Shown here piece by piece: positions 1 through 64,000 of a DNA stretch of 64,000 nucleotides. The position numbers were made by a program, and so were the translations under genes. The stretch is taken from NCBI GenBank assembly GCA_014384675.1, contig JACNFK010000034.1, forward strand, positions 1 through 64,000. The letters run 5' to 3'. How positions within the stretch are numbered: position 1 is the stretch's first letter; each line of letters opens with the position of its first letter. Source of the DNA: Candidatus Thiopontia autotrophica. GTDB taxonomy: Bacteria > Pseudomonadota > Gammaproteobacteria > GCF-002020875. Below the pieces are notes generated by a model, which made no database searches, was not told where the DNA came from, and was given only the letters and a program-made list of their open reading frames with translations.

Positions 1-33
1 TTGATGGGTGGGGCCGCATTTGAGCGCGAGAAT

Positions 34-56
34 CACAATCTAACCTTATTCGTTAG
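34..56. repeat. 23-bp repeat unit, copy 1
   Basis: This 23-base unit just beyond the 3' end of the CNNM gene matches the right arm of the perfect inverted repeat at 56164-56186 in 21 of 23 positions. It ends in CCTTATTCGTTAG, which is followed here by GC. Only one arm is visible, so a partner may lie left of the window. The recurrence is seen directly. What the element is (miniature element, recombination site or terminator) is not known. Confidence 0.6.
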
Positions 57-64
57 GCAAATAC

Positions 65-1129
65 TTAAATAGAATCTTCATCTTTAGGCAGCGTAATACC
101 CATTGCCTGTGCCCGTTTTTTCCACATGCGTCGAGCATATTGTTGCATGTCAGCTGTCTTATCACTTTCATCCATTATCTCCAGCCCGAGCAGGGTTTCC
201 AGGATATCTTCCATAGTAATTATGCCCTCCATGCCGCCGTATTCATCGATGATTACCATTATGTGCGCTCTCTGGTGTAGCACTTCGTCAAATGCATCAG
301 ATAATGAGGTTTTATCTGACAATGTATGCAGATTACGTCGATAAGACTCAAGTTTATTGTCAGTATTGTTTCGCGCCTGCGCCAATAATAAATCATCCTT
401 GAGCACAAAGCCGGTGAACATTTCATCGTTTTCTGCATAAACGGGAATGCGTGAAAAACGCGAATCGTAGTGATTATCGAAATATTCATAAACTGTTAGC
501 GATTCGGGTAATGAAAACACCACGGGACGGGGCGTCATCACGTCGGTGACGATTGTTTCGTGAAGCCTAAACATGTTTTTCAGGATTCGTGATTCCCGCT
601 CTTCTAGTTGCCCTTCCTGCTCACCAAGTTCTGCCATGGCAGCAAACTCTTCGCGGTTGAAGCCTTCGATTTTCTTATTGCGTGAAATTCCGCGTGTCAA
701 TAATTCAGATAAAACTACAAATGGGTACAGCATCTTTATAAGGAATCTAAGTCCTTGTGCTGTAACGCCTGCCAAAGCACGCCAGTATGTTGCACCCAGT
801 GTTTTCGGGATAATCTCCGAAAACACCAGAATCATCAGCGTCAGAATTGCAGAAAACAACCCTACCCAAGCGTTGCCAAACACCAGGACTGCTTGTGCAC
901 CGGCACCGACAGCACCTACGGTATGGGCAATAGTGTTTAGTGTGAGAATTGCTGCCAACGGCTTGTTGATATCCCCCTTTAACTCACGTAACAGCGACCC
1001 TGAAATTCTCCCTTCCTGCTCAAGCCCCCTGATATGGGCCGTAGTTACACGGAGTAGTACCGCCTCTGCAATGGAGCATAAAAACGAAAAGAGCAAGGCG
1101 ACTGCCACATAAAGGATGAGAATGGTCAT
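65..1129 (-). CDS. CNNM/CBS-domain membrane protein (HlyC/CorC-like family)
   Basis: A 354-residue protein with an N-terminal CNNM (DUF21) domain of about four hydrophobic segments (roughly residues 2-24, 58-80, 85-110 and 118-145). It contains the family signature SEIIPKTLG, and a cytosolic pair of CBS domains follows (about 195-320, with MTPRPVVFSLP and IIDEYGGMEGIITMEDILE). The C-terminal transporter-associated CorC_HlyC domain of longer paralogues is absent and the tail is short. Family members are membrane proteins linked to divalent-cation (Mg/Co) homeostasis; the substrate cannot be told from sequence. It stands alone, with 297 bases of non-coding DNA upstream. Confidence 0.88.
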   Translation of the reverse strand: MTILILYVAVALLFSFLCSIAEAVLLRVTTAHIRGLEQEGRISGSLLRELKGDINKPLAAILTLNTIAHTVGAVGAGAQAVLVFGNAWVGLFSAILTLMILVFSEIIPKTLGATYWRALAGVTAQGLRFLIKMLYPFVVLSELLTRGISRNKKIEGFNREEFAAMAELGEQEGQLEERESRILKNMFRLHETIVTDVMTPRPVVFSLPESLTVYEYFDNHYDSRFSRIPVYAENDEMFTGFVLKDDLLLAQARNNTDNKLESYRRNLHTLSDKTSLSDAFDEVLHQRAHIMVIIDEYGGMEGIITMEDILETLLGLEIMDESDKTADMQQYARRMWKKRAQAMGITLPKDEDSI

Positions 1130-1426
1130 GTTGATAAGAGATTATATAGTATAAACATGGCCGGTCTATATAATGGGGTTGATTGCCTAACAGTATATTA
1201 GACGGAATCTCTAAATATGGCACTATGCGGATTCCGTATATTATCGAGAGCATTGATCTCATAGAGGGAGCCCAAAGCCACCCGGTAACCTCTTGATTTA
1301 TTTCAACCCAAACAGTAACAAATTATGGAATCCTTCTCAAATAACCGTCCCGAACAAGGAGCTAAAGATAGGTCTAAAGAAGATAACGCACCATAAAGAA
1401 CAGAATTATGAGGAGACAATACTTAA
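1130..1426. other. Intergenic region with inverted repeats, no supported gene
   Basis: This gap separates the CNNM gene from the endonuclease III-like gene. It contains an 8-bp inverted repeat (ACGGAATC at 1202-1209 with GATTCCGT at 1230-1237). A 23-codon plus-strand reading frame at 1325-1396 starts ATGGAATCC but has no convincing ribosome site and no recognisable product. The sequence around 1289-1310 (GGTAACCTCTTGATTT) loosely resembles the ends of the dispersed repeat described elsewhere in the window. I see no gene here; a promoter for the CNNM gene is presumed but was not pinpointed. Confidence 0.4.
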
Positions 1427-1447
1427 CTACCCCTGAATTAAGTATTG
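1417..1447 (-). terminator. Hairpin over the 3' end of the endonuclease III-like gene
   Basis: Perfect 10-bp arms CAATACTTAA (1417-1426) and TTAAGTATTG (1438-1447) flank an 11-base loop that contains the stop codon of the minus-strand gene. No T run follows on the minus strand. This could be a weak terminator or a 3' stabilising hairpin rather than a classical intrinsic terminator. Confidence 0.35.
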
Positions 1448-2107
1448 AAAATCACAAGAGATGGGGCAGTTTTTACATGATGGCCGTTTTTTACAGTGTT
1501 GCTTGGCATGCTCCACTATCAAGGCGTGAAATTCATTTAACTGTTTTACCAGGCCTCCACCACCTTCCGTCCGAAAATCCCTCTCTACCAGATGGCGGAT
1601 CATCTCGTATGGTTCATCACCCGAGATTGCTCCAGTACGCTGAAAGATTCTCCTGGTGTAGGCATCGACCACAAAAACCGGGCGCTCAAATGCATACAGG
1701 AGAATATCATCAGCAGTCTCTGGCCCTACTCCATTGATCTGCAACAACTCCTCACGAAGCTGCTCGCTATCCATCTCCCATAGATATTTTTCATTCTCAA
1801 TGTACCAGGCGCAGTAACCATGTAGGCGCTTGGCCTTTTGATTAAAGTAACCGGATGGCCGAATCAGCTCAGCAAGTTTTGGTTGGGCCGTAGAGAGAAT
1901 AGCCTCAGCAGACAACAGATTATTCGTGCGCAGGTTATCAATTGCGGTCTCAACACGTTCCCATGCAGTGTTTTGGGTGAGGATTGCCCCAACCATCACC
2001 TCGAACGGGGTCTCTGCTGGCCACCAGTTTTGGGGGCCGTAGTGGTTATAAAGCTCCCTGAATAGTTGTCTGGGGCTACTCTTTTGCCTCATCAACTCTG
2101 GCCACAT
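1427..2107 (-). CDS. Endonuclease III-domain DNA glycosylase (HhH-GPD family)
   Basis: A 226-residue protein. The N-terminal part carries the family signature PFEVMVGAILTQNTAWERVE (about 38-57). A helix-hairpin-helix LLQINGVGPETADDILLYA (about 125-143) is followed by the catalytic aspartate in VFVVDAYTRRI. The length and sequence fit the 'endonuclease III domain-containing' / MagIII-like subgroup, which acts in base-excision repair, rather than Nth itself. The C-terminal cysteine cluster is spaced C-x5-C-x2-C-x3-C instead of the usual C-x6-C-x2-C-x5-C, so an intact iron-sulfur cluster is doubtful. The start overlaps the end of rluB by 32 bases; a second ATG at 2092 would shorten the overlap. 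Confidence 0.85.
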   Translation of the reverse strand: MWPELMRQKSSPRQLFRELYNHYGPQNWWPAETPFEVMVGAILTQNTAWERVETAIDNLRTNNLLSAEAILSTAQPKLAELIRPSGYFNQKAKRLHGYCAWYIENEKYLWEMDSEQLREELLQINGVGPETADDILLYAFERPVFVVDAYTRRIFQRTGAISGDEPYEMIRHLVERDFRTEGGGGLVKQLNEFHALIVEHAKQHCKKRPSCKNCPISCDFQYLIQG

Positions 2108-2858
2108 TTCTCAATTCTGCAATCTCTTCCTGGGTGAGTTCACGACTCTTGCCTGCACGAACCTGTTTGCCCAGAAAGATGGGGCCATAGCGAACTCTCA
2201 TAAGGCGGCTCACTGTTAACCCTACCGCCTCCCACATTCTTCTAACCTCGCGGTTGCGCCCCTCCTGCAACACCACATGGTACCAATGGTTTACCCCCTG
2301 GCCACCGGAGTCCACAATATCGGAAAATTTGGCTACACCATCCTCAAGCTCAACCCCCTTGATGAGCTGGTCCAGTTGCTCATCTGTTGCCCCCCCCAGG
2401 GTGCGGACTGCATATTCACGCTCCACCTCGGCAGATGGATGCATCAAGCGGTTGGCAAGATCACCGTCTGTAGTAAAAAGCAAGAGTCCAGAGGTGTTGT
2501 AGTCCAGTCTTCCGACCGAGATCCAGCGCGCGCCCCGTATTTTTGGCAGATGTTTGAATACGGTGTCACGCCCCTCCGGATCACTACGGGTGGTCATCTG
2601 TCTTGCGGGCTTATTGTATAGAATTACCCTGCTTCTATTGCGCATCCCGCTTTTGGGGAATGGATTAATCAGCTCCCCATCAAAACGAATCTCATCGCTG
2701 GCGGTTACTCTTACCCCCAATTCGGCAGGCTGACGATTGACCTTGACCCGCCCCTCTTTCATCCACCTCTCAACCTGACGACGAGAGCCTATACCGGCCC
2801 GCGCCATTACCTTCTGCAGGCGCTCTCCTGCCGGCTCATCAGGTTTCTGCTCTGTCAC
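2076..2858 (-). CDS. rluB: 23S rRNA pseudouridine(2605) synthase
   Basis: A 260-residue RsuA/RluB-type enzyme that isomerises a uridine in the peptidyl-transferase region of 23S rRNA. An N-terminal S4 RNA-binding domain (about residues 10-60, ERLQKVMARAGIGSRRQVE) precedes the synthase domain with the catalytic motif VGRLDYNTSGLLLFT (Asp near residue 119). The start is GTG at 2858, and its G is also the last base of the scpB TAG stop. The gene is therefore probably translationally coupled to scpB. The scpA-scpB-rluB order is widespread. RluB rather than RsuA/RluE is inferred from this neighbourhood and the domain arrangement. Confidence 0.9.
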   Translation of the reverse strand: MTEQKPDEPAGERLQKVMARAGIGSRRQVERWMKEGRVKVNRQPAELGVRVTASDEIRFDGELINPFPKSGMRNRSRVILYNKPARQMTTRSDPEGRDTVFKHLPKIRGARWISVGRLDYNTSGLLLFTTDGDLANRLMHPSAEVEREYAVRTLGGATDEQLDQLIKGVELEDGVAKFSDIVDSGGQGVNHWYHVVLQEGRNREVRRMWEAVGLTVSRLMRVRYGPIFLGKQVRAGKSRELTQEEIAELRNVARVDEAKE

Positions 2859-3493
2859 TATGTACTACTCTCGTTCACGACCAGTCTGAGATCAGCTCTT
2901 GAGGAATCATCACCGTCATCATCAAGCTCAGGCTCCTCCTGCTCCAGCTCAAATTCGCCATTCATGGCACCAAGCTCTTTCAGCTCCATCAGGGTTGGCA
3001 GCTCTTCCAGTGTTCTCAGCCCAAAGTAGTCGAGGAATTTTTTTGTTGTGCCATACATTGCAGGACGCCCCGGCACATCCTTGTGACCGAGCAGGCGAAT
3101 CCACTCTCTCTCTTGCAGGGTCTTCATGATGTTGGTGCTGACTGCTACTCCGCGGATCTCTTCAATCTCTCCTCTGGTAATTGGTTGGCGATATGCAATC
3201 AATGACATGGTCTCAAGCAGTGCGCGTGAATAACGGGCCGGTTTCTCTTCCCAAAGACGGTTAATCCAGGTGGATAGATCCTGTCTGACCTGCATTCTCC
3301 AGCCACTGGCAACCTCAATAACCTCATAACCATGCCCTTCACTCTCACTCTGCAACTGCCTCAATACCTCGACAATCTCTTGTCGCTCGGGCTCTGCCCC
3401 CTCTTCAAAGAGCGATCGCAATACCTTTATGTTTAGTGGCTTGCCTGAGGCCATCAATGCGGCCTCGATAATGTTTTTCAGACTCATCTCCAT
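2858..3493 (-). CDS. scpB: Segregation and condensation protein B
   Basis: A 211-residue winged-helix subunit of the SMC-ScpAB condensin. The body (about 1-170) shows the typical ScpB sequence IEAALMASGKPLNIKVLRSL and YSRALLETMSLIAYRQPITR. The tail is long and acidic (EQEEPELDDDGDD). Its ATG overlaps the scpA stop (TAATG), so the two are likely translated in coupling. Its partner smc is encoded about 9 kb away (12560-16078), so the whole condensin is present in the window. Confidence 0.93.
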   Translation of the reverse strand: MEMSLKNIIEAALMASGKPLNIKVLRSLFEEGAEPERQEIVEVLRQLQSESEGHGYEVIEVASGWRMQVRQDLSTWINRLWEEKPARYSRALLETMSLIAYRQPITRGEIEEIRGVAVSTNIMKTLQEREWIRLLGHKDVPGRPAMYGTTKKFLDYFGLRTLEELPTLMELKELGAMNGEFELEQEEPELDDDGDDSSRADLRLVVNESST

Positions 3494-4350
3494 TATTGCT
3501 CCTCTCCACTTTCCATCGATCTTTCATTTGGTGAGCTGATGTAGATTGGCCCGTAAGGCTCATTCTGTACAATACCAATCAGTGAATCCTTGATCAGCTC
3601 GAGGATGGCCATCAGTGTAATCACTACACCCGCGCGCCCCTCTTCAACCTGAAACAGGGAGCCAAACTCAACAAATTCCGCCCCCTCTTCAAGCAACACC
3701 AGAACACTGCTCATGCGCTCCCTAATAGAGAGTGGCTCACGCTGCACATGGTGGCTATTAAACAGCTCTGCCCGCTGCAGAACATCACTAAATGCGGTTA
3801 GTAGTGCCTGTATCTGCACCTCTGGCTGAGGACGTGCGCCACGAACAGGTGCCGCAATCTCTACTGAATTTATGTCTCTCTCCATTCGCGGCAGTTCGTT
3901 CAGCTCCTCCGCCGCTCTCTTCAGCTGCTCATACTCCTGGAGACGACGAATCAGTTCAGCGCGAGGATCATCTTCATCCTCAATCTCTTCATGACGAGGC
4001 AACAACATCCTTGATTTGATCTCAGCCAGCATGGCAGCCATAACCAGATACTCTGCTGCCATCTCCAGATTCAGGGCCCGCATCATCTCGACATACTCCA
4101 TGTACTGACGAGTCACCTCGGCAATTGGAATATTCAGAATGTCCAGATTTTGGCGCTTGATAAGGTACAGAAGAAGATCAACCGGACCCTCAAACGCCTC
4201 CAGCACCACCTTGAGTGCCTCAGGTGGAATATAGAGATCTTTTGGGAGCTCCTGTAGCGCCTCTCCAGAGACCCTAATTCCTCTCAGCATCTTCTCGTAC
4301 TCTGGATCAACAACTGTTGAACTCTCCTCCAGTGGCAACTCTTGATTCAC
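3493..4350 (-). CDS. scpA: Segregation and condensation protein A (kleisin)
   Basis: A 285-residue kleisin that bridges the SMC heads and binds ScpB. The N-terminal signature FEGPVDLLLYLIKRQNLDILNIPIAEVTRQY (split here: FEGPVDLLLYLI, then NLDILNIPIAEV) lies near residues 53-83. A helical middle and a C-terminal winged-helix segment (VVITLMAILELIKD) follow. A 50-residue N-terminal extension before the kleisin motif is seen in other gammaproteobacterial ScpA. The gene starts 21 bases after trpS ends and is the middle of a trpS-scpA-scpB-rluB run. Confidence 0.93.
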   Translation of the reverse strand: MNQELPLEESSTVVDPEYEKMLRGIRVSGEALQELPKDLYIPPEALKVVLEAFEGPVDLLLYLIKRQNLDILNIPIAEVTRQYMEYVEMMRALNLEMAAEYLVMAAMLAEIKSRMLLPRHEEIEDEDDPRAELIRRLQEYEQLKRAAEELNELPRMERDINSVEIAAPVRGARPQPEVQIQALLTAFSDVLQRAELFNSHHVQREPLSIRERMSSVLVLLEEGAEFVEFGSLFQVEEGRAGVVITLMAILELIKDSLIGIVQNEPYGPIYISSPNERSMESGEEQ

Positions 4351-4371
4351 TTTAGTATCCCCAATTAACTG

Positions 4372-5607
4372 CTAATAGACCAGACCCATCGCCTGACGAA
4401 CCTCAACCATGGTTCGTCTTGCCTCCTCACGAGCCAGCTCACCACCCTCTTCAATAATGTTTCTCACCAAATTTGGCTCCTCGGTAAATTTCTGCGCACG
4501 CTCACGCATGGGCACCAGCTCCTTTAGTACTCCATCAACCACAGACTGCTTACAATCCAGGCATCCGATAGATGCGGTACGACATCCTTCAGCCAGATCT
4601 TTACGGTCACTCTCGCTTGTGTAGATATGATGAAAATCCCAGACCGGGCATTTTGCAGGATCACCAGGATCGGTAAGCCGAACCCGCGCAGGATCTGTTG
4701 GCATGGTGCGGATTTTCTTCTCGGCCTCTGCCGGATCCTCTCTGAGAGAGATGGTGTTGTTATAGGATTTTGACATCTTCTGCCCATCCAGCCCTGGCAT
4801 CTTTGATGCTTTGGTCAGCAGAGCCTGTGGTTCCGGGAGAATAATCTTGCCTCCCCCCTCGAGATAACCAAAGAGACGCTCCCGATCACCAATTGTAATA
4901 TTCTGTTGCGACTCCAGTAGTGCGCGTGCCGTCTCCAGTGCCTCATGGTCACCCTCTTCCTGAAAACTTCTGCGTAGTCGACCATAGAGTTTGGCGTTCT
5001 TCTTCCCCATCTTTTTGGCGGCACTCTCTGCCTTCTCCTCAAAACCTGGCTCTTTGCCATATAGATGGTTAAAGCGGCGCGCCACCTCGCGGGTCAACTC
5101 AACGTGGGCCACCTGATCTTCTCCAACCGGAACCTGCCCTGCACGATAGGCAAGGATATCTGCGCTCTGCAGTAACGGATAACCAAGAAAACCATAGGTA
5201 GAGAGATCTTTCTCCTTCAACTTTTCCTGCTGATCCTTGTAGGTTGGAACCCGTTCAAGCCAGCTTAACGGGGTTATCATCGAGAGCAGGGTATGAAGCT
5301 CGGCATGTTCCGGCACCTGTGACTGCACAAAGATTTTGGCAGATGTCGGATTTACTCCGGCAGCCAGCCAGTCAATAACCATCTCCCAGACGCTTTTATC
5401 AATCACTGATGGATCTTCGTAATGGGTAGTCAGTGCATGCCAGTCTGCCACAAAGAAAAAACACTCATACTCGTGCTGCAGGTGAACCCAGTTTTTAAGC
5501 ACCCCATGGTAATGGCCGAGGTGCAGATTGCCAGTTGGGCGCATCCCCGAGACCACACGCTGAAATTGTGCCGGTATGGTAGAGCTATTGTTGGTAATTG
5601 AGTTCAT
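4372..5607 (-). CDS. trpS: Tryptophanyl-tRNA synthetase, long form
   Basis: A class I aminoacyl-tRNA synthetase that charges tRNA-Trp. The HIGH-type motif GNLHLGHYHG is at about 26-35 and KMSKS at 277-281. At 411 residues it exceeds the usual ~335. The extra length is mainly a charged insertion at about 190-255 (GKEPGFEEKAESAAKKMGKK onward) between the Rossmann core and the KMSKS loop. Long TrpS forms with such an insertion are known in pseudomonads and related bacteria. The chosen start (ATG 5607) leaves a short unstructured N-terminus before QRVVSGMRPTG. It lies between an M50 protease and scpA. Confidence 0.95.
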   Translation of the reverse strand: MNSITNNSSTIPAQFQRVVSGMRPTGNLHLGHYHGVLKNWVHLQHEYECFFFVADWHALTTHYEDPSVIDKSVWEMVIDWLAAGVNPTSAKIFVQSQVPEHAELHTLLSMITPLSWLERVPTYKDQQEKLKEKDLSTYGFLGYPLLQSADILAYRAGQVPVGEDQVAHVELTREVARRFNHLYGKEPGFEEKAESAAKKMGKKNAKLYGRLRRSFQEEGDHEALETARALLESQQNITIGDRERLFGYLEGGGKIILPEPQALLTKASKMPGLDGQKMSKSYNNTISLREDPAEAEKKIRTMPTDPARVRLTDPGDPAKCPVWDFHHIYTSESDRKDLAEGCRTASIGCLDCKQSVVDGVLKELVPMRERAQKFTEEPNLVRNIIEEGGELAREEARRTMVEVRQAMGLVY

Positions 5608-5624
5608 AAATTAATAACCGGCCA

Positions 5625-6281
5625 TCAAAATCCGGCCAATGAGAAGAGAATTCCACTTATGCCGTTTATCAACGGCCCCATAATCTGTCCAAGAATACCT
5701 GTTGCCAATAGTCCAATAAGAATGAAAAAACCATAAGGTTCTATTCTGCTGAACTTCCATGAGAGCCTGCCCGGCAGAAGACCGGTAACTACCCTTCCCC
5801 CATCCAGTGGCGGTAGTGGCAACAGATTAAGAACCATCAAGACCACATTAATTAATATGCCTGCTTGTCCCATATAGATAAGTGGCTCGGACACCAGCGG
5901 CAGTGAGTTGTGTATCCCAACCCCCACAACAATCGCGATAAGCCATAACAGTGCCATTACTCCATTGGAGAGTGGTCCCGCAATGGCAACCCATACCATG
6001 TCTATCTTGGGGTTACGCAGATTTTCTGTTGTAACCGGAACCGGTTTTGCCCATCCAAAAACAAACCCCGTCTGCAATACAACGAGTAACAGGGGCACCA
6101 ACACTGTCCCCATTGGGTCAATATGCTTTACCGGATTAAGGGTCAGTCTCCCCATCATCATTGCTGTCTTGTCACCAAACTGCTTGGCTACCCAGCCATG
6201 TGCAACCTCATGGACCGTAATCGCAAAGAGAACCGGGAGCGCCCAGATTGCTATTGTCTGGATCATGGAAAATGAATTCAT
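5625..6281 (-). CDS. Site-2 protease family membrane metalloprotease (M50)
   Basis: A 218-residue multi-pass inner-membrane protein. The zinc motif HEVAHGW is at residues 24-30 in the first hydrophobic segment. The second metal-ligand motif LLPLPPLDGGRV (about 152-163) is near the C-terminus. No PDZ domain is present, unlike the RseP at 42751-44112, so this is the minimal group often found next to scpA and trpS. Substrates are unknown. It lies 17 bases upstream of trpS and 9 bases after yciO on the same strand. Confidence 0.9.
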   Translation of the reverse strand: MNSFSMIQTIAIWALPVLFAITVHEVAHGWVAKQFGDKTAMMMGRLTLNPVKHIDPMGTVLVPLLLVVLQTGFVFGWAKPVPVTTENLRNPKIDMVWVAIAGPLSNGVMALLWLIAIVVGVGIHNSLPLVSEPLIYMGQAGILINVVLMVLNLLPLPPLDGGRVVTGLLPGRLSWKFSRIEPYGFFILIGLLATGILGQIMGPLINGISGILFSLAGF

Positions 6282-6290
6282 TGCGGTTGA

Positions 6291-6914
6291 TTATCGCTCA
6301 AATGGTGACGGATCACCACAACCTGCCCGCACAACTTCAGGGATTCCATCAACCATATTTACTACAGTTGTTGGCTCCACACCACAACGCCCCCCATCGA
6401 TAATAAGATCCAGTGCATGCCCCATCTGCTCATCTATATCATGAGGATCATTCAGGGGAAATTCTTCACCCGGCGGGATCAGTGTGGAGCTCATCAGAGG
6501 CTCGCCAAGATCTTCCATCAACGCATGTGCAACCCTGTTGTCAGGAACACGAAGCCCGATGGTCTTGCGCTTTGGGTGTTGCAAGCGGCGCGGCACCTCA
6601 CGACTGGCCTTTAGGATCAATGTATAGGGGCCAGGCATAACATGCTTCATCAAGCGAAAGGAGGTGTTGTCAACCTTTGCATAGAGACTCAGGTCAGAGA
6701 GGTTTGGGCAGACCAGGGTAAAATTATGGTCACTCCCAACCTTACGTATTTTTCGTATCCTCTCCATAGCCTGCTTGTCACCAAGATGACACCCCAGGGC
6801 ATAACTGGAATCTGTTGGATAGGCGATAACTCCTCCTCTACGAATTACCTCTACTGCCTGCCGGATTAACCTCGGCTGCGGATTTATTGGATGAATCTCC
6901 AGGATAGGTGCCAT
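6291..6914 (-). CDS. yciO: YciO, YrdC/Sua5-like nucleotide-binding protein
   Basis: A 207-residue YrdC-fold protein. ILEIHPINPQPRLIRQAVE at the N-terminus and YPTDSSYALGC (about 33-43) match the YciO branch rather than the threonylcarbamoyl-AMP synthase TsaC. A longer in-frame ORF reaches 7172, but its first 86 codons lie antisense over the PHP gene. The start is placed at ATG 6914, which gives the family's usual length and a 13-base gap after the upstream gene. E. coli likewise has yciO beside the PHP gene trpH/rnm. YciO function is poorly defined; it may share the RNA/nucleotide-binding pocket of YrdC. Confidence 0.88.
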   Translation of the reverse strand: MAPILEIHPINPQPRLIRQAVEVIRRGGVIAYPTDSSYALGCHLGDKQAMERIRKIRKVGSDHNFTLVCPNLSDLSLYAKVDNTSFRLMKHVMPGPYTLILKASREVPRRLQHPKRKTIGLRVPDNRVAHALMEDLGEPLMSSTLIPPGEEFPLNDPHDIDEQMGHALDLIIDGGRCGVEPTTVVNMVDGIPEVVRAGCGDPSPFER

Positions 6915-6927
6915 AGTTGGTAGTGCG

Positions 6928-7797
6928 TTATCTGTTTGCAGTTTGCGGAACTCTGGGGTGCCGGCCAAGCTCCCAACGTTCCCATATTGGTTCACATTTT
7001 TTTGGCAGTGACGGCAGACGACCAAGCTCAACCCAGCGATTGCCGGGGTCATGGAAATCAGACCCCCTGGATGCCGCAAGCCCCAATTGAACCGCATGCT
7101 GCCCCATGGTCTGAATCTCATTTCCATTGTGGCTACTGGATACCACCTCCAACCCCTCACCCCCACACTCAATAAATTCCCCCAACATGCTTCTAAGTTT
7201 CGTACGGGTCATTCCATAACGTGCGGGATGGGCCACAACTGCAACCCCACCAGCGTCATGAATCCACTGCAGTGCCTCCTCCATCGATGCCCACTTCCCA
7301 CTCACATAACCAGGCCGACCTCTAAGTAGATATTTTTTAAAGGCATCCTGCATTGTTTCCACTGCCCCAACACCAACCAGAAAACGACCATAATGGGTAC
7401 GTGTCAGCAGATCTCCCTGCTGATACTCCAAAGCACCACTATAGGCATCAACAAAACCTGCATTCTCCAGGCGACGTCCAATCTCCTCTCCGCGCCATTT
7501 TCTATAATCACGCAGATGGCTTAAACCTTTTACCAGACCAGCGCTATCAGGATCAACATCAAGACCTACAATGTGAACTGTCTGTCGCCCCCAGGTTACG
7601 GAGATCTCTACTCCTGCCAACAACTGGATCCCAACTCTCCTGGACTCCACAACTGCCGCACCATAACCGGCCACCTCATCGTGATCAGTAAGTGCCAGCA
7701 CATCAACCCCCTTATCCCGGGCACGGCGCACCAGATCACTGGGGGTAAGTGTTCCATCAGAGACTGTAGAGTGGCTATGGAGATCGTAATTAAACAT
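6928..7797 (-). CDS. rnm: PHP-domain phosphoesterase (RNase AM / TrpH family)
   Basis: A 289-residue PHP metallophosphoesterase. The metal-binding motifs are YDLHSHSTVSDG (residues 4-15), LTDHDEV, VVAHPARY and, near the end, GSDFHDPG. In E. coli the homologue (YciV/TrpH, RNase AM) trims the 5' ends of rRNAs and degrades short oligonucleotides. The in-frame ORF extends to 8205, but that 136-codon extension lies antisense to yciB and shows no PHP sequence. The ATG at 7797, directly before the first metal motif, is chosen. It is divergent from yciB and followed by yciO. Confidence 0.88.
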   Translation of the reverse strand: MFNYDLHSHSTVSDGTLTPSDLVRRARDKGVDVLALTDHDEVAGYGAAVVESRRVGIQLLAGVEISVTWGRQTVHIVGLDVDPDSAGLVKGLSHLRDYRKWRGEEIGRRLENAGFVDAYSGALEYQQGDLLTRTHYGRFLVGVGAVETMQDAFKKYLLRGRPGYVSGKWASMEEALQWIHDAGGVAVVAHPARYGMTRTKLRSMLGEFIECGGEGLEVVSSSHNGNEIQTMGQHAVQLGLAASRGSDFHDPGNRWVELGRLPSLPKKCEPIWERWELGRHPRVPQTANR

Positions 7798-7854
7798 GGA
7801 TTGGTATGGTATGATTAGGAACTTTACTAAAGATGCTATTTTACTCCTCCTGCA

Positions 7855-8457
7855 ATGAAATTTCTGTTTGATCTCTTCCCTGTTATCCTCTTTTTTGTCG
7901 CCTACAAGATGTATGGCATCTTTGTTGCCACCGCAGTTGCGATCGCAGCATCCGCCATTCAGGTGTCCATTTTCTGGCTCAAACACCGCCGCTTCGAGAA
8001 GATGCATCTTGTAACTCTTGGACTGATTACAGTACTGGGGGGGGCAACACTTATCTTTCAGGATGCGGCCTTTATAAAATGGAAGGTCTCCGTTGTAAAC
8101 TGGGTCTTCGGGCTCGCGTTCATTGCAAGCAGTTACATTGGAGAGAAACCGCTTGCTGAACGGATGATGGGTAGCAGTGTCACCCTTGCAGACAATATAT
8201 GGCACAGACTCAACTGGAGCTGGGGAATATTCTTCATAATTGTAGGCTTCATCAATGTATACGTTGCCTTCTATTATGGCCTGGAGATGGATGAAAAAAC
8301 CCGAGAGGAGATCTGGGTTAACTTCAAGCTGTTTGGGGTTATGGGGTTAACTTTTACCTTTGTGGTTGCGCAGGCCTTCTATATGACCAGACACATCCAG
8401 GAAGAGCCCGAGGAGATTCAAGCAGAGATACCAGAACGACAAATAGAGGATAGATAA
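7855..8457 (+). CDS. yciB: Inner-membrane septation protein A
   Basis: A 200-residue polytopic inner-membrane protein with about five hydrophobic segments. It matches YciB/IspZ (MKFLFDLFPVILFFVAYKMY at the start, and NWVFGLAFIASSYIGEKPLAERMM). The family is needed for normal envelope synthesis and intracellular septation. The C-terminal 20 residues are charged and cytosolic. It begins 57 bases from the divergent PHP gene. Its stop abuts the ATG of the YciI-like gene, so yciB, the YciI-like gene and bolA form one operon. Confidence 0.93.
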   Translation: MKFLFDLFPVILFFVAYKMYGIFVATAVAIAASAIQVSIFWLKHRRFEKMHLVTLGLITVLGGATLIFQDAAFIKWKVSVVNWVFGLAFIASSYIGEKPLAERMMGSSVTLADNIWHRLNWSWGIFFIIVGFINVYVAFYYGLEMDEKTREEIWVNFKLFGVMGLTFTFVVAQAFYMTRHIQEEPEEIQAEIPERQIEDR

Positions 8458-8757
8458 ATGCTATACGCCATCATCAGCCAGGATCGTGACGACAGCCTTG
8501 AGGATAGAGTGGCAACTCGTCCAGACCATCTTGCACGGCTGGAGAGGCTGCGCAGCGAGGGTCGTCTTGTTCTTGCCGGCCCCCATCCCGCCATAGATAG
8601 TGAAGACCCTGGCCCTGCCGGATTTACCGGAAGCCTGGTGGTTGCAGAATTCCCATCTCTTGAGTCTGCCCAACAGTGGGCAGATAGTGACCCCTATATT
8701 GCAGCCAATGTCTATCAGAGTGTGACGGTAAAACCCTTCAAAAAGGTGCTGCCTTGA
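8458..8757 (+). CDS. YciI-like family protein
   Basis: A 99-residue protein of the YciI fold (dimeric ferredoxin-like alpha/beta barrel). It shows the family signatures [11 protein letters not shown], the conserved AGP (LVLAGPHP) and the DPY motif ([12 protein letters not shown]). A catalytic role has been suggested for the conserved His/Asp pair, but no reaction is established. The ATG directly follows the yciB stop, and its own TGA overlaps the TTG start of bolA, so it is part of a tightly packed operon. The yciB-yciI linkage is common in gammaproteobacteria. Confidence 0.88.
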
Positions 8758-9011
8758 CTGCTGAGGAACGGATAAAAGCTATTCATGCTCTCCTGAGTGA
8801 CCACATCTCCCCGACTTTTCTGGAGATTGAGGATAATTCTGATGAACACGCCGGACACAAAAGTGCCGGTGGTGCCGGTCACTACACTGTACATATAGCA
8901 TCACCACTGTTTGCCGGAAAAAACATGCTCCAGCAACACAGACTGGTCTACAGTGCTGTTGAGCCCCTAATGGATAGTGAGATTCATGCCCTGAGCATTA
9001 AAATCAAATAA
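8754..9011 (+). CDS. bolA: BolA family protein
   Basis: An 85-residue BolA-fold protein ([32 protein letters not shown]). BolA proteins work with monothiol glutaredoxins in iron-sulfur trafficking, and some bind DNA as regulators. The start is TTG at 8754 and overlaps the stop of the YciI-like gene by four bases; there is no upstream ATG. The conserved histidines of the family are present (GHYTVHI and QHRL). It is followed after 11 bases by the decayed ppnP. Confidence 0.9.
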
Positions 9012-9022
9012 AGGAAAAAGAG

Positions 9023-9146
9023 ATGCTAAAAACCAACCAATATTTTGATGGAGACGTGGTATCAATCGCATTTCAGACCGAAACTCTGCCGGCAACAGTG
9101 GGGGTAGGTTGAGACAGAAACTGCATACCTCTGCACCTACGGATAA
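9023..9146 (+). pseudogene. ppnP: Remnant of pyrimidine/purine nucleoside phosphorylase with internal deletion
   Basis: From ATG 9023, with a good AAAGGAAAAAGAG ribosome site, 29 codons read MLKTNQYFDGDVVSIAF then PATVGVG and a TGA. This is the N-terminus of PpnP (YaiE/DUF1255), whose relatives begin MxKxNEYFDGxVKSIAF. In the next frame, 9111-9146 reads ETETAYLCTYG then stop, which matches the family's C-terminal end (DTAYLCEYR type). About 55 codons of the cupin core are missing and the junction shifts frame, so the product cannot be functional. It sits in the bolA transcript. The two matched ends make this call firm despite the small size. Confidence 0.82.
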
Positions 9147-9148
9147 GC

Positions 9149-9180
9149 TTGAAATTTTATAGAAACAATTAGGCTATACT
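9149..9180 (+). promoter_or_regulatory. Candidate promoter for the DUF2892 gene
   Basis: A -10-like TATACT (9175-9180), preceded by GGC, lies 39 bases before the ATG at 9220. The nearest -35-like box, TTGAAA (9149-9154), is 20 bases away, which is longer than ideal. A clear AAAGGAG ribosome site (9207-9213) precedes the start. The -10 is reasonable and the -35 weak. Confidence 0.35.
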
Positions 9181-9219
9181 CTTACGCGCTGTTCTTTTAA
9201 TCCAACAAAGGAGTTTTCA

Positions 9220-9405
9220 ATGTCTAAAAATGTAGGTGGTATTGATCGAATTTTGCGTATTGTAATTGGTGTTGCTCTAATCGCAGCAACTGCAGCTGGG
9301 ATGTTGCCTGTCTGGGGGTATATTGGTGTTGTTCCTCTGGCTACCGGACTCTTGTCCTGGTGTCCTGCCTATACAGTTCTGGGGATAAAAACCTGCAAGT
9401 GTTGA
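9220..9405 (+). CDS. DUF2892 (YgaP-like) inner-membrane peptide
   Basis: A 61-residue protein that begins with the family motif NVGGIDRILRIVIGV and has two hydrophobic helices separated by a short turn (about 15-30 and 32-50). It ends in CPAYTVLGIKTCKC, which carries the family's conserved Cys-Pro and closing cysteines. DUF2892 modules occur alone or fused to rhodanese domains (YgaP) and are linked to sulfur handling; no reaction is known for the stand-alone form. The AAAGGAG Shine-Dalgarno is strong. The CoA-binding gene follows 21 bases downstream. Confidence 0.88.
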   Translation: MSKNVGGIDRILRIVIGVALIAATAAGMLPVWGYIGVVPLATGLLSWCPAYTVLGIKTCKC

Positions 9406-9426
9406 AGCAGGTCTGAAGGAGAAGTA

Positions 9427-9840
9427 GTGTTTACCAACCCCTCTCTTGATCAGATTCATACCAGGCTGAGGGAGATCCACACCATAGCTGTGGTGGGGAT
9501 CTCCTCTCAGCCAAACAGACCCAGCCATCGTGTCTCTGCAGCCATGCAGACATATGGGTTTCGTATTATTCCTGTACGCCCGGGAGGTGGAGAGATTCTT
9601 GGTGAAACTGTTTATGGTTCACTTGATGAGATTCAAGGCCCGATTGATCTGGTAGATGTATTTCGTGCACCAGAACATGTGCCCGCCATTGTTGACGATA
9701 CTATCTCTCTGGAGATTCCTGCAATCTGGCTACAGGAGGGGGTGATTCATGCAGAGTCAGCTCAACGCGCCAGTGATGCGAATATTTTTACCGTTATGGA
9801 CAGATGCATCTACAGGGATTACGTAGAACTGTTCAGGTGA
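9427..9840 (+). CDS. CoA-binding (Rossmann) domain protein, YccU-like
   Basis: A 137-residue single-domain protein of the CoA_binding_2 family, related to the nucleotide-binding part of succinyl-CoA synthetase. Motifs are IAVVGISSQPNRPSHRVSA near the N-terminus, VDVFRAPEHVPAIVDD, and PAIWLQEGVIH. The start is GTG at 9427, preceded by GAAGGAGAAG. The physiological role is unknown. It converges on ligA with only two bases between the stops, and no intrinsic terminator is visible there. Confidence 0.88.
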   Translation: MFTNPSLDQIHTRLREIHTIAVVGISSQPNRPSHRVSAAMQTYGFRIIPVRPGGGEILGETVYGSLDEIQGPIDLVDVFRAPEHVPAIVDDTISLEIPAIWLQEGVIHAESAQRASDANIFTVMDRCIYRDYVELFR

Positions 9841-9842
9841 TG

Positions 9843-12553
<2,711 letters not shown>

Positions 12554-12559
12554 TATCGA

Positions 12560-15500
12560 TTAACTTGCTGCCAGCACCTGAGCCTCTTCCATATCCACTG
12601 AAACCATTCTGGATACGCCAGGCTCATGCATAGTGACGCCTGATAGATGATCAGATATCTCCATGGTAGTCTTGTTGTGGGTAATAAAGATGAACTGCAC
12701 TCGCTTGGACATGTGCTTGACCATGTTACAGAAACGTCCAACATTGGCCTCGTCCAGTGGGGCATCAACCTCATCAAGCATACAGAAAGGTGCCGGATTA
12801 AGTTCAAAGATAGAGAACACCAACGCCACTGCAGTCAGCGCTTTCTCTCCACCTGAAAGCAGATGGATAGTGCTGTTTCTCTTGCCTGGCGGCTGCGCCA
12901 TGACAGTTACACCAGTATCCAGCAGGTCATCTCCCGTCATCTCCAGATGGGCACGTCCACCACCAAACAATCTGGGGAAGTTATTTTTCAGACCATCGTT
13001 AATTTTGTCAAAAGTATCCTTGAAGCGACTACGGGTCTCACGGTCAATTTTTCCAATGGCACTCTCCAAAGTCTCCAGTGCTGCAATAAGATCATCATTC
13101 TGCTGGTCGAGATACTCCTTGCGCTCTGACTCTGTCTGATACTCCTCAATGGCGGCAAGATTAATAGGGCCAAGGCGCTGGATTTTGCGTGCCATCTCGT
13201 CCACATCATCCTGCCACCTTTCTGCTGTTGCCTCTTCCGGCATCTCGCGAAGTAGTGGCGCCCTTTCGTAGCCACTCTCTTGCAGTTGCTCATCCATGGT
13301 CTGACAACGGACTCTTACCTCTTCTCCCTCTAGCAAGAGTTTCTCATGAGCTGAACGGAGATCCTGTACATCTTGCTCAGCCTCCACCCTTGTGCCATCA
13401 AGTTCACGTAAATGGTGCTCAATCTCTTCCAGCTGACGACGCGCATCAGCCAACTCATTTTCCACCAACAGCTGTTTTGCCAGATACTCTTCCAGCTCCA
13501 CCTTAAGCTCCTTGATCGGAGCCTTCATTTCCTCTCTGGAACGTGCAAGATCCTGTCGCCTCTCCTCTCCCGAGGCCAGCTGCTCTTCCATACGTGCTAA
13601 TCCACTACGGGTGGATTCCAGGCGAGTTCTGGATGACTCAACCTGCACGGTCAAACGGTGAAGCTGATCTCTCTTTTCACGTGCTCGATCTCTGGATCTG
13701 TCCATGGTCTCGCGCAACGCTCCCTTCCTTGACTCCATCTGCTCGCGCTGAGCATCACTCTCTTCCATTTCTGACAGTGCAATATCGAGGCGTAGCCCTA
13801 ACTCATGAACACCTGTTTCTGCCTGCTTAATCTCCTCACGAGCCTGTAACAGCTCCTCATCAATTCTCTTGCTACGATGGTTTGCCTGTTCCTGACTGGC
13901 AAGCCTGCCGCTCAACTCAGATTTGCGGGAGGATATATCTGCGGCCTGTTGGTCAATAACAACCTGATATTGTTGCTGCTCCTGCTCCAGCTCCTTCTGC
14001 TCACTACGCCCATTTTGCAGAATCTGCTCCAATCTCTTCAGATCTGACTCAAGCTGTTGTTGCTGCTGTTTGAGTTCACGAATAGTCTGCTCTCTCTGCA
14101 GTAGACCATCCTTGTGATCATCCTCTCTGACTACCTGTGACCAGCCACGGCCAATCCACAACCCATCCCTGGTAACCAGGGACATTCCAGTATCCAGCTG
14201 CGATCTGAGTTGCAGGGCCTGCTGAATGGTATCTACTCCATATACACCCTGTAGCAGCATCTCAATTTCAGGGTTTGCCTCAACACAGTCAACTAGTGGA
14301 GTTGCACCAATAAGCTCTATTGGCACTGAGGGTTCAGGTAAACCGTTTTTTGTAATAAAGCGAACCTCACCTTTCTTGAGATGTGCTGCACTTTCCAGCA
14401 GATGACTATCATCACCAACCGGGATTGCCTCCAGATAAGAGCCAAGCGCCACCTCTACAGCCTTCTCCCAACCTGTGGTCACCTTGAGCATCTCTGCAAG
14501 GCGGAGGGTATCTTCTGCAATATCACTCTGATTTAACCATGACTGGACACTACTCTTGTCACGACCCAATGCGTCTTGTTGCAATGCCTCCAGCGAGGTC
14601 AGACGCCCCTTGAGCCCTTGCAGTTCTCCACGCTTTATATCCAGCTGATCTGCCGCCCTATGGTTTTCATCACGCCGCCTGGTGATTGACTCACGCATAT
14701 CATCATTTTTATTGCGTGCTTGCTCTATCTCGGCCTCACTCTGCTCTAGTTCACTCTGCAGATTTTCAAGCTCACGGGAATCAATGGATGGTAGCCGCTG
14801 CTGCTCCTCCTGCAGACGTTGCTGCTGGCGCTTACCATTTTTCAACTGACGCTCCAGTTGCTCAATCCTTGAACGGGTAATTTCTGCGTCACGTTTCGGG
14901 TCATTAGCCGAACGATTAAAATCCTCCAGCTCTGATTGCCACTCATGCCAGGCATTCTCCGCCTCTTCCCAGCGTGCCGACAGCGCGAGATCCTCTTGCT
15001 GAAGTTTCAGCAATTCAGGATCATCTCTCGATAGTGACTCCTCTAGCTCTACAATACGCTGACGGTCCGCCTTAATCATTGCATTGGCCTCGTGCCAGGC
15101 GCTCTCAGCCTTTTGTAGATCATCAGCCAGTTGATTACGTCGCTCTTTCAACCCCTTCAGATTTTGCTCAGTTCTGGCAATCTCTGCACCAGCAGCATAG
15201 AAACGACCCTGAACCTCATTAAATGACTCATTTGATTCTGTATGGCGTTGACGTCCTTTCTCAATCTCAGCCTCTATTGATCGTTGCTGCGCCAGCCGCT
15301 CCTGCACTGTCAACTCAGCCTGACGAGTTTTCTGGCCCTGCTCTGCCGCCTTCCGATCATACTCCTGCCAACGTAATGCAAGCAGCTGTGCCTGCATTAG
15401 TCGCTCCTCCTCCTTGAGCAGACGATAACGTTTTGCGACACGAGACTGTCGCTCCAGACGTCTCAGCTGTTTCCCCAACTCTTCACGAAGATCATTTATG

Positions 15501-16078
15501 CGGTCAAGGTTCTCGCGCGTATGGCGCATGCGGGTCTCGGTCTCTCGTCGTCTCTCTTTGTATTTTGAGATCCCAGCCGCCTCTTCAATTAGTACACGCA
15601 GATCATCCGGCTTGGCCTCCACAAACCTGGAGATCATCCCCTGCTCTATAATTGCATAGCTGCGCGGACCCAGCCCTGTTCCCAGGAAGATATCCATGAT
15701 ATCCCTGCGGCGACATTTGGTTCCGTTAAGGTAGTAGGTTGATTTTCCATCTCTTGAGGCCTTGCGCTTGACAGAGATCTCACTAAAGCTGGCATACTGC
15801 CCCTGCAATGTACCTGCAGCATTATCAAAAACAAGCTCCACAGATGCATGACCAACCGGCTTGCGTGCACTGGAGCCATTAAAGATAACGTCCGCCATGG
15901 AGTCACCACGCAACTGTTTGGCAGAGCTCTCCCCCATAACCCAGCGAACCGCATCAATGATGTTTGATTTTCCGCAACCGTTGGGGCCAATTACCCCAAC
16001 CAGGTTGCTTGTGAAGGGTACTGATGTTGGATCTACAAAAGATTTAAATCCAGCAAGTTTCAGGGTTTTAAGTCGCAT
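12560..16078 (-). CDS. smc: Chromosome segregation ATPase SMC
   Basis: A 1172-residue SMC protein, the ATPase of the SMC-ScpAB condensin. The Walker A GPNGCGKS is at 31-38. Two long coiled coils (about 170-500 and 660-1000) flank a hinge (about 510-650, with VALGSYLEAIPVGDDSHL). The C-terminal head carries LLSGGEKALTAVALVF and Walker B FCMLDEVDAPLDEAN. The organism uses SMC-ScpAB rather than MukBEF, consistent with scpA and scpB in the same window. It is the first gene of the smc-zipA-ligA operon and divergent from queF. Confidence 0.97.
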   Translation of the reverse strand: MRLKTLKLAGFKSFVDPTSVPFTSNLVGVIGPNGCGKSNIIDAVRWVMGESSAKQLRGDSMADVIFNGSSARKPVGHASVELVFDNAAGTLQGQYASFSEISVKRKASRDGKSTYYLNGTKCRRRDIMDIFLGTGLGPRSYAIIEQGMISRFVEAKPDDLRVLIEEAAGISKYKERRRETETRMRHTRENLDRINDLREELGKQLRRLERQSRVAKRYRLLKEEERLMQAQLLALRWQEYDRKAAEQGQKTRQAELTVQERLAQQRSIEAEIEKGRQRHTESNESFNEVQGRFYAAGAEIARTEQNLKGLKERRNQLADDLQKAESAWHEANAMIKADRQRIVELEESLSRDDPELLKLQQEDLALSARWEEAENAWHEWQSELEDFNRSANDPKRDAEITRSRIEQLERQLKNGKRQQQRLQEEQQRLPSIDSRELENLQSELEQSEAEIEQARNKNDDMRESITRRRDENHRAADQLDIKRGELQGLKGRLTSLEALQQDALGRDKSSVQSWLNQSDIAEDTLRLAEMLKVTTGWEKAVEVALGSYLEAIPVGDDSHLLESAAHLKKGEVRFITKNGLPEPSVPIELIGATPLVDCVEANPEIEMLLQGVYGVDTIQQALQLRSQLDTGMSLVTRDGLWIGRGWSQVVREDDHKDGLLQREQTIRELKQQQQQLESDLKRLEQILQNGRSEQKELEQEQQQYQVVIDQQAADISSRKSELSGRLASQEQANHRSKRIDEELLQAREEIKQAETGVHELGLRLDIALSEMEESDAQREQMESRKGALRETMDRSRDRAREKRDQLHRLTVQVESSRTRLESTRSGLARMEEQLASGEERRQDLARSREEMKAPIKELKVELEEYLAKQLLVENELADARRQLEEIEHHLRELDGTRVEAEQDVQDLRSAHEKLLLEGEEVRVRCQTMDEQLQESGYERAPLLREMPEEATAERWQDDVDEMARKIQRLGPINLAAIEEYQTESERKEYLDQQNDDLIAALETLESAIGKIDRETRSRFKDTFDKINDGLKNNFPRLFGGGRAHLEMTGDDLLDTGVTVMAQPPGKRNSTIHLLSGGEKALTAVALVFSIFELNPAPFCMLDEVDAPLDEANVGRFCNMVKHMSKRVQFIFITHNKTTMEISDHLSGVTMHEPGVSRMVSVDMEEAQVLAAS

Positions 16079-16260
16079 ATCCTCGTTATATCCGACAGGT
16101 AGACAAACTACCTATATAGTGATAAAAAATGAGCATCTCAACTACTCATGATTGTGTCGTATAATAGCACCCAAATCAACAATAAACCATCAATGAAATT
16201 AGATTAGATTTATAACTTATCTAATTGTTTTATTGGGTATATAAACAGGGATAGATAGAG
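16079..16260. promoter_or_regulatory. Divergent smc/queF intergenic region
   Basis: A TATAAT box at 16160-16165 (plus strand) lies about 95 bases before queF. No convincing -35 is seen. Between it and the gene, ATTAGAT and ATCTAAT (around 16201-16226) can pair into a small hairpin. A Shine-Dalgarno-like GGGATAGATAGAG immediately precedes the ATG. I looked for a preQ1 riboswitch (short stem, C-rich loop, A-rich tail overlapping the ribosome site) and did not find one. Confidence 0.35.
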
Positions 16261-16671
16261 ATGCCAAGCAAGCCAAGTGAAGAATTAGAGACCTTTGAAA
16301 GCCCCACCCCGGAACGTGACTATACGATTCGTATTCAGACCCCTGAATTCACCTGTCTATGTCCAAAAACAGGACAGCCAGACTTTGCAACGCTGGAGCT
16401 GGAGTACGTCCCTGATCAACTATGTGTAGAGCTAAAATCATTTAAAATGTATGTATGGTCATATCGCGACAAGGGCGCCTTCCATGAAGCTGTCACTAAC
16501 CAGATCCTCTCTGATCTGGTAGCTGCAACCCATCCCAGATTTATGCGCCTGACCGCTATATTTAATGTCCGTGGTGGCGTGTACACCACGGTTGTAGCAG
16601 AACACAAAGCCCCTGACTGGACATCTGCTGCCGTTATTCAACTGCCCGGGGCTACGCCAACCACCTCCTGA
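16261..16671 (+). CDS. queF: NADPH-dependent 7-cyano-7-deazaguanine reductase (preQ0 reductase)
   Basis: A 136-residue short-form (YkvM-type) QueF that reduces preQ0 to preQ1 in queuosine biosynthesis. The nucleophilic cysteine and acid are in CPKTGQPDF (Cys34, Asp41). The QueF motif [20 protein letters not shown] follows at about 57-76. E. coli has a longer, fused QueF; the single-domain form is normal for many other proteobacteria. It is first in a two-gene run with an FGGY kinase 13 bases downstream; no functional link between the two is obvious. Confidence 0.94.
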
Positions 16672-16684
16672 TCCACGCTTCCGG

Positions 16685-17980
16685 ATGGCCATCCATATAG
16701 GAATAGACCTGGGAACATCTGGCTGCCGGGCCATCGCCGTCAACCATAAAAGAGAGGTTCTTGCACAAAACAGCGTATCCCTTCCTCCATCAGAGAGAGA
16801 ACATGCTGGGTGGTCTGTGCAGGACCCTGATGATTGGTGGCTCGCAACAATAGAGGTTATGGGGCAACTGATCTCAAAACTTTCCACTGAAACAGTAGAG
16901 ACAATCACTGTAGATGGAACCTCGTCCACCCTGCTCCTCTCCGACCGTTATGGAAACCCATTAACTGCGGCACTAATGTACGATGACCAGAGAGCAGTTG
17001 CCGCAGCTGACAGGATCTCGCAAAGGGCCCCTATAAGCAGTGGTGCACACGGACCATCATCTTCTCTTGCAAAGCTTCTCTGGCTACTGGAGAACAACAG
17101 TGATATCGACAAATCCAGTGGTCTACTAGCACTCCACCAGGCAGACTGGATCAGCAACAGACTGGGCGGAGTATTCGGTCAGAGCGATGAAAACAATGCA
17201 CTTAAAATGGGCTACGACCCGATTAAACGCAACTGGCCACAGTGGATGGACAGCCTCGTCCTGCCATCCGACATACTACCTGCCGTCTCTCCTCCCGGAA
17301 CTCGGTATGCTACCCTGAACAGTCAACTGGCTGTTGAGTGGGGTATACCAAAAAACCAGCGGGATAGTATTCATATCCATACAGGAACCACTGACAGCAT
17401 CGCTGCCACTATTGCTGCCGGCATCAATAAAACTGGAGATGCCGTGACCTCACTGGGAACTACAACAGCTCTCAAAATCCTCTCCCCTATCCCGATTTTC
17501 TCGCCACAAGACGGGGTCTACAGTCATCGCCTGGGAGAATCATGGCTGGTAAGTGGTGCCTCCAGTGCCGGTTCCGGAATTTTGCTTGACTACTTCTCGC
17601 GTAAAAAGATAGACGAACTGAGTCAGCTAATTGAACCAGACATCCCGACCGGACTAGATTACTACCCACTATCCACTGCAGGCGAACGCTTCCCCATCTC
17701 TGATCCAAATCTACAACCGCGACTGACGCCACGACCAGATGACGATAAACTATTTTTTCAGGGGATTATCGAGGGGCTGACCGCAATAGAGAAACAGGGA
17801 TATCTGAAGATGCACAAGCTGGGGGCACCTTTTCCAAACCGAATAGTTACCGCAGGGGGTGGCGCAGACAACCAGAAATGGCAAATTATTCGTCAACAAC
17901 AGATAGGTGTTCCAGTCTCTACTGCCACACAGACCGAGGCCGCCTATGGTGCCGCCATCCTTCCTGCTCTTCGTTTGTAG
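16685..17980 (+). CDS. FGGY-family carbohydrate kinase
   Basis: A 431-residue sugar kinase of the FGGY/actin-like ATPase superfamily. The phosphate-1 loop is IGIDLGTSGCRAIAV (about 4-18), the sugar-site region DGTSSTLLL, the phosphate-2 motif HTGTTDSIAATIAAG, and the C-terminal adenosine motif VTAGGGADNQKWQIIRQQQIG. It is somewhat shorter than xylulokinase (~485). The exact substrate (xylulose, ribulose or another polyol) is not evident. No sugar transporter or isomerase lies nearby, which leaves its pathway open. It converges on the small membrane protein at 17997-18296. Confidence 0.85.
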   Translation: MAIHIGIDLGTSGCRAIAVNHKREVLAQNSVSLPPSEREHAGWSVQDPDDWWLATIEVMGQLISKLSTETVETITVDGTSSTLLLSDRYGNPLTAALMYDDQRAVAAADRISQRAPISSGAHGPSSSLAKLLWLLENNSDIDKSSGLLALHQADWISNRLGGVFGQSDENNALKMGYDPIKRNWPQWMDSLVLPSDILPAVSPPGTRYATLNSQLAVEWGIPKNQRDSIHIHTGTTDSIAATIAAGINKTGDAVTSLGTTTALKILSPIPIFSPQDGVYSHRLGESWLVSGASSAGSGILLDYFSRKKIDELSQLIEPDIPTGLDYYPLSTAGERFPISDPNLQPRLTPRPDDDKLFFQGIIEGLTAIEKQGYLKMHKLGAPFPNRIVTAGGGADNQKWQIIRQQQIGVPVSTATQTEAAYGAAILPALRL

Positions 17981-17990
17981 ACAGGATCTG

Positions 17991-18040
17991 ATTGGATCAC
18001 GAAGTATCTTCATCAGAGACTTCTTCATCAGAGCTTCCTA
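17991..18040 (+). repeat. Dispersed short repeat, copy A
   Basis: The stretch reads ATTGGATCACGAAGT, then CTTCATCAGAG twice (a 15-base internal duplication), then CTTCCTA. It matches copy B at 20896-20932 in the blocks TCACGAAGT, ATCAGAG and CTTCCT. It overlaps the 3' end of the adjacent minus-strand gene, where it encodes the acidic tail SSDEEVSDEDTS and the stop codon. Confidence 0.5.
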
Positions 18041-18296
18041 GCCAAAAAAGCACTCTCAGTAGAATAAAGAGTGCTGTGTAATATATTGCCGGCAGAATAA
18101 GAACCAGAGGAACCCCCAACAAAATTGCCTGCATCCCCAGATCATCTGATAGCAGCGTCTGCAGAAAGCCCTTTTCCACCAGTACCCACCAAAACCAGTA
18201 GCACACTCCGGCAACGCCAATAAACTGCCCAGCCCTGTGTAGCGCCACAGGTAGTCGCAGCATGCGAAACTGTTGCAATGTTATTTGATGCCTCAT
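17997..18296 (-). CDS. Small membrane protein of unknown function
   Basis: A 99-residue protein that I do not recognise. It has two hydrophobic segments (about 24-48 and 58-88, the latter VPLVLILPAIYYTALFILL) and a short acidic tail. Its ATG overlaps the stop of the upstream aminotransferase (ATGA), which argues that it is a real, coupled gene. The last 12 codons coincide with a copy of a dispersed repeat and may be a recent addition. A role beside the aminotransferase and HAD phosphatase is likely but undefined. Confidence 0.65.
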   Translation of the reverse strand: MRHQITLQQFRMLRLPVALHRAGQFIGVAGVCYWFWWVLVEKGFLQTLLSDDLGMQAILLGVPLVLILPAIYYTALFILLRVLFWLGSSDEEVSDEDTS

Positions 18297-19477
18297 CGGC
18301 CCATCCCGCCTTGAGTAGAAAGAAAACTTCTGATCCGCTCCACACCAAGCTGTAGCTGATCCAATGAGGTGGTGTAGGCAAACCGTATCCAGCGCCTCGG
18401 ATCTCTTACTGTAAAATCTTTTCCGGGAGTAACCGCAACCCCCGCCTGCTCCAGCAGATCAGCCGCAAACTGACTACTGTCAGATGACAGGTCACTACAG
18501 TCTGCATATAGATAAAAGGCACCATCCGGCACTCTATCTATCTTGAGCCCAAGCTCCAACAGAGCCGCATAGAGAAAGTCCCTGCGTCTTCTAAAACGGT
18601 CACAGCGCTCCTGCAGTACTCTTTCAGTCTCTGGCTCAAATGCCACGAGCGCCGCATACTGAGATGGTGTTGGTGGAGCCAGAAACAGATTCTGAGAGAG
18701 CCGATCCAACCCACTGACTGCCTCCATATTTAAGGAGACCAGCCAACCAAGACGCCACCCTGTCATCCCATAATATTTGGAGAAGCTGTTTACTACAAAC
18801 ACTGTTCCAGGAAGATCTATAGCCGTATCTCTAGACCCATCATAAATCAGCCCCTGATAGATCTCATCCACAATCAAGACCCCACCACGCTCCTCCACCA
18901 GCAGGGCAATTTTTTTCAGCTCATTGGCCGCAATAACACTACCTGTTGGATTTGATGGAGAGGAGATCATTACCACTCTGCTCTTTTCGCTCCAATACTT
19001 ACCAACCAATTCTGCGGTCAATTGAAATCTGGTGGTAGCATCAACCGGAACTGAAACCGTCACTCCTTCAAATATACGAACAAAATGACGATTACATGGA
19101 TAACCCGGATCTGCCATCAAGACCTCATCACCAGGATTAACCAGAAGAGCTATCAACAACTGAAGCGCACCTGATGAGCCGGGTGTTACTACAATCTGTT
19201 CTGCCAGAACTTTTTTGCCGTAGGTACTATTATAGTGATCTGCAATTTTTTCTCTAAGTTCTGTTAGTCCAAGTGCCGGGGTGTAATGATGGTGCCCCTT
19301 GTTTAACGCTTCAACTCCAGCCCTGACAATGGACTCCGGGGTATCGAAATCCGGCTCCCCAACCTCCATATGAACTATAGTTCTACCCTCTCTCTCCAGT
19401 TCGCGCGCACGAGCCAGCAACTCCATCACATAAAATGGCTCAATTTCTTCTACTCGATCACTTGGACGAAAACTCAT
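18293..19477 (-). CDS. Class I/II pyridoxal-phosphate aminotransferase
   Basis: A 394-residue fold-type I aminotransferase. The PLP lysine is Lys234 in NSFSKYYGMTGWRLGW. Other conserved blocks are VGEPDFDTPESI, TPGSSGALQLL, SSPSNPTGSVI and IVDEIYQGL. It belongs to the aspartate/aromatic-type group with broad specificity, and the substrate cannot be assigned. It overlaps the HAD gene upstream and the membrane-protein gene downstream by ATGA junctions, making a coupled three-gene operon. It is distinct from dapL at 54166-55404. Confidence 0.88.
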   Translation of the reverse strand: MSFRPSDRVEEIEPFYVMELLARARELEREGRTIVHMEVGEPDFDTPESIVRAGVEALNKGHHHYTPALGLTELREKIADHYNSTYGKKVLAEQIVVTPGSSGALQLLIALLVNPGDEVLMADPGYPCNRHFVRIFEGVTVSVPVDATTRFQLTAELVGKYWSEKSRVVMISSPSNPTGSVIAANELKKIALLVEERGGVLIVDEIYQGLIYDGSRDTAIDLPGTVFVVNSFSKYYGMTGWRLGWLVSLNMEAVSGLDRLSQNLFLAPPTPSQYAALVAFEPETERVLQERCDRFRRRRDFLYAALLELGLKIDRVPDGAFYLYADCSDLSSDSSQFAADLLEQAGVAVTPGKDFTVRDPRRWIRFAYTTSLDQLQLGVERIRSFLSTQGGMGR

Positions 19478-20226
19478 CTACTCCACACCGACTTAACCCA
19501 CTCGAGATCAAGCACTGTTTTTTTCTCTCTATCTCCCTGCAATACATGGCAATGGTCATTTGACTCACCCATCTGATCCAGAACCAACGCGGCCCCGGTA
19601 AAATCCTCCGCCTCAGTATAACCATTGACTGTCACAATGGTTGTTAACCCCGCCTCAAGTGAGGAGCTGAGCCCATTGTGAGAATCCTCAATGGCTATAC
19701 ATTCAGCAGCAGAGAGGCCCAGCTCTGCCAACACATAGTCATATATATCAGACGAAGGCTTCTTGTTGGGGACGATATCACCAGCACCAATAATCTTGAA
19801 CCATGATTCTGCCCCAGGAAACATGGCATGCTCCAGTAGTGCAGAGACATTTTGAGGGGTTGTGGTGGTAGCAATCGCAAGAGTTACTCCAGCCTCATGT
19901 GCCTCAGTCAACAGTCTTCGTACACCACTACGCAGAGGGATCTCTCCAGCTTGTAGCAGAGAGACGAAATGTTCTGTTTTTGATGCGTGAAGAGACGCAA
20001 TCCATGCACTCAGATCATCCACAGTTGGATACTCAGGCTCCTCCAACTCAATGTAATGTCTGATTCTCTCCTTTCCACCAGTAACAGCCAGAAGCCTGCC
20101 GTACATCTCTTCGCTCCATACCCAGTCAAGCCCGGCATCTGCAAACGCCAGATTAAATGCAACTCTATGTCCATCTCTCTCTGTATCCGCCAGGGTGCCG
20201 TCAACATCAAAAATTATCGCCTTCAT
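19474..20226 (-). CDS. HAD-superfamily phosphatase, CbbY-like
   Basis: A 250-residue HAD hydrolase. Motif I is IIFDVDGTLADTERDGHR (nucleophile Asp7), motif II is in TLAIATTTTPQNVSALL, motif III is the lysine in GDIVPNKKPSSDIY, and motif IV is AIEDSHNGLSSSLEAG. It is closest to CbbY/Gph-type sugar-phosphate phosphatases, often found with Calvin-cycle genes; none are visible here. The open frame runs to 20421, but the first 65 codons lack HAD sequence and precede motif I. The ATG at 20226, five codons before DVDGT, is chosen. Confidence 0.87.
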   Translation of the reverse strand: MKAIIFDVDGTLADTERDGHRVAFNLAFADAGLDWVWSEEMYGRLLAVTGGKERIRHYIELEEPEYPTVDDLSAWIASLHASKTEHFVSLLQAGEIPLRSGVRRLLTEAHEAGVTLAIATTTTPQNVSALLEHAMFPGAESWFKIIGAGDIVPNKKPSSDIYDYVLAELGLSAAECIAIEDSHNGLSSSLEAGLTTIVTVNGYTEAEDFTGAALVLDQMGESNDHCHVLQGDREKKTVLDLEWVKSVWSR

Positions 20227-20250
20227 TCTATCCCTTTTTTCCTGTTCATT

Positions 20251-20281
20251 TAAAAGATGAGAAACAACTGTTTTTCTCATC
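20251..20281 (-). terminator. Terminator-like hairpin just upstream of the HAD gene
   Basis: Perfect 9-bp arms GATGAGAAA (20256-20264) and TTTCTCATC (20273-20281) enclose an 8-base loop. On the minus strand the hairpin is followed by TTTTAAATG, i.e. a short T run. The next gene upstream (dksA) points away, so any minus-strand transcript here starts within 160 bases. The structure could attenuate the HAD-aminotransferase operon. It is a structural reading only. Confidence 0.4.
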
Positions 20282-20335
20282 ATCGTGATATCATACCCGA
20301 CCATTATCTCATGGAGAGGAGATCTGAAAACCATC

Positions 20336-20363
20336 TTGCAAGATCTCTTCCTGTTTTTAGAAT
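20336..20363 (+). promoter_or_regulatory. Candidate promoter of dksA
   Basis: TTGCAA (20336-20341) and TAGAAT (20358-20363) are separated by 16 bases and lie about 80 bases before the dksA start. They match the sigma-70 consensus in 4/6 and 5/6 positions. The ribosome site is CAGGAG (around 20428-20433). Confidence 0.45.
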
Positions 20364-20442
20364 AGGCACATTTAGGTTGCCAGAATGAATTCAATCTGGT
20401 ATCAATGCGCTCTTTTCTCATACTGTCAGGAGCAATAACGGC

Positions 20443-20877
20443 ATGGCCGCAAAGAAGAAGAAGTCAACGCTATTAGTCGGTGGCATCAAACCATACAAGC
20501 CTAAAAAGGGCGAAGAGTACATGAACGATAACCAGAAGAGCCACTTCGAAGAGGTACTTCTAGCCTGGAAACATCAGTTAATGGAAGAGGTTGATCGTAC
20601 TGTTCACCACATGCAGGATGAGACTGCCAACCTACCAGACCCTAGTGACAGGGCCACTCTGGAAGAGGAGTTTTCACTGGAGCTGAGAACCCGTGACCGT
20701 GAACGCAAGCTAATCAGAAAAATAGATAAAACCCTCCATGAGCTGGATGGTGATGAGTATGGTTATTGTGAATCCTGCGGAATAGAGATTGGCATTAAAC
20801 GACTGGAAGCACGCCCAACCGCAACTCTCTGCATTGACTGCAAAGAACTTGAGGAGATCAAGGAAAAATCAAATTAA
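20443..20877 (+). CDS. dksA: RNA polymerase-binding transcription factor DksA
   Basis: A 144-residue DksA that inserts its coiled coil into the RNA polymerase secondary channel and works with ppGpp on rRNA and amino-acid promoters. The coiled coil spans about 30-100 with the tip motif [12 protein letters not shown], so the tip aspartates are intact. The zinc module CESCG...CIDC (about 107-131) is complete with four cysteines. The N-terminus is Lys-rich, as in E. coli. A typical partner, gluQRS, lies 440 bases downstream, separated by the opposite-strand DUF3579 gene. Confidence 0.96.
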
Positions 20878-20895
20878 GTAACCCCTGAAAAATCT

Positions 20896-20933
20896 TATGG
20901 GTCACGAAGTGCCTTAATCAGAGCTTCCTTAAG
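20896..20933 (+). repeat. Dispersed short repeat, copy B
   Basis: The 37-base core TATGGGTCACGAAGT...CAGAGCTTCCTTAA lies between the convergent stops of dksA and the DUF3579 gene. It matches copy C (27108-27144, minus) in 30 of 37 positions. The larger interval 20878-20935 has imperfect terminal inverted repeats (AAGTAACCCCTGAAAAA against AAGGAAGCTCTGATTAA, read inward), like a miniature inverted-repeat element. It may double as a bidirectional terminator. Confidence 0.55.
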
Positions 20934-20936
20934 AGA

Positions 20937-21245
20937 TCACCCCTCCTTTGGGGCTGAACACTCCTCTCTGACCTTGAGGTTATTTGTATCCGCAAACTCT
21001 TTAACAAAAGCGTAGGCATCGGGATCCCTCACACTTAATCGCTGCTCAATCACCAGACATTTTTCGCCATTAATTATGCGTGGACGTGCGCAATCACGAT
21101 AACCAAGACTCCTTCCTCTGCCATACTGTGCAATCTGCGATGAAATCCGTTCAATCCAGTCACTGGGACGAAATTTATCCCCATCCCTGTTGCGGCTCTC
21201 GATTATAGTTCTACAATCTTCTCTTTTTTCTCCGCTATTCTGCAT
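20937..21245 (-). CDS. DUF3579 family protein
   Basis: A 102-residue protein matching DUF3579, a small soluble family of beta- and gammaproteobacteria. It shows FRPSDWIERISSQIAQYG, RPRIINGEKCLVIEQRL and DPDAYAFVKEFADTNNL. Function is unknown. It lies on the minus strand between dksA and gluQRS and is divergent from the latter. There is no signal peptide or membrane segment. Confidence 0.8.
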   Translation of the reverse strand: MQNSGEKREDCRTIIESRNRDGDKFRPSDWIERISSQIAQYGRGRSLGYRDCARPRIINGEKCLVIEQRLSVRDPDAYAFVKEFADTNNLKVREECSAPKEG

Positions 21246-21316
21246 AATATTTAGGCCTTTGGGTATAGATCACACATAATCATGTATTCTATTATTTTAA
21301 CAAATATCAATAAAAC

Positions 21317-22210
21317 TTGCAAGTGGTAGATATCAATCATACCAATTATCGAGGGCGTTTTGCCCCTTCTCCAAGTGGTGACCTCCACTTCGGTTCACTT
21401 GTTGCGGCTACCGGAAGTTATCTTGAAGCAAAAACCAATAGCGGTGAATGGCTGGTTCGTATCGAAGATCTTGATTTACCAAGAACAGCTCATGGGGCTA
21501 CTGACTCTATTCTTGCTACTCTGGAGCGACACCAGATGCAGTGGGACCACTCTGTAATTTTTCAGAGCACACGTAACGAATATTACCAAGAGAGCCTGAA
21601 GCTGTTGCTTGAGTCGGACCTGCTGTTTGCATGCGAATGTAGTCGCAACCAACTAAAAGGGATCACTCCCTATCCAGGGAGTTGCCGAAATAAAAATCTA
21701 CCACTAGAGAACCATGCAATACGGATCCGAGTTGATGATGAGGTTATTACACTCAATGACAAATGGCAGGGAAGACACCTATGGAACATGAAAAAAAATA
21801 TAGGTGATTTTATAGTTCGACGCAGAGATGGGATCTATGCCTATCAACTTGCAGTAGTAGTTGATGACTATCTTCAGGGAATCACCCATATTGTACGCGG
21901 CAGTGATCTACTGGAATCAACCCCAAGGCAGATCTATCTACAACAGCAACTGGATTATACAACTCCCAATTATGCCCACCTGCCAATTGCAGTAGATAAC
22001 CATGGAATCAAACTAAGCAAACAACACCAAACACAACCGATCAACCGGGATAAACCTGTAGAGAACATATTTAATGCTCTTGAATTTCTGGGGCAAAATC
22101 CGCCAAACGAACTTCTTACATACCCATTAAACAGTGTATGGGAGTGGGCACTAGAGAACTGGAGAAGCAACAAGAGTCTTGAAAAACCTGCCCGCAAGAG
22201 TCAAGTATAA
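21317..22210 (+). CDS. gluQ: Glutamyl-Q tRNA(Asp) synthetase
   Basis: A 297-residue truncated glutamyl-tRNA synthetase that attaches glutamate to queuosine in tRNA-Asp. The HIGH-type motif FAPSPSGDLHFGSLV is at about 15-29. Zinc ligands are CECSRNQL and the later PGSCR, and the KMSKS-like loop is IKLSKQHQT. There is no anticodon-binding domain, as expected. The start is TTG at 21317; a GTG at 21323 is an alternative. With queF in the same window it fits a queuosine-modifying organism. The dksA-gluQ association is common. Confidence 0.93.
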   Translation: MQVVDINHTNYRGRFAPSPSGDLHFGSLVAATGSYLEAKTNSGEWLVRIEDLDLPRTAHGATDSILATLERHQMQWDHSVIFQSTRNEYYQESLKLLLESDLLFACECSRNQLKGITPYPGSCRNKNLPLENHAIRIRVDDEVITLNDKWQGRHLWNMKKNIGDFIVRRRDGIYAYQLAVVVDDYLQGITHIVRGSDLLESTPRQIYLQQQLDYTTPNYAHLPIAVDNHGIKLSKQHQTQPINRDKPVENIFNALEFLGQNPPNELLTYPLNSVWEWALENWRSNKSLEKPARKSQV

Positions 22211-22218
22211 TTCAACAG

Positions 22219-22656
22219 ATGAATCAAGCGCGATCAACCTACCGACAAACCTTTAATGGTTCATTCAGTAGCCTGCTACAGTGGGATGACTTAACCACTT
22301 TCTGGCAGCGCCTACTTGAGGAAGAGTTAAGTGGATGGTATATCTACGCTGTAGGTGAAAAACCGCCGGCAACCACCTCGTCACCAGATGATCTCCGACA
22401 CTTCATCACCAAAATTGATGCGCTTCTGCGCAAGGATCACAATGAACGAGTCTGTGGGATTGTCTATACCGACCACCCTCATACCCCTTCAATGATCAAG
22501 ATTTATGATCCCAACAACCTGGGGGTCTCATGTGGATCAAGTGAGACGCCACCTCTACCAGGATGGGTTCTCTCAAAAGAGCAACCTGAAGATCTGCAAC
22601 CGGTGCGACACCTGCCTGGTAATCGCAAACGGTGGTGGAGAGATCTGTTTTCATGA
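22219..22656 (+). CDS. Conserved-looking hypothetical protein
   Basis: A 145-residue soluble protein that I do not recognise. It has no signal peptide or membrane segment. Notable are a Trp-rich N-terminal region (LLQWDDLTTFWQRLLEEELSGWYIY), a motif YTDHPHTPSMIKIYDPNNLG in the middle and a basic end RKRWWRDLF. It is eight bases after gluQ, and its TGA overlaps the ATG of the Smr-domain gene. It is therefore almost certainly translated as part of that operon. Confidence 0.72.
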   Translation: MNQARSTYRQTFNGSFSSLLQWDDLTTFWQRLLEEELSGWYIYAVGEKPPATTSSPDDLRHFITKIDALLRKDHNERVCGIVYTDHPHTPSMIKIYDPNNLGVSCGSSETPPLPGWVLSKEQPEDLQPVRHLPGNRKRWWRDLFS

Positions 22657-23231
22657 CAGATTCAGATAGCGACCATAAAATAGAGAGTGAAGATGCCGCA
22701 CTATTTCGCGAGATAACTCGAGATGTACGCCCACTAAATAAAGATAATCGGGCAGATACATATTCTCAAAGAGCACGCTCAGAGCACATAAAAGATAGTT
22801 TTTCGGAGCTGAGCCTGTCCGAAGAGCACTCTTCAATTATTGCCACAGACAAAAATGACCCCCTTTTGGAGATGGTACAACCGGAGGAGAGGCTATTCTA
22901 TCTGCGCGGAGAGCTTCCCGGTTCTACCTTGAAAAAATTTAAACGAGGTGATTTGTGCTCCAGAGACGAACTTGATCTGCACGGTCTGAACAGTGTGGAG
23001 GCAGCCAGGGAGTTGGCCTCATTCATCAGGTTTGCATTGCATAATGGGGTGCGCTGCTTTCGACTAATCCATGGCAAAGGAACTCGCTCTGCTGACAAGC
23101 TTCCAATACTCAAAAGCATGGTGAACATGTGGCTCAGACACCATGGTAGTGTTCTGGCTTTCTGTTCTGCTCGTCAACGAGATGGCGGTAGTGGAGCTCT
23201 CTATGTGCTACTGAAGAGGCCGGACATCTGA
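22653..23231 (+). CDS. Smr-domain protein (MutS2 C-terminal-type nuclease family)
   Basis: A 192-residue protein with a charged, probably disordered N-terminal half. A C-terminal Smr domain (about 108-190) carries DLHGLNSVEAARELASFI and the HGKGT motif in LIHGKGTRSADKLPIL. Stand-alone Smr proteins of the YdaL/SmrA type have DNA-nicking activity. The start is the ATG at 22653, overlapping the previous stop (ATGA); an upstream in-frame ATG at 22632 would lie inside the neighbour. Its 3' end overlaps the convergent truD by 24 bases. Confidence 0.88.
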   Translation: MTDSDSDHKIESEDAALFREITRDVRPLNKDNRADTYSQRARSEHIKDSFSELSLSEEHSSIIATDKNDPLLEMVQPEERLFYLRGELPGSTLKKFKRGDLCSRDELDLHGLNSVEAARELASFIRFALHNGVRCFRLIHGKGTRSADKLPILKSMVNMWLRHHGSVLAFCSARQRDGGSGALYVLLKRPDI

Positions 23232-24257
23232 TACGATCTCTCTCATTACAACAGTGGCATAACTACCGGACGGCAACCAAAAATCAAGCTCCAGATCTGT
23301 ACCATCCAGCCAGCTCCAATTCATGTTATCAGGAACCACCCTAAGAGCTCGACGATCCTGTGACAGGCCTGCATATTCTAACCCGCCACACATCTCCTCC
23401 ATCCCCACAATAGCTGACTCCTCAAAAGCTTTTGCCTCTGCTGTTGAATCAAGCCGGCCCCTCCCCCAAAGAGGTGCCGTTGGGTGGATATCATGTTCAG
23501 CAACCCTTCTGAGGATCTCTTCATCAACCTCATCCTCGTGAAACCAGGCACGACTTCTTGCCAATGCATAAACCTCCCCGCCCAACGGATGGTTCCAGAT
23601 CCCTGCCTCTACCCGTTTTGCGCATATCCGATTAAAAATCTCTGAGCGCACCGATGAAAGCAGAAGTCCTCGCTCATGCTTTCCTCTTGGGCGATATCTC
23701 TTGTTGAACATCTGCAGGGCACGCTCCACATTGCCGCCACCCCTTCCAAAACGTTGTTCACCAAAATAATTTGGGATCCCTTCGTTCTTGACCATCTCCA
23801 GACGCAACTCCAGCTCCTCTCGATCTCCCTCAACATCACGCAAAATCAACTTAAAGCTATTCCCTTTAAGCGCCCCTCTGCGTATTTTTTTTGCATGGTC
23901 ATGAACCTGAATAATTCTTAATGATTGGCCCTGCTCCAGATCCATCTGTTCAAGAGTGCGCCAATCAGGAATTTCTCTACCAGCAACATCCACAGAGAAC
24001 CACTGTCTGGTAATAGCGAAACGATCTTTCAGGCCGGCCATACCTACATCCCTACGCTTCACTCCAATATACTTGGCCAGAATAGATGCGACCTGATCAC
24101 TGTTCATCTCCCTCTTCTCAATCTCGATCATCTGATGCTGACCATGACCAGACGGGGCAAAACCGAGATCTTCAATTACCTGAAAATCCTCAGGAAAACT
24201 TCTTATTTTTGCGGTTGCAGAGGGGGCACCATATGCATATGGTAGTGGTTGTACCAT
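23208..24257 (-). CDS. truD: tRNA pseudouridine(13) synthase
   Basis: A 349-residue TruD that makes pseudouridine 13 in tRNA-Glu. The catalytic aspartate is in VGMAGLKDRFAITRQWFSV (about residue 79-80). The family block NYFGEQRFGRGGGN is at about 160-173, and a TRUD insertion domain lies in the middle. It is the last gene of the ftsB-ispD-ispF-truD run and starts one base after ispF. Its 3' end overlaps the Smr gene on the other strand. The surE-pcm-nlpD-rpoS genes that often follow in gammaproteobacteria are not here. Confidence 0.94.
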   Translation of the reverse strand: MVQPLPYAYGAPSATAKIRSFPEDFQVIEDLGFAPSGHGQHQMIEIEKREMNSDQVASILAKYIGVKRRDVGMAGLKDRFAITRQWFSVDVAGREIPDWRTLEQMDLEQGQSLRIIQVHDHAKKIRRGALKGNSFKLILRDVEGDREELELRLEMVKNEGIPNYFGEQRFGRGGGNVERALQMFNKRYRPRGKHERGLLLSSVRSEIFNRICAKRVEAGIWNHPLGGEVYALARSRAWFHEDEVDEEILRRVAEHDIHPTAPLWGRGRLDSTAEAKAFEESAIVGMEEMCGGLEYAGLSQDRRALRVVPDNMNWSWLDGTDLELDFWLPSGSYATVVMREIVSDVRPLQ

Positions 24258-24258
24258 T

Positions 24259-24735
24259 CTATTTTGCAGCCAAAAGAGCTACTGAGTGTGCAGCGATACC
24301 CTGTCTCTCTCCAACAAAACCAAGCTGTTCTGTTGTGGTTGCCTTCACATTGACTTGATCAACCCCGACTCCAAGATCCAGTGCCAACAACTGCCTCATC
24401 GATTGAATATATTCAGCCAGCCTTGGCTCCTGGGCAATAATTGTTAGATCTATATTCTCAATCTGATAGCCTTTCTCACCCACCATCACCATAATCTCCC
24501 TCAGAAAAAAACGGCTGTCCATCCCTCGGTATTGATCATCACTATCTGGAAACAGTTGTCCAATATCGCCCAGTGCAACCGCCCCAAGCAAGGCATCACA
24601 AAGCGCATGAATTGCCACATCTCCGTCAGAGTGGGCCTTGAACTGTCTGCTGTATGGCACCCTGATACCACAAAGCATCAGGTGGTCACCATCCTCAAAT
24701 GCATGAACATCAAAACCATGACCAATTCTCATCAA
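24259..24735 (-). CDS. ispF: 2-C-methyl-D-erythritol 2,4-cyclodiphosphate synthase
   Basis: A 158-residue trimeric zinc enzyme of the MEP isoprenoid pathway. Metal ligands are in IGHGFDVHAFEDGDHLMLCG (Asp9, His11), and AHSDGDVAIHALCDALLGA follows. The length is typical. The start overlaps the end of ispD by four bases. Together with ispD here and dxr at 44115-45335, three MEP-pathway enzymes are present in the window. Confidence 0.96.
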   Translation of the reverse strand: MMRIGHGFDVHAFEDGDHLMLCGIRVPYSRQFKAHSDGDVAIHALCDALLGAVALGDIGQLFPDSDDQYRGMDSRFFLREIMVMVGEKGYQIENIDLTIIAQEPRLAEYIQSMRQLLALDLGVGVDQVNVKATTTEQLGFVGERQGIAAHSVALLAAK

Positions 24736-25451
24736 CTCTTGCCTCGCTCTCTTTGCATGATCTCTTCCGCAAGCAGAATGTCTCCGGGATGAGTGATCTT
24801 CATATTTCCCGCATCCCCCTCGATAATTTCAGGTTGAAAACCAAGATACTCTATTGCCTGTGAATCATCAGTAACAGAAACACCATCTTCCATGCTCTGT
24901 CTCAGCGCACTCCTCAACATCCCCAGACGAAACATCTGTGGCGTAAGTGCGCGCCACAGCCCTGAACGGTCCACCGTCTCCACAATCTCCCTGTTGGTGC
25001 CAGAACGTTTTATTGTATCTGCCAGTGGTGACGCAAGAATTCCTCCAACAGGATGATTCCACAATTTACCAACCATATCCTCAAGGTCATCGCCTCTAAG
25101 ACATGGGCGTGCTGCATCGTGAACCAATACCCAATCATCATCAGATGCTTTATCAGCCAACAGATTCAGTGCATTCAATACTGAATCAGATCGTTCTTTT
25201 CCACCTTCGACAACCAAAATTTTCTCAGCTTTATGATCATCAAACTCAACCTCAGGCCACCATTGATCAGCTGCTGCAATGGATACCACCACCCCCTGGA
25301 TCCTGTTTAGTGAAAACAGTGCATCAATACTGTGTTTGATTACCGGGGAGCCGGCAAGATCGAGATACTGTTTGGGGCGGTCTGCCATCATCCGTAACCC
25401 AATACCGGCAGCCGGAACAATTCCCCAGATTACTGGCTGGTCTGTATGCAT
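24732..25451 (-). CDS. ispD: 2-C-methyl-D-erythritol 4-phosphate cytidylyltransferase
   Basis: A 239-residue CTP-dependent nucleotidyltransferase of the MEP pathway. The N-terminal CTP-binding signature is IVPAAGIGLRMMADRPKQYL (about 10-29). Later motifs are VLVHDAARPCL and VTDDSQAIEYLG. The start (ATG 25451) lies within the end of ftsB, a 22-base overlap, and the gene runs into ispF by ATGA. The ftsB-ispD-ispF linkage is standard for gammaproteobacteria. Confidence 0.95.
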   Translation of the reverse strand: MHTDQPVIWGIVPAAGIGLRMMADRPKQYLDLAGSPVIKHSIDALFSLNRIQGVVVSIAAADQWWPEVEFDDHKAEKILVVEGGKERSDSVLNALNLLADKASDDDWVLVHDAARPCLRGDDLEDMVGKLWNHPVGGILASPLADTIKRSGTNREIVETVDRSGLWRALTPQMFRLGMLRSALRQSMEDGVSVTDDSQAIEYLGFQPEIIEGDAGNMKITHPGDILLAEEIMQRERGKS

Positions 25452-25765
25452 GGGTCATTCTCAGATATATTGTGGCCTGAAACTTCTGTAGAATTTACCA
25501 CTGAGACAAATAGTTCGCCAGGTTTTACCATTCCAAGATCACTTCGGGCATGCTCTTCCAGAGCCTCTCTTCCTGTTTTAAGGTCAACCACCTCAGCACG
25601 CAGCTCCTGATTACACTGTTCCAGCCTGACATTCATCTCATGCTGTCTGGCAATTAACTGCTCCATATCCCAGAGCCGCGGAATCCCTTTTTCAGAAACC
25701 CATAGCTTGTACTGCAACGAGCCAAGAAAAAAAATGAGCACTATGATCAACAGACGAATAGTCAT
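25430..25765 (-). CDS. ftsB: Cell division protein FtsB
   Basis: A 111-residue bitopic protein. It has a short cytosolic N-terminus, one membrane helix (about 4-20, LLIIVLIFFLGSLQYKLW) and a periplasmic coiled coil (about 30-75, with EQCNQELRAEVVDLKTG). The conserved GYPR-like segment is LEEHARSDLGMVKPGELFV. It forms the FtsQBL divisome complex. The tail after residue 92 is longer than in E. coli and overlaps ispD. It lies between eno and ispD, as in most relatives. Confidence 0.92.
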   Translation of the reverse strand: MTIRLLIIVLIFFLGSLQYKLWVSEKGIPRLWDMEQLIARQHEMNVRLEQCNQELRAEVVDLKTGREALEEHARSDLGMVKPGELFVSVVNSTEVSGHNISENDPCIQTSQ

Positions 25766-25786
25766 CGCCCGACCATCACCTTATTA

Positions 25787-27082
<1,296 letters not shown>

Positions 27083-27106
27083 TTAATTTCACAATACTAT
27101 TTCTAT

Positions 27107-27145
27107 TTTAAGGAAGCTCCGGTTCAGTCACTACGTGACCCAATC
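27107..27145 (-). repeat. Dispersed short repeat, copy C
   Basis: On the minus strand it reads ATTGGGTCACGTAGT...GGAGCTTCCTTAA, 30 of 37 bases identical to copy B. It occupies the gap between kdsA (stop 27171) and eno (start 27070). In this position it could influence processing or termination of the kdsA-eno transcript. Confidence 0.55.
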
Positions 27146-27170
27146 ATATCCCCCTCACAAGTACAGAACA

Positions 27171-28001
27171 TTATCCCTGTTCTGCAAACCCCATACTCTT
27201 CACACTCAAATCAATCGCCTTCAGGGTCTCCAACAGGGGCTCCATCTTCCCCAAAGGCCATGCATTAGGCCCATCACTAAGGGCTTTATCAGGATCTGGA
27301 TGAGTCTCCATAAACAGCCCGGATACTCCAACTGCCACTGCTGCCCGTGCCAACACAGGAACAAACTCGCGTTGCCCTCCTGAGGTACCACCCTGTCCAC
27401 CAGGAAGCTGTACCGAATGGGTCCCGTCAAATACGACAGGACAACCTGTTTCACGCATAACTGCAAGTGAACGCATATCGGAGACCAGATTGTTGTAACC
27501 AAAACTGGCTCCCCTCTCACAGGCCATAATATTCTCATTCCCTGTAGCCTTGGCTTTCTCGGTGACATTTTTCATGTCCCATGGAGAGAGAAACTGTCCT
27601 TTTTTAATATTGACCGGCAACCCTTGACTGGCAACACTCTGAATAAAGTTGGTCTGGCGACAGAGAAATGCCGGGGTCTGCAACACATCAACAACCTCGC
27701 TTACCTCATCAAGCGGGGTATCCTCGTGTACATCAGTTAAAACCGGCACGCCTATCTGCTCCTTGACAGCGGAGAGAATACGCAACCCCTCCTCTATCCC
27801 AGGGCCACGATAACTTGATACCGAGGTACGGTTGGCCTTGTCAAAAGATGATTTATAGATAAACGGGATTCCCAGTCGATCGGTAATCTCCTTCATCTCA
27901 CCCGCACTGTCCAGTGCCAACTGCTGACTCTCTATCACGCACGGTCCCGCAATAAGAAAGAGCGGCTGATCCAATCCCACCTCAAACCCACACAATTTCA
28001 T
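27171..28001 (-). CDS. kdsA: 3-deoxy-D-manno-octulosonate 8-phosphate synthase
   Basis: A 276-residue enzyme that condenses arabinose 5-phosphate and phosphoenolpyruvate into Kdo 8-phosphate for lipopolysaccharide. Motifs are [55 protein letters not shown] and [15 protein letters not shown]. It belongs to the metal-independent type. The pyrG-kdsA-eno order is conserved, and it begins 70 bases after pyrG ends. Confidence 0.97.
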
Positions 28002-28071
28002 ATTCTATATTCCTCTGGATTTCCGGTTAACATCTATTTTGCTACTCCTAGCCTTTCAAACCACCATCCCA

Positions 28072-29891
<1,820 letters not shown>

Positions 29892-31313
29892 CTATTCCGG
29901 AACACTCTCAATCAACAACCCCTCCCCTTCTAGATCTCTATTCTCCCCCATATCTGACTGATTATCTGCAGAATAAGGGGCGCAAATAAAGTGGCCAACC
30001 ACCTGAACCAGCTCATTGCCAACAAAAACAAGGGGGATTTGCCCTCTCTCCCAAGGAGGAACACCTCTCTCCCTTAGTATGTTTTTTAGTGTTCTGCGCT
30101 GTTTTGCACCACCAAACTGGCAACGCTCACCACCAACTCTTGAACGGACAGTAACCTTTTTGCCTTGCAACAGATCCTTCCTGATACCGCCACTGGAGAC
30201 TGTTCTGACAACCAGCTTGGCCCCAATCTCAGAGAGATGCAGTGGCTGCTGCAGATCCCACTCGATACAGAAGTCTGAAGCTCTACCGCCCCCCTTATCT
30301 ATCTCCAGACCTTTGCCTATCTCTATATACAGGAGCCCTTGAAATCGTCTAACTGTCACCTCTCTACTGTGACGATTTTTCCAGCGCACCACTGGCACCG
30401 CATCATCCCTTGCCTTAATCACCTCATTGATTATTCTCTGCAGATGTACCGCATCAGGTAATCCTGCGCCATTCATCTCAAGCCAGTAACGTATTCTCGC
30501 TTTACTATTTTCTACTGACTCATCAACTATCAGGGGCATGGGGTCACCAACAGAGAGTTCCATCAACTGCTCCTCTGCCCATTTTTCAACCAATTGCGAG
30601 GCCTCTGCACAGTGTCTTGAACTACGAGATAGTGTCAATGCTGCTGCAGGCCATCGTCTCTCCAACCGCGGCAAGATTTCGTGACGAATAAAATTTCTGT
30701 CTGCAGATTGCTGGTGATTGGTGGGATCCTCAACCCACTCCAACTGCTCTCTAACTGCATACTCCTGCAGTGATTGTTGTGAAAATTGAAGCAGTGGACG
30801 CATCAACTTTCCTGCAGCAAATGAAACCACACCACCCATAGCAGAGAGTCCACGCGGACCAGCTCCACGCAATGCCTGCAACAGAAATGTTTCAGCCTGA
30901 TCCTCTCGATGATGTGCTGTAAACAGTTGGTCACCCTTCTGTATCTGCCCTGCAAAAGCGCTGTAGCGTGCTCTCCTGGCAGACTCTTCCGGACTCTCTC
31001 CAGTTTTAGATATTGCATCAACCGCAACAACATGAAGAGGAATATTCCGGTGGTTACAGAATTTTATGCAGTGATTTTCCCACTGGCCTGCCTCACTCTG
31101 AAGTCCATGGTTAACATGAATGGCCTCCAGCGCAAAATTACCGCCATCTTTATCTCGCAACTGTGCGAGCGCATGAAGAAGAGAGGATGAATCAACACCA
31201 CCACTAAAGGCGACAAACATAGTCCCGAACAGGGGATATCTGCTTAAAAATGGTACCAACTGTTGGGGAGAGAACTCTCCACGTACAAGGTCAGCTGGAG
31301 GTGAAATTTCCAT
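29892..31313 (-). CDS. tilS: tRNA(Ile)-lysidine synthetase
   Basis: A 473-residue ATP-dependent enzyme that converts C34 of tRNA-Ile(CAU) to lysidine. The PP-loop is [17 protein letters not shown] (about 33-49). [30 protein letters not shown] is the second conserved block ([16 protein letters not shown], then [10 protein letters not shown]). TilS substrate-binding and C-terminal domains follow ([20 protein letters not shown]). It overlaps the accA end by 23 bases, the usual accA-tilS linkage. Confidence 0.93.
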
Positions 31314-32250
31314 AGCTCATAAGACGCTGATAACGATCTTCCAGCAATTTATCGGCATCAATATTCTTCAGTATTTCCAGCTGAGACAACAGCTCTTTCT
31401 TGAGTGCTGCTGCCGCATCAGAAGGCTCCCTGTGAGCGCCGCCCAACGGCTCTTCAATAATAGAATCCACCAACCCAAGCTCCTTGAGCCTGGGGGCAGT
31501 TAGACCCATTGCTTCGGCTGCATCAGATGCCTTATCTGCGCTTTTCCATAGAATAGATGCGCCCCCCTCAGGAGAGATAACCGAATAGGTGCTGTAGGAC
31601 ATCATATTGCCCCGATCCCCAATCCCAACCGCCAATGCGCCGCCTGATCCGCCTTCACCAATTACCGTACAGATAATTGGAGTGCGCAGACGTGCCATGA
31701 CAAAAAGGTTTCTTGCAATGGCCTCACTCTGCCCACGCTCCTCTGCATCCATCCCGGGATAGGCCCCAGGGGTATCAATAAAGGTAAGTATCGGCAGCCC
31801 AAAACGTTCTGCCATTCGCATTACTCGCAACGCCTTTCTATACCCTTCAGGACGAGGCATCCCAAAATTACGCCTGACTTTTTCCTTGGTATCCCTGCCT
31901 TTCTGGTGACCAATTACCATAACTGACTGCCCTTCCAGACGGGCCATACCACAAACCAGGGCTGCATCATCAGCATAGGCACGATCACCATGCAACTCCT
32001 GAAAATCTGTCAATATGCTATCAATATAATCCAGTGTATATGGACGTTGCGGATGTCTTGCCAACTGAGATATTTGCCAAGAGCTCAGGGATGAAAAAAT
32101 TGAGCGTGTAAGTTCCCTGCTTTTATCCTCGAGCTTGGAGATCTCATCACTTATATTTAGCTCACTATCATCACCCACATAGCGTAGCTCCTCAATTTTT
32201 GCCTCCAGCTCGGCAATGGGCTGTTCAAATTCCAGAAAATTCAGGTTCAT
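31291..32250 (-). CDS. accA: Acetyl-CoA carboxylase carboxyltransferase subunit alpha
   Basis: A 319-residue subunit of the carboxyltransferase that makes malonyl-CoA for fatty-acid synthesis. The N-terminal [19 protein letters not shown] and core blocks [35 protein letters not shown] and [15 protein letters not shown] are intact. The length is normal. Its partner accD is not in the window; it is often next to folC, which leaves the window at the right edge. It lies 116 bases downstream of dnaE. Confidence 0.97.
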
Positions 32251-32366
32251 AGTTTTAGCAGCTTTCTTCTATTGATCAGTTTGTTATCTTAAATCGTACT
32301 ATACCGCAAAAAAAACAGATTCCCTAGAGAATAGAGATCCTCCTGGATGTGATGTAACTATTCAGA

Positions 32367-35300
32367 TCAAGGATAATCCGGCTCAACACTCTCTTCTCCC
32401 AGATGCTCTCTGAGGCGGTGAAACAGATTCTCACTGGGCTGCACATTCCACTCGGCTCCAAGATCCATCTTTACAACAGCTTGTGGTTGCTGATAATGAA
32501 TCTGTACCGGACAGCTTCCCTCACAAAATGGCTTCAGTATATTGGCCAGGTAACCAGCAGGATTACCAACCATTTGCCCCTTATCAAGATGAATTATCAA
32601 TCTCCTCATATGGCTAGCCCTGGCACCATCAAGGTTCCATAGCTCCTCTACGTTCATCCTCAATCCACCACTATAGTCATCCTCTGTAACTGTTCCTCGA
32701 ACAACAAGAATAGAATCTTTCTCCAGAAAATGGCGGTACTTTTCATAAGACTCATCAAAAAGCGTCATCTCCAATCTACCTGTTCTGTCATCCAGAACCA
32801 GAATTGCCAGCGGCTTTCCTGTTCTGGTTTTCACCACGCGCATTGATATCATAAGCCCTGCAATAGTAACCTGCTTATCACGATCCGAGATTAGCTCACT
32901 AATACGCTGAGTGATCATGTGGCCCAACTCTTCCTCATGCTGCTCAATGGGATGACCAGTAAGGTATAGTCCAAGAGTATCTCTCTCTCCGATCAACCTC
33001 TCATTCTCTGTCCAGGGAGAGGCCTGTTTATATGTGATATCTACTCCATTATCACTATCCTCCTGTTCGCCAAACAGATCCCACTGCCCGCGCTCCTGAT
33101 CACGAACATGCTGCTCTGCTGCCTTCATTGCATCTGGTAGACTCTTCATCAGAGTGGAACGACCGTCCCACACCTCTCCATCCATAAACTGTTGAGCAAT
33201 CTCATCAAGGGCACCAGCACGTATCAGGGATTCCAGCACTCGCTTGTTGGCCTTGCGAAGATCAACTCGACGACAAAAATCGAAGATATCGACATAACTA
33301 CCACTGCTCTCACGCTCTTCAATAATACCCTCAATGGCTGCCTCACCAACTCCTTTGATCGCACCCAAACCATACACCACATCTCTATTGTCAAAGACTG
33401 TAAAGCGAAAGTGGCTGCGATTAATATCTGGCGGATGAACATCCAGCTTCATCACACGGCACTCCTCTATCAGCGTAACCACCTTATCTGTGTTATCCAT
33501 GTCAGCAGAGAGTACTGCAGCCATGAATGGGGCTGGGTAGTGCGCCTTCAACCATGCTGTCTGATATGAGATCAATGCATACGCTGCGGAGTGTGACTTG
33601 TTGAATCCATATCCGGCAAACTTCTCAACCAGATCAAAAATCTTCATTGCCAGCTTGCTATCAACCCCATTGGCAACTGCACCTTGCTCAAAGATAGAGC
33701 GCTGCTTCGCCATCTCCTCCGGTTTCTTTTTGCCCATGGCTCTGCGCAGCATATCTGCCCCACCAAGAGAGTACCCTGCCAATACCTGAGCAATCTGCAT
33801 TACCTGTTCCTGATAGAGAATTACCCCATAGGTTGGTTCCAGTATGATCTTCAAAGAGTCATGCTGATATTTGGCATCCGGATAAGAGATAACCTCCCGA
33901 CCATGCTTTCTATCAATGAAGTTATCAACCATCCCCGACTCCAATGGACCCGGACGATAGAGTGCAACCAATGCGACAATATCCTCAAAACTGTCTGGTT
34001 GCAGTTTACCGATCAACTCCTTCATGCCGGAGGATTCCAGCTGGAATACCGCTGTGGTCTGACAAGATTGCAATAACTCAAAGGTTTTCCTGTCTGCCAT
34101 ATTGATCTCTTCAATCAAGAGCGGCTCCTCCCCTCCGCCCTTACGCTGCTGGTCTATCATCTCTACAGCCCAATCAATAATGGTCAGGGTTCGCAGCCCG
34201 AGAAAGTCAAACTTTACCAGCCCAACAGCCTCTACATCATCCTTGTCAAATTGGGTAACCAGACCTGTCCCACTCTCTTCACAGTAAATTGGAGTAAAGT
34301 CATTAATGTCAGAAGGTGAGATAACCACCCCACCAGCATGTTTTCCTGCATTTCTGGCAACACCTTCCAGAGATTTAGCCAGATCTATCAACTCCTTTAC
34401 ATCACTATCACTGTCATATCGCTCTCTCAAATCTTCTGATTCATTGAGGGCCTTCTCCAAAGTCATCTTGAGATCAAATGGAATTAATTTGGCTATGCGG
34501 TCAACCATGCCATAAGGGTGTCCCTGGACACGACCCACATCCCTGACCACAGCCTTGGCATTCATTCGTCCATAAGTGATAATCTGGGATACCCTGTCAT
34601 GCCCATATGTATCTGCGACATAGCGAATCACCTCATCACGTCTGTCCATACAGAAATCCACATCAAAGTCTGGCATGGATACCCGTTCCGGATTGAGGAA
34701 CCGCTCAAACAGCAACTCATATTTCAGTGGATCAAGATCAGTAATTTTTAGTGAATATGCCACCAGAGAACCGGCACCTGAACCACGTCCTGGCCCAACC
34801 GGGATATTATGTTCTTTGGTCCAGCGAATGAAGTCGGCGACAATCAGGAAATAACCAGGAAACCCCATTCCATTAATCACATCCAGCTCAATCTTTAGTC
34901 GTTCATCGTAAGGTGCTCTCTTCTCCTCAATAGTCGACGCATCACCAAAAAGTTGCTTCAACCTCCACTCCAGACCGCTTTCAGATTCTTGCTGGAAAAA
35001 CTGCTCAATGGTCAATCCAACAGGGATTGGGAAGTCAGGGAGATAATTTTCACCCAGTGATAGTGATACATTACATCTACGGGTTATCTCCAGGCTATTC
35101 TCAATAGCTTCCGGGATATCCTTAAACAGCGACTCCATCTCCTCCGCTGAGCGGAGATACTGTTCAGGTGTGAAATTTTTTGGGCGACGTGGATCATCAA
35201 GAACACGGCCATCATGAATACAGACTCGTGCCTCATGAGCATCAAACTCATCTTTGTGCAGAAAGTGAACATCATTGGTTGCCACTACCGGTAGATCAAA

Positions 35301-35864
35301 TTTTTCCGCTAATGCAACAGCCGCATGATTCCAGTTCTCATCTCCACCACGTGCTGTTCTCTGAAGTTCCAGATAGTACCGACCAGGAAACAGGGCCATC
35401 CATGACTTTATGTGTGAGATAGCCTCTCCCTCTTCATCCGCCAACAGCGCCTGCCCAACATCTCCACTGCGTCCACCAGAAATCGCGATTAACCCATCTG
35501 TATATCCATCAAACCACTCTCTCTCCAGTTGAGGAACACCTCTATGCTGACCCTCAAGATACGATCTGGAGATTAATGTCTTAAGGTTCTTGAAACCACT
35601 ATTATCCTGTGCCAGTAGCACCAGACGTGATACTGCACTACCCTCGGAGAGAGTACGCACCCTGATCTCTGCCCCAATAACTGGTTTTATCCCGGCAGCT
35701 ACCGCTGCCCGATAGAATTTTACAGTTGCAAACATATTCCCAATATCTGTTACTGCAACTGCGCTCATCCCCCCGCTCTGTAGTGCTTCCATCAATGGGG
35801 CGATACGAATCAGCCCATTCTCCATGGAGTACTCTGAATGTAAGCGCAGGTGAACAAATGACAT
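32367..35864 (-). CDS. dnaE: DNA polymerase III subunit alpha
   Basis: A 1165-residue replicative polymerase. The N-terminal PHP domain is FVHLRLHSEYSMENGLIRIA. The palm catalytic acidic motif is PDFDVDFCMDRRDEVI, and the fingers contain GRGSGAGSLVAYSL. Then come the tandem HhH (VYGLGAIKGVGEAAIEGI), the OB fold (VTIAGLMISMRVVKTRTGKP) and the C-terminal tau-binding region. The length and order match E. coli DnaE. Its ATG overlaps the rnhB stop. Confidence 0.98.
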   Translation of the reverse strand: MSFVHLRLHSEYSMENGLIRIAPLMEALQSGGMSAVAVTDIGNMFATVKFYRAAVAAGIKPVIGAEIRVRTLSEGSAVSRLVLLAQDNSGFKNLKTLISRSYLEGQHRGVPQLEREWFDGYTDGLIAISGGRSGDVGQALLADEEGEAISHIKSWMALFPGRYYLELQRTARGGDENWNHAAVALAEKFDLPVVATNDVHFLHKDEFDAHEARVCIHDGRVLDDPRRPKNFTPEQYLRSAEEMESLFKDIPEAIENSLEITRRCNVSLSLGENYLPDFPIPVGLTIEQFFQQESESGLEWRLKQLFGDASTIEEKRAPYDERLKIELDVINGMGFPGYFLIVADFIRWTKEHNIPVGPGRGSGAGSLVAYSLKITDLDPLKYELLFERFLNPERVSMPDFDVDFCMDRRDEVIRYVADTYGHDRVSQIITYGRMNAKAVVRDVGRVQGHPYGMVDRIAKLIPFDLKMTLEKALNESEDLRERYDSDSDVKELIDLAKSLEGVARNAGKHAGGVVISPSDINDFTPIYCEESGTGLVTQFDKDDVEAVGLVKFDFLGLRTLTIIDWAVEMIDQQRKGGGEEPLLIEEINMADRKTFELLQSCQTTAVFQLESSGMKELIGKLQPDSFEDIVALVALYRPGPLESGMVDNFIDRKHGREVISYPDAKYQHDSLKIILEPTYGVILYQEQVMQIAQVLAGYSLGGADMLRRAMGKKKPEEMAKQRSIFEQGAVANGVDSKLAMKIFDLVEKFAGYGFNKSHSAAYALISYQTAWLKAHYPAPFMAAVLSADMDNTDKVVTLIEECRVMKLDVHPPDINRSHFRFTVFDNRDVVYGLGAIKGVGEAAIEGIIEERESSGSYVDIFDFCRRVDLRKANKRVLESLIRAGALDEIAQQFMDGEVWDGRSTLMKSLPDAMKAAEQHVRDQERGQWDLFGEQEDSDNGVDITYKQASPWTENERLIGERDTLGLYLTGHPIEQHEEELGHMITQRISELISDRDKQVTIAGLMISMRVVKTRTGKPLAILVLDDRTGRLEMTLFDESYEKYRHFLEKDSILVVRGTVTEDDYSGGLRMNVEELWNLDGARASHMRRLIIHLDKGQMVGNPAGYLANILKPFCEGSCPVQIHYQQPQAVVKMDLGAEWNVQPSENLFHRLREHLGEESVEPDYP

Positions 35865-36448
35865 TACAGCCCCAGAGCCTTTCTAACCGGCCTGAATGAT
35901 CGACGGTGCTGATCCAGAGCCCCATGCTGCTGCAGGGCCGCAATATGTTGTCTTGTTGGATACCCCTTGTGGCTATCAAAGCCATATTGTGGATGATGTT
36001 GATGAAGCTCAACCATCATCTGGTCTCGTGCCACTTTGGCCAAAATAGATGCGGCACTTATCGACTCAATCTTGGCGTCACCTCCTACAACTGCCTCAGC
36101 TGCCATAGTCAGTCCAGGGGGAATACGATTCCCATCCACCAGCACCAGCGAGGGGGCACATTGTAGCGTCTCAACAGCTCTTCTCATCGCCAACAGTGAT
36201 GCGTGAAGAATGTTTATCTCATCTATCTCTTTCCTGCTTGCCTCTGCAATAGCCCATCCTATAGCATGGTCCATGATCTCTTTAGAGAGCCTCTCTCTTT
36301 TTTTCGGTGTCAACTTTTTGGAATCTGCGAGCCCCTTAATCCCATGATCTTCAGGTAACACCACCGCAGCTGCAACAACCGGCCCTGCCAGTGGACCACG
36401 CCCCACCTCGTCCACCCCTGCAATCAACTTTTGCCCATTACTGTTCAT
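35864..36448 (-). CDS. rnhB: Ribonuclease HII
   Basis: A 194-residue RNase H2 that cuts RNA in RNA-DNA hybrids and removes misincorporated ribonucleotides. The DEDD site begins in [20 protein letters not shown], followed by LGL-type [11 protein letters not shown] and LVDGNRIP. The frame is open to 36496, but ATG 36448 just before [11 protein letters not shown] gives the normal length and only an 11-base overlap with lpxB. It lies between lpxB and dnaE, as in E. coli. Confidence 0.95.
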
Positions 36449-37580
36449 GCAACATCTCTTCAACCAAATCTGCCAACCTGCTAGCCGAATCTCCACTACC
36501 CAAGCGACTCTTTACATCCCTTAACCCACCCACCACTCTTCTCCTCTCTTCTCCATCATCCAGAATAGAGAGAAGATATGGAGCAATCGATGACGCTGAC
36601 GCATTCTCCTGTAGAAGTTCTGGAACCACCTCACGCTCTGCGACAATATTTACCAAGGAGATATATTCTGTCTTGATAAGATGGCTAAGCAACCAGTAGC
36701 TTATGGGGGAAACACGGTAAATCACCACCATTGGGGTCTCAAGTAGTGCCATCTCCAAGGTAACCGTACCTGATGCTGTTGCAATAGCATCACAACCACG
36801 AATCACCGTATGTACATCACCTTTGACTATAGTTAGAGGAACATCATCAAACAGCTCTACCCCAGAAAAAAGAGAGGATGAGAGATCTGGAGCCTGAGAT
36901 ATGACAAACTGAACTTTGCTGTCATGCACATAGATCTCCCGTGCGCTCTTCAACAGATCAGGCAACAGCTGCTGAACCTCTCCTCTACGACTACCAGGAA
37001 AAAGACCAATGGTTTTTTTGTCAGGATCAATTCCGATCTTCACCCGTGCCTCTTCAACACTGTTACTGGAACTTACCTCCCCAACCAATGGATGCCCAAC
37101 GTAGGTTGCCGCCACTCCCACCCTCTCATAATAGGGAGCCTCAAATGGAAAAATCAGAGCCATGTGGTCCACTCTTTTTGCAATCTTATGAACTCTGCCT
37201 ACTCTCCATACCCAGATCTTTGGGCTTACATAGTAGAGCACCTTTATTCCAAGTTTTTTAGCAGTCTTTGCCAACAACATATTAAAGCCGGGGTAATCAA
37301 CCAGAATCAACAGGTCAGGAGGGTCAGTTTTCAACAGGGCACGCATCTTTCTGAGTACCCCAAAAAGATATGGAAAATGACGCACTATCTCTATCAATCC
37401 CATTACCGCCATCTGCTCAATCCCGACAACCGCATTAAACCCCTGTTGCCGCATACGTTTGCCACCAATACCATAACAGTGGAATTGGTGATCTCTTAGA
37501 TTAAGTTGTTGCAGGAGACGTGATGCATGAAGATCTCCGGATGGCTCACCAGCAACCACCATAATACGGTATTCAGACAT
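36438..37580 (-). CDS. lpxB: Lipid-A-disaccharide synthase
   Basis: A 380-residue GT19 glycosyltransferase that joins UDP-2,3-diacylglucosamine and lipid X. The N-terminal [50 protein letters not shown] (here [11 protein letters not shown] and [10 protein letters not shown]) and [18 protein letters not shown] are diagnostic. The start overlaps the lpxA stop by one base (TAATG). Confidence 0.97.
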
Positions 37581-38359
37581 TAGCGAATCACGCCGTTTTT
37601 ACTCTCGCTGTGCTCTTTAATGAAATCGTGAAAAATAGCTAATTCCTGGTGCTGATATGATAGCTCACCAATATCACTTATAACCTCTGAAAGAGAGTCA
37701 TGGGAATGAAACATCATCTTGAATGCCTGCTTCATTGCCTTGCGTGCCTCACTATCAAACCCTTTTCTTTTCAACCCAATCAGATTCAGGCTAACAGGTC
37801 TGGCCAGGTTTCCAGAGACCAGAATATATGGCGGAATATTCTTGTTGATTGCGCTACCCATGGTAGAGAATGCGTATGAACCAATAGTAATAAACTGGCT
37901 CACCAGGGTAAATCCGCCAAGAATGACATGGTCATGAATGACCACATGGCCAGCGAGTGATGCATTATTTACCAGAATCACATGGTTATTGATAATACAG
38001 TCATGGGCAATATGTACGTATGCCATGATCAGGTTGTGATCTCCTATCCTGGTTACTCCTCCCCCACCAACAGTTCCACGATTTACTGTACAACATTCAC
38101 GAAATGTATTGTTATCACCTATCTCCAGCAGAGTAGGCTCCCCATGATATTTCAGGTCTTGTGGATCCTCACCAATAGAGGAAAATTGAAAAAAGTGGTT
38201 GTTCTCACCTATGGTCGTAGGGCCCTTGATGACCACATGGGACTCCACTTTGGTTCCTGCACCAATAGCTACATCAGGACCTATAACTGAGTATGGGCCA
38301 ACCTCAACTCTGTCAGCAATTATTGCTGATTCATCTATTATCGCTGTTGGGTGAATCAC
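37580..38359 (-). CDS. lpxA: UDP-N-acetylglucosamine acyltransferase
   Basis: A 259-residue left-handed beta-helix enzyme that performs the first step of lipid A synthesis. Hexapeptide repeats start at once ([20 protein letters not shown]). The catalytic histidine lies in [18 protein letters not shown]. The open frame begins at an ATG at 38383. However, the GTG at 38359 gives the family N-terminus (V/M-IHPTAI), the usual length and a GTGA overlap with the fabZ stop, so it is preferred. It is part of lpxD-fabZ-lpxA-lpxB. Confidence 0.95.
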
Positions 38360-38805
38360 GACTCCAGTTCTTTCTCTGCACACATCAGGTTTGCACTGGC
38401 AACCACCTCACCATTTACGCTGGCAGTTCCCTTAAATTTCCAGATATCACGAATTCTACGCTCCAACTCAACCTCGAGAATCAATTGGTCGCCGGGCTCT
38501 ACCGGTTTACGAAAACGTGCCTTGTCTATTCCCACAAAATAGTAGAGTGACTTGGCAGTAGGGAGGTTTCCTGTGGTCTTGAATGACAGTATTCCAGTTG
38601 CCTGTGCCAGTGCCTCCATAATCAAAACTCCGGGCATAACAGGCACATGGGGAAAGTGGCCCTGAAAAAATGGTTCATTGATAGTTACATTTTTTATTGC
38701 CCGCAGACTCTTGCCCACCTCAAACTCAAGCACCCTGTCAACCAACAGAAAAGGGTAGCGGTGCGGCAGATGCTTCATTACCTCATTAATATCCATTTGA
38801 GTCAT
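38356..38805 (-). CDS. fabZ: 3-hydroxyacyl-ACP dehydratase
   Basis: A 149-residue hot-dog-fold dehydratase. The active-site histidine is in [19 protein letters not shown] (about 47-65), preceded by [14 protein letters not shown]. It competes with LpxA for hydroxyacyl-ACP, which is thought to balance phospholipid and lipid A. The start overlaps the lpxD stop by four bases (ATGA). Confidence 0.96.
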
Positions 38806-39860
38806 TTCTCTTTTCCTTTTTCCATTAATTCAATTTTTTCTTCCATATCACTCAATCTGGGAGCCAGACCACGCAACTCTCTTATTGATTCATCCAGTTT
38901 TCTGAACTGCACAACATTTCTTCGCCACTTTCGATTTGGATCTGCAGGAGTTGCTGATGAATAGAGACCAGGTGTATTTATGGATTTGGTAATCAGCGTT
39001 CTTGCTGTACAGTGGGTGCCATCAACAATCTCAAGGTGACCCACCACTCCAGCCTGCCCTCCAAATGTGCAGCCAGCTCCTATCACCGTACTTCCGGCTA
39101 TACCAACCATTGCAGCCATGGCACTATTCTCACCAACTCTGACATTATGGGCAATATGGACCAGATTATCGATCTTCACTCCACTCTCAATTACGGTATC
39201 TTCCAGAGCTCCTCGATCAATAGTGCTGTTGGCACCAATCTCCACACCATCTCCAACAATCACCCTGCCAAGTTGTGGAATTTTTACCCACCTTCCATCT
39301 TCATTGGCAAAACCAAAACCATCACTCCCAAGTACTGCGCCTGGGTGAATAATGCAATCCTCTCCAACCACAGTACCTGCCATCAAAGAGACATTGGCCA
39401 TCAGCCTGCTTCCTCTGCCAATTGTGCATCCCTCCTCAATCACAGATCCTGCCCCCACAAAAACTGACTCTCCAACCTCAACCTGCTCCATTACCACACA
39501 TTGAGGACCAATCCAGCCCCCTTCTGCGATTGATGCTGTTTCATGAATGGTGGCAGACGGTGACCTCCCCTGTTCCTTGAAAATATACGGATTAAGAATT
39601 GATGCAACCTTTGCATAACCAAGATATGGGTCATCCATCAATAGTCGATTTCCATCAAACTGATCCCGTCTATCTTGGTGAAGAATTACCGCTGCTGCCT
39701 CCGTTGATTGAAGCTGGGAGAGAAACTTGTCTGAGGAGAGAAATGAGATCTGATTACTGGTCGCACCCTCAAGGGCGGCAATCTCTTCAACAACACAAGC
39801 AGAGTCGCCCACAAGTTCGGCGTTTATAAGCTCTGCAATCTCACCCAGAGTTGTTCCCAT
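38802..39860 (-). CDS. lpxD: UDP-3-O-acylglucosamine N-acyltransferase
   Basis: A 352-residue trimeric acyltransferase of lipid A synthesis. An N-terminal uridine-binding domain (about 1-100) is followed by beta-helix hexapeptides (about 105-300). The catalytic histidine is in [18 protein letters not shown]-terminal helix ([20 protein letters not shown]) closes the trimer. It starts 14 bases after skp. Confidence 0.96.
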
Positions 39861-39874
39861 AGAGCTCCTGCCCC

Positions 39875-40426
39875 CTACTGTGCTGTCTCTACAGATGCGC
39901 CGTTATCACCATTTCCTGACATTGATTTCAGGGCATTTAATACAGTACGAGATATATCTACACGAGGTGATGCGAAGATAACTGACTCATTTACTATAAG
40001 GTCAAACTGTTCATCTTTCGCCACTCTATCGACCATTTTGAACACAAGTTTCTGTAACTTTTGAAGCTCTTCAGCCTGTGCAATCCGCAGATCTGCCCCA
40101 TACTCCTCATCCATCAACTTCAACTCACTACTACAAGAACGTATCTTCAGGAGCTTTCTCTGTTTCTGTTGCTTACTCAATGCAGCACCCTCTTTCTCCA
40201 GATCCTCCCCCATCTTTTTACACCTTTTCTGAAAATCAAGAACCTCTATCTTTCTATCACCAAATGCCTCTTCCAGACGACTGGTTGCAGCTTGTGCCTG
40301 AGGTGCCTTTTGTAGTAAAAGATTAATATTCACAAATCCAATTCTGCTCCCCTCTGCGTACACATTGACTGTACTGCAAAGCATCATTACAAAAATAGTT
40401 ACTGTTTTCTTTATATTCATCCCCAT
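39875..40426 (-). CDS. skp: Periplasmic chaperone Skp/OmpH
   Basis: A 183-residue exported chaperone with a signal peptide (about 1-24, ending NVYA before EGSRIGFVN). It then has the OmpH body: IGFVNINLLLQKAPQ, a long coiled-coil arm (about 55-125) and VAKDEQFDLIVNESVIFASPRVDIS. It ferries outer-membrane proteins to BamA, its direct upstream neighbour. The arm has a single pair of cysteines (RCKKMG and RSCSSEL), which is unusual for Skp. Confidence 0.92.
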   Translation of the reverse strand: MGMNIKKTVTIFVMMLCSTVNVYAEGSRIGFVNINLLLQKAPQAQAATSRLEEAFGDRKIEVLDFQKRCKKMGEDLEKEGAALSKQQKQRKLLKIRSCSSELKLMDEEYGADLRIAQAEELQKLQKLVFKMVDRVAKDEQFDLIVNESVIFASPRVDISRTVLNALKSMSGNGDNGASVETAQ

Positions 40427-40441
40427 CCCCTGAAATAATTA

Positions 40442-42715
40442 CTAAAACATCTGCCCCAATCTGAACTGGAATGATTCCAGATCATCCCCAGACTTTTTTC
40501 TTAACGGTTTTGCCCAACTAAATGTCATTGGACCAACCGGGGAGAGCCACTTCGCAGTCACACCTGCAGAGGCACGCAACTCACCACTCAAATCACTGGC
40601 CTTCTTCGCAACGGTTCCCAAATCCACGAAACCACTTACTCTGGTTGATTTTACCTCCTCAAGAAAAGGAACTAGAAGAATAATCTCAGCATTCACAACT
40701 CCTTTCAGATTTCCACCAACAGCATTTCCTGCATCATCGGTCGGGCCTACGGAGTTACCTTTAAAGCCACGAATTGAGCCCTCACCACCTGCATAGTAAC
40801 GGGTGAAAAATGGTAGTGTATTCTGGTCTCCATAGCCATCACCAATACCAATGTCTCCTTTCAGTAACATGGTGTAATCCTCAGATATAGGGTAGAAGAA
40901 GCTGTGTCTGTAGTCAGCCTTGTAGTACTCAACGCCGCCTGGAGTACCTAACTCCGCCTTGAAACGCTGATAACTGCCCTGGTCGGGAAAAATTGATCTG
41001 TTACGACTATCTCTACTCCAGCTTGCGGTGAACTCAAACACATTAAAAGAGCTCCCCTCAGCCGCCAGGAAAGTATCACATTCGCTGCTTGTTGATGATG
41101 TTCCGCAAGTGGCATCACTCATATGTTGTGGTTCAAACCCGACAAAAAGTTTATCGTATTCGCTGGTTGGAAGACCCAAATCAAAATTCATGCTCATTGA
41201 GTCATAGCTATATGTACTCTGTTCGTCTGATGAGTCTCTCTGTTTATAGTGAATTCCACCACCAAGACTAACTCCATCCTCTGTAAAATAGGGATCCCTG
41301 TATCCTAGCCCATAGGCACTCTCGGTACTGCTGTTATTGAACTCAACATCCACACTCTTGCCAGAACCCATGAAATTGTTCTGCTGAAGATTCAGACTCA
41401 TGACCATACCATCAGTTTGAGAGTAACCGGCACCAATCATCATACTTCCTGTTGGATTCTCCGTAACCTGGTAATTCAGCTCCACCTGATCTGTGGTTCC
41501 AGCCACTGGAACTGTCTCTACCGCAACATCCTCAAAATAGCCAAGCTTGCGAATTCTGGTCTGGGAGCGCTCCACCTCTTTGTTGGAGAACCTGCTCCCC
41601 TCATACTGGCGCATCTCTCGTCGAATAACCATATCCTGAGTTTTAGTATTGCCAACAATATTGATTCGATCAACATATACACGATTACCGGGGTCGACAA
41701 AGAAAACCAGATCAACCAGATGCTTCTCTTTATCCAGCTCAGGAATCACATTGATATTGGCAAAGGCATAGCCATCCTCGCCAAGACGGTTGGTAAGTGC
41801 CTCATTCACAGAAGCAATCCCCTTTCTGGAGAACACCTCACCCTCATTAAGAGACACCAATTCCAACAACTCATCTCTTGGTACCACCATATTACCGGCC
41901 AACTCGACCTTGCCCAGGGTAAACCTGTCACCCTCGCTCATATTGATAGTGATGTATATCTGCTGTTTATCAGGGGTAATAGAGACCTGGGCAGAGTCGA
42001 TCTCAAAATTGATGTATCCACGATCCATATACCAGGAACGTAGTGCCTCCAGATCACCTGTAAGCTTCTGCCTCGAGTAACGGTCACTTTTGGTAAAGAA
42101 AGAGAGCCAGTTTCCAGTATTCAACTGAAATAGATCCCTCAAATCGTCGGTCTCAAATGCCCTGTTTCCAATCAGCGTTATCTGCCGGATTCGTGCACTC
42201 TCACCCTCTTTTACCTTAATCCTGACTGCAGAACGGTTGCGTTCCAGTGGGGTAATTGTGGTTTTAATCTCAACCCCGTAACGCCCCATCCCAAGGTATT
42301 GGCGACGAAGTTCTGCCTCAATTTTATCCAGCAGAGCACGATCCAGCACTCTCCCCTCGGCCAGCCCAATCCCCTTCAAACCCTCTTCAAGATCCTCTGT
42401 CTTGATAACTTTATTGCCATCAATCGTAATATCAGCAATTGCGGGGCGCTCAATGACCGAAACCAGCAGAACATTTCCATCCTGCTCAAGACGAACATCC
42501 TTGAAAAAGCCTGTCTTGAACAGTGATCTTACCGCATCTGCTGATCCACGAGATGTAAGCTCATCTCCAACACTCAATGGAAGATAATTAAATACTGTAC
42601 CTGCAGAGATACGCTGTAACCCCTCCACTCTGATATCCTCTATCACAAATGGAGAAAAGGCCCATGAGGAGAGCGAGGAAAACAGAATAAATAGTGAAAA
42701 AACAATACGTTGCAT
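40442..42715 (-). CDS. bamA: Outer-membrane protein assembly factor BamA
   Basis: A 757-residue essential Omp85 insertase. It has a signal peptide (about 1-19, SSLSSWA then FSPF). Five POTRA domains (about 20-420) begin VIEDIRVEGLQRISAGTVFNYLP. A 16-strand beta-barrel (about 425-757) contains the conserved loop motif RFF-type YYAGGEGSIRGF (the RGF of loop 6) and ends in a C-terminal aromatic strand FRLGQMF. The rseP-bamA-skp-lpxD arrangement is canonical. Confidence 0.97.
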   Translation of the reverse strand: MQRIVFSLFILFSSLSSWAFSPFVIEDIRVEGLQRISAGTVFNYLPLSVGDELTSRGSADAVRSLFKTGFFKDVRLEQDGNVLLVSVIERPAIADITIDGNKVIKTEDLEEGLKGIGLAEGRVLDRALLDKIEAELRRQYLGMGRYGVEIKTTITPLERNRSAVRIKVKEGESARIRQITLIGNRAFETDDLRDLFQLNTGNWLSFFTKSDRYSRQKLTGDLEALRSWYMDRGYINFEIDSAQVSITPDKQQIYITINMSEGDRFTLGKVELAGNMVVPRDELLELVSLNEGEVFSRKGIASVNEALTNRLGEDGYAFANINVIPELDKEKHLVDLVFFVDPGNRVYVDRINIVGNTKTQDMVIRREMRQYEGSRFSNKEVERSQTRIRKLGYFEDVAVETVPVAGTTDQVELNYQVTENPTGSMMIGAGYSQTDGMVMSLNLQQNNFMGSGKSVDVEFNNSSTESAYGLGYRDPYFTEDGVSLGGGIHYKQRDSSDEQSTYSYDSMSMNFDLGLPTSEYDKLFVGFEPQHMSDATCGTSSTSSECDTFLAAEGSSFNVFEFTASWSRDSRNRSIFPDQGSYQRFKAELGTPGGVEYYKADYRHSFFYPISEDYTMLLKGDIGIGDGYGDQNTLPFFTRYYAGGEGSIRGFKGNSVGPTDDAGNAVGGNLKGVVNAEIILLVPFLEEVKSTRVSGFVDLGTVAKKASDLSGELRASAGVTAKWLSPVGPMTFSWAKPLRKKSGDDLESFQFRLGQMF

Positions 42716-42750
42716 AATTGCCTGACTTTATTACCTAACTGTTGAACATA

Positions 42751-44112
42751 TCACATTAAACGCAGCAGATCATTGTATAGTGCCAACGACATCAATCCAA
42801 CCAGAAATAAAATTCCCACCCGTTGTCCCAATGCCATTACCCGCTCTGAAAGAGGTTCTCCTCGCACCCACTCTACAAGGTAGTACAACAGGTGACCGCC
42901 ATCCAGCATCGGAATTGGCAACAAATTCAGCACCCCAAGACTGAGACTAATCAACCCCAAAAATGAGATGAACGGAGTTACTCCAGCCTCCATAGAGGCT
43001 CCAGCATAACCGGCAATACTGATAGGGCCGCTCAGTCCGTCAGTAGAGGTAGTACCAGCAACCATGCGTCCCATCACCTGAATGGTCATTGACGCCATCT
43101 CCCAACACTTTTCTGCCCCACGCACCAGTGCATCCAGTGGCCCATACCTAACCTCTCGGTAATATTCCTGACGATATTTGGTTAGATCAACAGATGCCCC
43201 GATTCGGCCTATAATTTTTTGCTCCAACTCAACTGCAGCTGGCACCAATTCCAATGGAAACACCACCTCATCACGCTCAATAGTCAATGTGAGTGGGCGC
43301 CCAGGGCTATCCTGTATCCACTTAACCCAATCTTGCCATGACAGCACATCCTCACCATCAACGGTCAGCACCAGATCTCCAGACTCAAACCCTGCCAGCT
43401 CTGCAGCACCGCCAGATACCAACTCGCCAATCCTTGGAGGAACATGTGGGCGATTAATTGAAAATCCTAGCTGTTCCAGCATCTCCGGACCCTCCGGAAT
43501 ATTCTCACCAAATGGGTTCTCTAATACCATCTGCTGGTGCAGACCAGACGAACTGACGACCTCCAATGCAATCGGAGTTCCCAGTACCGCAGACCCAAGA
43601 ACCCCCTCTAGTGCCTCTTGCCAGATTCGTACCGGATTTCCATTTACTGAAACAATCTCATCACCCTGTTCCAGGCCGGCTGATGAAGATATGGAGCTTT
43701 CAGCCACCTCTCCAATAATCGGTTTCATCCCACTGACACCAATCATCTGTACTGCGGCAAATGCAATAACTGCAAACACGAAGTTAAATAGTGGCCCCGC
43801 CACTACAATTGCCGCCCGTGCCCCCAGTGATTGATTATCAAAAGAGCGCTCTTTTTCCGACTCCGTAACCTCTTCATCCCCCCCCTCTCCAAGCATCTTC
43901 ACGTAACCACCGAGTGGCAGGGCAGCAATTACATATTCAGTCCCATCCCTCTGCCCTGTTCGCTTCCATAACGGGCGTCCAAACCCCACTGAAAAACGTA
44001 GCACCTTTACCCCTACGCGACGTGCCACCCAAAAGTGGCCAAATTCATGTACGGTTACCAAGATTCCAATGGCGACGATAAAAGCCAACAGTGCATACAG
44101 TCCTGATCCCAT
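42751..44112 (-). CDS. rseP: RIP metalloprotease RseP
   Basis: A 453-residue site-2 protease that releases sigma-E from its anti-sigma factor and clears signal peptides. The zinc motif VHEFGHFWVARR is in the first membrane segment (about 21-32). Two PDZ domains lie in the periplasm (about 120-290). The third ligand is in NLLPIPMLDGGHLL near the C-terminus. It follows dxr with two bases between, as in E. coli. Confidence 0.96.
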   Translation of the reverse strand: MGSGLYALLAFIVAIGILVTVHEFGHFWVARRVGVKVLRFSVGFGRPLWKRTGQRDGTEYVIAALPLGGYVKMLGEGGDEEVTESEKERSFDNQSLGARAAIVVAGPLFNFVFAVIAFAAVQMIGVSGMKPIIGEVAESSISSSAGLEQGDEIVSVNGNPVRIWQEALEGVLGSAVLGTPIALEVVSSSGLHQQMVLENPFGENIPEGPEMLEQLGFSINRPHVPPRIGELVSGGAAELAGFESGDLVLTVDGEDVLSWQDWVKWIQDSPGRPLTLTIERDEVVFPLELVPAAVELEQKIIGRIGASVDLTKYRQEYYREVRYGPLDALVRGAEKCWEMASMTIQVMGRMVAGTTSTDGLSGPISIAGYAGASMEAGVTPFISFLGLISLSLGVLNLLPIPMLDGGHLLYYLVEWVRGEPLSERVMALGQRVGILFLVGLMSLALYNDLLRLM

Positions 44113-44114
44113 CT

Positions 44115-45335
44115 TTATTGCATCCTGGAACCTGGCAATGAACGCCGTTTATCAATCTGCGCAGTGGCCACTGTACGTGACTCACTATCCTTGGCAAGCA
44201 CCAGATCAAGATCAGTCACCTCCTCCACAGCCACCATACTTAGAGTCTCCTCAATCACATCTGCAATCTCCATATAACCAATTTGCCCATTCAGAAATGC
44301 CTCAACTGCAATCTCATTTGATGCATTCAGTACCGTGGTTGCACTGCCTCCTCGCCTCATTGCATCAATTGAAAGTCGAAGACATGGATAACGGCCGAAA
44401 TCAGGTTTTTCAAAATTCAACTCTGCAACCTCAAACAGATCCAGATGCTCCACCCCCGACCCAACTCTTTGCGGCCATCCCAACGCATGCGCAATTGGGG
44501 TTCTCATATCCGGATTCCCCATCTGAGCCAGAACAGAACCGTCACTATACTGAACCATAGAGTGGATTATGCTTTCTGGATGAATGACCACCTGAATTTG
44601 ATCCGGAGTAGCCCCGAACAGCCAGCAAGCCTCAATAAACTCAAGCCCCTTGTTCATCATTGTTGCAGAATCGACAGAGATCTTTTTTCCCATACTCCAG
44701 TTTGGGTGGGCAATCGCCTCCTCCGGTGTAACTGTAGACAGTGTATCTGTTGCACGATTACGGAATGGGCCACCAGAACCAGTCAACAATATTTTCTCCA
44801 CCCCATGCGAAAACTTCCCCAGCGCCGCATCCTGGGGCAGGCATTGAAAAATAGCATTGTGTTCACTATCAATGGGAAGAAGTTGGGCGCCACAAGCCTC
44901 AACCTCATCCATAAAAAGGTGACCCGTCATCACCATAGACTCTTTGTTGGCCAGTAAAACACGCTTGCCTGCACGTACCGCAGCCATTGTCGGGTGTAGA
45001 CCCGCTGCTCCGACAATTGCAGCCATCACCTGATCAACCGAGGATTCGGATGCAACTCTCTCCATCCCTTCGATACCAGAAAGAACCTCTGTCTCTGGAC
45101 TAATCTCAGACAACAATCCTGACAATTTCTCTGCACTATCAGCCTCGGTTACCACCGCAAATTCAGGATGAAACTCTCCACACTGCTCTGCAAGCAGATT
45201 AATCTGCTTATGTGCAGTAAGCGCAACAACCCGATATTTGTCTGGGTGCCGAGATATAACATCAAGGGTGCTCCTGCCAATAGATCCAGTTGCACCCAGC
45301 ACAGTTACCCCCTGCTGACATCCATCCCCCATCAT
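44115..45335 (-). CDS. dxr: 1-deoxy-D-xylulose 5-phosphate reductoisomerase
   Basis: A 406-residue enzyme, the first committed step of the MEP isoprenoid pathway. The NADPH site is VTVLGATGSIGRSTLDVI (about 10-27). The metal and substrate blocks are LPIDSEHNAIFQCL, GSGGPFR and SVDSATMMNKGLEFIEA. Its start overlaps the cdsA stop. Two adjacent ATGs open the gene; the first is used. Confidence 0.97.
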   Translation of the reverse strand: MMGDGCQQGVTVLGATGSIGRSTLDVISRHPDKYRVVALTAHKQINLLAEQCGEFHPEFAVVTEADSAEKLSGLLSEISPETEVLSGIEGMERVASESSVDQVMAAIVGAAGLHPTMAAVRAGKRVLLANKESMVMTGHLFMDEVEACGAQLLPIDSEHNAIFQCLPQDAALGKFSHGVEKILLTGSGGPFRNRATDTLSTVTPEEAIAHPNWSMGKKISVDSATMMNKGLEFIEACWLFGATPDQIQVVIHPESIIHSMVQYSDGSVLAQMGNPDMRTPIAHALGWPQRVGSGVEHLDLFEVAELNFEKPDFGRYPCLRLSIDAMRRGGSATTVLNASNEIAVEAFLNGQIGYMEIADVIEETLSMVAVEEVTDLDLVLAKDSESRTVATAQIDKRRSLPGSRMQ

Positions 45336-46141
45336 AGCCCTCCAACAACAGTCAGCAGGAATAGAAAAATCGGTGCTGCTGCAGTCAGGCTGTCTACTCG
45401 ATCCAGCATACCTCCATGCCCAGGAATCAAGCTACCACTATCCTTTATTCCTGCGTTACGTTTATACGCACTCTCTACCAGATCACCAACCACCGAAAAT
45501 ATAACCACTCCTACTGCTATCAACAGGAAAAGAGGTAATCCCATATCTATTTTTACCAGATAACTATAGGCAATAATTGCTGTAATTAATGCGAAACCAA
45601 CTCCGCCCAACAACCCTTCAACGCTCTTTTTTGGACTCACATTAGGGGCCAATTTTCTGTTGCCGAATTTGCGTCCGACCAGATACGCGCCCGTATCTGC
45701 GCTCCAGACTAACAATAACAATGACAGTAAAAACTCGACTCCATATTGATGAATCTCACCCAGTGCATGCCACGCAGGAATCAACACGATTATTCCTGCA
45801 ACATGCCCCATGTTGCGACTAAAAACCCACTTCGTTCTTTCAGGAAAATATCGCAACCAAAAGAGTGCGGAAACCCACCAGATAAGTGCAATGCTGAGTA
45901 GCACCCCCAATGGGATAAAACTGCCAAAATAGAAGAGAACAATCAATATTGTAGTGTAGACAATGCGAGGTAAAATCAGAGTCTGTCCAGATAGGCGTCC
46001 CCACTCCCATGCTGCAGGAACAAGCAACAGCATAAGCAGAACAAAAAACTCATCTCCCTGCAGATAGAAGATAGACCATAACAGCAATGGCCCCAATACC
46101 AATGCACTAATTGTACGTTGAGCAAAGGGCGACAGAATCAA
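45332..46141 (-). CDS. cdsA: Phosphatidate cytidylyltransferase
   Basis: A 269-residue polytopic inner-membrane enzyme that makes CDP-diacylglycerol. About seven to eight hydrophobic segments are visible. The C-terminal family signature is VGDLVESAYKRNAGIKDSGS followed by IPGHGGMLDRVDS. It overlaps uppS upstream and dxr downstream by four bases each, so translation of the three is probably coupled. Confidence 0.95.
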   Translation of the reverse strand: MILSPFAQRTISALVLGPLLLWSIFYLQGDEFFVLLMLLLVPAAWEWGRLSGQTLILPRIVYTTILIVLFYFGSFIPLGVLLSIALIWWVSALFWLRYFPERTKWVFSRNMGHVAGIIVLIPAWHALGEIHQYGVEFLLSLLLLVWSADTGAYLVGRKFGNRKLAPNVSPKKSVEGLLGGVGFALITAIIAYSYLVKIDMGLPLFLLIAVGVVIFSVVGDLVESAYKRNAGIKDSGSLIPGHGGMLDRVDSLTAAAPIFLFLLTVVGGL

Positions 46142-46875
46142 TCCTCTTCCTCCAACAACTGATCCCCGGTTCTACCAAACCTGCGTTGTCTGCCCTCAAA
46201 AGAGCTGACAGCCAAATCCAGAGCCTGGCGATCAAACTCTGGCCAGAACAGATCTGAAAAATAGAATTCACAATAGGCCATCTGCCAGAGTAGAAAATTA
46301 CTTACCCGCTTCTCTCCCCCGGTACGAATAAACAGCTCTGGATCAGGTAGGTCACTCAGAGTAACTTGCTCATGCAATATCTCTTCAGTGATCTGCTCCG
46401 GAGCTAACGTTCCATTTGCCACCTGATGACACAGTGTACGAGTTGCCTCTGTAATATCCCAACGTCCGCCATAATTGGCTGCAATATTCAGAGACAACCT
46501 GGAATTATCTTTGGTTAACTCCTCTGCCTCTGCAATGGTAGCCTGAAGCTTTTCCGAGAAACCACTCTTGTCTCCAATAACACGGAGACGAATACCATTT
46601 TTGTGTAGACGCTTAACCTCTCTCTTTAGTGAAGACATAAAGAGATCCATCAAAAACGAAACCTCCTCCTCAGGTCGTCTCCAGTTTTCTGTACTAAAGG
46701 CAAACAGGGTAAGGGCCTCAACCCCCAAATCAATACAGCCTTCTACAGTGGAACGAACTCGCTCCACCCCACGCTTATGCCCCCAGAAACGTGGCCGTTT
46801 CTGCCTGCGCGCCCAGCGTCCATTACCATCCATAACGATGGCAATATGGCGCGGAATTCGGTTTTTCGGTGGCAC
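46138..46875 (-). CDS. uppS: Undecaprenyl diphosphate synthase
   Basis: A 245-residue cis-prenyltransferase that makes the C55 lipid carrier for peptidoglycan and O-antigen. The active-site Asp is in HIAIVMDGNGRWARRQKRPR (about 9-28). LTLFAFSTENWRRPEEEV and the C-terminal LFIRTGGEKRVSNFLLWQMAYCE complete the signature. It lies between frr and cdsA. Confidence 0.97.
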   Translation of the reverse strand: MPPKNRIPRHIAIVMDGNGRWARRQKRPRFWGHKRGVERVRSTVEGCIDLGVEALTLFAFSTENWRRPEEEVSFLMDLFMSSLKREVKRLHKNGIRLRVIGDKSGFSEKLQATIAEAEELTKDNSRLSLNIAANYGGRWDITEATRTLCHQVANGTLAPEQITEEILHEQVTLSDLPDPELFIRTGGEKRVSNFLLWQMAYCEFYFSDLFWPEFDRQALDLAVSSFEGRQRRFGRTGDQLLEEED

Positions 46876-46907
46876 GTGTGGATTATAGATTGAGGCTTGA
46901 GATACGC

Positions 46908-47465
46908 CTATATCTCCATCAGGTCATCTTCCTTAGCCTGAACTATTTTGCCCACCTCGGCGACATGCTGATCAGTCAACTTCTGCACATCATCAATGGC
47001 ATCATGCTCTTCATCTTCAGAAATCTCCTTCTCCTTAAGCAGGTCCCTGAAATCACTATTGGCATCACGACGAATATTGCGGATAGCCACTTTGGCAGAT
47101 TCACCCTCATGCTTGACCACACGAACCAGATCACGGCGCCTCTCTTCTGTCAACGGTGGCAGTGGAATACGTATAATAGTACCTGCAGTTGCAGGATTAA
47201 GGCCGAGATCAGCCTCCATAATCGCCTTCTCAATTGGCTGAACCATGGTTTTCTCCCATGGAACTATTGTCAATGTGCGTGAATCTGTGGCTGTAACATT
47301 GGCGACCTGATTCAAGGGGGTACTACTACCGTAGTAATCCACACTTATCTGTTCTAACAGGCTGGGGTGGGCACGACCAGCTCTAAGCTTGGAGAGCTCC
47401 CCCTTAAGCGATTCAACACTCTTCCCCATGCGCCCCTTCGCATCCTGTTTGATCTCATTAATCAT
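46908..47465 (-). CDS. frr: Ribosome-recycling factor
   Basis: A 185-residue factor that splits post-termination ribosomes together with EF-G. The sequence covers the whole family: [29 protein letters not shown] (here [20 protein letters not shown]), [37 protein letters not shown] and a C-terminal helix. It starts 32 bases after pyrH. Confidence 0.97.
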
Positions 47466-47497
47466 TCTCAGAATTCCTTTCTAAACATCTTTAACCA

Positions 47498-48226
47498 TCA
47501 AGACGCGGAAACCACCAATGTTCCCTCATCTTCACTCATCAACGCGCCACGCAAACCACCATGGCGCACCATATTAAATACCCTAAGCGGCATATTATGC
47601 TCCCGACAGAGAACAATTGCAGTCAAATCCATCACTCCAAGCTGCCTCTCGAGCACCTCATCATAACTTATACGCTTGATCAGTGTTGCATCTGGCTCCT
47701 TGACTGGATCTGCACTATACACTCCATCAACTTTGGTCGCTTTCATCACTACATCTGCCTTTATCTCAATACCTCTCAGGCATGCCGCAGTATCGGTTGT
47801 GAAAAAAGGATTGCCTGTACCAGCCGCAAACAGTACCACCTCTCCATTATCAAGTGCCGCAATCGCATCACGAGTTGTATATTCATCACAAACCTTGGAA
47901 ATTTTGAATGCAGACATGGCTCTGGCAGCAATTCCAGCCTGATCCAATGCATCCCTCATTGCAATTGCATTCATGACAGTAGCCAGCATCCCTATCTGGT
48001 CACCAGTAACCCTGTCTACCCCGGCCTCTGCCAGACTGGCTCCACGACAGTAGTTACCCCCACCAATTACGATCGCTACCTGAACACCAAGTTTTGTAAT
48101 TGCAGATATCTCCTCAACCATCTGTGCAAGAATTGTCGGATCTATACCCTGACAACCCTCTCCCATAAGAGCCTCCCCGCTCAGCTTAAGTAAAATGCGT
48201 CGATAGATTGGTCGATCTGACATCAC
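47498..48226 (-). CDS. pyrH: UMP kinase
   Basis: A 242-residue hexameric UMP kinase of the amino-acid-kinase fold. Motifs are [13 protein letters not shown] (about 9-21), [32 protein letters not shown]-type [17 protein letters not shown] and [14 protein letters not shown]. It supplies UDP for RNA, peptidoglycan and lipid precursors. It follows tsf after a terminator (48291-48322), so it needs its own promoter or readthrough. Confidence 0.97.
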
Positions 48227-48290
48227 AATTTCCTCTTCAAGTACAAAACATTAACCCATAAGGAGTCTGTTACTCCTACATATTAAAGTC

Positions 48291-48322
48291 AAAAAAAAGC
48301 CTTCCATAATAGAAGGCTTTCT
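48291..48322 (-). terminator. Intrinsic terminator after tsf
   Basis: On the minus strand AAGCCTTC pairs with GAAGGCTT (arms 48297-48304 and 48312-48319, 7-base loop), followed by eight T residues (48298-48291). This is a textbook rho-independent terminator of the rpsB-tsf transcript. A second small hairpin, AGGAGT/ACTCCT (48261-48277), lies just downstream, before pyrH. Confidence 0.85.
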
Positions 48323-48351
48323 CAAAACTCTAACAGCTAAAAAAGATCTCT

Positions 48352-49233
48352 CTAACCATTAATCTGAGCCATAACCTCATCCGCGAAGTTCTCTTCTCTC
48401 TTTTCGATTCCTTCACCCACCTCAAGACGTGCAAACTCCACGATGGTAGCCCCATTGGATTCCATCAATTGTGCGATAGTCTGATCTGCATCTTTTACAA
48501 AAGGCTGTCCAAGCAGAGTAACCTCATTGACAAATTTCTTCATTTTTCCAACCACCATCTTCTCAATGATGTTTTCAGGCTTGCCGCTCTCTACTGCCTG
48601 GGAAGAGAATATCTCTTTCTCCCTGGCCAAAACATCTGCCGGAATATCATCTTCAGAAAGTGCTATTGGACGGATTGCTGCCACATGCATGGAGACATCC
48701 TTGGCCAACAGAGCATCACCACCCTGCAGGGCAGTCATCACACCAATACGACCACCATGAGAATAGAATCCTATTACTCCACCTCTGGAATCAATTACAG
48801 AGAAACGACGCACTGTCATGTTCTCTCCCAGTTTCGCAATCAACTCCTGACGACGAACCTCAACGGTAGTAGACCCACCAGCCAGATCCATATCGGAAAG
48901 TACCGCCACATCCGCTGGTGATCCAGCCAGAACTGTTGACGCAATCTGATTGGCAAACTCAACGAACTCATCACCCTTGGCAACAAAGTCAGTCTCACAG
49001 TTCACCTCAACCATTACCCCACGTGAACCATCATCACTTACACTAATTGCCACAACACCTTCGGCTGCAACTCTTGATGCCTTCTTGTCAGCCTTGGCCA
49101 AACCAGATTTTCTCAGGTTCTCAATAGCTACATCTATATCACCATCAGTCTCAACAAGTGCTTTTTTGCACTCCATCATGCCGGCACCAGTGCGTTCTCG
49201 CAGCTCTTTTACCTGACTTGCTGTAATTGCCAT
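48352..49233 (-). CDS. tsf: Translation elongation factor Ts
   Basis: A 293-residue nucleotide-exchange factor for EF-Tu. The N-terminal UBA-like domain is VKELRERTGAGMMECKKALVE. Core domains contain VEVNCETDFVAKGDEF, the site that docks on EF-Tu. The length is typical of gammaproteobacteria. It is co-transcribed with rpsB (11-base gap) and followed by a terminator. Confidence 0.97.
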   Translation of the reverse strand: MAITASQVKELRERTGAGMMECKKALVETDGDIDVAIENLRKSGLAKADKKASRVAAEGVVAISVSDDGSRGVMVEVNCETDFVAKGDEFVEFANQIASTVLAGSPADVAVLSDMDLAGGSTTVEVRRQELIAKLGENMTVRRFSVIDSRGGVIGFYSHGGRIGVMTALQGGDALLAKDVSMHVAAIRPIALSEDDIPADVLAREKEIFSSQAVESGKPENIIEKMVVGKMKKFVNEVTLLGQPFVKDADQTIAQLMESNGATIVEFARLEVGEGIEKREENFADEVMAQING

Positions 49234-49244
49234 CCCTTATCTCC

Positions 49245-50060
49245 TTATCCTTGCTCAGACTCTTCTTCAGTGGCAGCAACTGCTGTCTCTGCAGGCGCAT
49301 CTGCTGCTGCTTCAACCTTCTCTTTCACTGGCGCCTTCTCTGTTGCTGGCGCCTTCTCTTCAGCAGGTGCTGCTGTAGTTGTTGCCGCCTTGGCATCTAA
49401 AATCGCATCTGCAGCCGCACGAACATAGAGTTGAATTGCACGAATTGCATCATCATTTCCAGGAATCACATAATCCACATCCTCAGGATTATTATTGGTG
49501 TCTACAACCCCAATAACCGGAATTTTCAACTTTCTGGCCTCATTGATCGCAATACCTTCATGACCTGTATCAACCACGATAATTGCTGATGGCAGACCAC
49601 CCATATCCTGGATTCCACCCAATGTATGCTCAAGCTTATCCAGCTCACGAGACATCATCAGCCCCTCTTTTTTGGTCAATCTTTCCAGACGACCATCATC
49701 ACGCATCGCCTGAATATCTTTCAAACGACGAATAGACTGCTTAACAGTCTTGAAATTTGTAAGCATTCCACCAAGCCAGCGGTGGTTAACGTATGGCATA
49801 CCCGCACGCTCTGCCTCTTCGCGCACAGTCTTTTGAGCAGCACGCTTGGTTCCAACAAACAGGACCTTGCCATTCTTGGCTGCAACACCACCAATGAAGT
49901 TCATTGCATCCTGAAACATTGGCAATGTCTTCTCAAGGTTGATGATATGGATTTTGTTACGATCCCCAAAAATATATGGGGCCATCTTTGGATCCCAAAA
50001 ACGGGTCTGGTGGCCAAAATGGACACCGGCTTCAAGCATTTGTCTCATAGAAACGGACAT
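49245..50060 (-). CDS. rpsB: Small ribosomal subunit protein S2
   Basis: A 271-residue S2. The conserved body (about 1-225) begins [20 protein letters not shown] and contains [20 protein letters not shown] and the second signature [20 protein letters not shown]. The start is set at ATG 50060, where the family begins; the frame continues nine codons upstream. The C-terminus carries an extra Ala/Glu/Lys/Pro-rich tail of about 45 residues ([15 protein letters not shown]), longer than E. coli S2 and probably disordered. Confidence 0.96.
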
Positions 50061-50232
50061 ATTTTTTCTCTCTCTATATTTTCGCAACTGTTTGACTTGA
50101 TAGTTAAATAACAGTTACTTTGGGTTTAGCCTCCGCATACCTGATGACCCCAATCACCTGTTAAAGCGACACCCGGGCTCATAATGACAGCATGCGTGTG
50201 AATTAAATTTACACTTTCTCTCACAGAAAATG
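50061..50232 (-). promoter_or_regulatory. Probable rpsB leader (S2 autoregulatory region)
   Basis: The mapped promoter leaves a leader of about 170 bases before rpsB. On the minus strand it contains CCCGGGTGTCGC, TGATTGGGGTCATCA (a small stem-loop) and GTATGCGGAGGCTAAACCC (50122-50140). Gammaproteobacterial rpsB transcripts have a conserved leader through which S2 represses its own synthesis, and the GGAGGCTAAACCC segment fits my memory of it. The structure was not computed. Confidence 0.4.
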
Positions 50233-50239
50233 CGCGCGA

Positions 50240-50268
50240 AGTATACTACGCACTACCTTTTTAGACAA
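50240..50268 (-). promoter_or_regulatory. rpsB promoter
   Basis: On the minus strand TTGTCT (50268-50263) and TATACT (50245-50240) are separated by exactly 17 bases. They are followed by a GC-rich discriminator TCGCGCGC, a hallmark of stringently controlled ribosomal promoters. The encoded DksA (20443-20877) would act at such a promoter. Confidence 0.65.
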
Positions 50269-50293
50269 ACATACTTTCTGTAATTACCTCATT

Positions 50294-51067
50294 ATGAGCA
50301 TCATCATCAAAACTGACAAAGAGATTGAGAAAATGCGTGTCGCTGGACGGCTGGCCGCTGATGTATTGGTCATGATCGAACCACATGTTGTCACAGGTAT
50401 TACTACAGAAGCGCTTGACCAGATATGCCATGACTATATCGTCAATGTGCAGAAGGCAACTCCTGCCCCTCTCAACTACCATGGCTTCCCCAAATCAATC
50501 TGCACCTCAGTCAACCACGTTATCTGCCATGGAATTCCCGGCAAGAAGAGGTTAAAAAAGGGAGATATCATCAATATTGATATCACTGTAATAAAGGATG
50601 GGTATCATGGTGACACCAGCAAGATGTTTACCATTGGCAAGGTCCCAATTCGGGCACAGCGTCTTGTTCAGGTATCGAGAGAGTGTCTACTCAAGGGAAT
50701 TGCACTTGTAAAGCCAGGAGTCCACCTGGGAGATATCGGCCACATCATTCAGAAACACGCAGAGAAATATAATTTCTCGGTAGTTCACGAGTACTGTGGT
50801 CATGGTATCGGTAAAGAGTTCCATGAGGAGCCACAAGTTTTACACTATGGTGAACAGGGAACCGGCCCGATATTGGAAGCGGGGATGATTTTCACCATAG
50901 AACCCATGATAAATGCCGGAAAACGTCACAGCAGACTTAATCCAACTGACAACTGGACTGTCACCACCAAGGATCGTAGCCTATCTGCACAGTGGGAACA
51001 TACCCTACTGGTGACCGAGGATGGTGTTGAAGTCCTGACACGCAGAGAGGAAGAGGATGACCTCTAA
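50294..51067 (+). CDS. map: Methionine aminopeptidase, type I
   Basis: A 257-residue metalloprotease that removes initiator methionine. The metal ligands are in INIDITVIKDGYHGDTSKMF (two Asp), EYCGHGIGKEFHEEP (His), MIFTIEPMI (Glu) and SAQWEHTLLVTEDG (Glu). No N-terminal zinc extension is present (type Ia). It is divergent from rpsB, the conserved arrangement, and overlaps glnD by 11 bases. Confidence 0.97.
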   Translation: MSIIIKTDKEIEKMRVAGRLAADVLVMIEPHVVTGITTEALDQICHDYIVNVQKATPAPLNYHGFPKSICTSVNHVICHGIPGKKRLKKGDIINIDITVIKDGYHGDTSKMFTIGKVPIRAQRLVQVSRECLLKGIALVKPGVHLGDIGHIIQKHAEKYNFSVVHEYCGHGIGKEFHEEPQVLHYGEQGTGPILEAGMIFTIEPMINAGKRHSRLNPTDNWTVTTKDRSLSAQWEHTLLVTEDGVEVLTRREEEDDL

Positions 51068-53744
51068 CCCACTGAGTGATTCGCTGAATCAAGCACTCAC
51101 TGAGGCGGTTGGTGGCAAGATTGTTGACTCACTCAAAATTCGGGAAATCCTCAAAGCTAGCCAACAAAACATAGCCCGACAGTTTCACGATGGCCATTCC
51201 GCCCGTAACCTTATCAGGGCTCGTAGTGATGTAATTGATCTTATATTAAGGAAGATTTGGGGAAATTTAGCCTCCAATAAATCTGCCGCATCTCTCATTG
51301 CAGTTGGAGGATATGGTCGTCGTGAACTTCACCCCTTTTCTGACATTGACCTGCTGATTATTCCCCAAGAGGGGGAAGATAGTAAACCAATTGAGTCTTT
51401 CATCACCCTGCTTTGGGATCTGGGTCTGCAAATCGGCCATAGTGTACGCTCTCTCCATGAATGCATTGAGGAGGGACGTGCGGACATTACCGTGGCTACC
51501 AACCTGCTGGAATCACGCCTGCTATCAGGGTCGGAAGAGGTATTTACCAAACTACAGCAACTCATCACTGACGACTCCATCTGGCCCAGTGGCCCTTTTT
51601 TTATAGCCAAGCGAAATGAACAGAGGGCACGACTGGAGAAACAGAATGACACCGCCTACAACCTGGAACCAAACATCAAAGAGGGGCCTGGCGGACTACG
51701 AGATATCCAGAATATCATCTGGGTAACACGTCGCCACTTTGGATCCAGCGGAAAAGAGCACCATCCAGATAGCACAGCTGTCAGGTCTCAATATCTTGAT
51801 GAACTGATTGACCACAATTTCCTGACCGAAGAGGAGTCTGCTGATCTTAATGCCGGACAAGAGAGGCTATGGGAGATCCGTTTTGCACTGCACCTGATTG
51901 CAGAACGTGCGGAAGAGCGTCTTCTATTTGAGCATCAGCCAGAGCTGGCAAAATATTTTGGGCATCTCGATAGCGAACGAGGCATTGGGGTGGAATCTTT
52001 CATGCACAGCTATTTCAGGATAATCAGAGAACTCTCTCTGCTTAATGAGATGCTGTTACAACTATTTGAAGAAAAGCTGTTGACCCCATCCGAGGATAAG
52101 GCCCCTGTCACTATTGATAAACACTTTGGAATCAGTGGGGGCTATCTCACCATCTTGCACAAAGACTCCCTCAAGAGAGACCCGTCCCTGATTCTTTTGC
52201 TCTTCACAACCCTTCGTGACCATCCAGAGATCAAAGGGGTAACTGCAGAAACCATTCGTCATATACGTACGGCTCGCCATACTATTGATTCAGACTTCAG
52301 ACAGAACAACAAAAACCAGCAACTATTTCTGCAACTATTCTATCAACCAGAGGGGTTAACCCACACTCTACGTCACATGAATAGGTACGGAATACTTGGA
52401 GCCTACCTTCCAGCTTTTGAGCGCATAGTTGGTCTAATGCAGTATGATCTTTTCCATGCCTACACAGTTGACGAACACACGCTGTTTGTAATTCGTAATC
52501 TTAGAAGATTGACAATTCCCGAGTTTCACCACGAGTCTCCCAAGCTAAGTGAGCTTATTCTCAAAATCAGCCACCCCGAACGTCTCTATCTAGCCGCACT
52601 ATTTCATGATATTGCCAAGGGACGTAACGGAGACCACTCACAACTTGGTGTCCAGGTAGTTCAGGAGTTCTGCCAACAACACCAGATCGACAAAAAGAGC
52701 ACTGATGAGATTTCATGGTTAGTTCAAAACCATCTCACCATGTCCACAGTTGCACAGAGAAAAGATATTGATGACCCTGCAGAGATTCACGCCTTTGCAA
52801 AAAAAGTTGTCCAACAGTCGCGTCTTGAGAAGCTCTACCTTCTTACAGTTGCAGATATACGTGCCACCAACAGCACGCTATGGAACCACTTCAAAGACTC
52901 CCTGCTATCACGCCTCTATCAACAAACATGCAATGTCCTGAAACAAGATACAAGCCCCGATGTTATTGCCGAAAGAGATATGGTGGAGCATCGCAAGGTG
53001 GAGGTAATGGGCATCCTGACACAGAAGGGAGTACTAACCAGAGATATAGAACAACTTTGGAAGAACTTTGAGGAAGAGTATTTTCAAAAGCATGACTCCA
53101 GAGAAATATACTGGCATACCCGCTCCATACTAAACACCAAACAGCTTCCACTGATCCAGTTCAATAGAGAGAGCCACCATGGAGGAAGCGAGATTCTTAT
53201 ATATGACAGAGATCGTCAGTTCCTGTTCTCAATTCTGGTCCACACTATGGAGTCTTTAGGTCTCAATATCCATGCTGCAAAAATCAACACCACACTTGAT
53301 AGCCATGCACTGGATCTGTTTACCGTACTTGATCAACACGGAGAAACCATCCAGGACAGAGAGTGGATGGACAAAATCAGGGCGACTATTCGTAGTGAGA
53401 TCAACCATCCAACCCTGCTGTCTCAACCTGTAAGCTTCCGTCACTCTCGTCATCAGAAACACTTTCGCGGAAACAGTAGCGTCACATTCCGTCAAGACAG
53501 AAGAAAACAGCAAACCATTCTCGAGATCAATACAACTGACCGTCCAGGCCTCCTCTCCACTATCTGTCGCTCCCTGATGAATTGCAATATTCGAGTACAT
53601 GCCGCAAAAATTGCAACCCTGGGGGAACGGGTAGAAGATCTATTCTGGGTTACCAACCAGAACAACTCACCACTTGATAACAACGAACAGAACCTCTCAA
53701 TCAGCAACCAAATCAGAGAGGCTCTGGACTGCAACAACCAATAA
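51057..53744 (+). CDS. glnD: Bifunctional PII uridylyltransferase / uridylyl-removing enzyme
   Basis: An 895-residue nitrogen sensor that uridylylates or de-uridylylates PII according to glutamine level. An N-terminal nucleotidyltransferase has GGYGRRELHPFSDIDLLI (metal Asp96 and Asp98). The central HD domain is AALFHDIAKGRNGDHS (about 516-531). Two C-terminal ACT domains follow (about 720-790, SILVHTMESLGLNIHAAK; and about 815-885, NTTDRPGLLSTICRSLMNCN). The length is normal. The ATG lies inside the end of map. Confidence 0.96.
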   Translation: MTSNPLSDSLNQALTEAVGGKIVDSLKIREILKASQQNIARQFHDGHSARNLIRARSDVIDLILRKIWGNLASNKSAASLIAVGGYGRRELHPFSDIDLLIIPQEGEDSKPIESFITLLWDLGLQIGHSVRSLHECIEEGRADITVATNLLESRLLSGSEEVFTKLQQLITDDSIWPSGPFFIAKRNEQRARLEKQNDTAYNLEPNIKEGPGGLRDIQNIIWVTRRHFGSSGKEHHPDSTAVRSQYLDELIDHNFLTEEESADLNAGQERLWEIRFALHLIAERAEERLLFEHQPELAKYFGHLDSERGIGVESFMHSYFRIIRELSLLNEMLLQLFEEKLLTPSEDKAPVTIDKHFGISGGYLTILHKDSLKRDPSLILLLFTTLRDHPEIKGVTAETIRHIRTARHTIDSDFRQNNKNQQLFLQLFYQPEGLTHTLRHMNRYGILGAYLPAFERIVGLMQYDLFHAYTVDEHTLFVIRNLRRLTIPEFHHESPKLSELILKISHPERLYLAALFHDIAKGRNGDHSQLGVQVVQEFCQQHQIDKKSTDEISWLVQNHLTMSTVAQRKDIDDPAEIHAFAKKVVQQSRLEKLYLLTVADIRATNSTLWNHFKDSLLSRLYQQTCNVLKQDTSPDVIAERDMVEHRKVEVMGILTQKGVLTRDIEQLWKNFEEEYFQKHDSREIYWHTRSILNTKQLPLIQFNRESHHGGSEILIYDRDRQFLFSILVHTMESLGLNIHAAKINTTLDSHALDLFTVLDQHGETIQDREWMDKIRATIRSEINHPTLLSQPVSFRHSRHQKHFRGNSSVTFRQDRRKQQTILEINTTDRPGLLSTICRSLMNCNIRVHAAKIATLGERVEDLFWVTNQNNSPLDNNEQNLSISNQIREALDCNNQ

Positions 53745-54091
53745 TGGACAACAACACAGACAACCCATTTATGGCAGAGTGGTCAGAACAGGGACACACA
53801 GTCTGTCTTGGACACTGGCAGATTAGCTATAAAGGAAAACCAATCCAGCTTCCATTGGCAAAAAGAGATGAGGAGATGGGAACCTTTGGAATCTATAGCT
53901 ATCTCTATCCAGATGATCCGGAATTTGCTGAAGGGCTGGAAGAGGACGAATGGATTCTGGAGAACATGGAGTGGATCACCAACTTTTTTGAGACAAACAA
54001 TATCCCCCTTGATGAGCAACATCTGAGCTGGTTCTACCAGGCGATAAACCAAAATGACTGGAGCTGCGGGAGCTGCGGTGGGTGCATATAA
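53744..54091 (+). CDS. Small acidic protein with Cys-rich C-terminus, unknown function
   Basis: A 115-residue acidic soluble protein that I do not recognise. It is rich in Trp, Tyr and Glu and has an internal LYPDDPEFAEGLEEDEWILENMEW (two blocks, LYPDDPEFAEGLEEDE and WILENMEW). It ends in WSCGSCGGCI, a C-x2-C-x2-C tail that could bind a metal or redox partner. Its ATG overlaps the glnD stop, so it is probably translated with glnD. It lies 74 bases before dapL. No signal peptide or membrane segment is present. Confidence 0.72.
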   Translation: MDNNTDNPFMAEWSEQGHTVCLGHWQISYKGKPIQLPLAKRDEEMGTFGIYSYLYPDDPEFAEGLEEDEWILENMEWITNFFETNNIPLDEQHLSWFYQAINQNDWSCGSCGGCI

Positions 54092-54165
54092 CCCGAGTAA
54101 TCGTTACAATCCCGCAACAATTTTCAACGTACAGATAATTTTCAGTAAACAAGGATAGAAAAAAC

Positions 54166-55404
54166 ATGGAAAGCTATATCCAGCAACTATTCGCCGACCG
54201 CATCGGTGGCAATCAGTTTGGCAAAGACACCAACATCTACAAGTTCGAAAAGATCAAACGGGCAAAGCGTGCAGCCATGGAGGCCAACCCAGAGACAGAG
54301 ATGATCGATATGGGTGTTGGGGAGCCAGACTGGATGGCAGAACCTGAGGTTATCGAGGTGCTATACCAAGAGGCCAAAAACTGGGAGAACCGTGGCTATA
54401 CCGACAATGGAGTACAGCCCTTCAAGGATGCAGCTGCCGTTTACATGGATAGTGTGTTCGGGGTCAAAGGGCTGGATCCAAACAGTGAGATCAACCATGG
54501 AATTGGCAGCAAGCCTGTTCTTGCACTACTCCCTATGGCCTTTATCAACCCCGGAGACATCACCATCATGACTACCCCGGGATACCCACTGCTGGGAACA
54601 ACCACCCAGGGAGTTGGAGGTGAAGTAGTCAACCTTCCGCTGCTAGAGGAGAATGACTTTCTTCCCGATCTGGACGCGCTCACTGACGACCAGAAGAAGA
54701 GAGCGAAACTGCTCTACCTCAACTACCCAAACAACCCCACCGGTGCAGTTGCTACCGAGACCTTCTACAAGAAGGCGATCCAGTTTGCCAAGGAGAACGG
54801 CGTCATGATCGTCTCCGACGAGGCCTATGCTGCACTCACCTTTGATGGCGAGAAACCATACTCCTTCCTCAATGTGGAGGGGGCAAAAGAGGTTGGTGTT
54901 GCCATTCAATCACTATCCAAGGCCTACAACATGACCGGATGGCGTCTGGCATTTATTGCCGGTAACGAGCTAATGGTAAAGGCGTTCGCAGCCATCAAGG
55001 ACAATAACGACTCTGGCCAGTTTGCCGCCATTCAGCAGGCTGGAGTCTACTGCCTGCAACACCCCGAGATCACCGAAAAGACCAGTGCCAAATACTCCAG
55101 AAGGCATAATCTACTGGTTGATGCACTCACCAGTGCAGGATTTGAGATCAAGAAACCCAAAGCCACATTCTACCTCTACGTAAAGGCCCCAACTGGAACC
55201 AGAGATGGAATCACATTTGACAGTGGTGAGGCATTCTCCCAATACCTGATCAAAGAGAAGATGATCTCCACCGTACCCTGGGATGATGCAGGTAACTTTA
55301 TCCGCTTCTCCGTCACCTTTGTTGCCAAGGATGAGGCCGATGAGGAGAGGGTAATTGGAGAGATCAAAAAGAGACTTGGAGGTGGGGAGTTTATTTTTGA
55401 CTAA
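54166..55404 (+). CDS. dapL: LL-diaminopimelate aminotransferase
   Basis: A 412-residue fold-type I aminotransferase. The PLP lysine is Lys252 in QSLSKAYNMTGWRLAF. Substrate-side blocks are IDMGVGEPDWMAEPEV, NRGYTDNGVQPFKDAA, HGIGSKPVLALLP and LNYPNNPTGAV. The N-terminal ~30 residues (FADRIGGNQFGK...YKFEKIKRAKR) are characteristic of DapL, which converts tetrahydrodipicolinate to LL-diaminopimelate in one step. The glnD neighbourhood in most gammaproteobacteria holds dapC/dapD of the succinylase route instead. DapL is the best match, but a DapC-like role cannot be excluded. The ribosome site (AAGGATAG) is good, and a strong terminator follows. Confidence 0.8.
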   Translation: MESYIQQLFADRIGGNQFGKDTNIYKFEKIKRAKRAAMEANPETEMIDMGVGEPDWMAEPEVIEVLYQEAKNWENRGYTDNGVQPFKDAAAVYMDSVFGVKGLDPNSEINHGIGSKPVLALLPMAFINPGDITIMTTPGYPLLGTTTQGVGGEVVNLPLLEENDFLPDLDALTDDQKKRAKLLYLNYPNNPTGAVATETFYKKAIQFAKENGVMIVSDEAYAALTFDGEKPYSFLNVEGAKEVGVAIQSLSKAYNMTGWRLAFIAGNELMVKAFAAIKDNNDSGQFAAIQQAGVYCLQHPEITEKTSAKYSRRHNLLVDALTSAGFEIKKPKATFYLYVKAPTGTRDGITFDSGEAFSQYLIKEKMISTVPWDDAGNFIRFSVTFVAKDEADEERVIGEIKKRLGGGEFIFD

Positions 55405-55429
55405 AATCCTCAACCGATAAAAAGGAAAA

Positions 55430-55463
55430 AGCCCCATGAATAAACATCATGGGGCTTTTTTTG
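55430..55463 (+). terminator. Intrinsic terminator after dapL
   Basis: AGCCCCATGA (55430-55439) and TCATGGGGCT (55447-55456) form a perfect 10-bp stem with a 7-base loop, followed by a T run through 55462. A run of A residues precedes it, so it may also act for leftward transcription from the toxin-antitoxin genes. It marks the end of the map-glnD-dapL operon and the left edge of the accessory patch. Confidence 0.9.
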
Positions 55464-55510
55464 TAATGTCTATTATCGACCCTTTTCTGCCTTTCATAAA
55501 AAACAACATG

Positions 55511-55582
55511 GCTTTCGAACGCCTACAATCACCCGACGCGTAAGGAACGCAGCGACTGTGGTGGTAGCAGTCGGGGCATTGT
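55511..55582. other. Complex hairpin of recombination-site type (attC-like?)
   Basis: Outer arms ACAATCACCCGAC and GTCGGGGCATTGT pair over 13 positions with two mismatches. Inside are GCGT-AAGGA-ACGC and, alternatively, CGACTG...CAGTCG. The structure ends in TTGTTAG, like the GTTRRRY core of integron attC sites (here GTTAGCT, so the Y/R pattern is imperfect), about 10 bases from the toxin stop codon. Size and position fit an attC behind a cassette gene. The core motif mismatch and the lack of an integrase make this tentative. Confidence 0.3.
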
Positions 55583-55586
55583 ATTG

Positions 55587-55850
55587 TTAGCTGCTTTTAT
55601 ATACTTTACTACGATGTGCGACCTTGACTACAAATACTACAAGCTCTGCATCCTGGATCTCATACAGAATTCGATACACACCATGCCTTATTCTATATTT
55701 TTCCTGCCCTGAAAGTTTAATGGAACCTTTTGCTCTTGGGTTTTTGCACAATGATTCAATCCGTTTCAGGATTTGTTTTACATCATGATTAGGGATGCTA
55801 CGTAAATCTTTAGCTACAGATTTTTTGAAAGCAAGGCTATAGCTTGCCAT
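55587..55850 (-). CDS. RelE/ParE-family toxin
   Basis: An 87-residue type II toxin. Family landmarks are YSLAFKKSVAKDLRSIP at the N-terminus, LCKNPRAKGSIKLSG and RIRHGVYRILYEIQDAELVVFVVKVAHRSKVY. The closing HRSKVY is typical of the RelE group of ribosome-dependent mRNA interferases, although ParE-like gyrase poisons share the fold. It overlaps the antitoxin gene upstream by 14 bases. Toxicity is inferred only. Confidence 0.85.
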   Translation of the reverse strand: MASYSLAFKKSVAKDLRSIPNHDVKQILKRIESLCKNPRAKGSIKLSGQEKYRIRHGVYRILYEIQDAELVVFVVKVAHRSKVYKSS

Positions 55851-56070
55851 GGGACGATAAATCTTTCAAAAGCTCTTCATAGCTTAGGATTGGCTCATCT
55901 GCTCTTTTTTCAAAAACACTCAAATCTTCCTGATCCTCTTGTAAAGCAATACGTACAGCCTCATTAACCACCTCAGATACTGAGATATGGGCTGTTGCTG
56001 CTTTCATTCGCAAAGCGAGGTGAATGCTGGGGTCAAAATAAACTGTAGATCTTTTTGATAACTCACTCAT
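55837..56070 (-). CDS. Ribbon-helix-helix antitoxin
   Basis: A 77-residue antitoxin. The N-terminal ribbon and two helices (RSTVYFDPSIHLALRMKAATAHISVSEVVNEAVRIAL, read as STVYFDPSIHLALRMKA and SVSEVVNEAVRIAL) form the DNA-binding dimer. The acidic C-terminus (EDLSVFEKRADEPILSYEELLKDL) would wrap the toxin. It is encoded directly upstream of, and overlapping, the RelE-type toxin. The upstream palindrome at 56099-56116 is the expected operator. Confidence 0.85.
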   Translation of the reverse strand: MSELSKRSTVYFDPSIHLALRMKAATAHISVSEVVNEAVRIALQEDQEDLSVFEKRADEPILSYEELLKDLSSHGKL

Positions 56071-56091
56071 AATTATAGTCCTCTTCAGCGA

Positions 56092-56120
56092 AGAATAGCG
56101 TTATGACGTCATAACGTCAA
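56092..56120 (-). promoter_or_regulatory. Promoter/operator of the RHH-RelE module
   Basis: On the minus strand TTGACG (56120-56115) and TATTCT (56097-56092) are spaced 17 bases. A perfect 18-bp palindrome, CGTTATGACGTCATAACG (56099-56116), fills the spacer, so a bound RHH dimer would block polymerase. A GAGG ribosome site precedes the ATG at 56070. Confidence 0.65.
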
Positions 56121-56134
56121 TCTTTATTTTATAG

Positions 56135-56186
56135 CTAACGAATAAGGATAGATCGTGCGCAGCCACGATCTATCCTTATTCGTTAG
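56135..56186. repeat. Perfect 23-bp inverted repeat
   Basis: Arms 56135-56157 and 56164-56186 are exact reverse complements, separated by the six bases CGCAGC. Each arm begins or ends with CTAACGAATAAGG / CCTTATTCGTTAG. The right arm recurs near the window start (34-56, 21/23). No T run follows on either side, so it is not an obvious terminator. No unpaired bases occur in the arms, which argues against an attC. It separates the first toxin-antitoxin module from the gene fragments to its right. Confidence 0.85.
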
Positions 56187-56257
56187 GGCCCGCCGCTGTT
56201 GAAGGTCAGGTCGAACACCGTGTCGGTCATCCAGCGTTTAAAGCCCGCGTTGTCCAT
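56183..56257 (-). pseudogene. Orphan 3' gene fragment (24 codons), possibly hsdR-like
   Basis: From ATG 56257 the minus strand reads MDNAGFKRWMTDTVFDLTFN then SGGP and a TAA that lies in the inverted repeat. In this frame a stop (TAA) occurs four codons upstream of the ATG. The composition is richer in G and C than the flanks. The FKRWxTDTVFxLT pattern resembles C-terminal ends of type I restriction HsdR subunits as I remember them, but the match is short. I regard it as a transplanted gene tail, not a working gene. Confidence 0.3.
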
Positions 56258-56601
56258 GTGGTGAGGTTATCGAGTTTGACTACAGAAACTTTGGAGGAAT
56301 GATCGATAGGAGTCGTGAGCTGATCAATTCTGGTGCGCAGACCATCTATGAGGCCACGTTCAGCGAAAACAGTGTGCTGGTGATGGTCGACATCCTCCAT
56401 CTCGGGGATGATAGCTGGGAGCTCTATGAGGTAAAGTCATCCACCGGGGTGAGGCCGTACCATCTGGATGATGCTGCAATTCAGTGGCATGTTCTTAAAC
56501 ATGCAGGACTCAAACTCTCAATGGCTGCAATTGTGGTGCTCAACAACCAGTACAGGCGCAAAGATGAGCTTTTCACTAGACGGGGGCGAAACCGGTATTA
56601 G
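56254..56601 (+). pseudogene. Internal fragment of a DUF2779 (PD-(D/E)XK, Cas4-like) protein
   Basis: The frame reads CGEVIEFDYRNFGG, then the block from ATG 56299: RSRELINSGAQTIYEATFSE, VMVDILHLGDDSWELYEVKS and YHLDDAAIQWHVLKHAGLKL, then VVLNNQYRRKDELF. These are consecutive blocks from the N-terminal third of DUF2779 proteins, including the nuclease-like D...EVK residues. The family is several hundred residues long. Here the N-terminal Cys-containing part and everything after residue ~95 are missing, and the last nine codons are unrelated. It has no ribosome site at a sensible start. It is best read as a recombined fragment. Confidence 0.72.
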
Positions 56602-56609
56602 CGCAAGGT

Positions 56610-56903
56610 TTAAATTGTTGGTTGCACTGTAAACTTAAATCCCAACGCCTTTGCTACTTTAGCTACTGTTGAAAATGTGGGATTACCTTCTGGAGACAAC
56701 GCCTTATAAAGCCCTTCACGAGTAATGCCTGTTTCTCTGGCAAGCTGGCTCATATTTTTAGCACGTGCAATAACTCCCAAAGCATGAACAATAAATGCTG
56801 GATCATCTCCTGCTTCTTCTAGGCAGGCTTCTAAGTACAACTGGATCTCTTCTTCGGTTTTAAGATGTTCAGCTGAATCCCAACGAGTAGTAGTAATGGT
56901 CAT
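56610..56903 (-). CDS. HigA-type antitoxin (addiction-module antidote protein)
   Basis: A 97-residue antitoxin of the putative addiction-module antidote (HTH) family. The N-terminal TTTRWDSAEHLKTEEEIQLY contacts the toxin. The helix-turn-helix is MSQLARETGITREGLYKALS followed by NPTFSTVAKVAKALGFKF. It lies three bases downstream of the toxin gene, the inverted toxin-first order of higBA-like modules. It probably represses the promoter at 57210-57238 through the palindromes there. Confidence 0.87.
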   Translation of the reverse strand: MTITTTRWDSAEHLKTEEEIQLYLEACLEEAGDDPAFIVHALGVIARAKNMSQLARETGITREGLYKALSPEGNPTFSTVAKVAKALGFKFTVQPTI

Positions 56904-56906
56904 AAT

Positions 56907-57200
56907 TCAATCCTCAATCTGCTTAGCAATTTCTTTGGCTCTTGTAATATCTGATGTTTGTGTGCTTTTATCACCGCCGGATAGAAGTATGACTACAACA
57001 GGGCCTTGTTGTATGAAATACACTCTGTAGCCTGGGCCATAAAAGATGCGTAATTCACTGACACCTTCTCCTACCGGAGCAACATCACCGAAATTACCCA
57101 TTTCCACCCTATCAATACGGGCTTGGATACGCGCTTTAGCTCTTCGGTCTCTTAAACCATCAAACCATTTGCTAAATATCTCTGTTTTTCGGATTTCCAT
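56907..57200 (-). CDS. HigB/RelE-type toxin (Gp49-like family)
   Basis: A 97-residue toxin of the Gp49-like RelE/ParE branch. Landmarks are EIFSKWFDGLRDRRAKARIQARIDR, VGEGVSELRIFYGPGYRVYFIQQG and VVILLSGGDKSTQTSDITRAKEIA. The GGDKSTQ motif is characteristic of this subgroup (in smaller blocks: IFSKWFDGLRDRRAKARIQ, SELRIFYGPGYRVYF). It is the first gene of the module and is transcribed from a promoter that abuts the tsaB 3' end. Confidence 0.88.
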   Translation of the reverse strand: MEIRKTEIFSKWFDGLRDRRAKARIQARIDRVEMGNFGDVAPVGEGVSELRIFYGPGYRVYFIQQGPVVVILLSGGDKSTQTSDITRAKEIAKQIED

Positions 57201-57202
57201 TA

Positions 57203-57249
57203 CATGTTAACTGTAGTTAACATGTCTTCATTTGTCAACTATAGTTCAC
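57203..57249 (-). promoter_or_regulatory. Promoter with two operators of the toxin-first module
   Basis: On the minus strand TTGACA (57238-57233) and TACAGT (57215-57210) are 17 bases apart. A perfect palindrome, CATGTTAACT-GT-AGTTAACATG (57203-57224), covers the -10. A related imperfect one, GTCAACTATAGTTCAC (57234-57249), covers the -35. Their centres are 28 bases apart. The second operator includes the TAG stop codon of tsaB (57239-57241). Confidence 0.7.
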
Positions 57250-57928
57250 TATTGTGGTGAACCACCTGGTTCCTTAAATAGACGGGTTGTGCCTCTTCTG
57301 GGCTTAACACCCTTCCACATTCAAACTCATGAAGAGCCAACCGGGCAATCTCTTTTGCATGGGGGAGTGCATCACCATCCATCTGAACCAGGTTCTCCCC
57401 AAGGTGTTCCTTAAGCTCTTCTCTGTAGCTCTCAAACCCACTGCCTACTCCAACCCATGGGCCTTGCAGTTTTTTAATCTTGTTTGGTGGAAGCACAGAT
57501 TCTTCGCCTATTAATTCGGGAAGGGATTGATTGTTGATCTGATAGTAACCACAGTAGACCTCTCCCATTCTGGCATCAATGGCCGCCAAGATATTCCTGT
57601 TTTGATTTTCCCTGTATGAGGCAAAGGCAAGGGCTGCCAGTGATGAGACCGGGATTACCGGAAGACTAGCCCCATAAGCCAACCCCTGCACTACTCCTGC
57701 TGTAATCCTCAGTCCGGTAAAACTACCAGGCCCCCTGTCAAAAGCGATGGCATCCAGTGCGGTGAGTTGGAGAGCTGCCTCTGAGAGTAGCTCATCCACC
57801 ATTGGCAGTATCCGCTGGGTGTGGCCACGCGGTGTTATCTCAAACCTCTCTACCACCTCATCTCCCACCAGCAGTGCAGCTGAACACCCCTCGGTGACTG
57901 TATCGATGGCCAGTATTTTACTGCTCAT
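57239..57928 (-). CDS. tsaB: tRNA threonylcarbamoyladenosine biosynthesis protein TsaB
   Basis: A 229-residue ASKHA-fold partner of TsaD and TsaE in t6A37 formation. Landmarks are ILAIDTVTEGCSAALLVGDE (about 5-24), FDRGPGSFTGLRITAGVVQGLA and VIPVSSLAALAF. Catalytic function resides in TsaD, which is not in the window. The last residues (VVHHNSEL) and the stop codon run into the operator of the neighbouring toxin module. A 25-bp duplication surrounds the start. It is downstream of the YoaA-type helicase. Confidence 0.93.
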   Translation of the reverse strand: MSSKILAIDTVTEGCSAALLVGDEVVERFEITPRGHTQRILPMVDELLSEAALQLTALDAIAFDRGPGSFTGLRITAGVVQGLAYGASLPVIPVSSLAALAFASYRENQNRNILAAIDARMGEVYCGYYQINNQSLPELIGEESVLPPNKIKKLQGPWVGVGSGFESYREELKEHLGENLVQMDGDALPHAKEIARLALHEFECGRVLSPEEAQPVYLRNQVVHHNSEL

Positions 57929-57964
57929 GCTGCCGCCTCTCTTTTCTGCTCATGCTGCCGCCTC
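57921..57964 (-). repeat. 25-bp tandem duplication at the yoaA/tsaB junction
   Basis: The 19 bases CTGCTCATGCTGCCGCCTC occur at 57921-57939 and again at 57946-57964, a period of 25. On the coding strand each copy holds GAGGCGGCAGCATGAGCAG, i.e. a ribosome site plus ATGAGC. The upstream copy provides the yoaA stop, and the downstream copy the tsaB start. Between them an 11-codon frame (57953 down to 57918) begins at the upstream ATG and ends just inside tsaB. Confidence 0.85.
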
Positions 57965-59887
57965 CCTATGTTCTCTGCCAAAGAACTCTCTTACATCCTC
58001 AATATCCCTGGTTCTTGCCATATCCGGAAGACTGTTGAGGAAAGTATGGCCGTAGCTTTTCTTCAGTAGACGAGGATCACAAACTACGAAGACACCTCTA
58101 TCCTCCACGTCCCGAATCAACCTCCCTGCCCCCTGGCGCAGTGCAATTACCGCCCGGGGCAGCTGTAGCTCCATAAATGCATTTCGCCCATCGCTATTGA
58201 GGGCATCAATCTTTGCCTGCAGTACCGGGTCACCCGGAGAGGCGAAAGGAAATTTATCAATAATCACACAGGAGAGCGCCTCCCCACGGACATCGACACC
58301 CTCCCAGAAACTGGAGGCTCCAAGCAGCAGTGCATTCCCCAGTCGACGAAAACGGTCAATCAGTCTGCTCCGAGGGGCCTCTCCCTGAACCAGCAGGGGA
58401 AACTCTATATCCCTCTCGCGCAGATATTCTGCCGCATAACGCAGCGCACGGTGACTGGTGAAGAGAAGAAAGGTACGCCCCTGGCTGGCCTCGATAACCG
58501 GCAGCACGGCCTCCATCATTCTCTCGCCATAGTCTGGGCTATTGGGCTGCGGAAGCCCCTGTGGGTGAAAGAAGAGAGACTGGTTCTGAAAATCAAAAGG
58601 GCTCTCCCAGTGGAATGTCTCCGCCTCGTCAATCCCGAACTCGCGCAGGAAGTGGTCGAAGCTCTCACCTACAGTCATCGTGGCCGAGGTAAATATCCAT
58701 CCACAGTTCCGGGCCGCCATATGGCTCTGAAATGTCTCACTGATCTCAAGCGGGGTGTGATGTATAGAGAAACCGTTTTTACGCAGTTCCATCCAGTGAA
58801 TCTGTCCCGCTGGTGCCACTCCCGTAAGACGAATAAAGCCATCTAGCAGCTCCTTTCCGCGCTGTGCACACCCCTCCAGCCCCTTCCCTCGATCGGCAAC
58901 TTTTTCCAATTCAACAGCAATCTGTCTGATCGCCTGCTGGAGAGCCTCGGCCTCATCATGAAATTCTGGTTTAGCGGAGAGTTGAGCCCACGGGTAACGC
59001 CCTATTCTGTCACCCATGATAAGGCGGAAGTCGGCCACTGCCTTTTTCAGGTCATCTGCACACTGTTGAAGTGGCTTGTGGTCTGGCGCATCGGTTAGAT
59101 ACTCCGCAACAGTGTCTTCTGCCAACTCCTGTAGCTGGCGGTGGCTGATACGCTCTCCAAAGAAGCTCGTTGCTGTCTCTGCCAGCTGGTGAGCCTCATC
59201 AAAAATAACCGCATTGGCGCCCGGCAACAGCTCCCCAAAACCCTCATCTCTCAGCGCCATATCAGCAAAGAAGAGGTGGTGGTTGACCACTACCAAGTCA
59301 GCCTCCTGTGCCCTGCGTCGCGCATTGGCCACGTGACATTCATCCCACTCCGGGCACTCCTGGCCAAGACAGTTGTCTGCAGTAGATGTAACTCTGGGCC
59401 AGAGTAGATCACCCTCTTCCACATCGCTCATCTCGGAGATATCACCACTAACAGTCTCCATCGCCCAGCGTCTGATCTTCATGAATTTGGCAGATTCCCT
59501 CCTGGAGTAGAATCGTCCCTGATCTTCAGTAAGATTTAACCGATGGATACATAGATAGTTGGATCGCCCCTTTAGCAGCGCAGTAATTGATGAAGCCCCC
59601 AGAATCTTGCGTACTGTTGGAAGATCTCGATGATAGAGTTGATCCTGCAGATTCTTGGTTCCAGTAGAGATAATGATCCGCTTGCCAGAGAGCAGCGCTG
59701 GCACCAGGTAAGCATAGGTCTTTCCTGTCCCCGTTCCCGCCTCAGCCACCAGAACTTTCTCTTCACCTATTGCTGCATCTACCGCATCCGCCATCTCCAT
59801 CTGCGGATGACGGGGCTGGAATCCATCTATTGCATCAGCAAATGGACCTTTTTCACCAAGAACTTCTGAAGGAGCACTAAAATCCAC
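57950..59887 (-). CDS. yoaA: ATP-dependent DNA helicase, YoaA/DinG (XPD-like) family
   Basis: A 645-residue superfamily 2 helicase. Walker A is EAGTGTGKTYAYLVPAL (about 49-65). The iron-sulfur cysteines are in the segment from YLCIHRLNL to CLGQECPEWDECHV (about 110-190). The DEAH box is VIFDEAHQLAETATSFF, motif V/VI blocks are LLGASSFWEGVDVRGEAL and ALRQGAGRLIRD. YoaA-type helicases assist replication-fork and damage repair. The gene sits two bases after the TPR lipoprotein. Confidence 0.93.
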   Translation of the reverse strand: MDFSAPSEVLGEKGPFADAIDGFQPRHPQMEMADAVDAAIGEEKVLVAEAGTGTGKTYAYLVPALLSGKRIIISTGTKNLQDQLYHRDLPTVRKILGASSITALLKGRSNYLCIHRLNLTEDQGRFYSRRESAKFMKIRRWAMETVSGDISEMSDVEEGDLLWPRVTSTADNCLGQECPEWDECHVANARRRAQEADLVVVNHHLFFADMALRDEGFGELLPGANAVIFDEAHQLAETATSFFGERISHRQLQELAEDTVAEYLTDAPDHKPLQQCADDLKKAVADFRLIMGDRIGRYPWAQLSAKPEFHDEAEALQQAIRQIAVELEKVADRGKGLEGCAQRGKELLDGFIRLTGVAPAGQIHWMELRKNGFSIHHTPLEISETFQSHMAARNCGWIFTSATMTVGESFDHFLREFGIDEAETFHWESPFDFQNQSLFFHPQGLPQPNSPDYGERMMEAVLPVIEASQGRTFLLFTSHRALRYAAEYLRERDIEFPLLVQGEAPRSRLIDRFRRLGNALLLGASSFWEGVDVRGEALSCVIIDKFPFASPGDPVLQAKIDALNSDGRNAFMELQLPRAVIALRQGAGRLIRDVEDRGVFVVCDPRLLKKSYGHTFLNSLPDMARTRDIEDVREFFGREHREAAA

Positions 59888-59889
59888 CG

Positions 59890-60387
59890 CTAGTTACCTG
59901 CTCTGCGCCTTGCCTGAATTGCCCCTGACGAGTCTCCAAGTGCATCCTTTGCCTGCGCAATCAGAGACCAGTTCTCCTGTTGCAGAACTGGTTTTCCGGT
60001 TGCCAGCCGATTTGAGCGCTGCGCCAGAGTTACACTCTCCTCATAAGATGACTGCCTGTAGCGAATTCTGGCAAGATCATGCCAAAGAGTTGCCCTCTGT
60101 GAATCAATCCGCAGCGCCCGTTCCAGTAACACCTCTGCTTTTGAATCATCCCCCTGCTGCAGCGCAGACTCAATCTGTCTGAGTATCTCCTGCAATGGAT
60201 CCGGGGTCTCTCCCGCTACTGGCGGCGACCGTCTGACCACTGCCTTAGCTACTGGATATTTAATTGACGGCGAGTACCCTTCTCCGGTCGAGAGCGAGTG
60301 ATCCTCAACCGGTATCCTTGAGGTTGCCGCACAACCGGCAATCGACAACAGGCCAATTATTAAAATCCATTTCAGTACGCTATCCAT
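59890..60387 (-). CDS. TPR-containing lipoprotein
   Basis: A 165-residue exported lipoprotein. The start is ATG 60387, which gives a signal peptide MDSVLKWILIIGLLSIAGC with lipobox cysteine 19. The frame extends to 60489, but that part lies inside mrcB. After a linker, TPR-like helices (about 75-160) carry QQGDDSKAEVLLERALRIDS, ATLWHDLARIRYRQSSYEES and AKDALGDSSGAIQARRRA. It overlaps mrcB by eight bases. Small TPR lipoproteins can activate class A PBPs (as LpoA does for PBP1A), so an accessory role for the adjacent PBP1B is plausible but only inferred. Confidence 0.8.
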   Translation of the reverse strand: MDSVLKWILIIGLLSIAGCAATSRIPVEDHSLSTGEGYSPSIKYPVAKAVVRRSPPVAGETPDPLQEILRQIESALQQGDDSKAEVLLERALRIDSQRATLWHDLARIRYRQSSYEESVTLAQRSNRLATGKPVLQQENWSLIAQAKDALGDSSGAIQARRRAGN

Positions 60388-62707
60388 TTGCGCCACATTG
60401 TACCGCTCTATTTGGCTCACTGCCCTCGATAAAGGGAATCTCCATGGAATCTGGACATTCTCTGGCTGTGCTTGACCCATCCGCATCAACCCACACCTTT
60501 ACCACCCCCTCGGGATAGAGGAGATTGAGCGGGGTTACTGGTAGCCGAGACATCAATTTACCCCATACCCGCAGTGCCCCAGATGAGCCGGTAAGGCCTG
60601 CCGGATTATTATCATCTCTACCCATCCAGATCACGGCCAGGCGATCACCACTAAACCCTGCAAACCAGCTGTCCCGCAACTCATCTGTGGTACCGGTCTT
60701 GCCTGCCAGACCCATTGATGGTGATACCACCTTGTTTAGATAACGTGCCGTTCCAGATCTAACAACCTGCTGCATCCCCCACTGCAACAGGGCAATGGCT
60801 TTTGGTGAGGCAACCTCTTCAAGATGCAGTGGATAACGGTTGAGCGGCGCCCCATTACGGTTCATTACTGCACGTATGGAGCGCAGTGGTGAGCGCACCC
60901 CTCCACCTGCAAGAGGCTGATAAAGCTTTGCAACATCAAGTGGTGACAGCTCCAGGGAGCCAAGAAAAATTGATGGGTAACGGGGGATATCACGTTCCAC
61001 CCCAAGCCGCTTCAAGGTGTGGGCAACCCTTCCAACTCCAAGGTCCACCCCCAACCTTGCTGTAGAGAGATTATAAGAGTGGCTCAGTGCACGGTGGAGC
61101 TGAACATCTCCATGATACTTGCGGTCATAATTCATCGGTCGCCACCGATTCTTGCCTTTTCCAAGCTCAAACGGTCTATCTACCAATGGGGTTATCAACG
61201 TATAACGTTCCGGCTGTTCCAGGGCTGTCAGGTAGATTGCCGGCTTTACCAGTGAACCAATTGGACGAACAGCATTCAATGCGCGATTGAATCCGGCAGC
61301 ACGAGAGTCCCTTCCTCCAACTATCGCCTCCACCTCTCCATTATCCGGACTGATTACAACGACAGCCCCCTGTAGATTACGCTTGCCTCCATTTTTGAGC
61401 TCGCCAATTCTCTCTCTCAGACTCTCTTCCGCAGCAGACTGTACCTCTGGATTGAGAGTTGTGAAAATCTGCAAACCTGCAGATACAAGATCCTCTCTGT
61501 TGTAATCGCGCAGAATCTGCCTACGTACAAGGTCAAGAAAAGCTGGGTGGCGTGACTCGCCTGATGGAGCCTGCTCCAACACACCAAGCGGAGAGTGCTT
61601 TGCCATCACAGCCTCATTTTCAGAGATCTCTCCCTGCTGCAGCAGAAGATCAACAATCATATTTCTACGCTGCTTGGCCCTCTCTGGATGTCTCCTCGGG
61701 TTATACCATGATGGCCCCTTTAACATCCCAACCAGCAGTGCCGATTTGGCAAGCGTAAGCTGGCCGGCATCATGCCCAAAGAAGAATCTACTGGCCATCC
61801 CTACTCCGTGGATTGCACGGCGCTGATCCTGTCCAAAGTAGACCTCATTCAGATAGGCCTCAAGAATCTCGCTCTTCTGAAAGTTGGACTCCAGAATAAA
61901 GGTGATCAAAAGCTCCTGGAACTTCCTCCATAAAGTACGTTCTCTGGTCAAGAACATATTCTTGGCCAACTGCTGGGTCAGCGTGCTCCCACCCTGAACT
62001 GCCTTTCCAGCACGTAGATTGGCAAATAGAGCTCTAGCCATCCCTGCCGGACTGACCCCTATGTGATCATAAAAAGATCGATCCTCTACCGTAGTAAGGG
62101 TGCGGACAAAGATATCTGGCACATCCTCCAGGCGAAGAAGAATCCTGTCCTCCCCATGAGATGGATAAAAACTGCCGATGGGCAGAGGATCCAGCCTGAC
62201 AACCCCGACATCATCCCCCTCTATCAGATCAACTATTCTGGAGATTTTCCCCCGGTTGATAGAGACCCGAATCTGCCTGGACTTCTCTATCCCGTCCCAG
62301 AAATGAAACCGTCTGCTATGGAGTGAAACGGTATCTTCTTGATGAAGATAACTGCCCTCATTGCGAGAAAGAGAGCCGGGTTTTTTTTGGTAACCCAACT
62401 GATCAAGTGAATTAACCAGTTGATCAGCATCTATTGTCTTCCCGGCATAAAGCTCAAGTGGAGAGGCGTATACTCGTGCAGGCAGCTCCCACCGTTTGCC
62501 TTCAAACTGATCACGAACCGTAAAATCCAGCCACAACGTATAGAGCAATAAAATTGGCAGCAAAACAATAGTGCCAAACTGGAACAATCTGCGTAACAGC
62601 ATACGTAACCACCCACGTCTGGCGAGGTGGCGCTTATTGCCTTTTTGTGGCCCTCTTTTTTTTATCGTTTTCTTCTGATGACCAGATCTGTTTCTGGCAC
62701 TGCTCAC
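60380..62707 (-). CDS. mrcB: Penicillin-binding protein 1B (bifunctional peptidoglycan synthase)
   Basis: A 775-residue class A PBP. It has a basic cytosolic N-terminus, a membrane helix (about 42-60) and a UB2H-like region (about 65-165). The glycosyltransferase domain has the catalytic Glu208 in TVEDRSFYDH and GGSTLTQQLAKNMFL. The transpeptidase has SLVKP (nucleophile Ser, about 480), SYN in LSHSYNLSTA and GLAGKTGTTDE. The start is GTG at 62707, overlapping the dedD stop by four bases. Full-length motifs indicate an active enzyme. Confidence 0.95.
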   Translation of the reverse strand: MSSARNRSGHQKKTIKKRGPQKGNKRHLARRGWLRMLLRRLFQFGTIVLLPILLLYTLWLDFTVRDQFEGKRWELPARVYASPLELYAGKTIDADQLVNSLDQLGYQKKPGSLSRNEGSYLHQEDTVSLHSRRFHFWDGIEKSRQIRVSINRGKISRIVDLIEGDDVGVVRLDPLPIGSFYPSHGEDRILLRLEDVPDIFVRTLTTVEDRSFYDHIGVSPAGMARALFANLRAGKAVQGGSTLTQQLAKNMFLTRERTLWRKFQELLITFILESNFQKSEILEAYLNEVYFGQDQRRAIHGVGMASRFFFGHDAGQLTLAKSALLVGMLKGPSWYNPRRHPERAKQRRNMIVDLLLQQGEISENEAVMAKHSPLGVLEQAPSGESRHPAFLDLVRRQILRDYNREDLVSAGLQIFTTLNPEVQSAAEESLRERIGELKNGGKRNLQGAVVVISPDNGEVEAIVGGRDSRAAGFNRALNAVRPIGSLVKPAIYLTALEQPERYTLITPLVDRPFELGKGKNRWRPMNYDRKYHGDVQLHRALSHSYNLSTARLGVDLGVGRVAHTLKRLGVERDIPRYPSIFLGSLELSPLDVAKLYQPLAGGGVRSPLRSIRAVMNRNGAPLNRYPLHLEEVASPKAIALLQWGMQQVVRSGTARYLNKVVSPSMGLAGKTGTTDELRDSWFAGFSGDRLAVIWMGRDDNNPAGLTGSSGALRVWGKLMSRLPVTPLNLLYPEGVVKVWVDADGSSTARECPDSMEIPFIEGSEPNRAVQCGANG

Positions 62708-63297
62708 TTAAGGGAACGAACCATTGATTTAACCTGATCTACCTTGAATTCCCGATCAATTTTCTTACTCATCTCCTTAGCCTCTTTTTTTGAGGCCAGA
62801 GACTCGGTAACAATACGCAGACTCTTTTTACCTTTTCTGGTTATCTCGCTCAGTCTTACCTTGTACCCCTTGGACTGCATCTTCTTCAGAAAACTCTCAG
62901 CCCGCTTTCTGCTCTTTGCTCCATAACTTACCACCTGTACCTCATATCTCTTGCCACTCTCCTTGGCCTTACTCTCCGCTACCGGAGTACTCTTCCCTGG
63001 TTTACTCTCTGGCTTGGATTTTGGTTTAACCTCTGGCTTGGGTGTGGCCACTGGCCTGGAAACAGGTTTGGAGGCAGGCTTCGGCTTGGCAGGCCGCTTT
63101 GGAGTTGGCAAGAAATCATCATCACTAATCTCAATAACCGTCTTGGGAAGATTATCAGGCCATGGAGGGATATTGCTCTCCATCAGCTTCACCTCTTCAC
63201 GAGGATCATCCATCAGAAAAGGGACCAGAATAACAGCCAGTGAAACCAGAACAATTCCACCAATAATGCGTTGTTTTAATTCAACTTTCTGAAGCAC
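62704..63297 (-). CDS. dedD: SPOR-domain division protein, DedD-like
   Basis: A 197-residue bitopic protein. The N-terminus is LKQRIIGGIVLVSLAVILVPFLMDD (about 7-31, read as LKQRIIGGIVLVSLAV and ILVPFLMDD), then a Lys/Pro-rich linker (about 65-110). A C-terminal SPOR domain (about 117-195, YEVQVVSYGAKSRKRAESFLK) binds denuded peptidoglycan at the septum. E. coli has the same folC-dedD order. It is coupled to mrcB by a GTGA overlap. Confidence 0.9.
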   Translation of the reverse strand: MLQKVELKQRIIGGIVLVSLAVILVPFLMDDPREEVKLMESNIPPWPDNLPKTVIEISDDDFLPTPKRPAKPKPASKPVSRPVATPKPEVKPKSKPESKPGKSTPVAESKAKESGKRYEVQVVSYGAKSRKRAESFLKKMQSKGYKVRLSEITRKGKKSLRIVTESLASKKEAKEMSKKIDREFKVDQVKSMVRSLK

Positions 63298-63393
63298 AAT
63301 CGACCCCTCTCTCCAATATAAATAGTTACAAAAGCAATGATAACACTACCGTACTACAGCATAGACATCAAAAACAGAGGCCAAACTTCTTCC

Positions 63394-64000
63394 CTATTGG
63401 AGGTCAAGAACAGCCGCAACTGTATAAAATGACCCAAAAACAATAATTCGATCACCACTATCTGCCAATCCTATGGCAGATTCAAAAGCCAGCTGAACAG
63501 TCTCGAATGAGTCAACTCCTGAATCACCAACCGTGGATACTACCACCTTCTCGATCTCACTTGAGGATGCTCCTCGTGCCACATCCAGACCTGCAACCAT
63601 CCACTGGTCAATCTCTGGAGAGAGGGCCTCAATAACAACCTTCAACTCCTTGTCTTTCAGCATGGCAACCACTGCGATGGTTTTTCCATCCGTTGCGGTT
63701 GATGCCAGATTCTCGGCAACTGTTCTGGCCGCCTGTGGATTATGGGATACATCCACAATAACCTCTGGAGCATGCTGAATGGTTTGAAAACGCCCCATAA
63801 GGGCTGACTGTGATAGCCCCTCAGCAATCTTCTCCTCACCAATCTTATCCATCCATCCCAACTGCTCTATAACCTCCAGCACTGCTGCACTGTTCTGCAC
63901 CTGAATCTCTCCATACAAAGCTGGAAATGGCAAATGGTATATCTCTCGGTCACTTGATCCGCGCCATGACCACCCACTTTCATCCGTTACAAAGCAGAAA
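63394..64000 (-). CDS. folC: Dihydrofolate synthase / folylpolyglutamate synthase, C-terminal part
   Basis: The C-terminal ~200 residues of FolC; the gene continues beyond the right edge of the window. Reading through 63933-64000 without a stop gives VTDESGWSWRGSSDREIYHL before LPFPALYGEIQVQNSAAVLE, so the TTG at 63933 is not the start. The C-terminal Mur-ligase-like domain shows LMGRFQTIQHAPEVIVDVSHNPQAA (as GRFQTIQ and VIVDVSHNPQAA) and FGSFYTVAAVLDL. It adds glutamate to folates. dedD follows 97 bases downstream. Confidence 0.9.
   Translation of the reverse strand, partial: FCFVTDESGWSWRGSSDREIYHLPFPALYGEIQVQNSAAVLEVIEQLGWMDKIGEEKIAEGLSQSALMGRFQTIQHAPEVIVDVSHNPQAARTVAENLASTATDGKTIAVVAMLKDKELKVVIEALSPEIDQWMVAGLDVARGASSSEIEKVVVSTVGDSGVDSFETVQLAFESAIGLADSGDRIIVFGSFYTVAAVLDLQ

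Follow-up and report, generated by a model that had tools for sequence, protein, structure and literature searches.

The window, the stretch of 64,000 nucleotides from Candidatus Thiopontia autotrophica that was analysed here, contains a perfect hairpin in a region of 1.76 kb (55491..57247) that also holds two toxin-antitoxin-like modules and gene remnants. The left arm occupies 56135..56157 on the + strand (CTAACGAATAAGGATAGATCGTG), the loop CGCAGC occupies 56158..56163, and the second arm lies at 56164..56186 on the - strand. As an earlier sequence-only reading had stated, the arms are exact complements around a loop of six bases; the fold has 23 pairs and a predicted energy of -35.7 kcal/mol. 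Side-by-side comparison with the family described below places the start of the conserved arm at the AAC that begins at 56137.

The same reading had placed the repeat just behind genes. At this site the gene is a remnant, the last 27 codons of an hsdR gene for type I restriction (56183..56266, - strand), and its stop codon, TAA at 56183-56185, falls within the hairpin arm. The remnant resembles proteins in 22 plasmid records (60-80% identity over 22 residues, best E-value 3e-3), and the eight rows listed comprise six annotated as type I restriction endonuclease subunit R and two as hypothetical protein. On the other side, 64 bases from the hairpin, a 76-codon frame free of Pfam matches (55843..56070, - strand) precedes a ParE-type toxin gene of a toxin-antitoxin pair (55587..55850, - strand; PF05016, E=1.3e-12) and by its position may encode the antitoxin. 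Behind the toxin gene is an attC-like site (55514..55592, - strand; AGCTAAC ... GTTCGAA, with a degenerate R' box) whose stem scores 27, against 3288 background sites of which 95% reach no more than 19 and 99% no more than 29; it fails the strict attC-shape scan described below, which returned no site in the window. The region further includes a fragment whose relative sits elsewhere in the nearest relative, genome G004, and an HTH gene of the antidote type, whose partner is Gp49-like (E=6.3e-5, narrowly below the family cut-off). In G004 the same two flanking genes are separated by 153 bases rather than 1.76 kb; the whole region is missing there, and no empty site for the hairpin was found.

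Outside this region, an Rfam match to t44 RNA (50124-50218, - strand; 47.5 bits, E=2.9e-7) lies just upstream of the frame at 49245-50087. Membership of the hairpin in a known RNA family was rejected, the search having given one unrelated match in the window and none in seven related loci. Elsewhere in the same genome, contig C17 opens (positions 1-63, L289) with MIYTHVLNQGGKGVQSPLDNL and a stop codon, followed by a frame that we take to be PriA-like. This opening matches the integron-integrase model over its final 21 positions (24.8 bits, E=6.7e-5) and presumably is an integrase-typical tail; G004 has a frame similar to that of C17 behind a full integrase. The genome therefore probably carries an integron that was lost in an assembly gap.

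A second copy of the arm lies at the left edge of the window (34-56, - strand), identical to the first in 21 of 23 bases with two mismatches, and CGTTAGG is present at both copies, as had been noted. Chance is a poor account of the likeness: with up to three mismatches allowed, 100 dinucleotide shuffles of the window gave no match, against three observed. Here the claim of a position behind a gene stands, the copy lying at the stop of the gene at 65-1129. The arm belongs to a truncated solo hairpin of the longer-looped form (1..57, - strand; its first 55 bases), 87% identical to a complete solo copy, L014, in the same-genus genome G003; the longer-looped solo form is also complete in G005 (L121, 91% identity). 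The window starts at base 1 of contig C34, so the arm is only 34 bases from the end of the assembly, and the contig start cuts the hairpin. A long-looped solo hairpin in L181, from a record titled Neomarinimicrobiota, shares 97 identical bases with L014 from the window's genus; such identity across supposedly different phyla reflects either recent transfer or mis-binning.

Across the whole genome (1.58 Mb in 39 contigs), a search for the 23-mer with up to three mismatches found three arms at just two places, and a reversed control pattern gave no match. The sequence-only reading had proposed a mobile miniature element or a recombination site family and had named two lone copies as an outcome that would count against it; that is what the genome holds, and it is outweighed by the context of the family in other genomes. 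The miniature-element half of the proposal is not supported for this genome. Such a family should show several copies per genome and a target duplication, and the assembly has one perfect hairpin and one partial solo copy, with no duplicated target bases seen other than AAC/GTT; palindromes as perfect as this one are rare, and a MITE family in this genome was rejected because the copy number is too low.

An intrinsic transcription terminator, which a strong hairpin directly behind a gene remnant could bring to mind, is extremely improbable. The earlier observation that no T run follows was borne out for both arms, the hairpin is absent from the output of a terminator scan of 55400-56700, and sequence conservation across phyla exceeds what folding would need. 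Because the hairpin is identical with the ends of the elements described below, a terminator was set aside as the main explanation; the repeat is no terminator, and in its own genome no multicopy miniature element either. An artefact of assembly or amplification, in which a fold-back chimera produced the palindrome, is also very unlikely, though the genome is a draft of 39 contigs with another copy of the arm at the end of a contig. Against it, the loop points one way only and is of a class known from other copies, and five further records, all of them drafts too, contain perfect hairpins of this type.

Beyond this genome the arm is widespread. The 23-mer, with up to three mismatches, is present in 11 of 95 relatives, the window's own genome counted; no relative carried the control pattern. 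Named genomes scanned with AACGAATAAGGWTAGATYGTG yielded at least 119 stretches from many phyla; the titles among the matches listed include Methylobacter, Methylomonas, Accumulibacter, Ectothiorhodospira, Mariprofundus and Nitrotoga, together with Campylobacterota, Planctomycetota and many Deltaproteobacteria or Desulfo- names, mostly draft bins. In the part of the alignment inspected, most copies run on from the arm through a loop and CCACRATCT(G/T)AWCC into GTTTGTTGGACAAGCCCGG, and the bases to the left of AAC vary. Among the 115 copies long enough to judge (loci L122-L240 and L001-L019), as many as 100 carry a tail like GTTGGACRAGCC, an upper figure since the match tolerated up to three substitutions; nine have no second arm, and six have another tail, among which the window copy is counted twice and one is the reverse reading of L150, whose tail is on the other side. 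Searches of plasmid DNA with the hairpin and with the ori region of L205 gave no match.

The homology of some loci continues for 2.3-2.45 kb from the motif and identifies the owner of this end. Elements of about 2.3-2.5 kb carry genes for a tyrosine recombinase and a Y2 (HUH) transposase, and both genes are read in the direction of the motif; Y2_Tnp, Zn_Tnp_IS91 and Phage_integrase were detected in L205 and L130. The HUH Y2 and zinc-binding domains of the IS91 family are both present (PF04986, E=7.7e-39 and 8.6e-37; PF14319, E=9.5e-23 and 1.4e-20), and the transposase translations show HPHIH and YLGRY or YLGKY, which we take to be the HUH Y2 motifs. The two structured ends differ, as they do in IS91: the motif hairpin lies 3' of the transposase and the far end is CCGCGTAGCGGCTTCGTCCAAC. 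By analogy with IS91, we presume that the downstream end is ori, where transposition starts, and the upstream end ter.

The 127 motif arms come from the 119 loci among the matches listed, with four perfect hairpins counted from both arms. At least 900 bases lie downstream of 74 of them. A Y2 transposase transcribed towards the motif is found in 28 of these 74; the other 46 have none, and 26 of the 46 keep the GTTG-A-AGCC tail. Twenty arms reach the second end (...GCGGCTTCGTCCAAC), 14 of them at 2.3-2.5 kb. Four arms reach it at 0.38-0.66 kb (L170, L184, L212, L237), and these are likely internally deleted, non-autonomous derivatives that lack a full transposase. One arm, the outer of two tandem motifs in L174, reaches it at 3.2 kb, and another, in L198, at 5.9 kb, where the far end probably belongs to another element. 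The window's own genome has no Y2_Tnp gene in a search that was positive in 7 of 16 genomes, the hosts of L130 and L205 included, so the donor is absent or unassembled.

Several observations concern the elements elsewhere. The genome of L205 (G096, from a record titled Delta proteobacterium NaphS2) has 28 Y2_Tnp matches, many of equal score, and this type of element appears to have spread recently there. Tandem duplication of the ori hairpin ahead of a single tail occurs in L153 (4489-4551, +) and L214 (1537-1603, - strand), with steps of 42 and 46 bases. At the end of L005 (G005:C149), a further frame begins no more than about 150 bases past an ori end, and it presumably resembles a REP-associated (Y1) transposase.

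The ori end of a complete element has the architecture of an attC site. It reads AAC|GAATAAGGWTAGATYGTG, loop, CCACRATCT(G/T)AWCC and GTTTGTTGGACAAGCC, and in the 100 copies with hairpin and tail the target-derived AAC can pair with an internal GTT at the inner foot; between this pairing and the second stem lies an unpaired spacer. The second stem has a one-base bulge in 89 of these 100 copies, nine have none (L150 and L171 among them) and two have another arrangement; in copies with a GTTG(G/A)A tail the second arm is normally imperfect. Two stem positions covary among the 90 distinct bulge-bearing copies: the first is T-A in 56 and A-T in 34, and the second T-A in 49, C-G in 37, T-G in three and C-A in one. 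These loci were picked by the left arm, which restricts the letters there, and the partner bases were free. The ori ends of element-bearing copies thus have both the unpaired spacer and the extrahelical base of attC, and 91 of 111 ori ends pass a strict shape test that takes in the boxes and an L stem of eight pairs with at most one bulge. As for the boxes, the left R'' half is that of the target, with RYYYAAC in 43 of 125 flanks, and R' is commonly GTTGGAC, which fits GTTRRRY.

Further attC-shaped sites number 19 across the 744 kb of motif loci; they fall in 15 of the 119 loci, and some were counted on both strands. By comparison, 806 kb of viral contigs gave two, and each of ten shuffles gave 0-3. 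The viral contigs were picked by a 14-mer and are not a neutral sample, and three such sites in 77 kb of 25 other genome loci, eight of which had been fetched for their integron integrase, give a density not below that of the motif surroundings. The window hairpin itself departs from this shape, being a perfect 23-pair stem with neither unpaired spacer nor extrahelical base. Plain attC identity, which the RYYYAAC and GTTRRRY boxes had first suggested, was dropped as the identity of the family because the conserved block turned out to extend into an element of 2.4 kb that has a Y2 transposase.

The sites of insertion also point to attC. In 94% of 125 flanks the AAC adjoining ori is preceded by T or C, and RYYYAAC is found in 43 of 125 left flanks against a background of 4.9%. 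More sharply, GCCT, GCAT or GCCC precedes AAC in 39 of the 125 distinct left flanks, compared with 0.9% of 11,763 other NNNNAAC in the same loci; followed by AAC, these are the complements of the R' boxes GTTAGGC, GTTATGC and GTTGGGC. AAC also ends the ter side, where the search for ter required it, so a duplication of three bases is possible. At the far end, attC-like flanks (p<=0.03) number four among 18 distinct ones (one of 16 in a stricter first version), and the whole distribution of these 18 flanks is not shifted towards attC (Mann-Whitney p=0.56). It follows that attC is a favoured target and not the only one; exclusive targeting is ruled out by this test.

Named plasmids carry relatives of the element, in which the landing point can be read directly. 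Their transposases are annotated as 'IS91 family transposase' or 'transposase' and lie beside a site-specific or tyrosine-type integrase, and six of the seven share the type of ori hairpin and of far end; neither end was found in the seventh, L298. In the two-gene IS91 elements of NZ_CP065043.1, NZ_CP114591.1 and NZ_LT985243.1 the gene pair and its order are as here, and the two-gene plasmid elements have an ori hairpin with AAATAAG and GTTGGACAAGCC or GTTGAACAAGCC and a second end, CGGCTTCGTTCAAC, like those described above. The six are nonetheless distant, with transposases only 37-38% identical (30% for L298) and another stem sequence, and the window has the hairpin alone.

NZ_LT985243.1, a plasmid of E. 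coli, has GTCTAAC behind aadA1 and then the ori end; the relative is inserted precisely in the R'' box of the attC of aadA, and what follows the far end we take to be the rest of that attC and then a qacEdelta1-sul1 segment. At least 5000 plasmid records match the far-side piece, and in all five records listed besides NZ_LT985243.1 the match is exact up to the AAC boundary. The flank of a Photobacterium plasmid copy (L294) belongs to a repeat found at 714 or more places in 205 records, mostly Vibrio, and the match stops at the same AAC in eight of nine other listed records and three bases further in one. The flank of L293 folds as attC, from GTTCAAC to GTTAAGC. Those of L292 and L297 look attC-like by eye, L297 uncertainly so, and L296 lies outside attC.

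Set against the element-bearing copies, the window copy differs in having a perfect second arm and no adjoining element. Perfect arms occur in one of 369 genomes of the window's class (Gammaproteobacteria), namely its own, in one of 395 genomes of the phylum of the L205 host (L262), and, among the matches listed in the named-genome scan, in L150, L162, L171 and L218. The tail of the element is kept in L150 and L171 and absent from L162, L218, L262 and the window copy, and a further solo copy, L278, is decayed. The loops differ among these copies, so perfect arms probably arose more than once. The window's loop, CGCAGC, fits CGNAGC, the short loop class of other copies (CGAAGC in 11, CGTAGC in one). 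This gives the hairpin + polarity, and the element would accordingly have sat on the hsdR side.

Taken whole, the best explanation is that the repeat derives from an IS91-family (HUH, Y2) element of the tyrosine-recombinase subgroup and is a solo copy of its ori end, a reading to which we assign a probability of roughly 0.78. The view of an orphan ori end from a recombinase-bearing IS91-type element, with attC architecture and with attC boxes as favoured targets, is well supported. The second half of the sequence-only proposal, a family of recombination or transposition sites and not a terminator, accordingly fared better than the first: the arm is a conserved transposable-element end in many genomes, and the attC-like architecture and target preference speak for it too.

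The following sequence of events is proposed. The GAATAAGG hairpin, which in complete copies would be joined to the Y2 transposase end, acquires the attC layout (R box, unpaired spacer, and L box with extrahelical base) when the AAC of the target pairs with the internal GTT. The transposase would recognise this folded single-stranded end and join it after a target ...YAAC, with strong preference for the R'' box of attC (RYYYAAC). The opposite end terminates in GTYCAAC, and an R'' box would thereby be rebuilt for the displaced attC. In the window the body of the element is absent and the hairpin alone is left. Template-switch correction of quasi-palindromes is a known process, and it is a plausible route by which the second arm became the exact complement of the first.

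Loss of the body might have taken another route. In this account solo hairpins are excision scars of an integron integrase: flanked on one side by the attC-shaped end that belongs to it and on the other by the rebuilt attC, the element left as a cassette by recombination at G|TTRRRY, so that the next R' box now follows the hairpin. We regard this as a possible but doubtful origin. In the direction set by the loop, the hairpin is followed by GTTAGGC in L218 and L262, GTTAGGG in the window and GTTATAA in L162, not GTTGGAC, and in L140 an unconverted hairpin is followed by GTTAGAG; yet GTTRRRY is fully matched in only two of the four perfect solo hairpins. The apparent last 21 residues of an integron integrase that open C17 are in keeping with such excision, as is the distribution of the enzyme, which scores above the family cut-off in 8 of 11 motif-bearing relatives, some resting on 3-mismatch matches only, against 27 of 84 without the motif (one-sided p=0.012). 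Within the motif loci, a search in which one of three integrase queries was effective gave a single partial match, in L180, and is a weak result. Telling against excision, no + strand gene ends at the window hairpin on the side that loop polarity demands, and the perfect arms have neither the bulge nor the spacer of attC.

A different suggestion is that the palindrome is itself a tiny mobile unit, one ori end per strand, inserted at a short palindrome, either CTAG or CCTAGG or else a TA that is duplicated. The perfect solo copies are indeed flanked by T...A or longer mirrors (two bases in the window copy, one in L162, three each in L218 and L262), and both perfect copies that keep the element tail have none. 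Pairing of R'' with R', or copying of the flanks, would be expected to give mirrored bases equally well; the decayed solo copy L278 has no mirrored base, and neither of the two genomes with a perfect solo copy that were searched whole (the window's own and G627) holds a second one. We consider this suggestion improbable.

The preferred reading, an orphan ori end, may also belong to a larger picture, which we offer tentatively. There could be a clade of IS91-type elements whose transposition origin doubles as a working attC: landing after the R'' box would split one attC into two working ones, the element would become an integron cassette, and it would move both by rolling circle and by integron integrase. 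Orphan hairpins would then be scars of the second route that later became perfect palindromes.

Other mobile elements are associated with attC. Group IIC-attC introns consist of a ribozyme with a reverse transcriptase, and we know of no attC-like end in either these introns or IS1111-attC elements. Both are described as attC-targeting in the available text of PMC9229058, and the IS1111-attC elements use a different enzyme, a DEDD transposase, according to the available text of PMC11187229. IS91-like elements adjoining attC sites figure in earlier work (PMC9229058, PMC12772301, as far as their available text goes). The available account of ISShvi3 in a Shewanella integron, likened to our elements by description only, reports that no IS was seen interrupting attC sites there and describes neither an attC-shaped ori end nor insertion after the R'' box (PMC9229058). 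ISCR28, an IS91-like element beside sul4 that is likewise compared by description only, comes with a predicted attC in every copy, located at its end or immediately beyond (data unshown there), and the available text makes no mention of a tyrosine-recombinase partner (PMC12772301). In the available text of the literature searched, which included PMC9229058, PMC7923331, PMC8876359, PMC13393415 and PMC12772301 and had ISfinder outside its scope, neither an attC-shaped ori end nor insertion after R'' was found for an IS91-type element, and a link between a transposition origin and attC architecture was absent as well.

For genome annotation, hairpins of this kind are to be read as transposon ends rather than as terminators or cassette sites. 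More broadly, IS91-type and ISCR elements mobilise the genes next to them, and integrons store cassettes and rearrange them. An origin that resembles attC, together with landing in attC boxes as in the aadA attC of an E. coli plasmid, would physically link the two systems and could account for the attC sites predicted at the ends of IS91-type elements. It also raises the question of whether an integron integrase may use a transposition origin as a cassette site.
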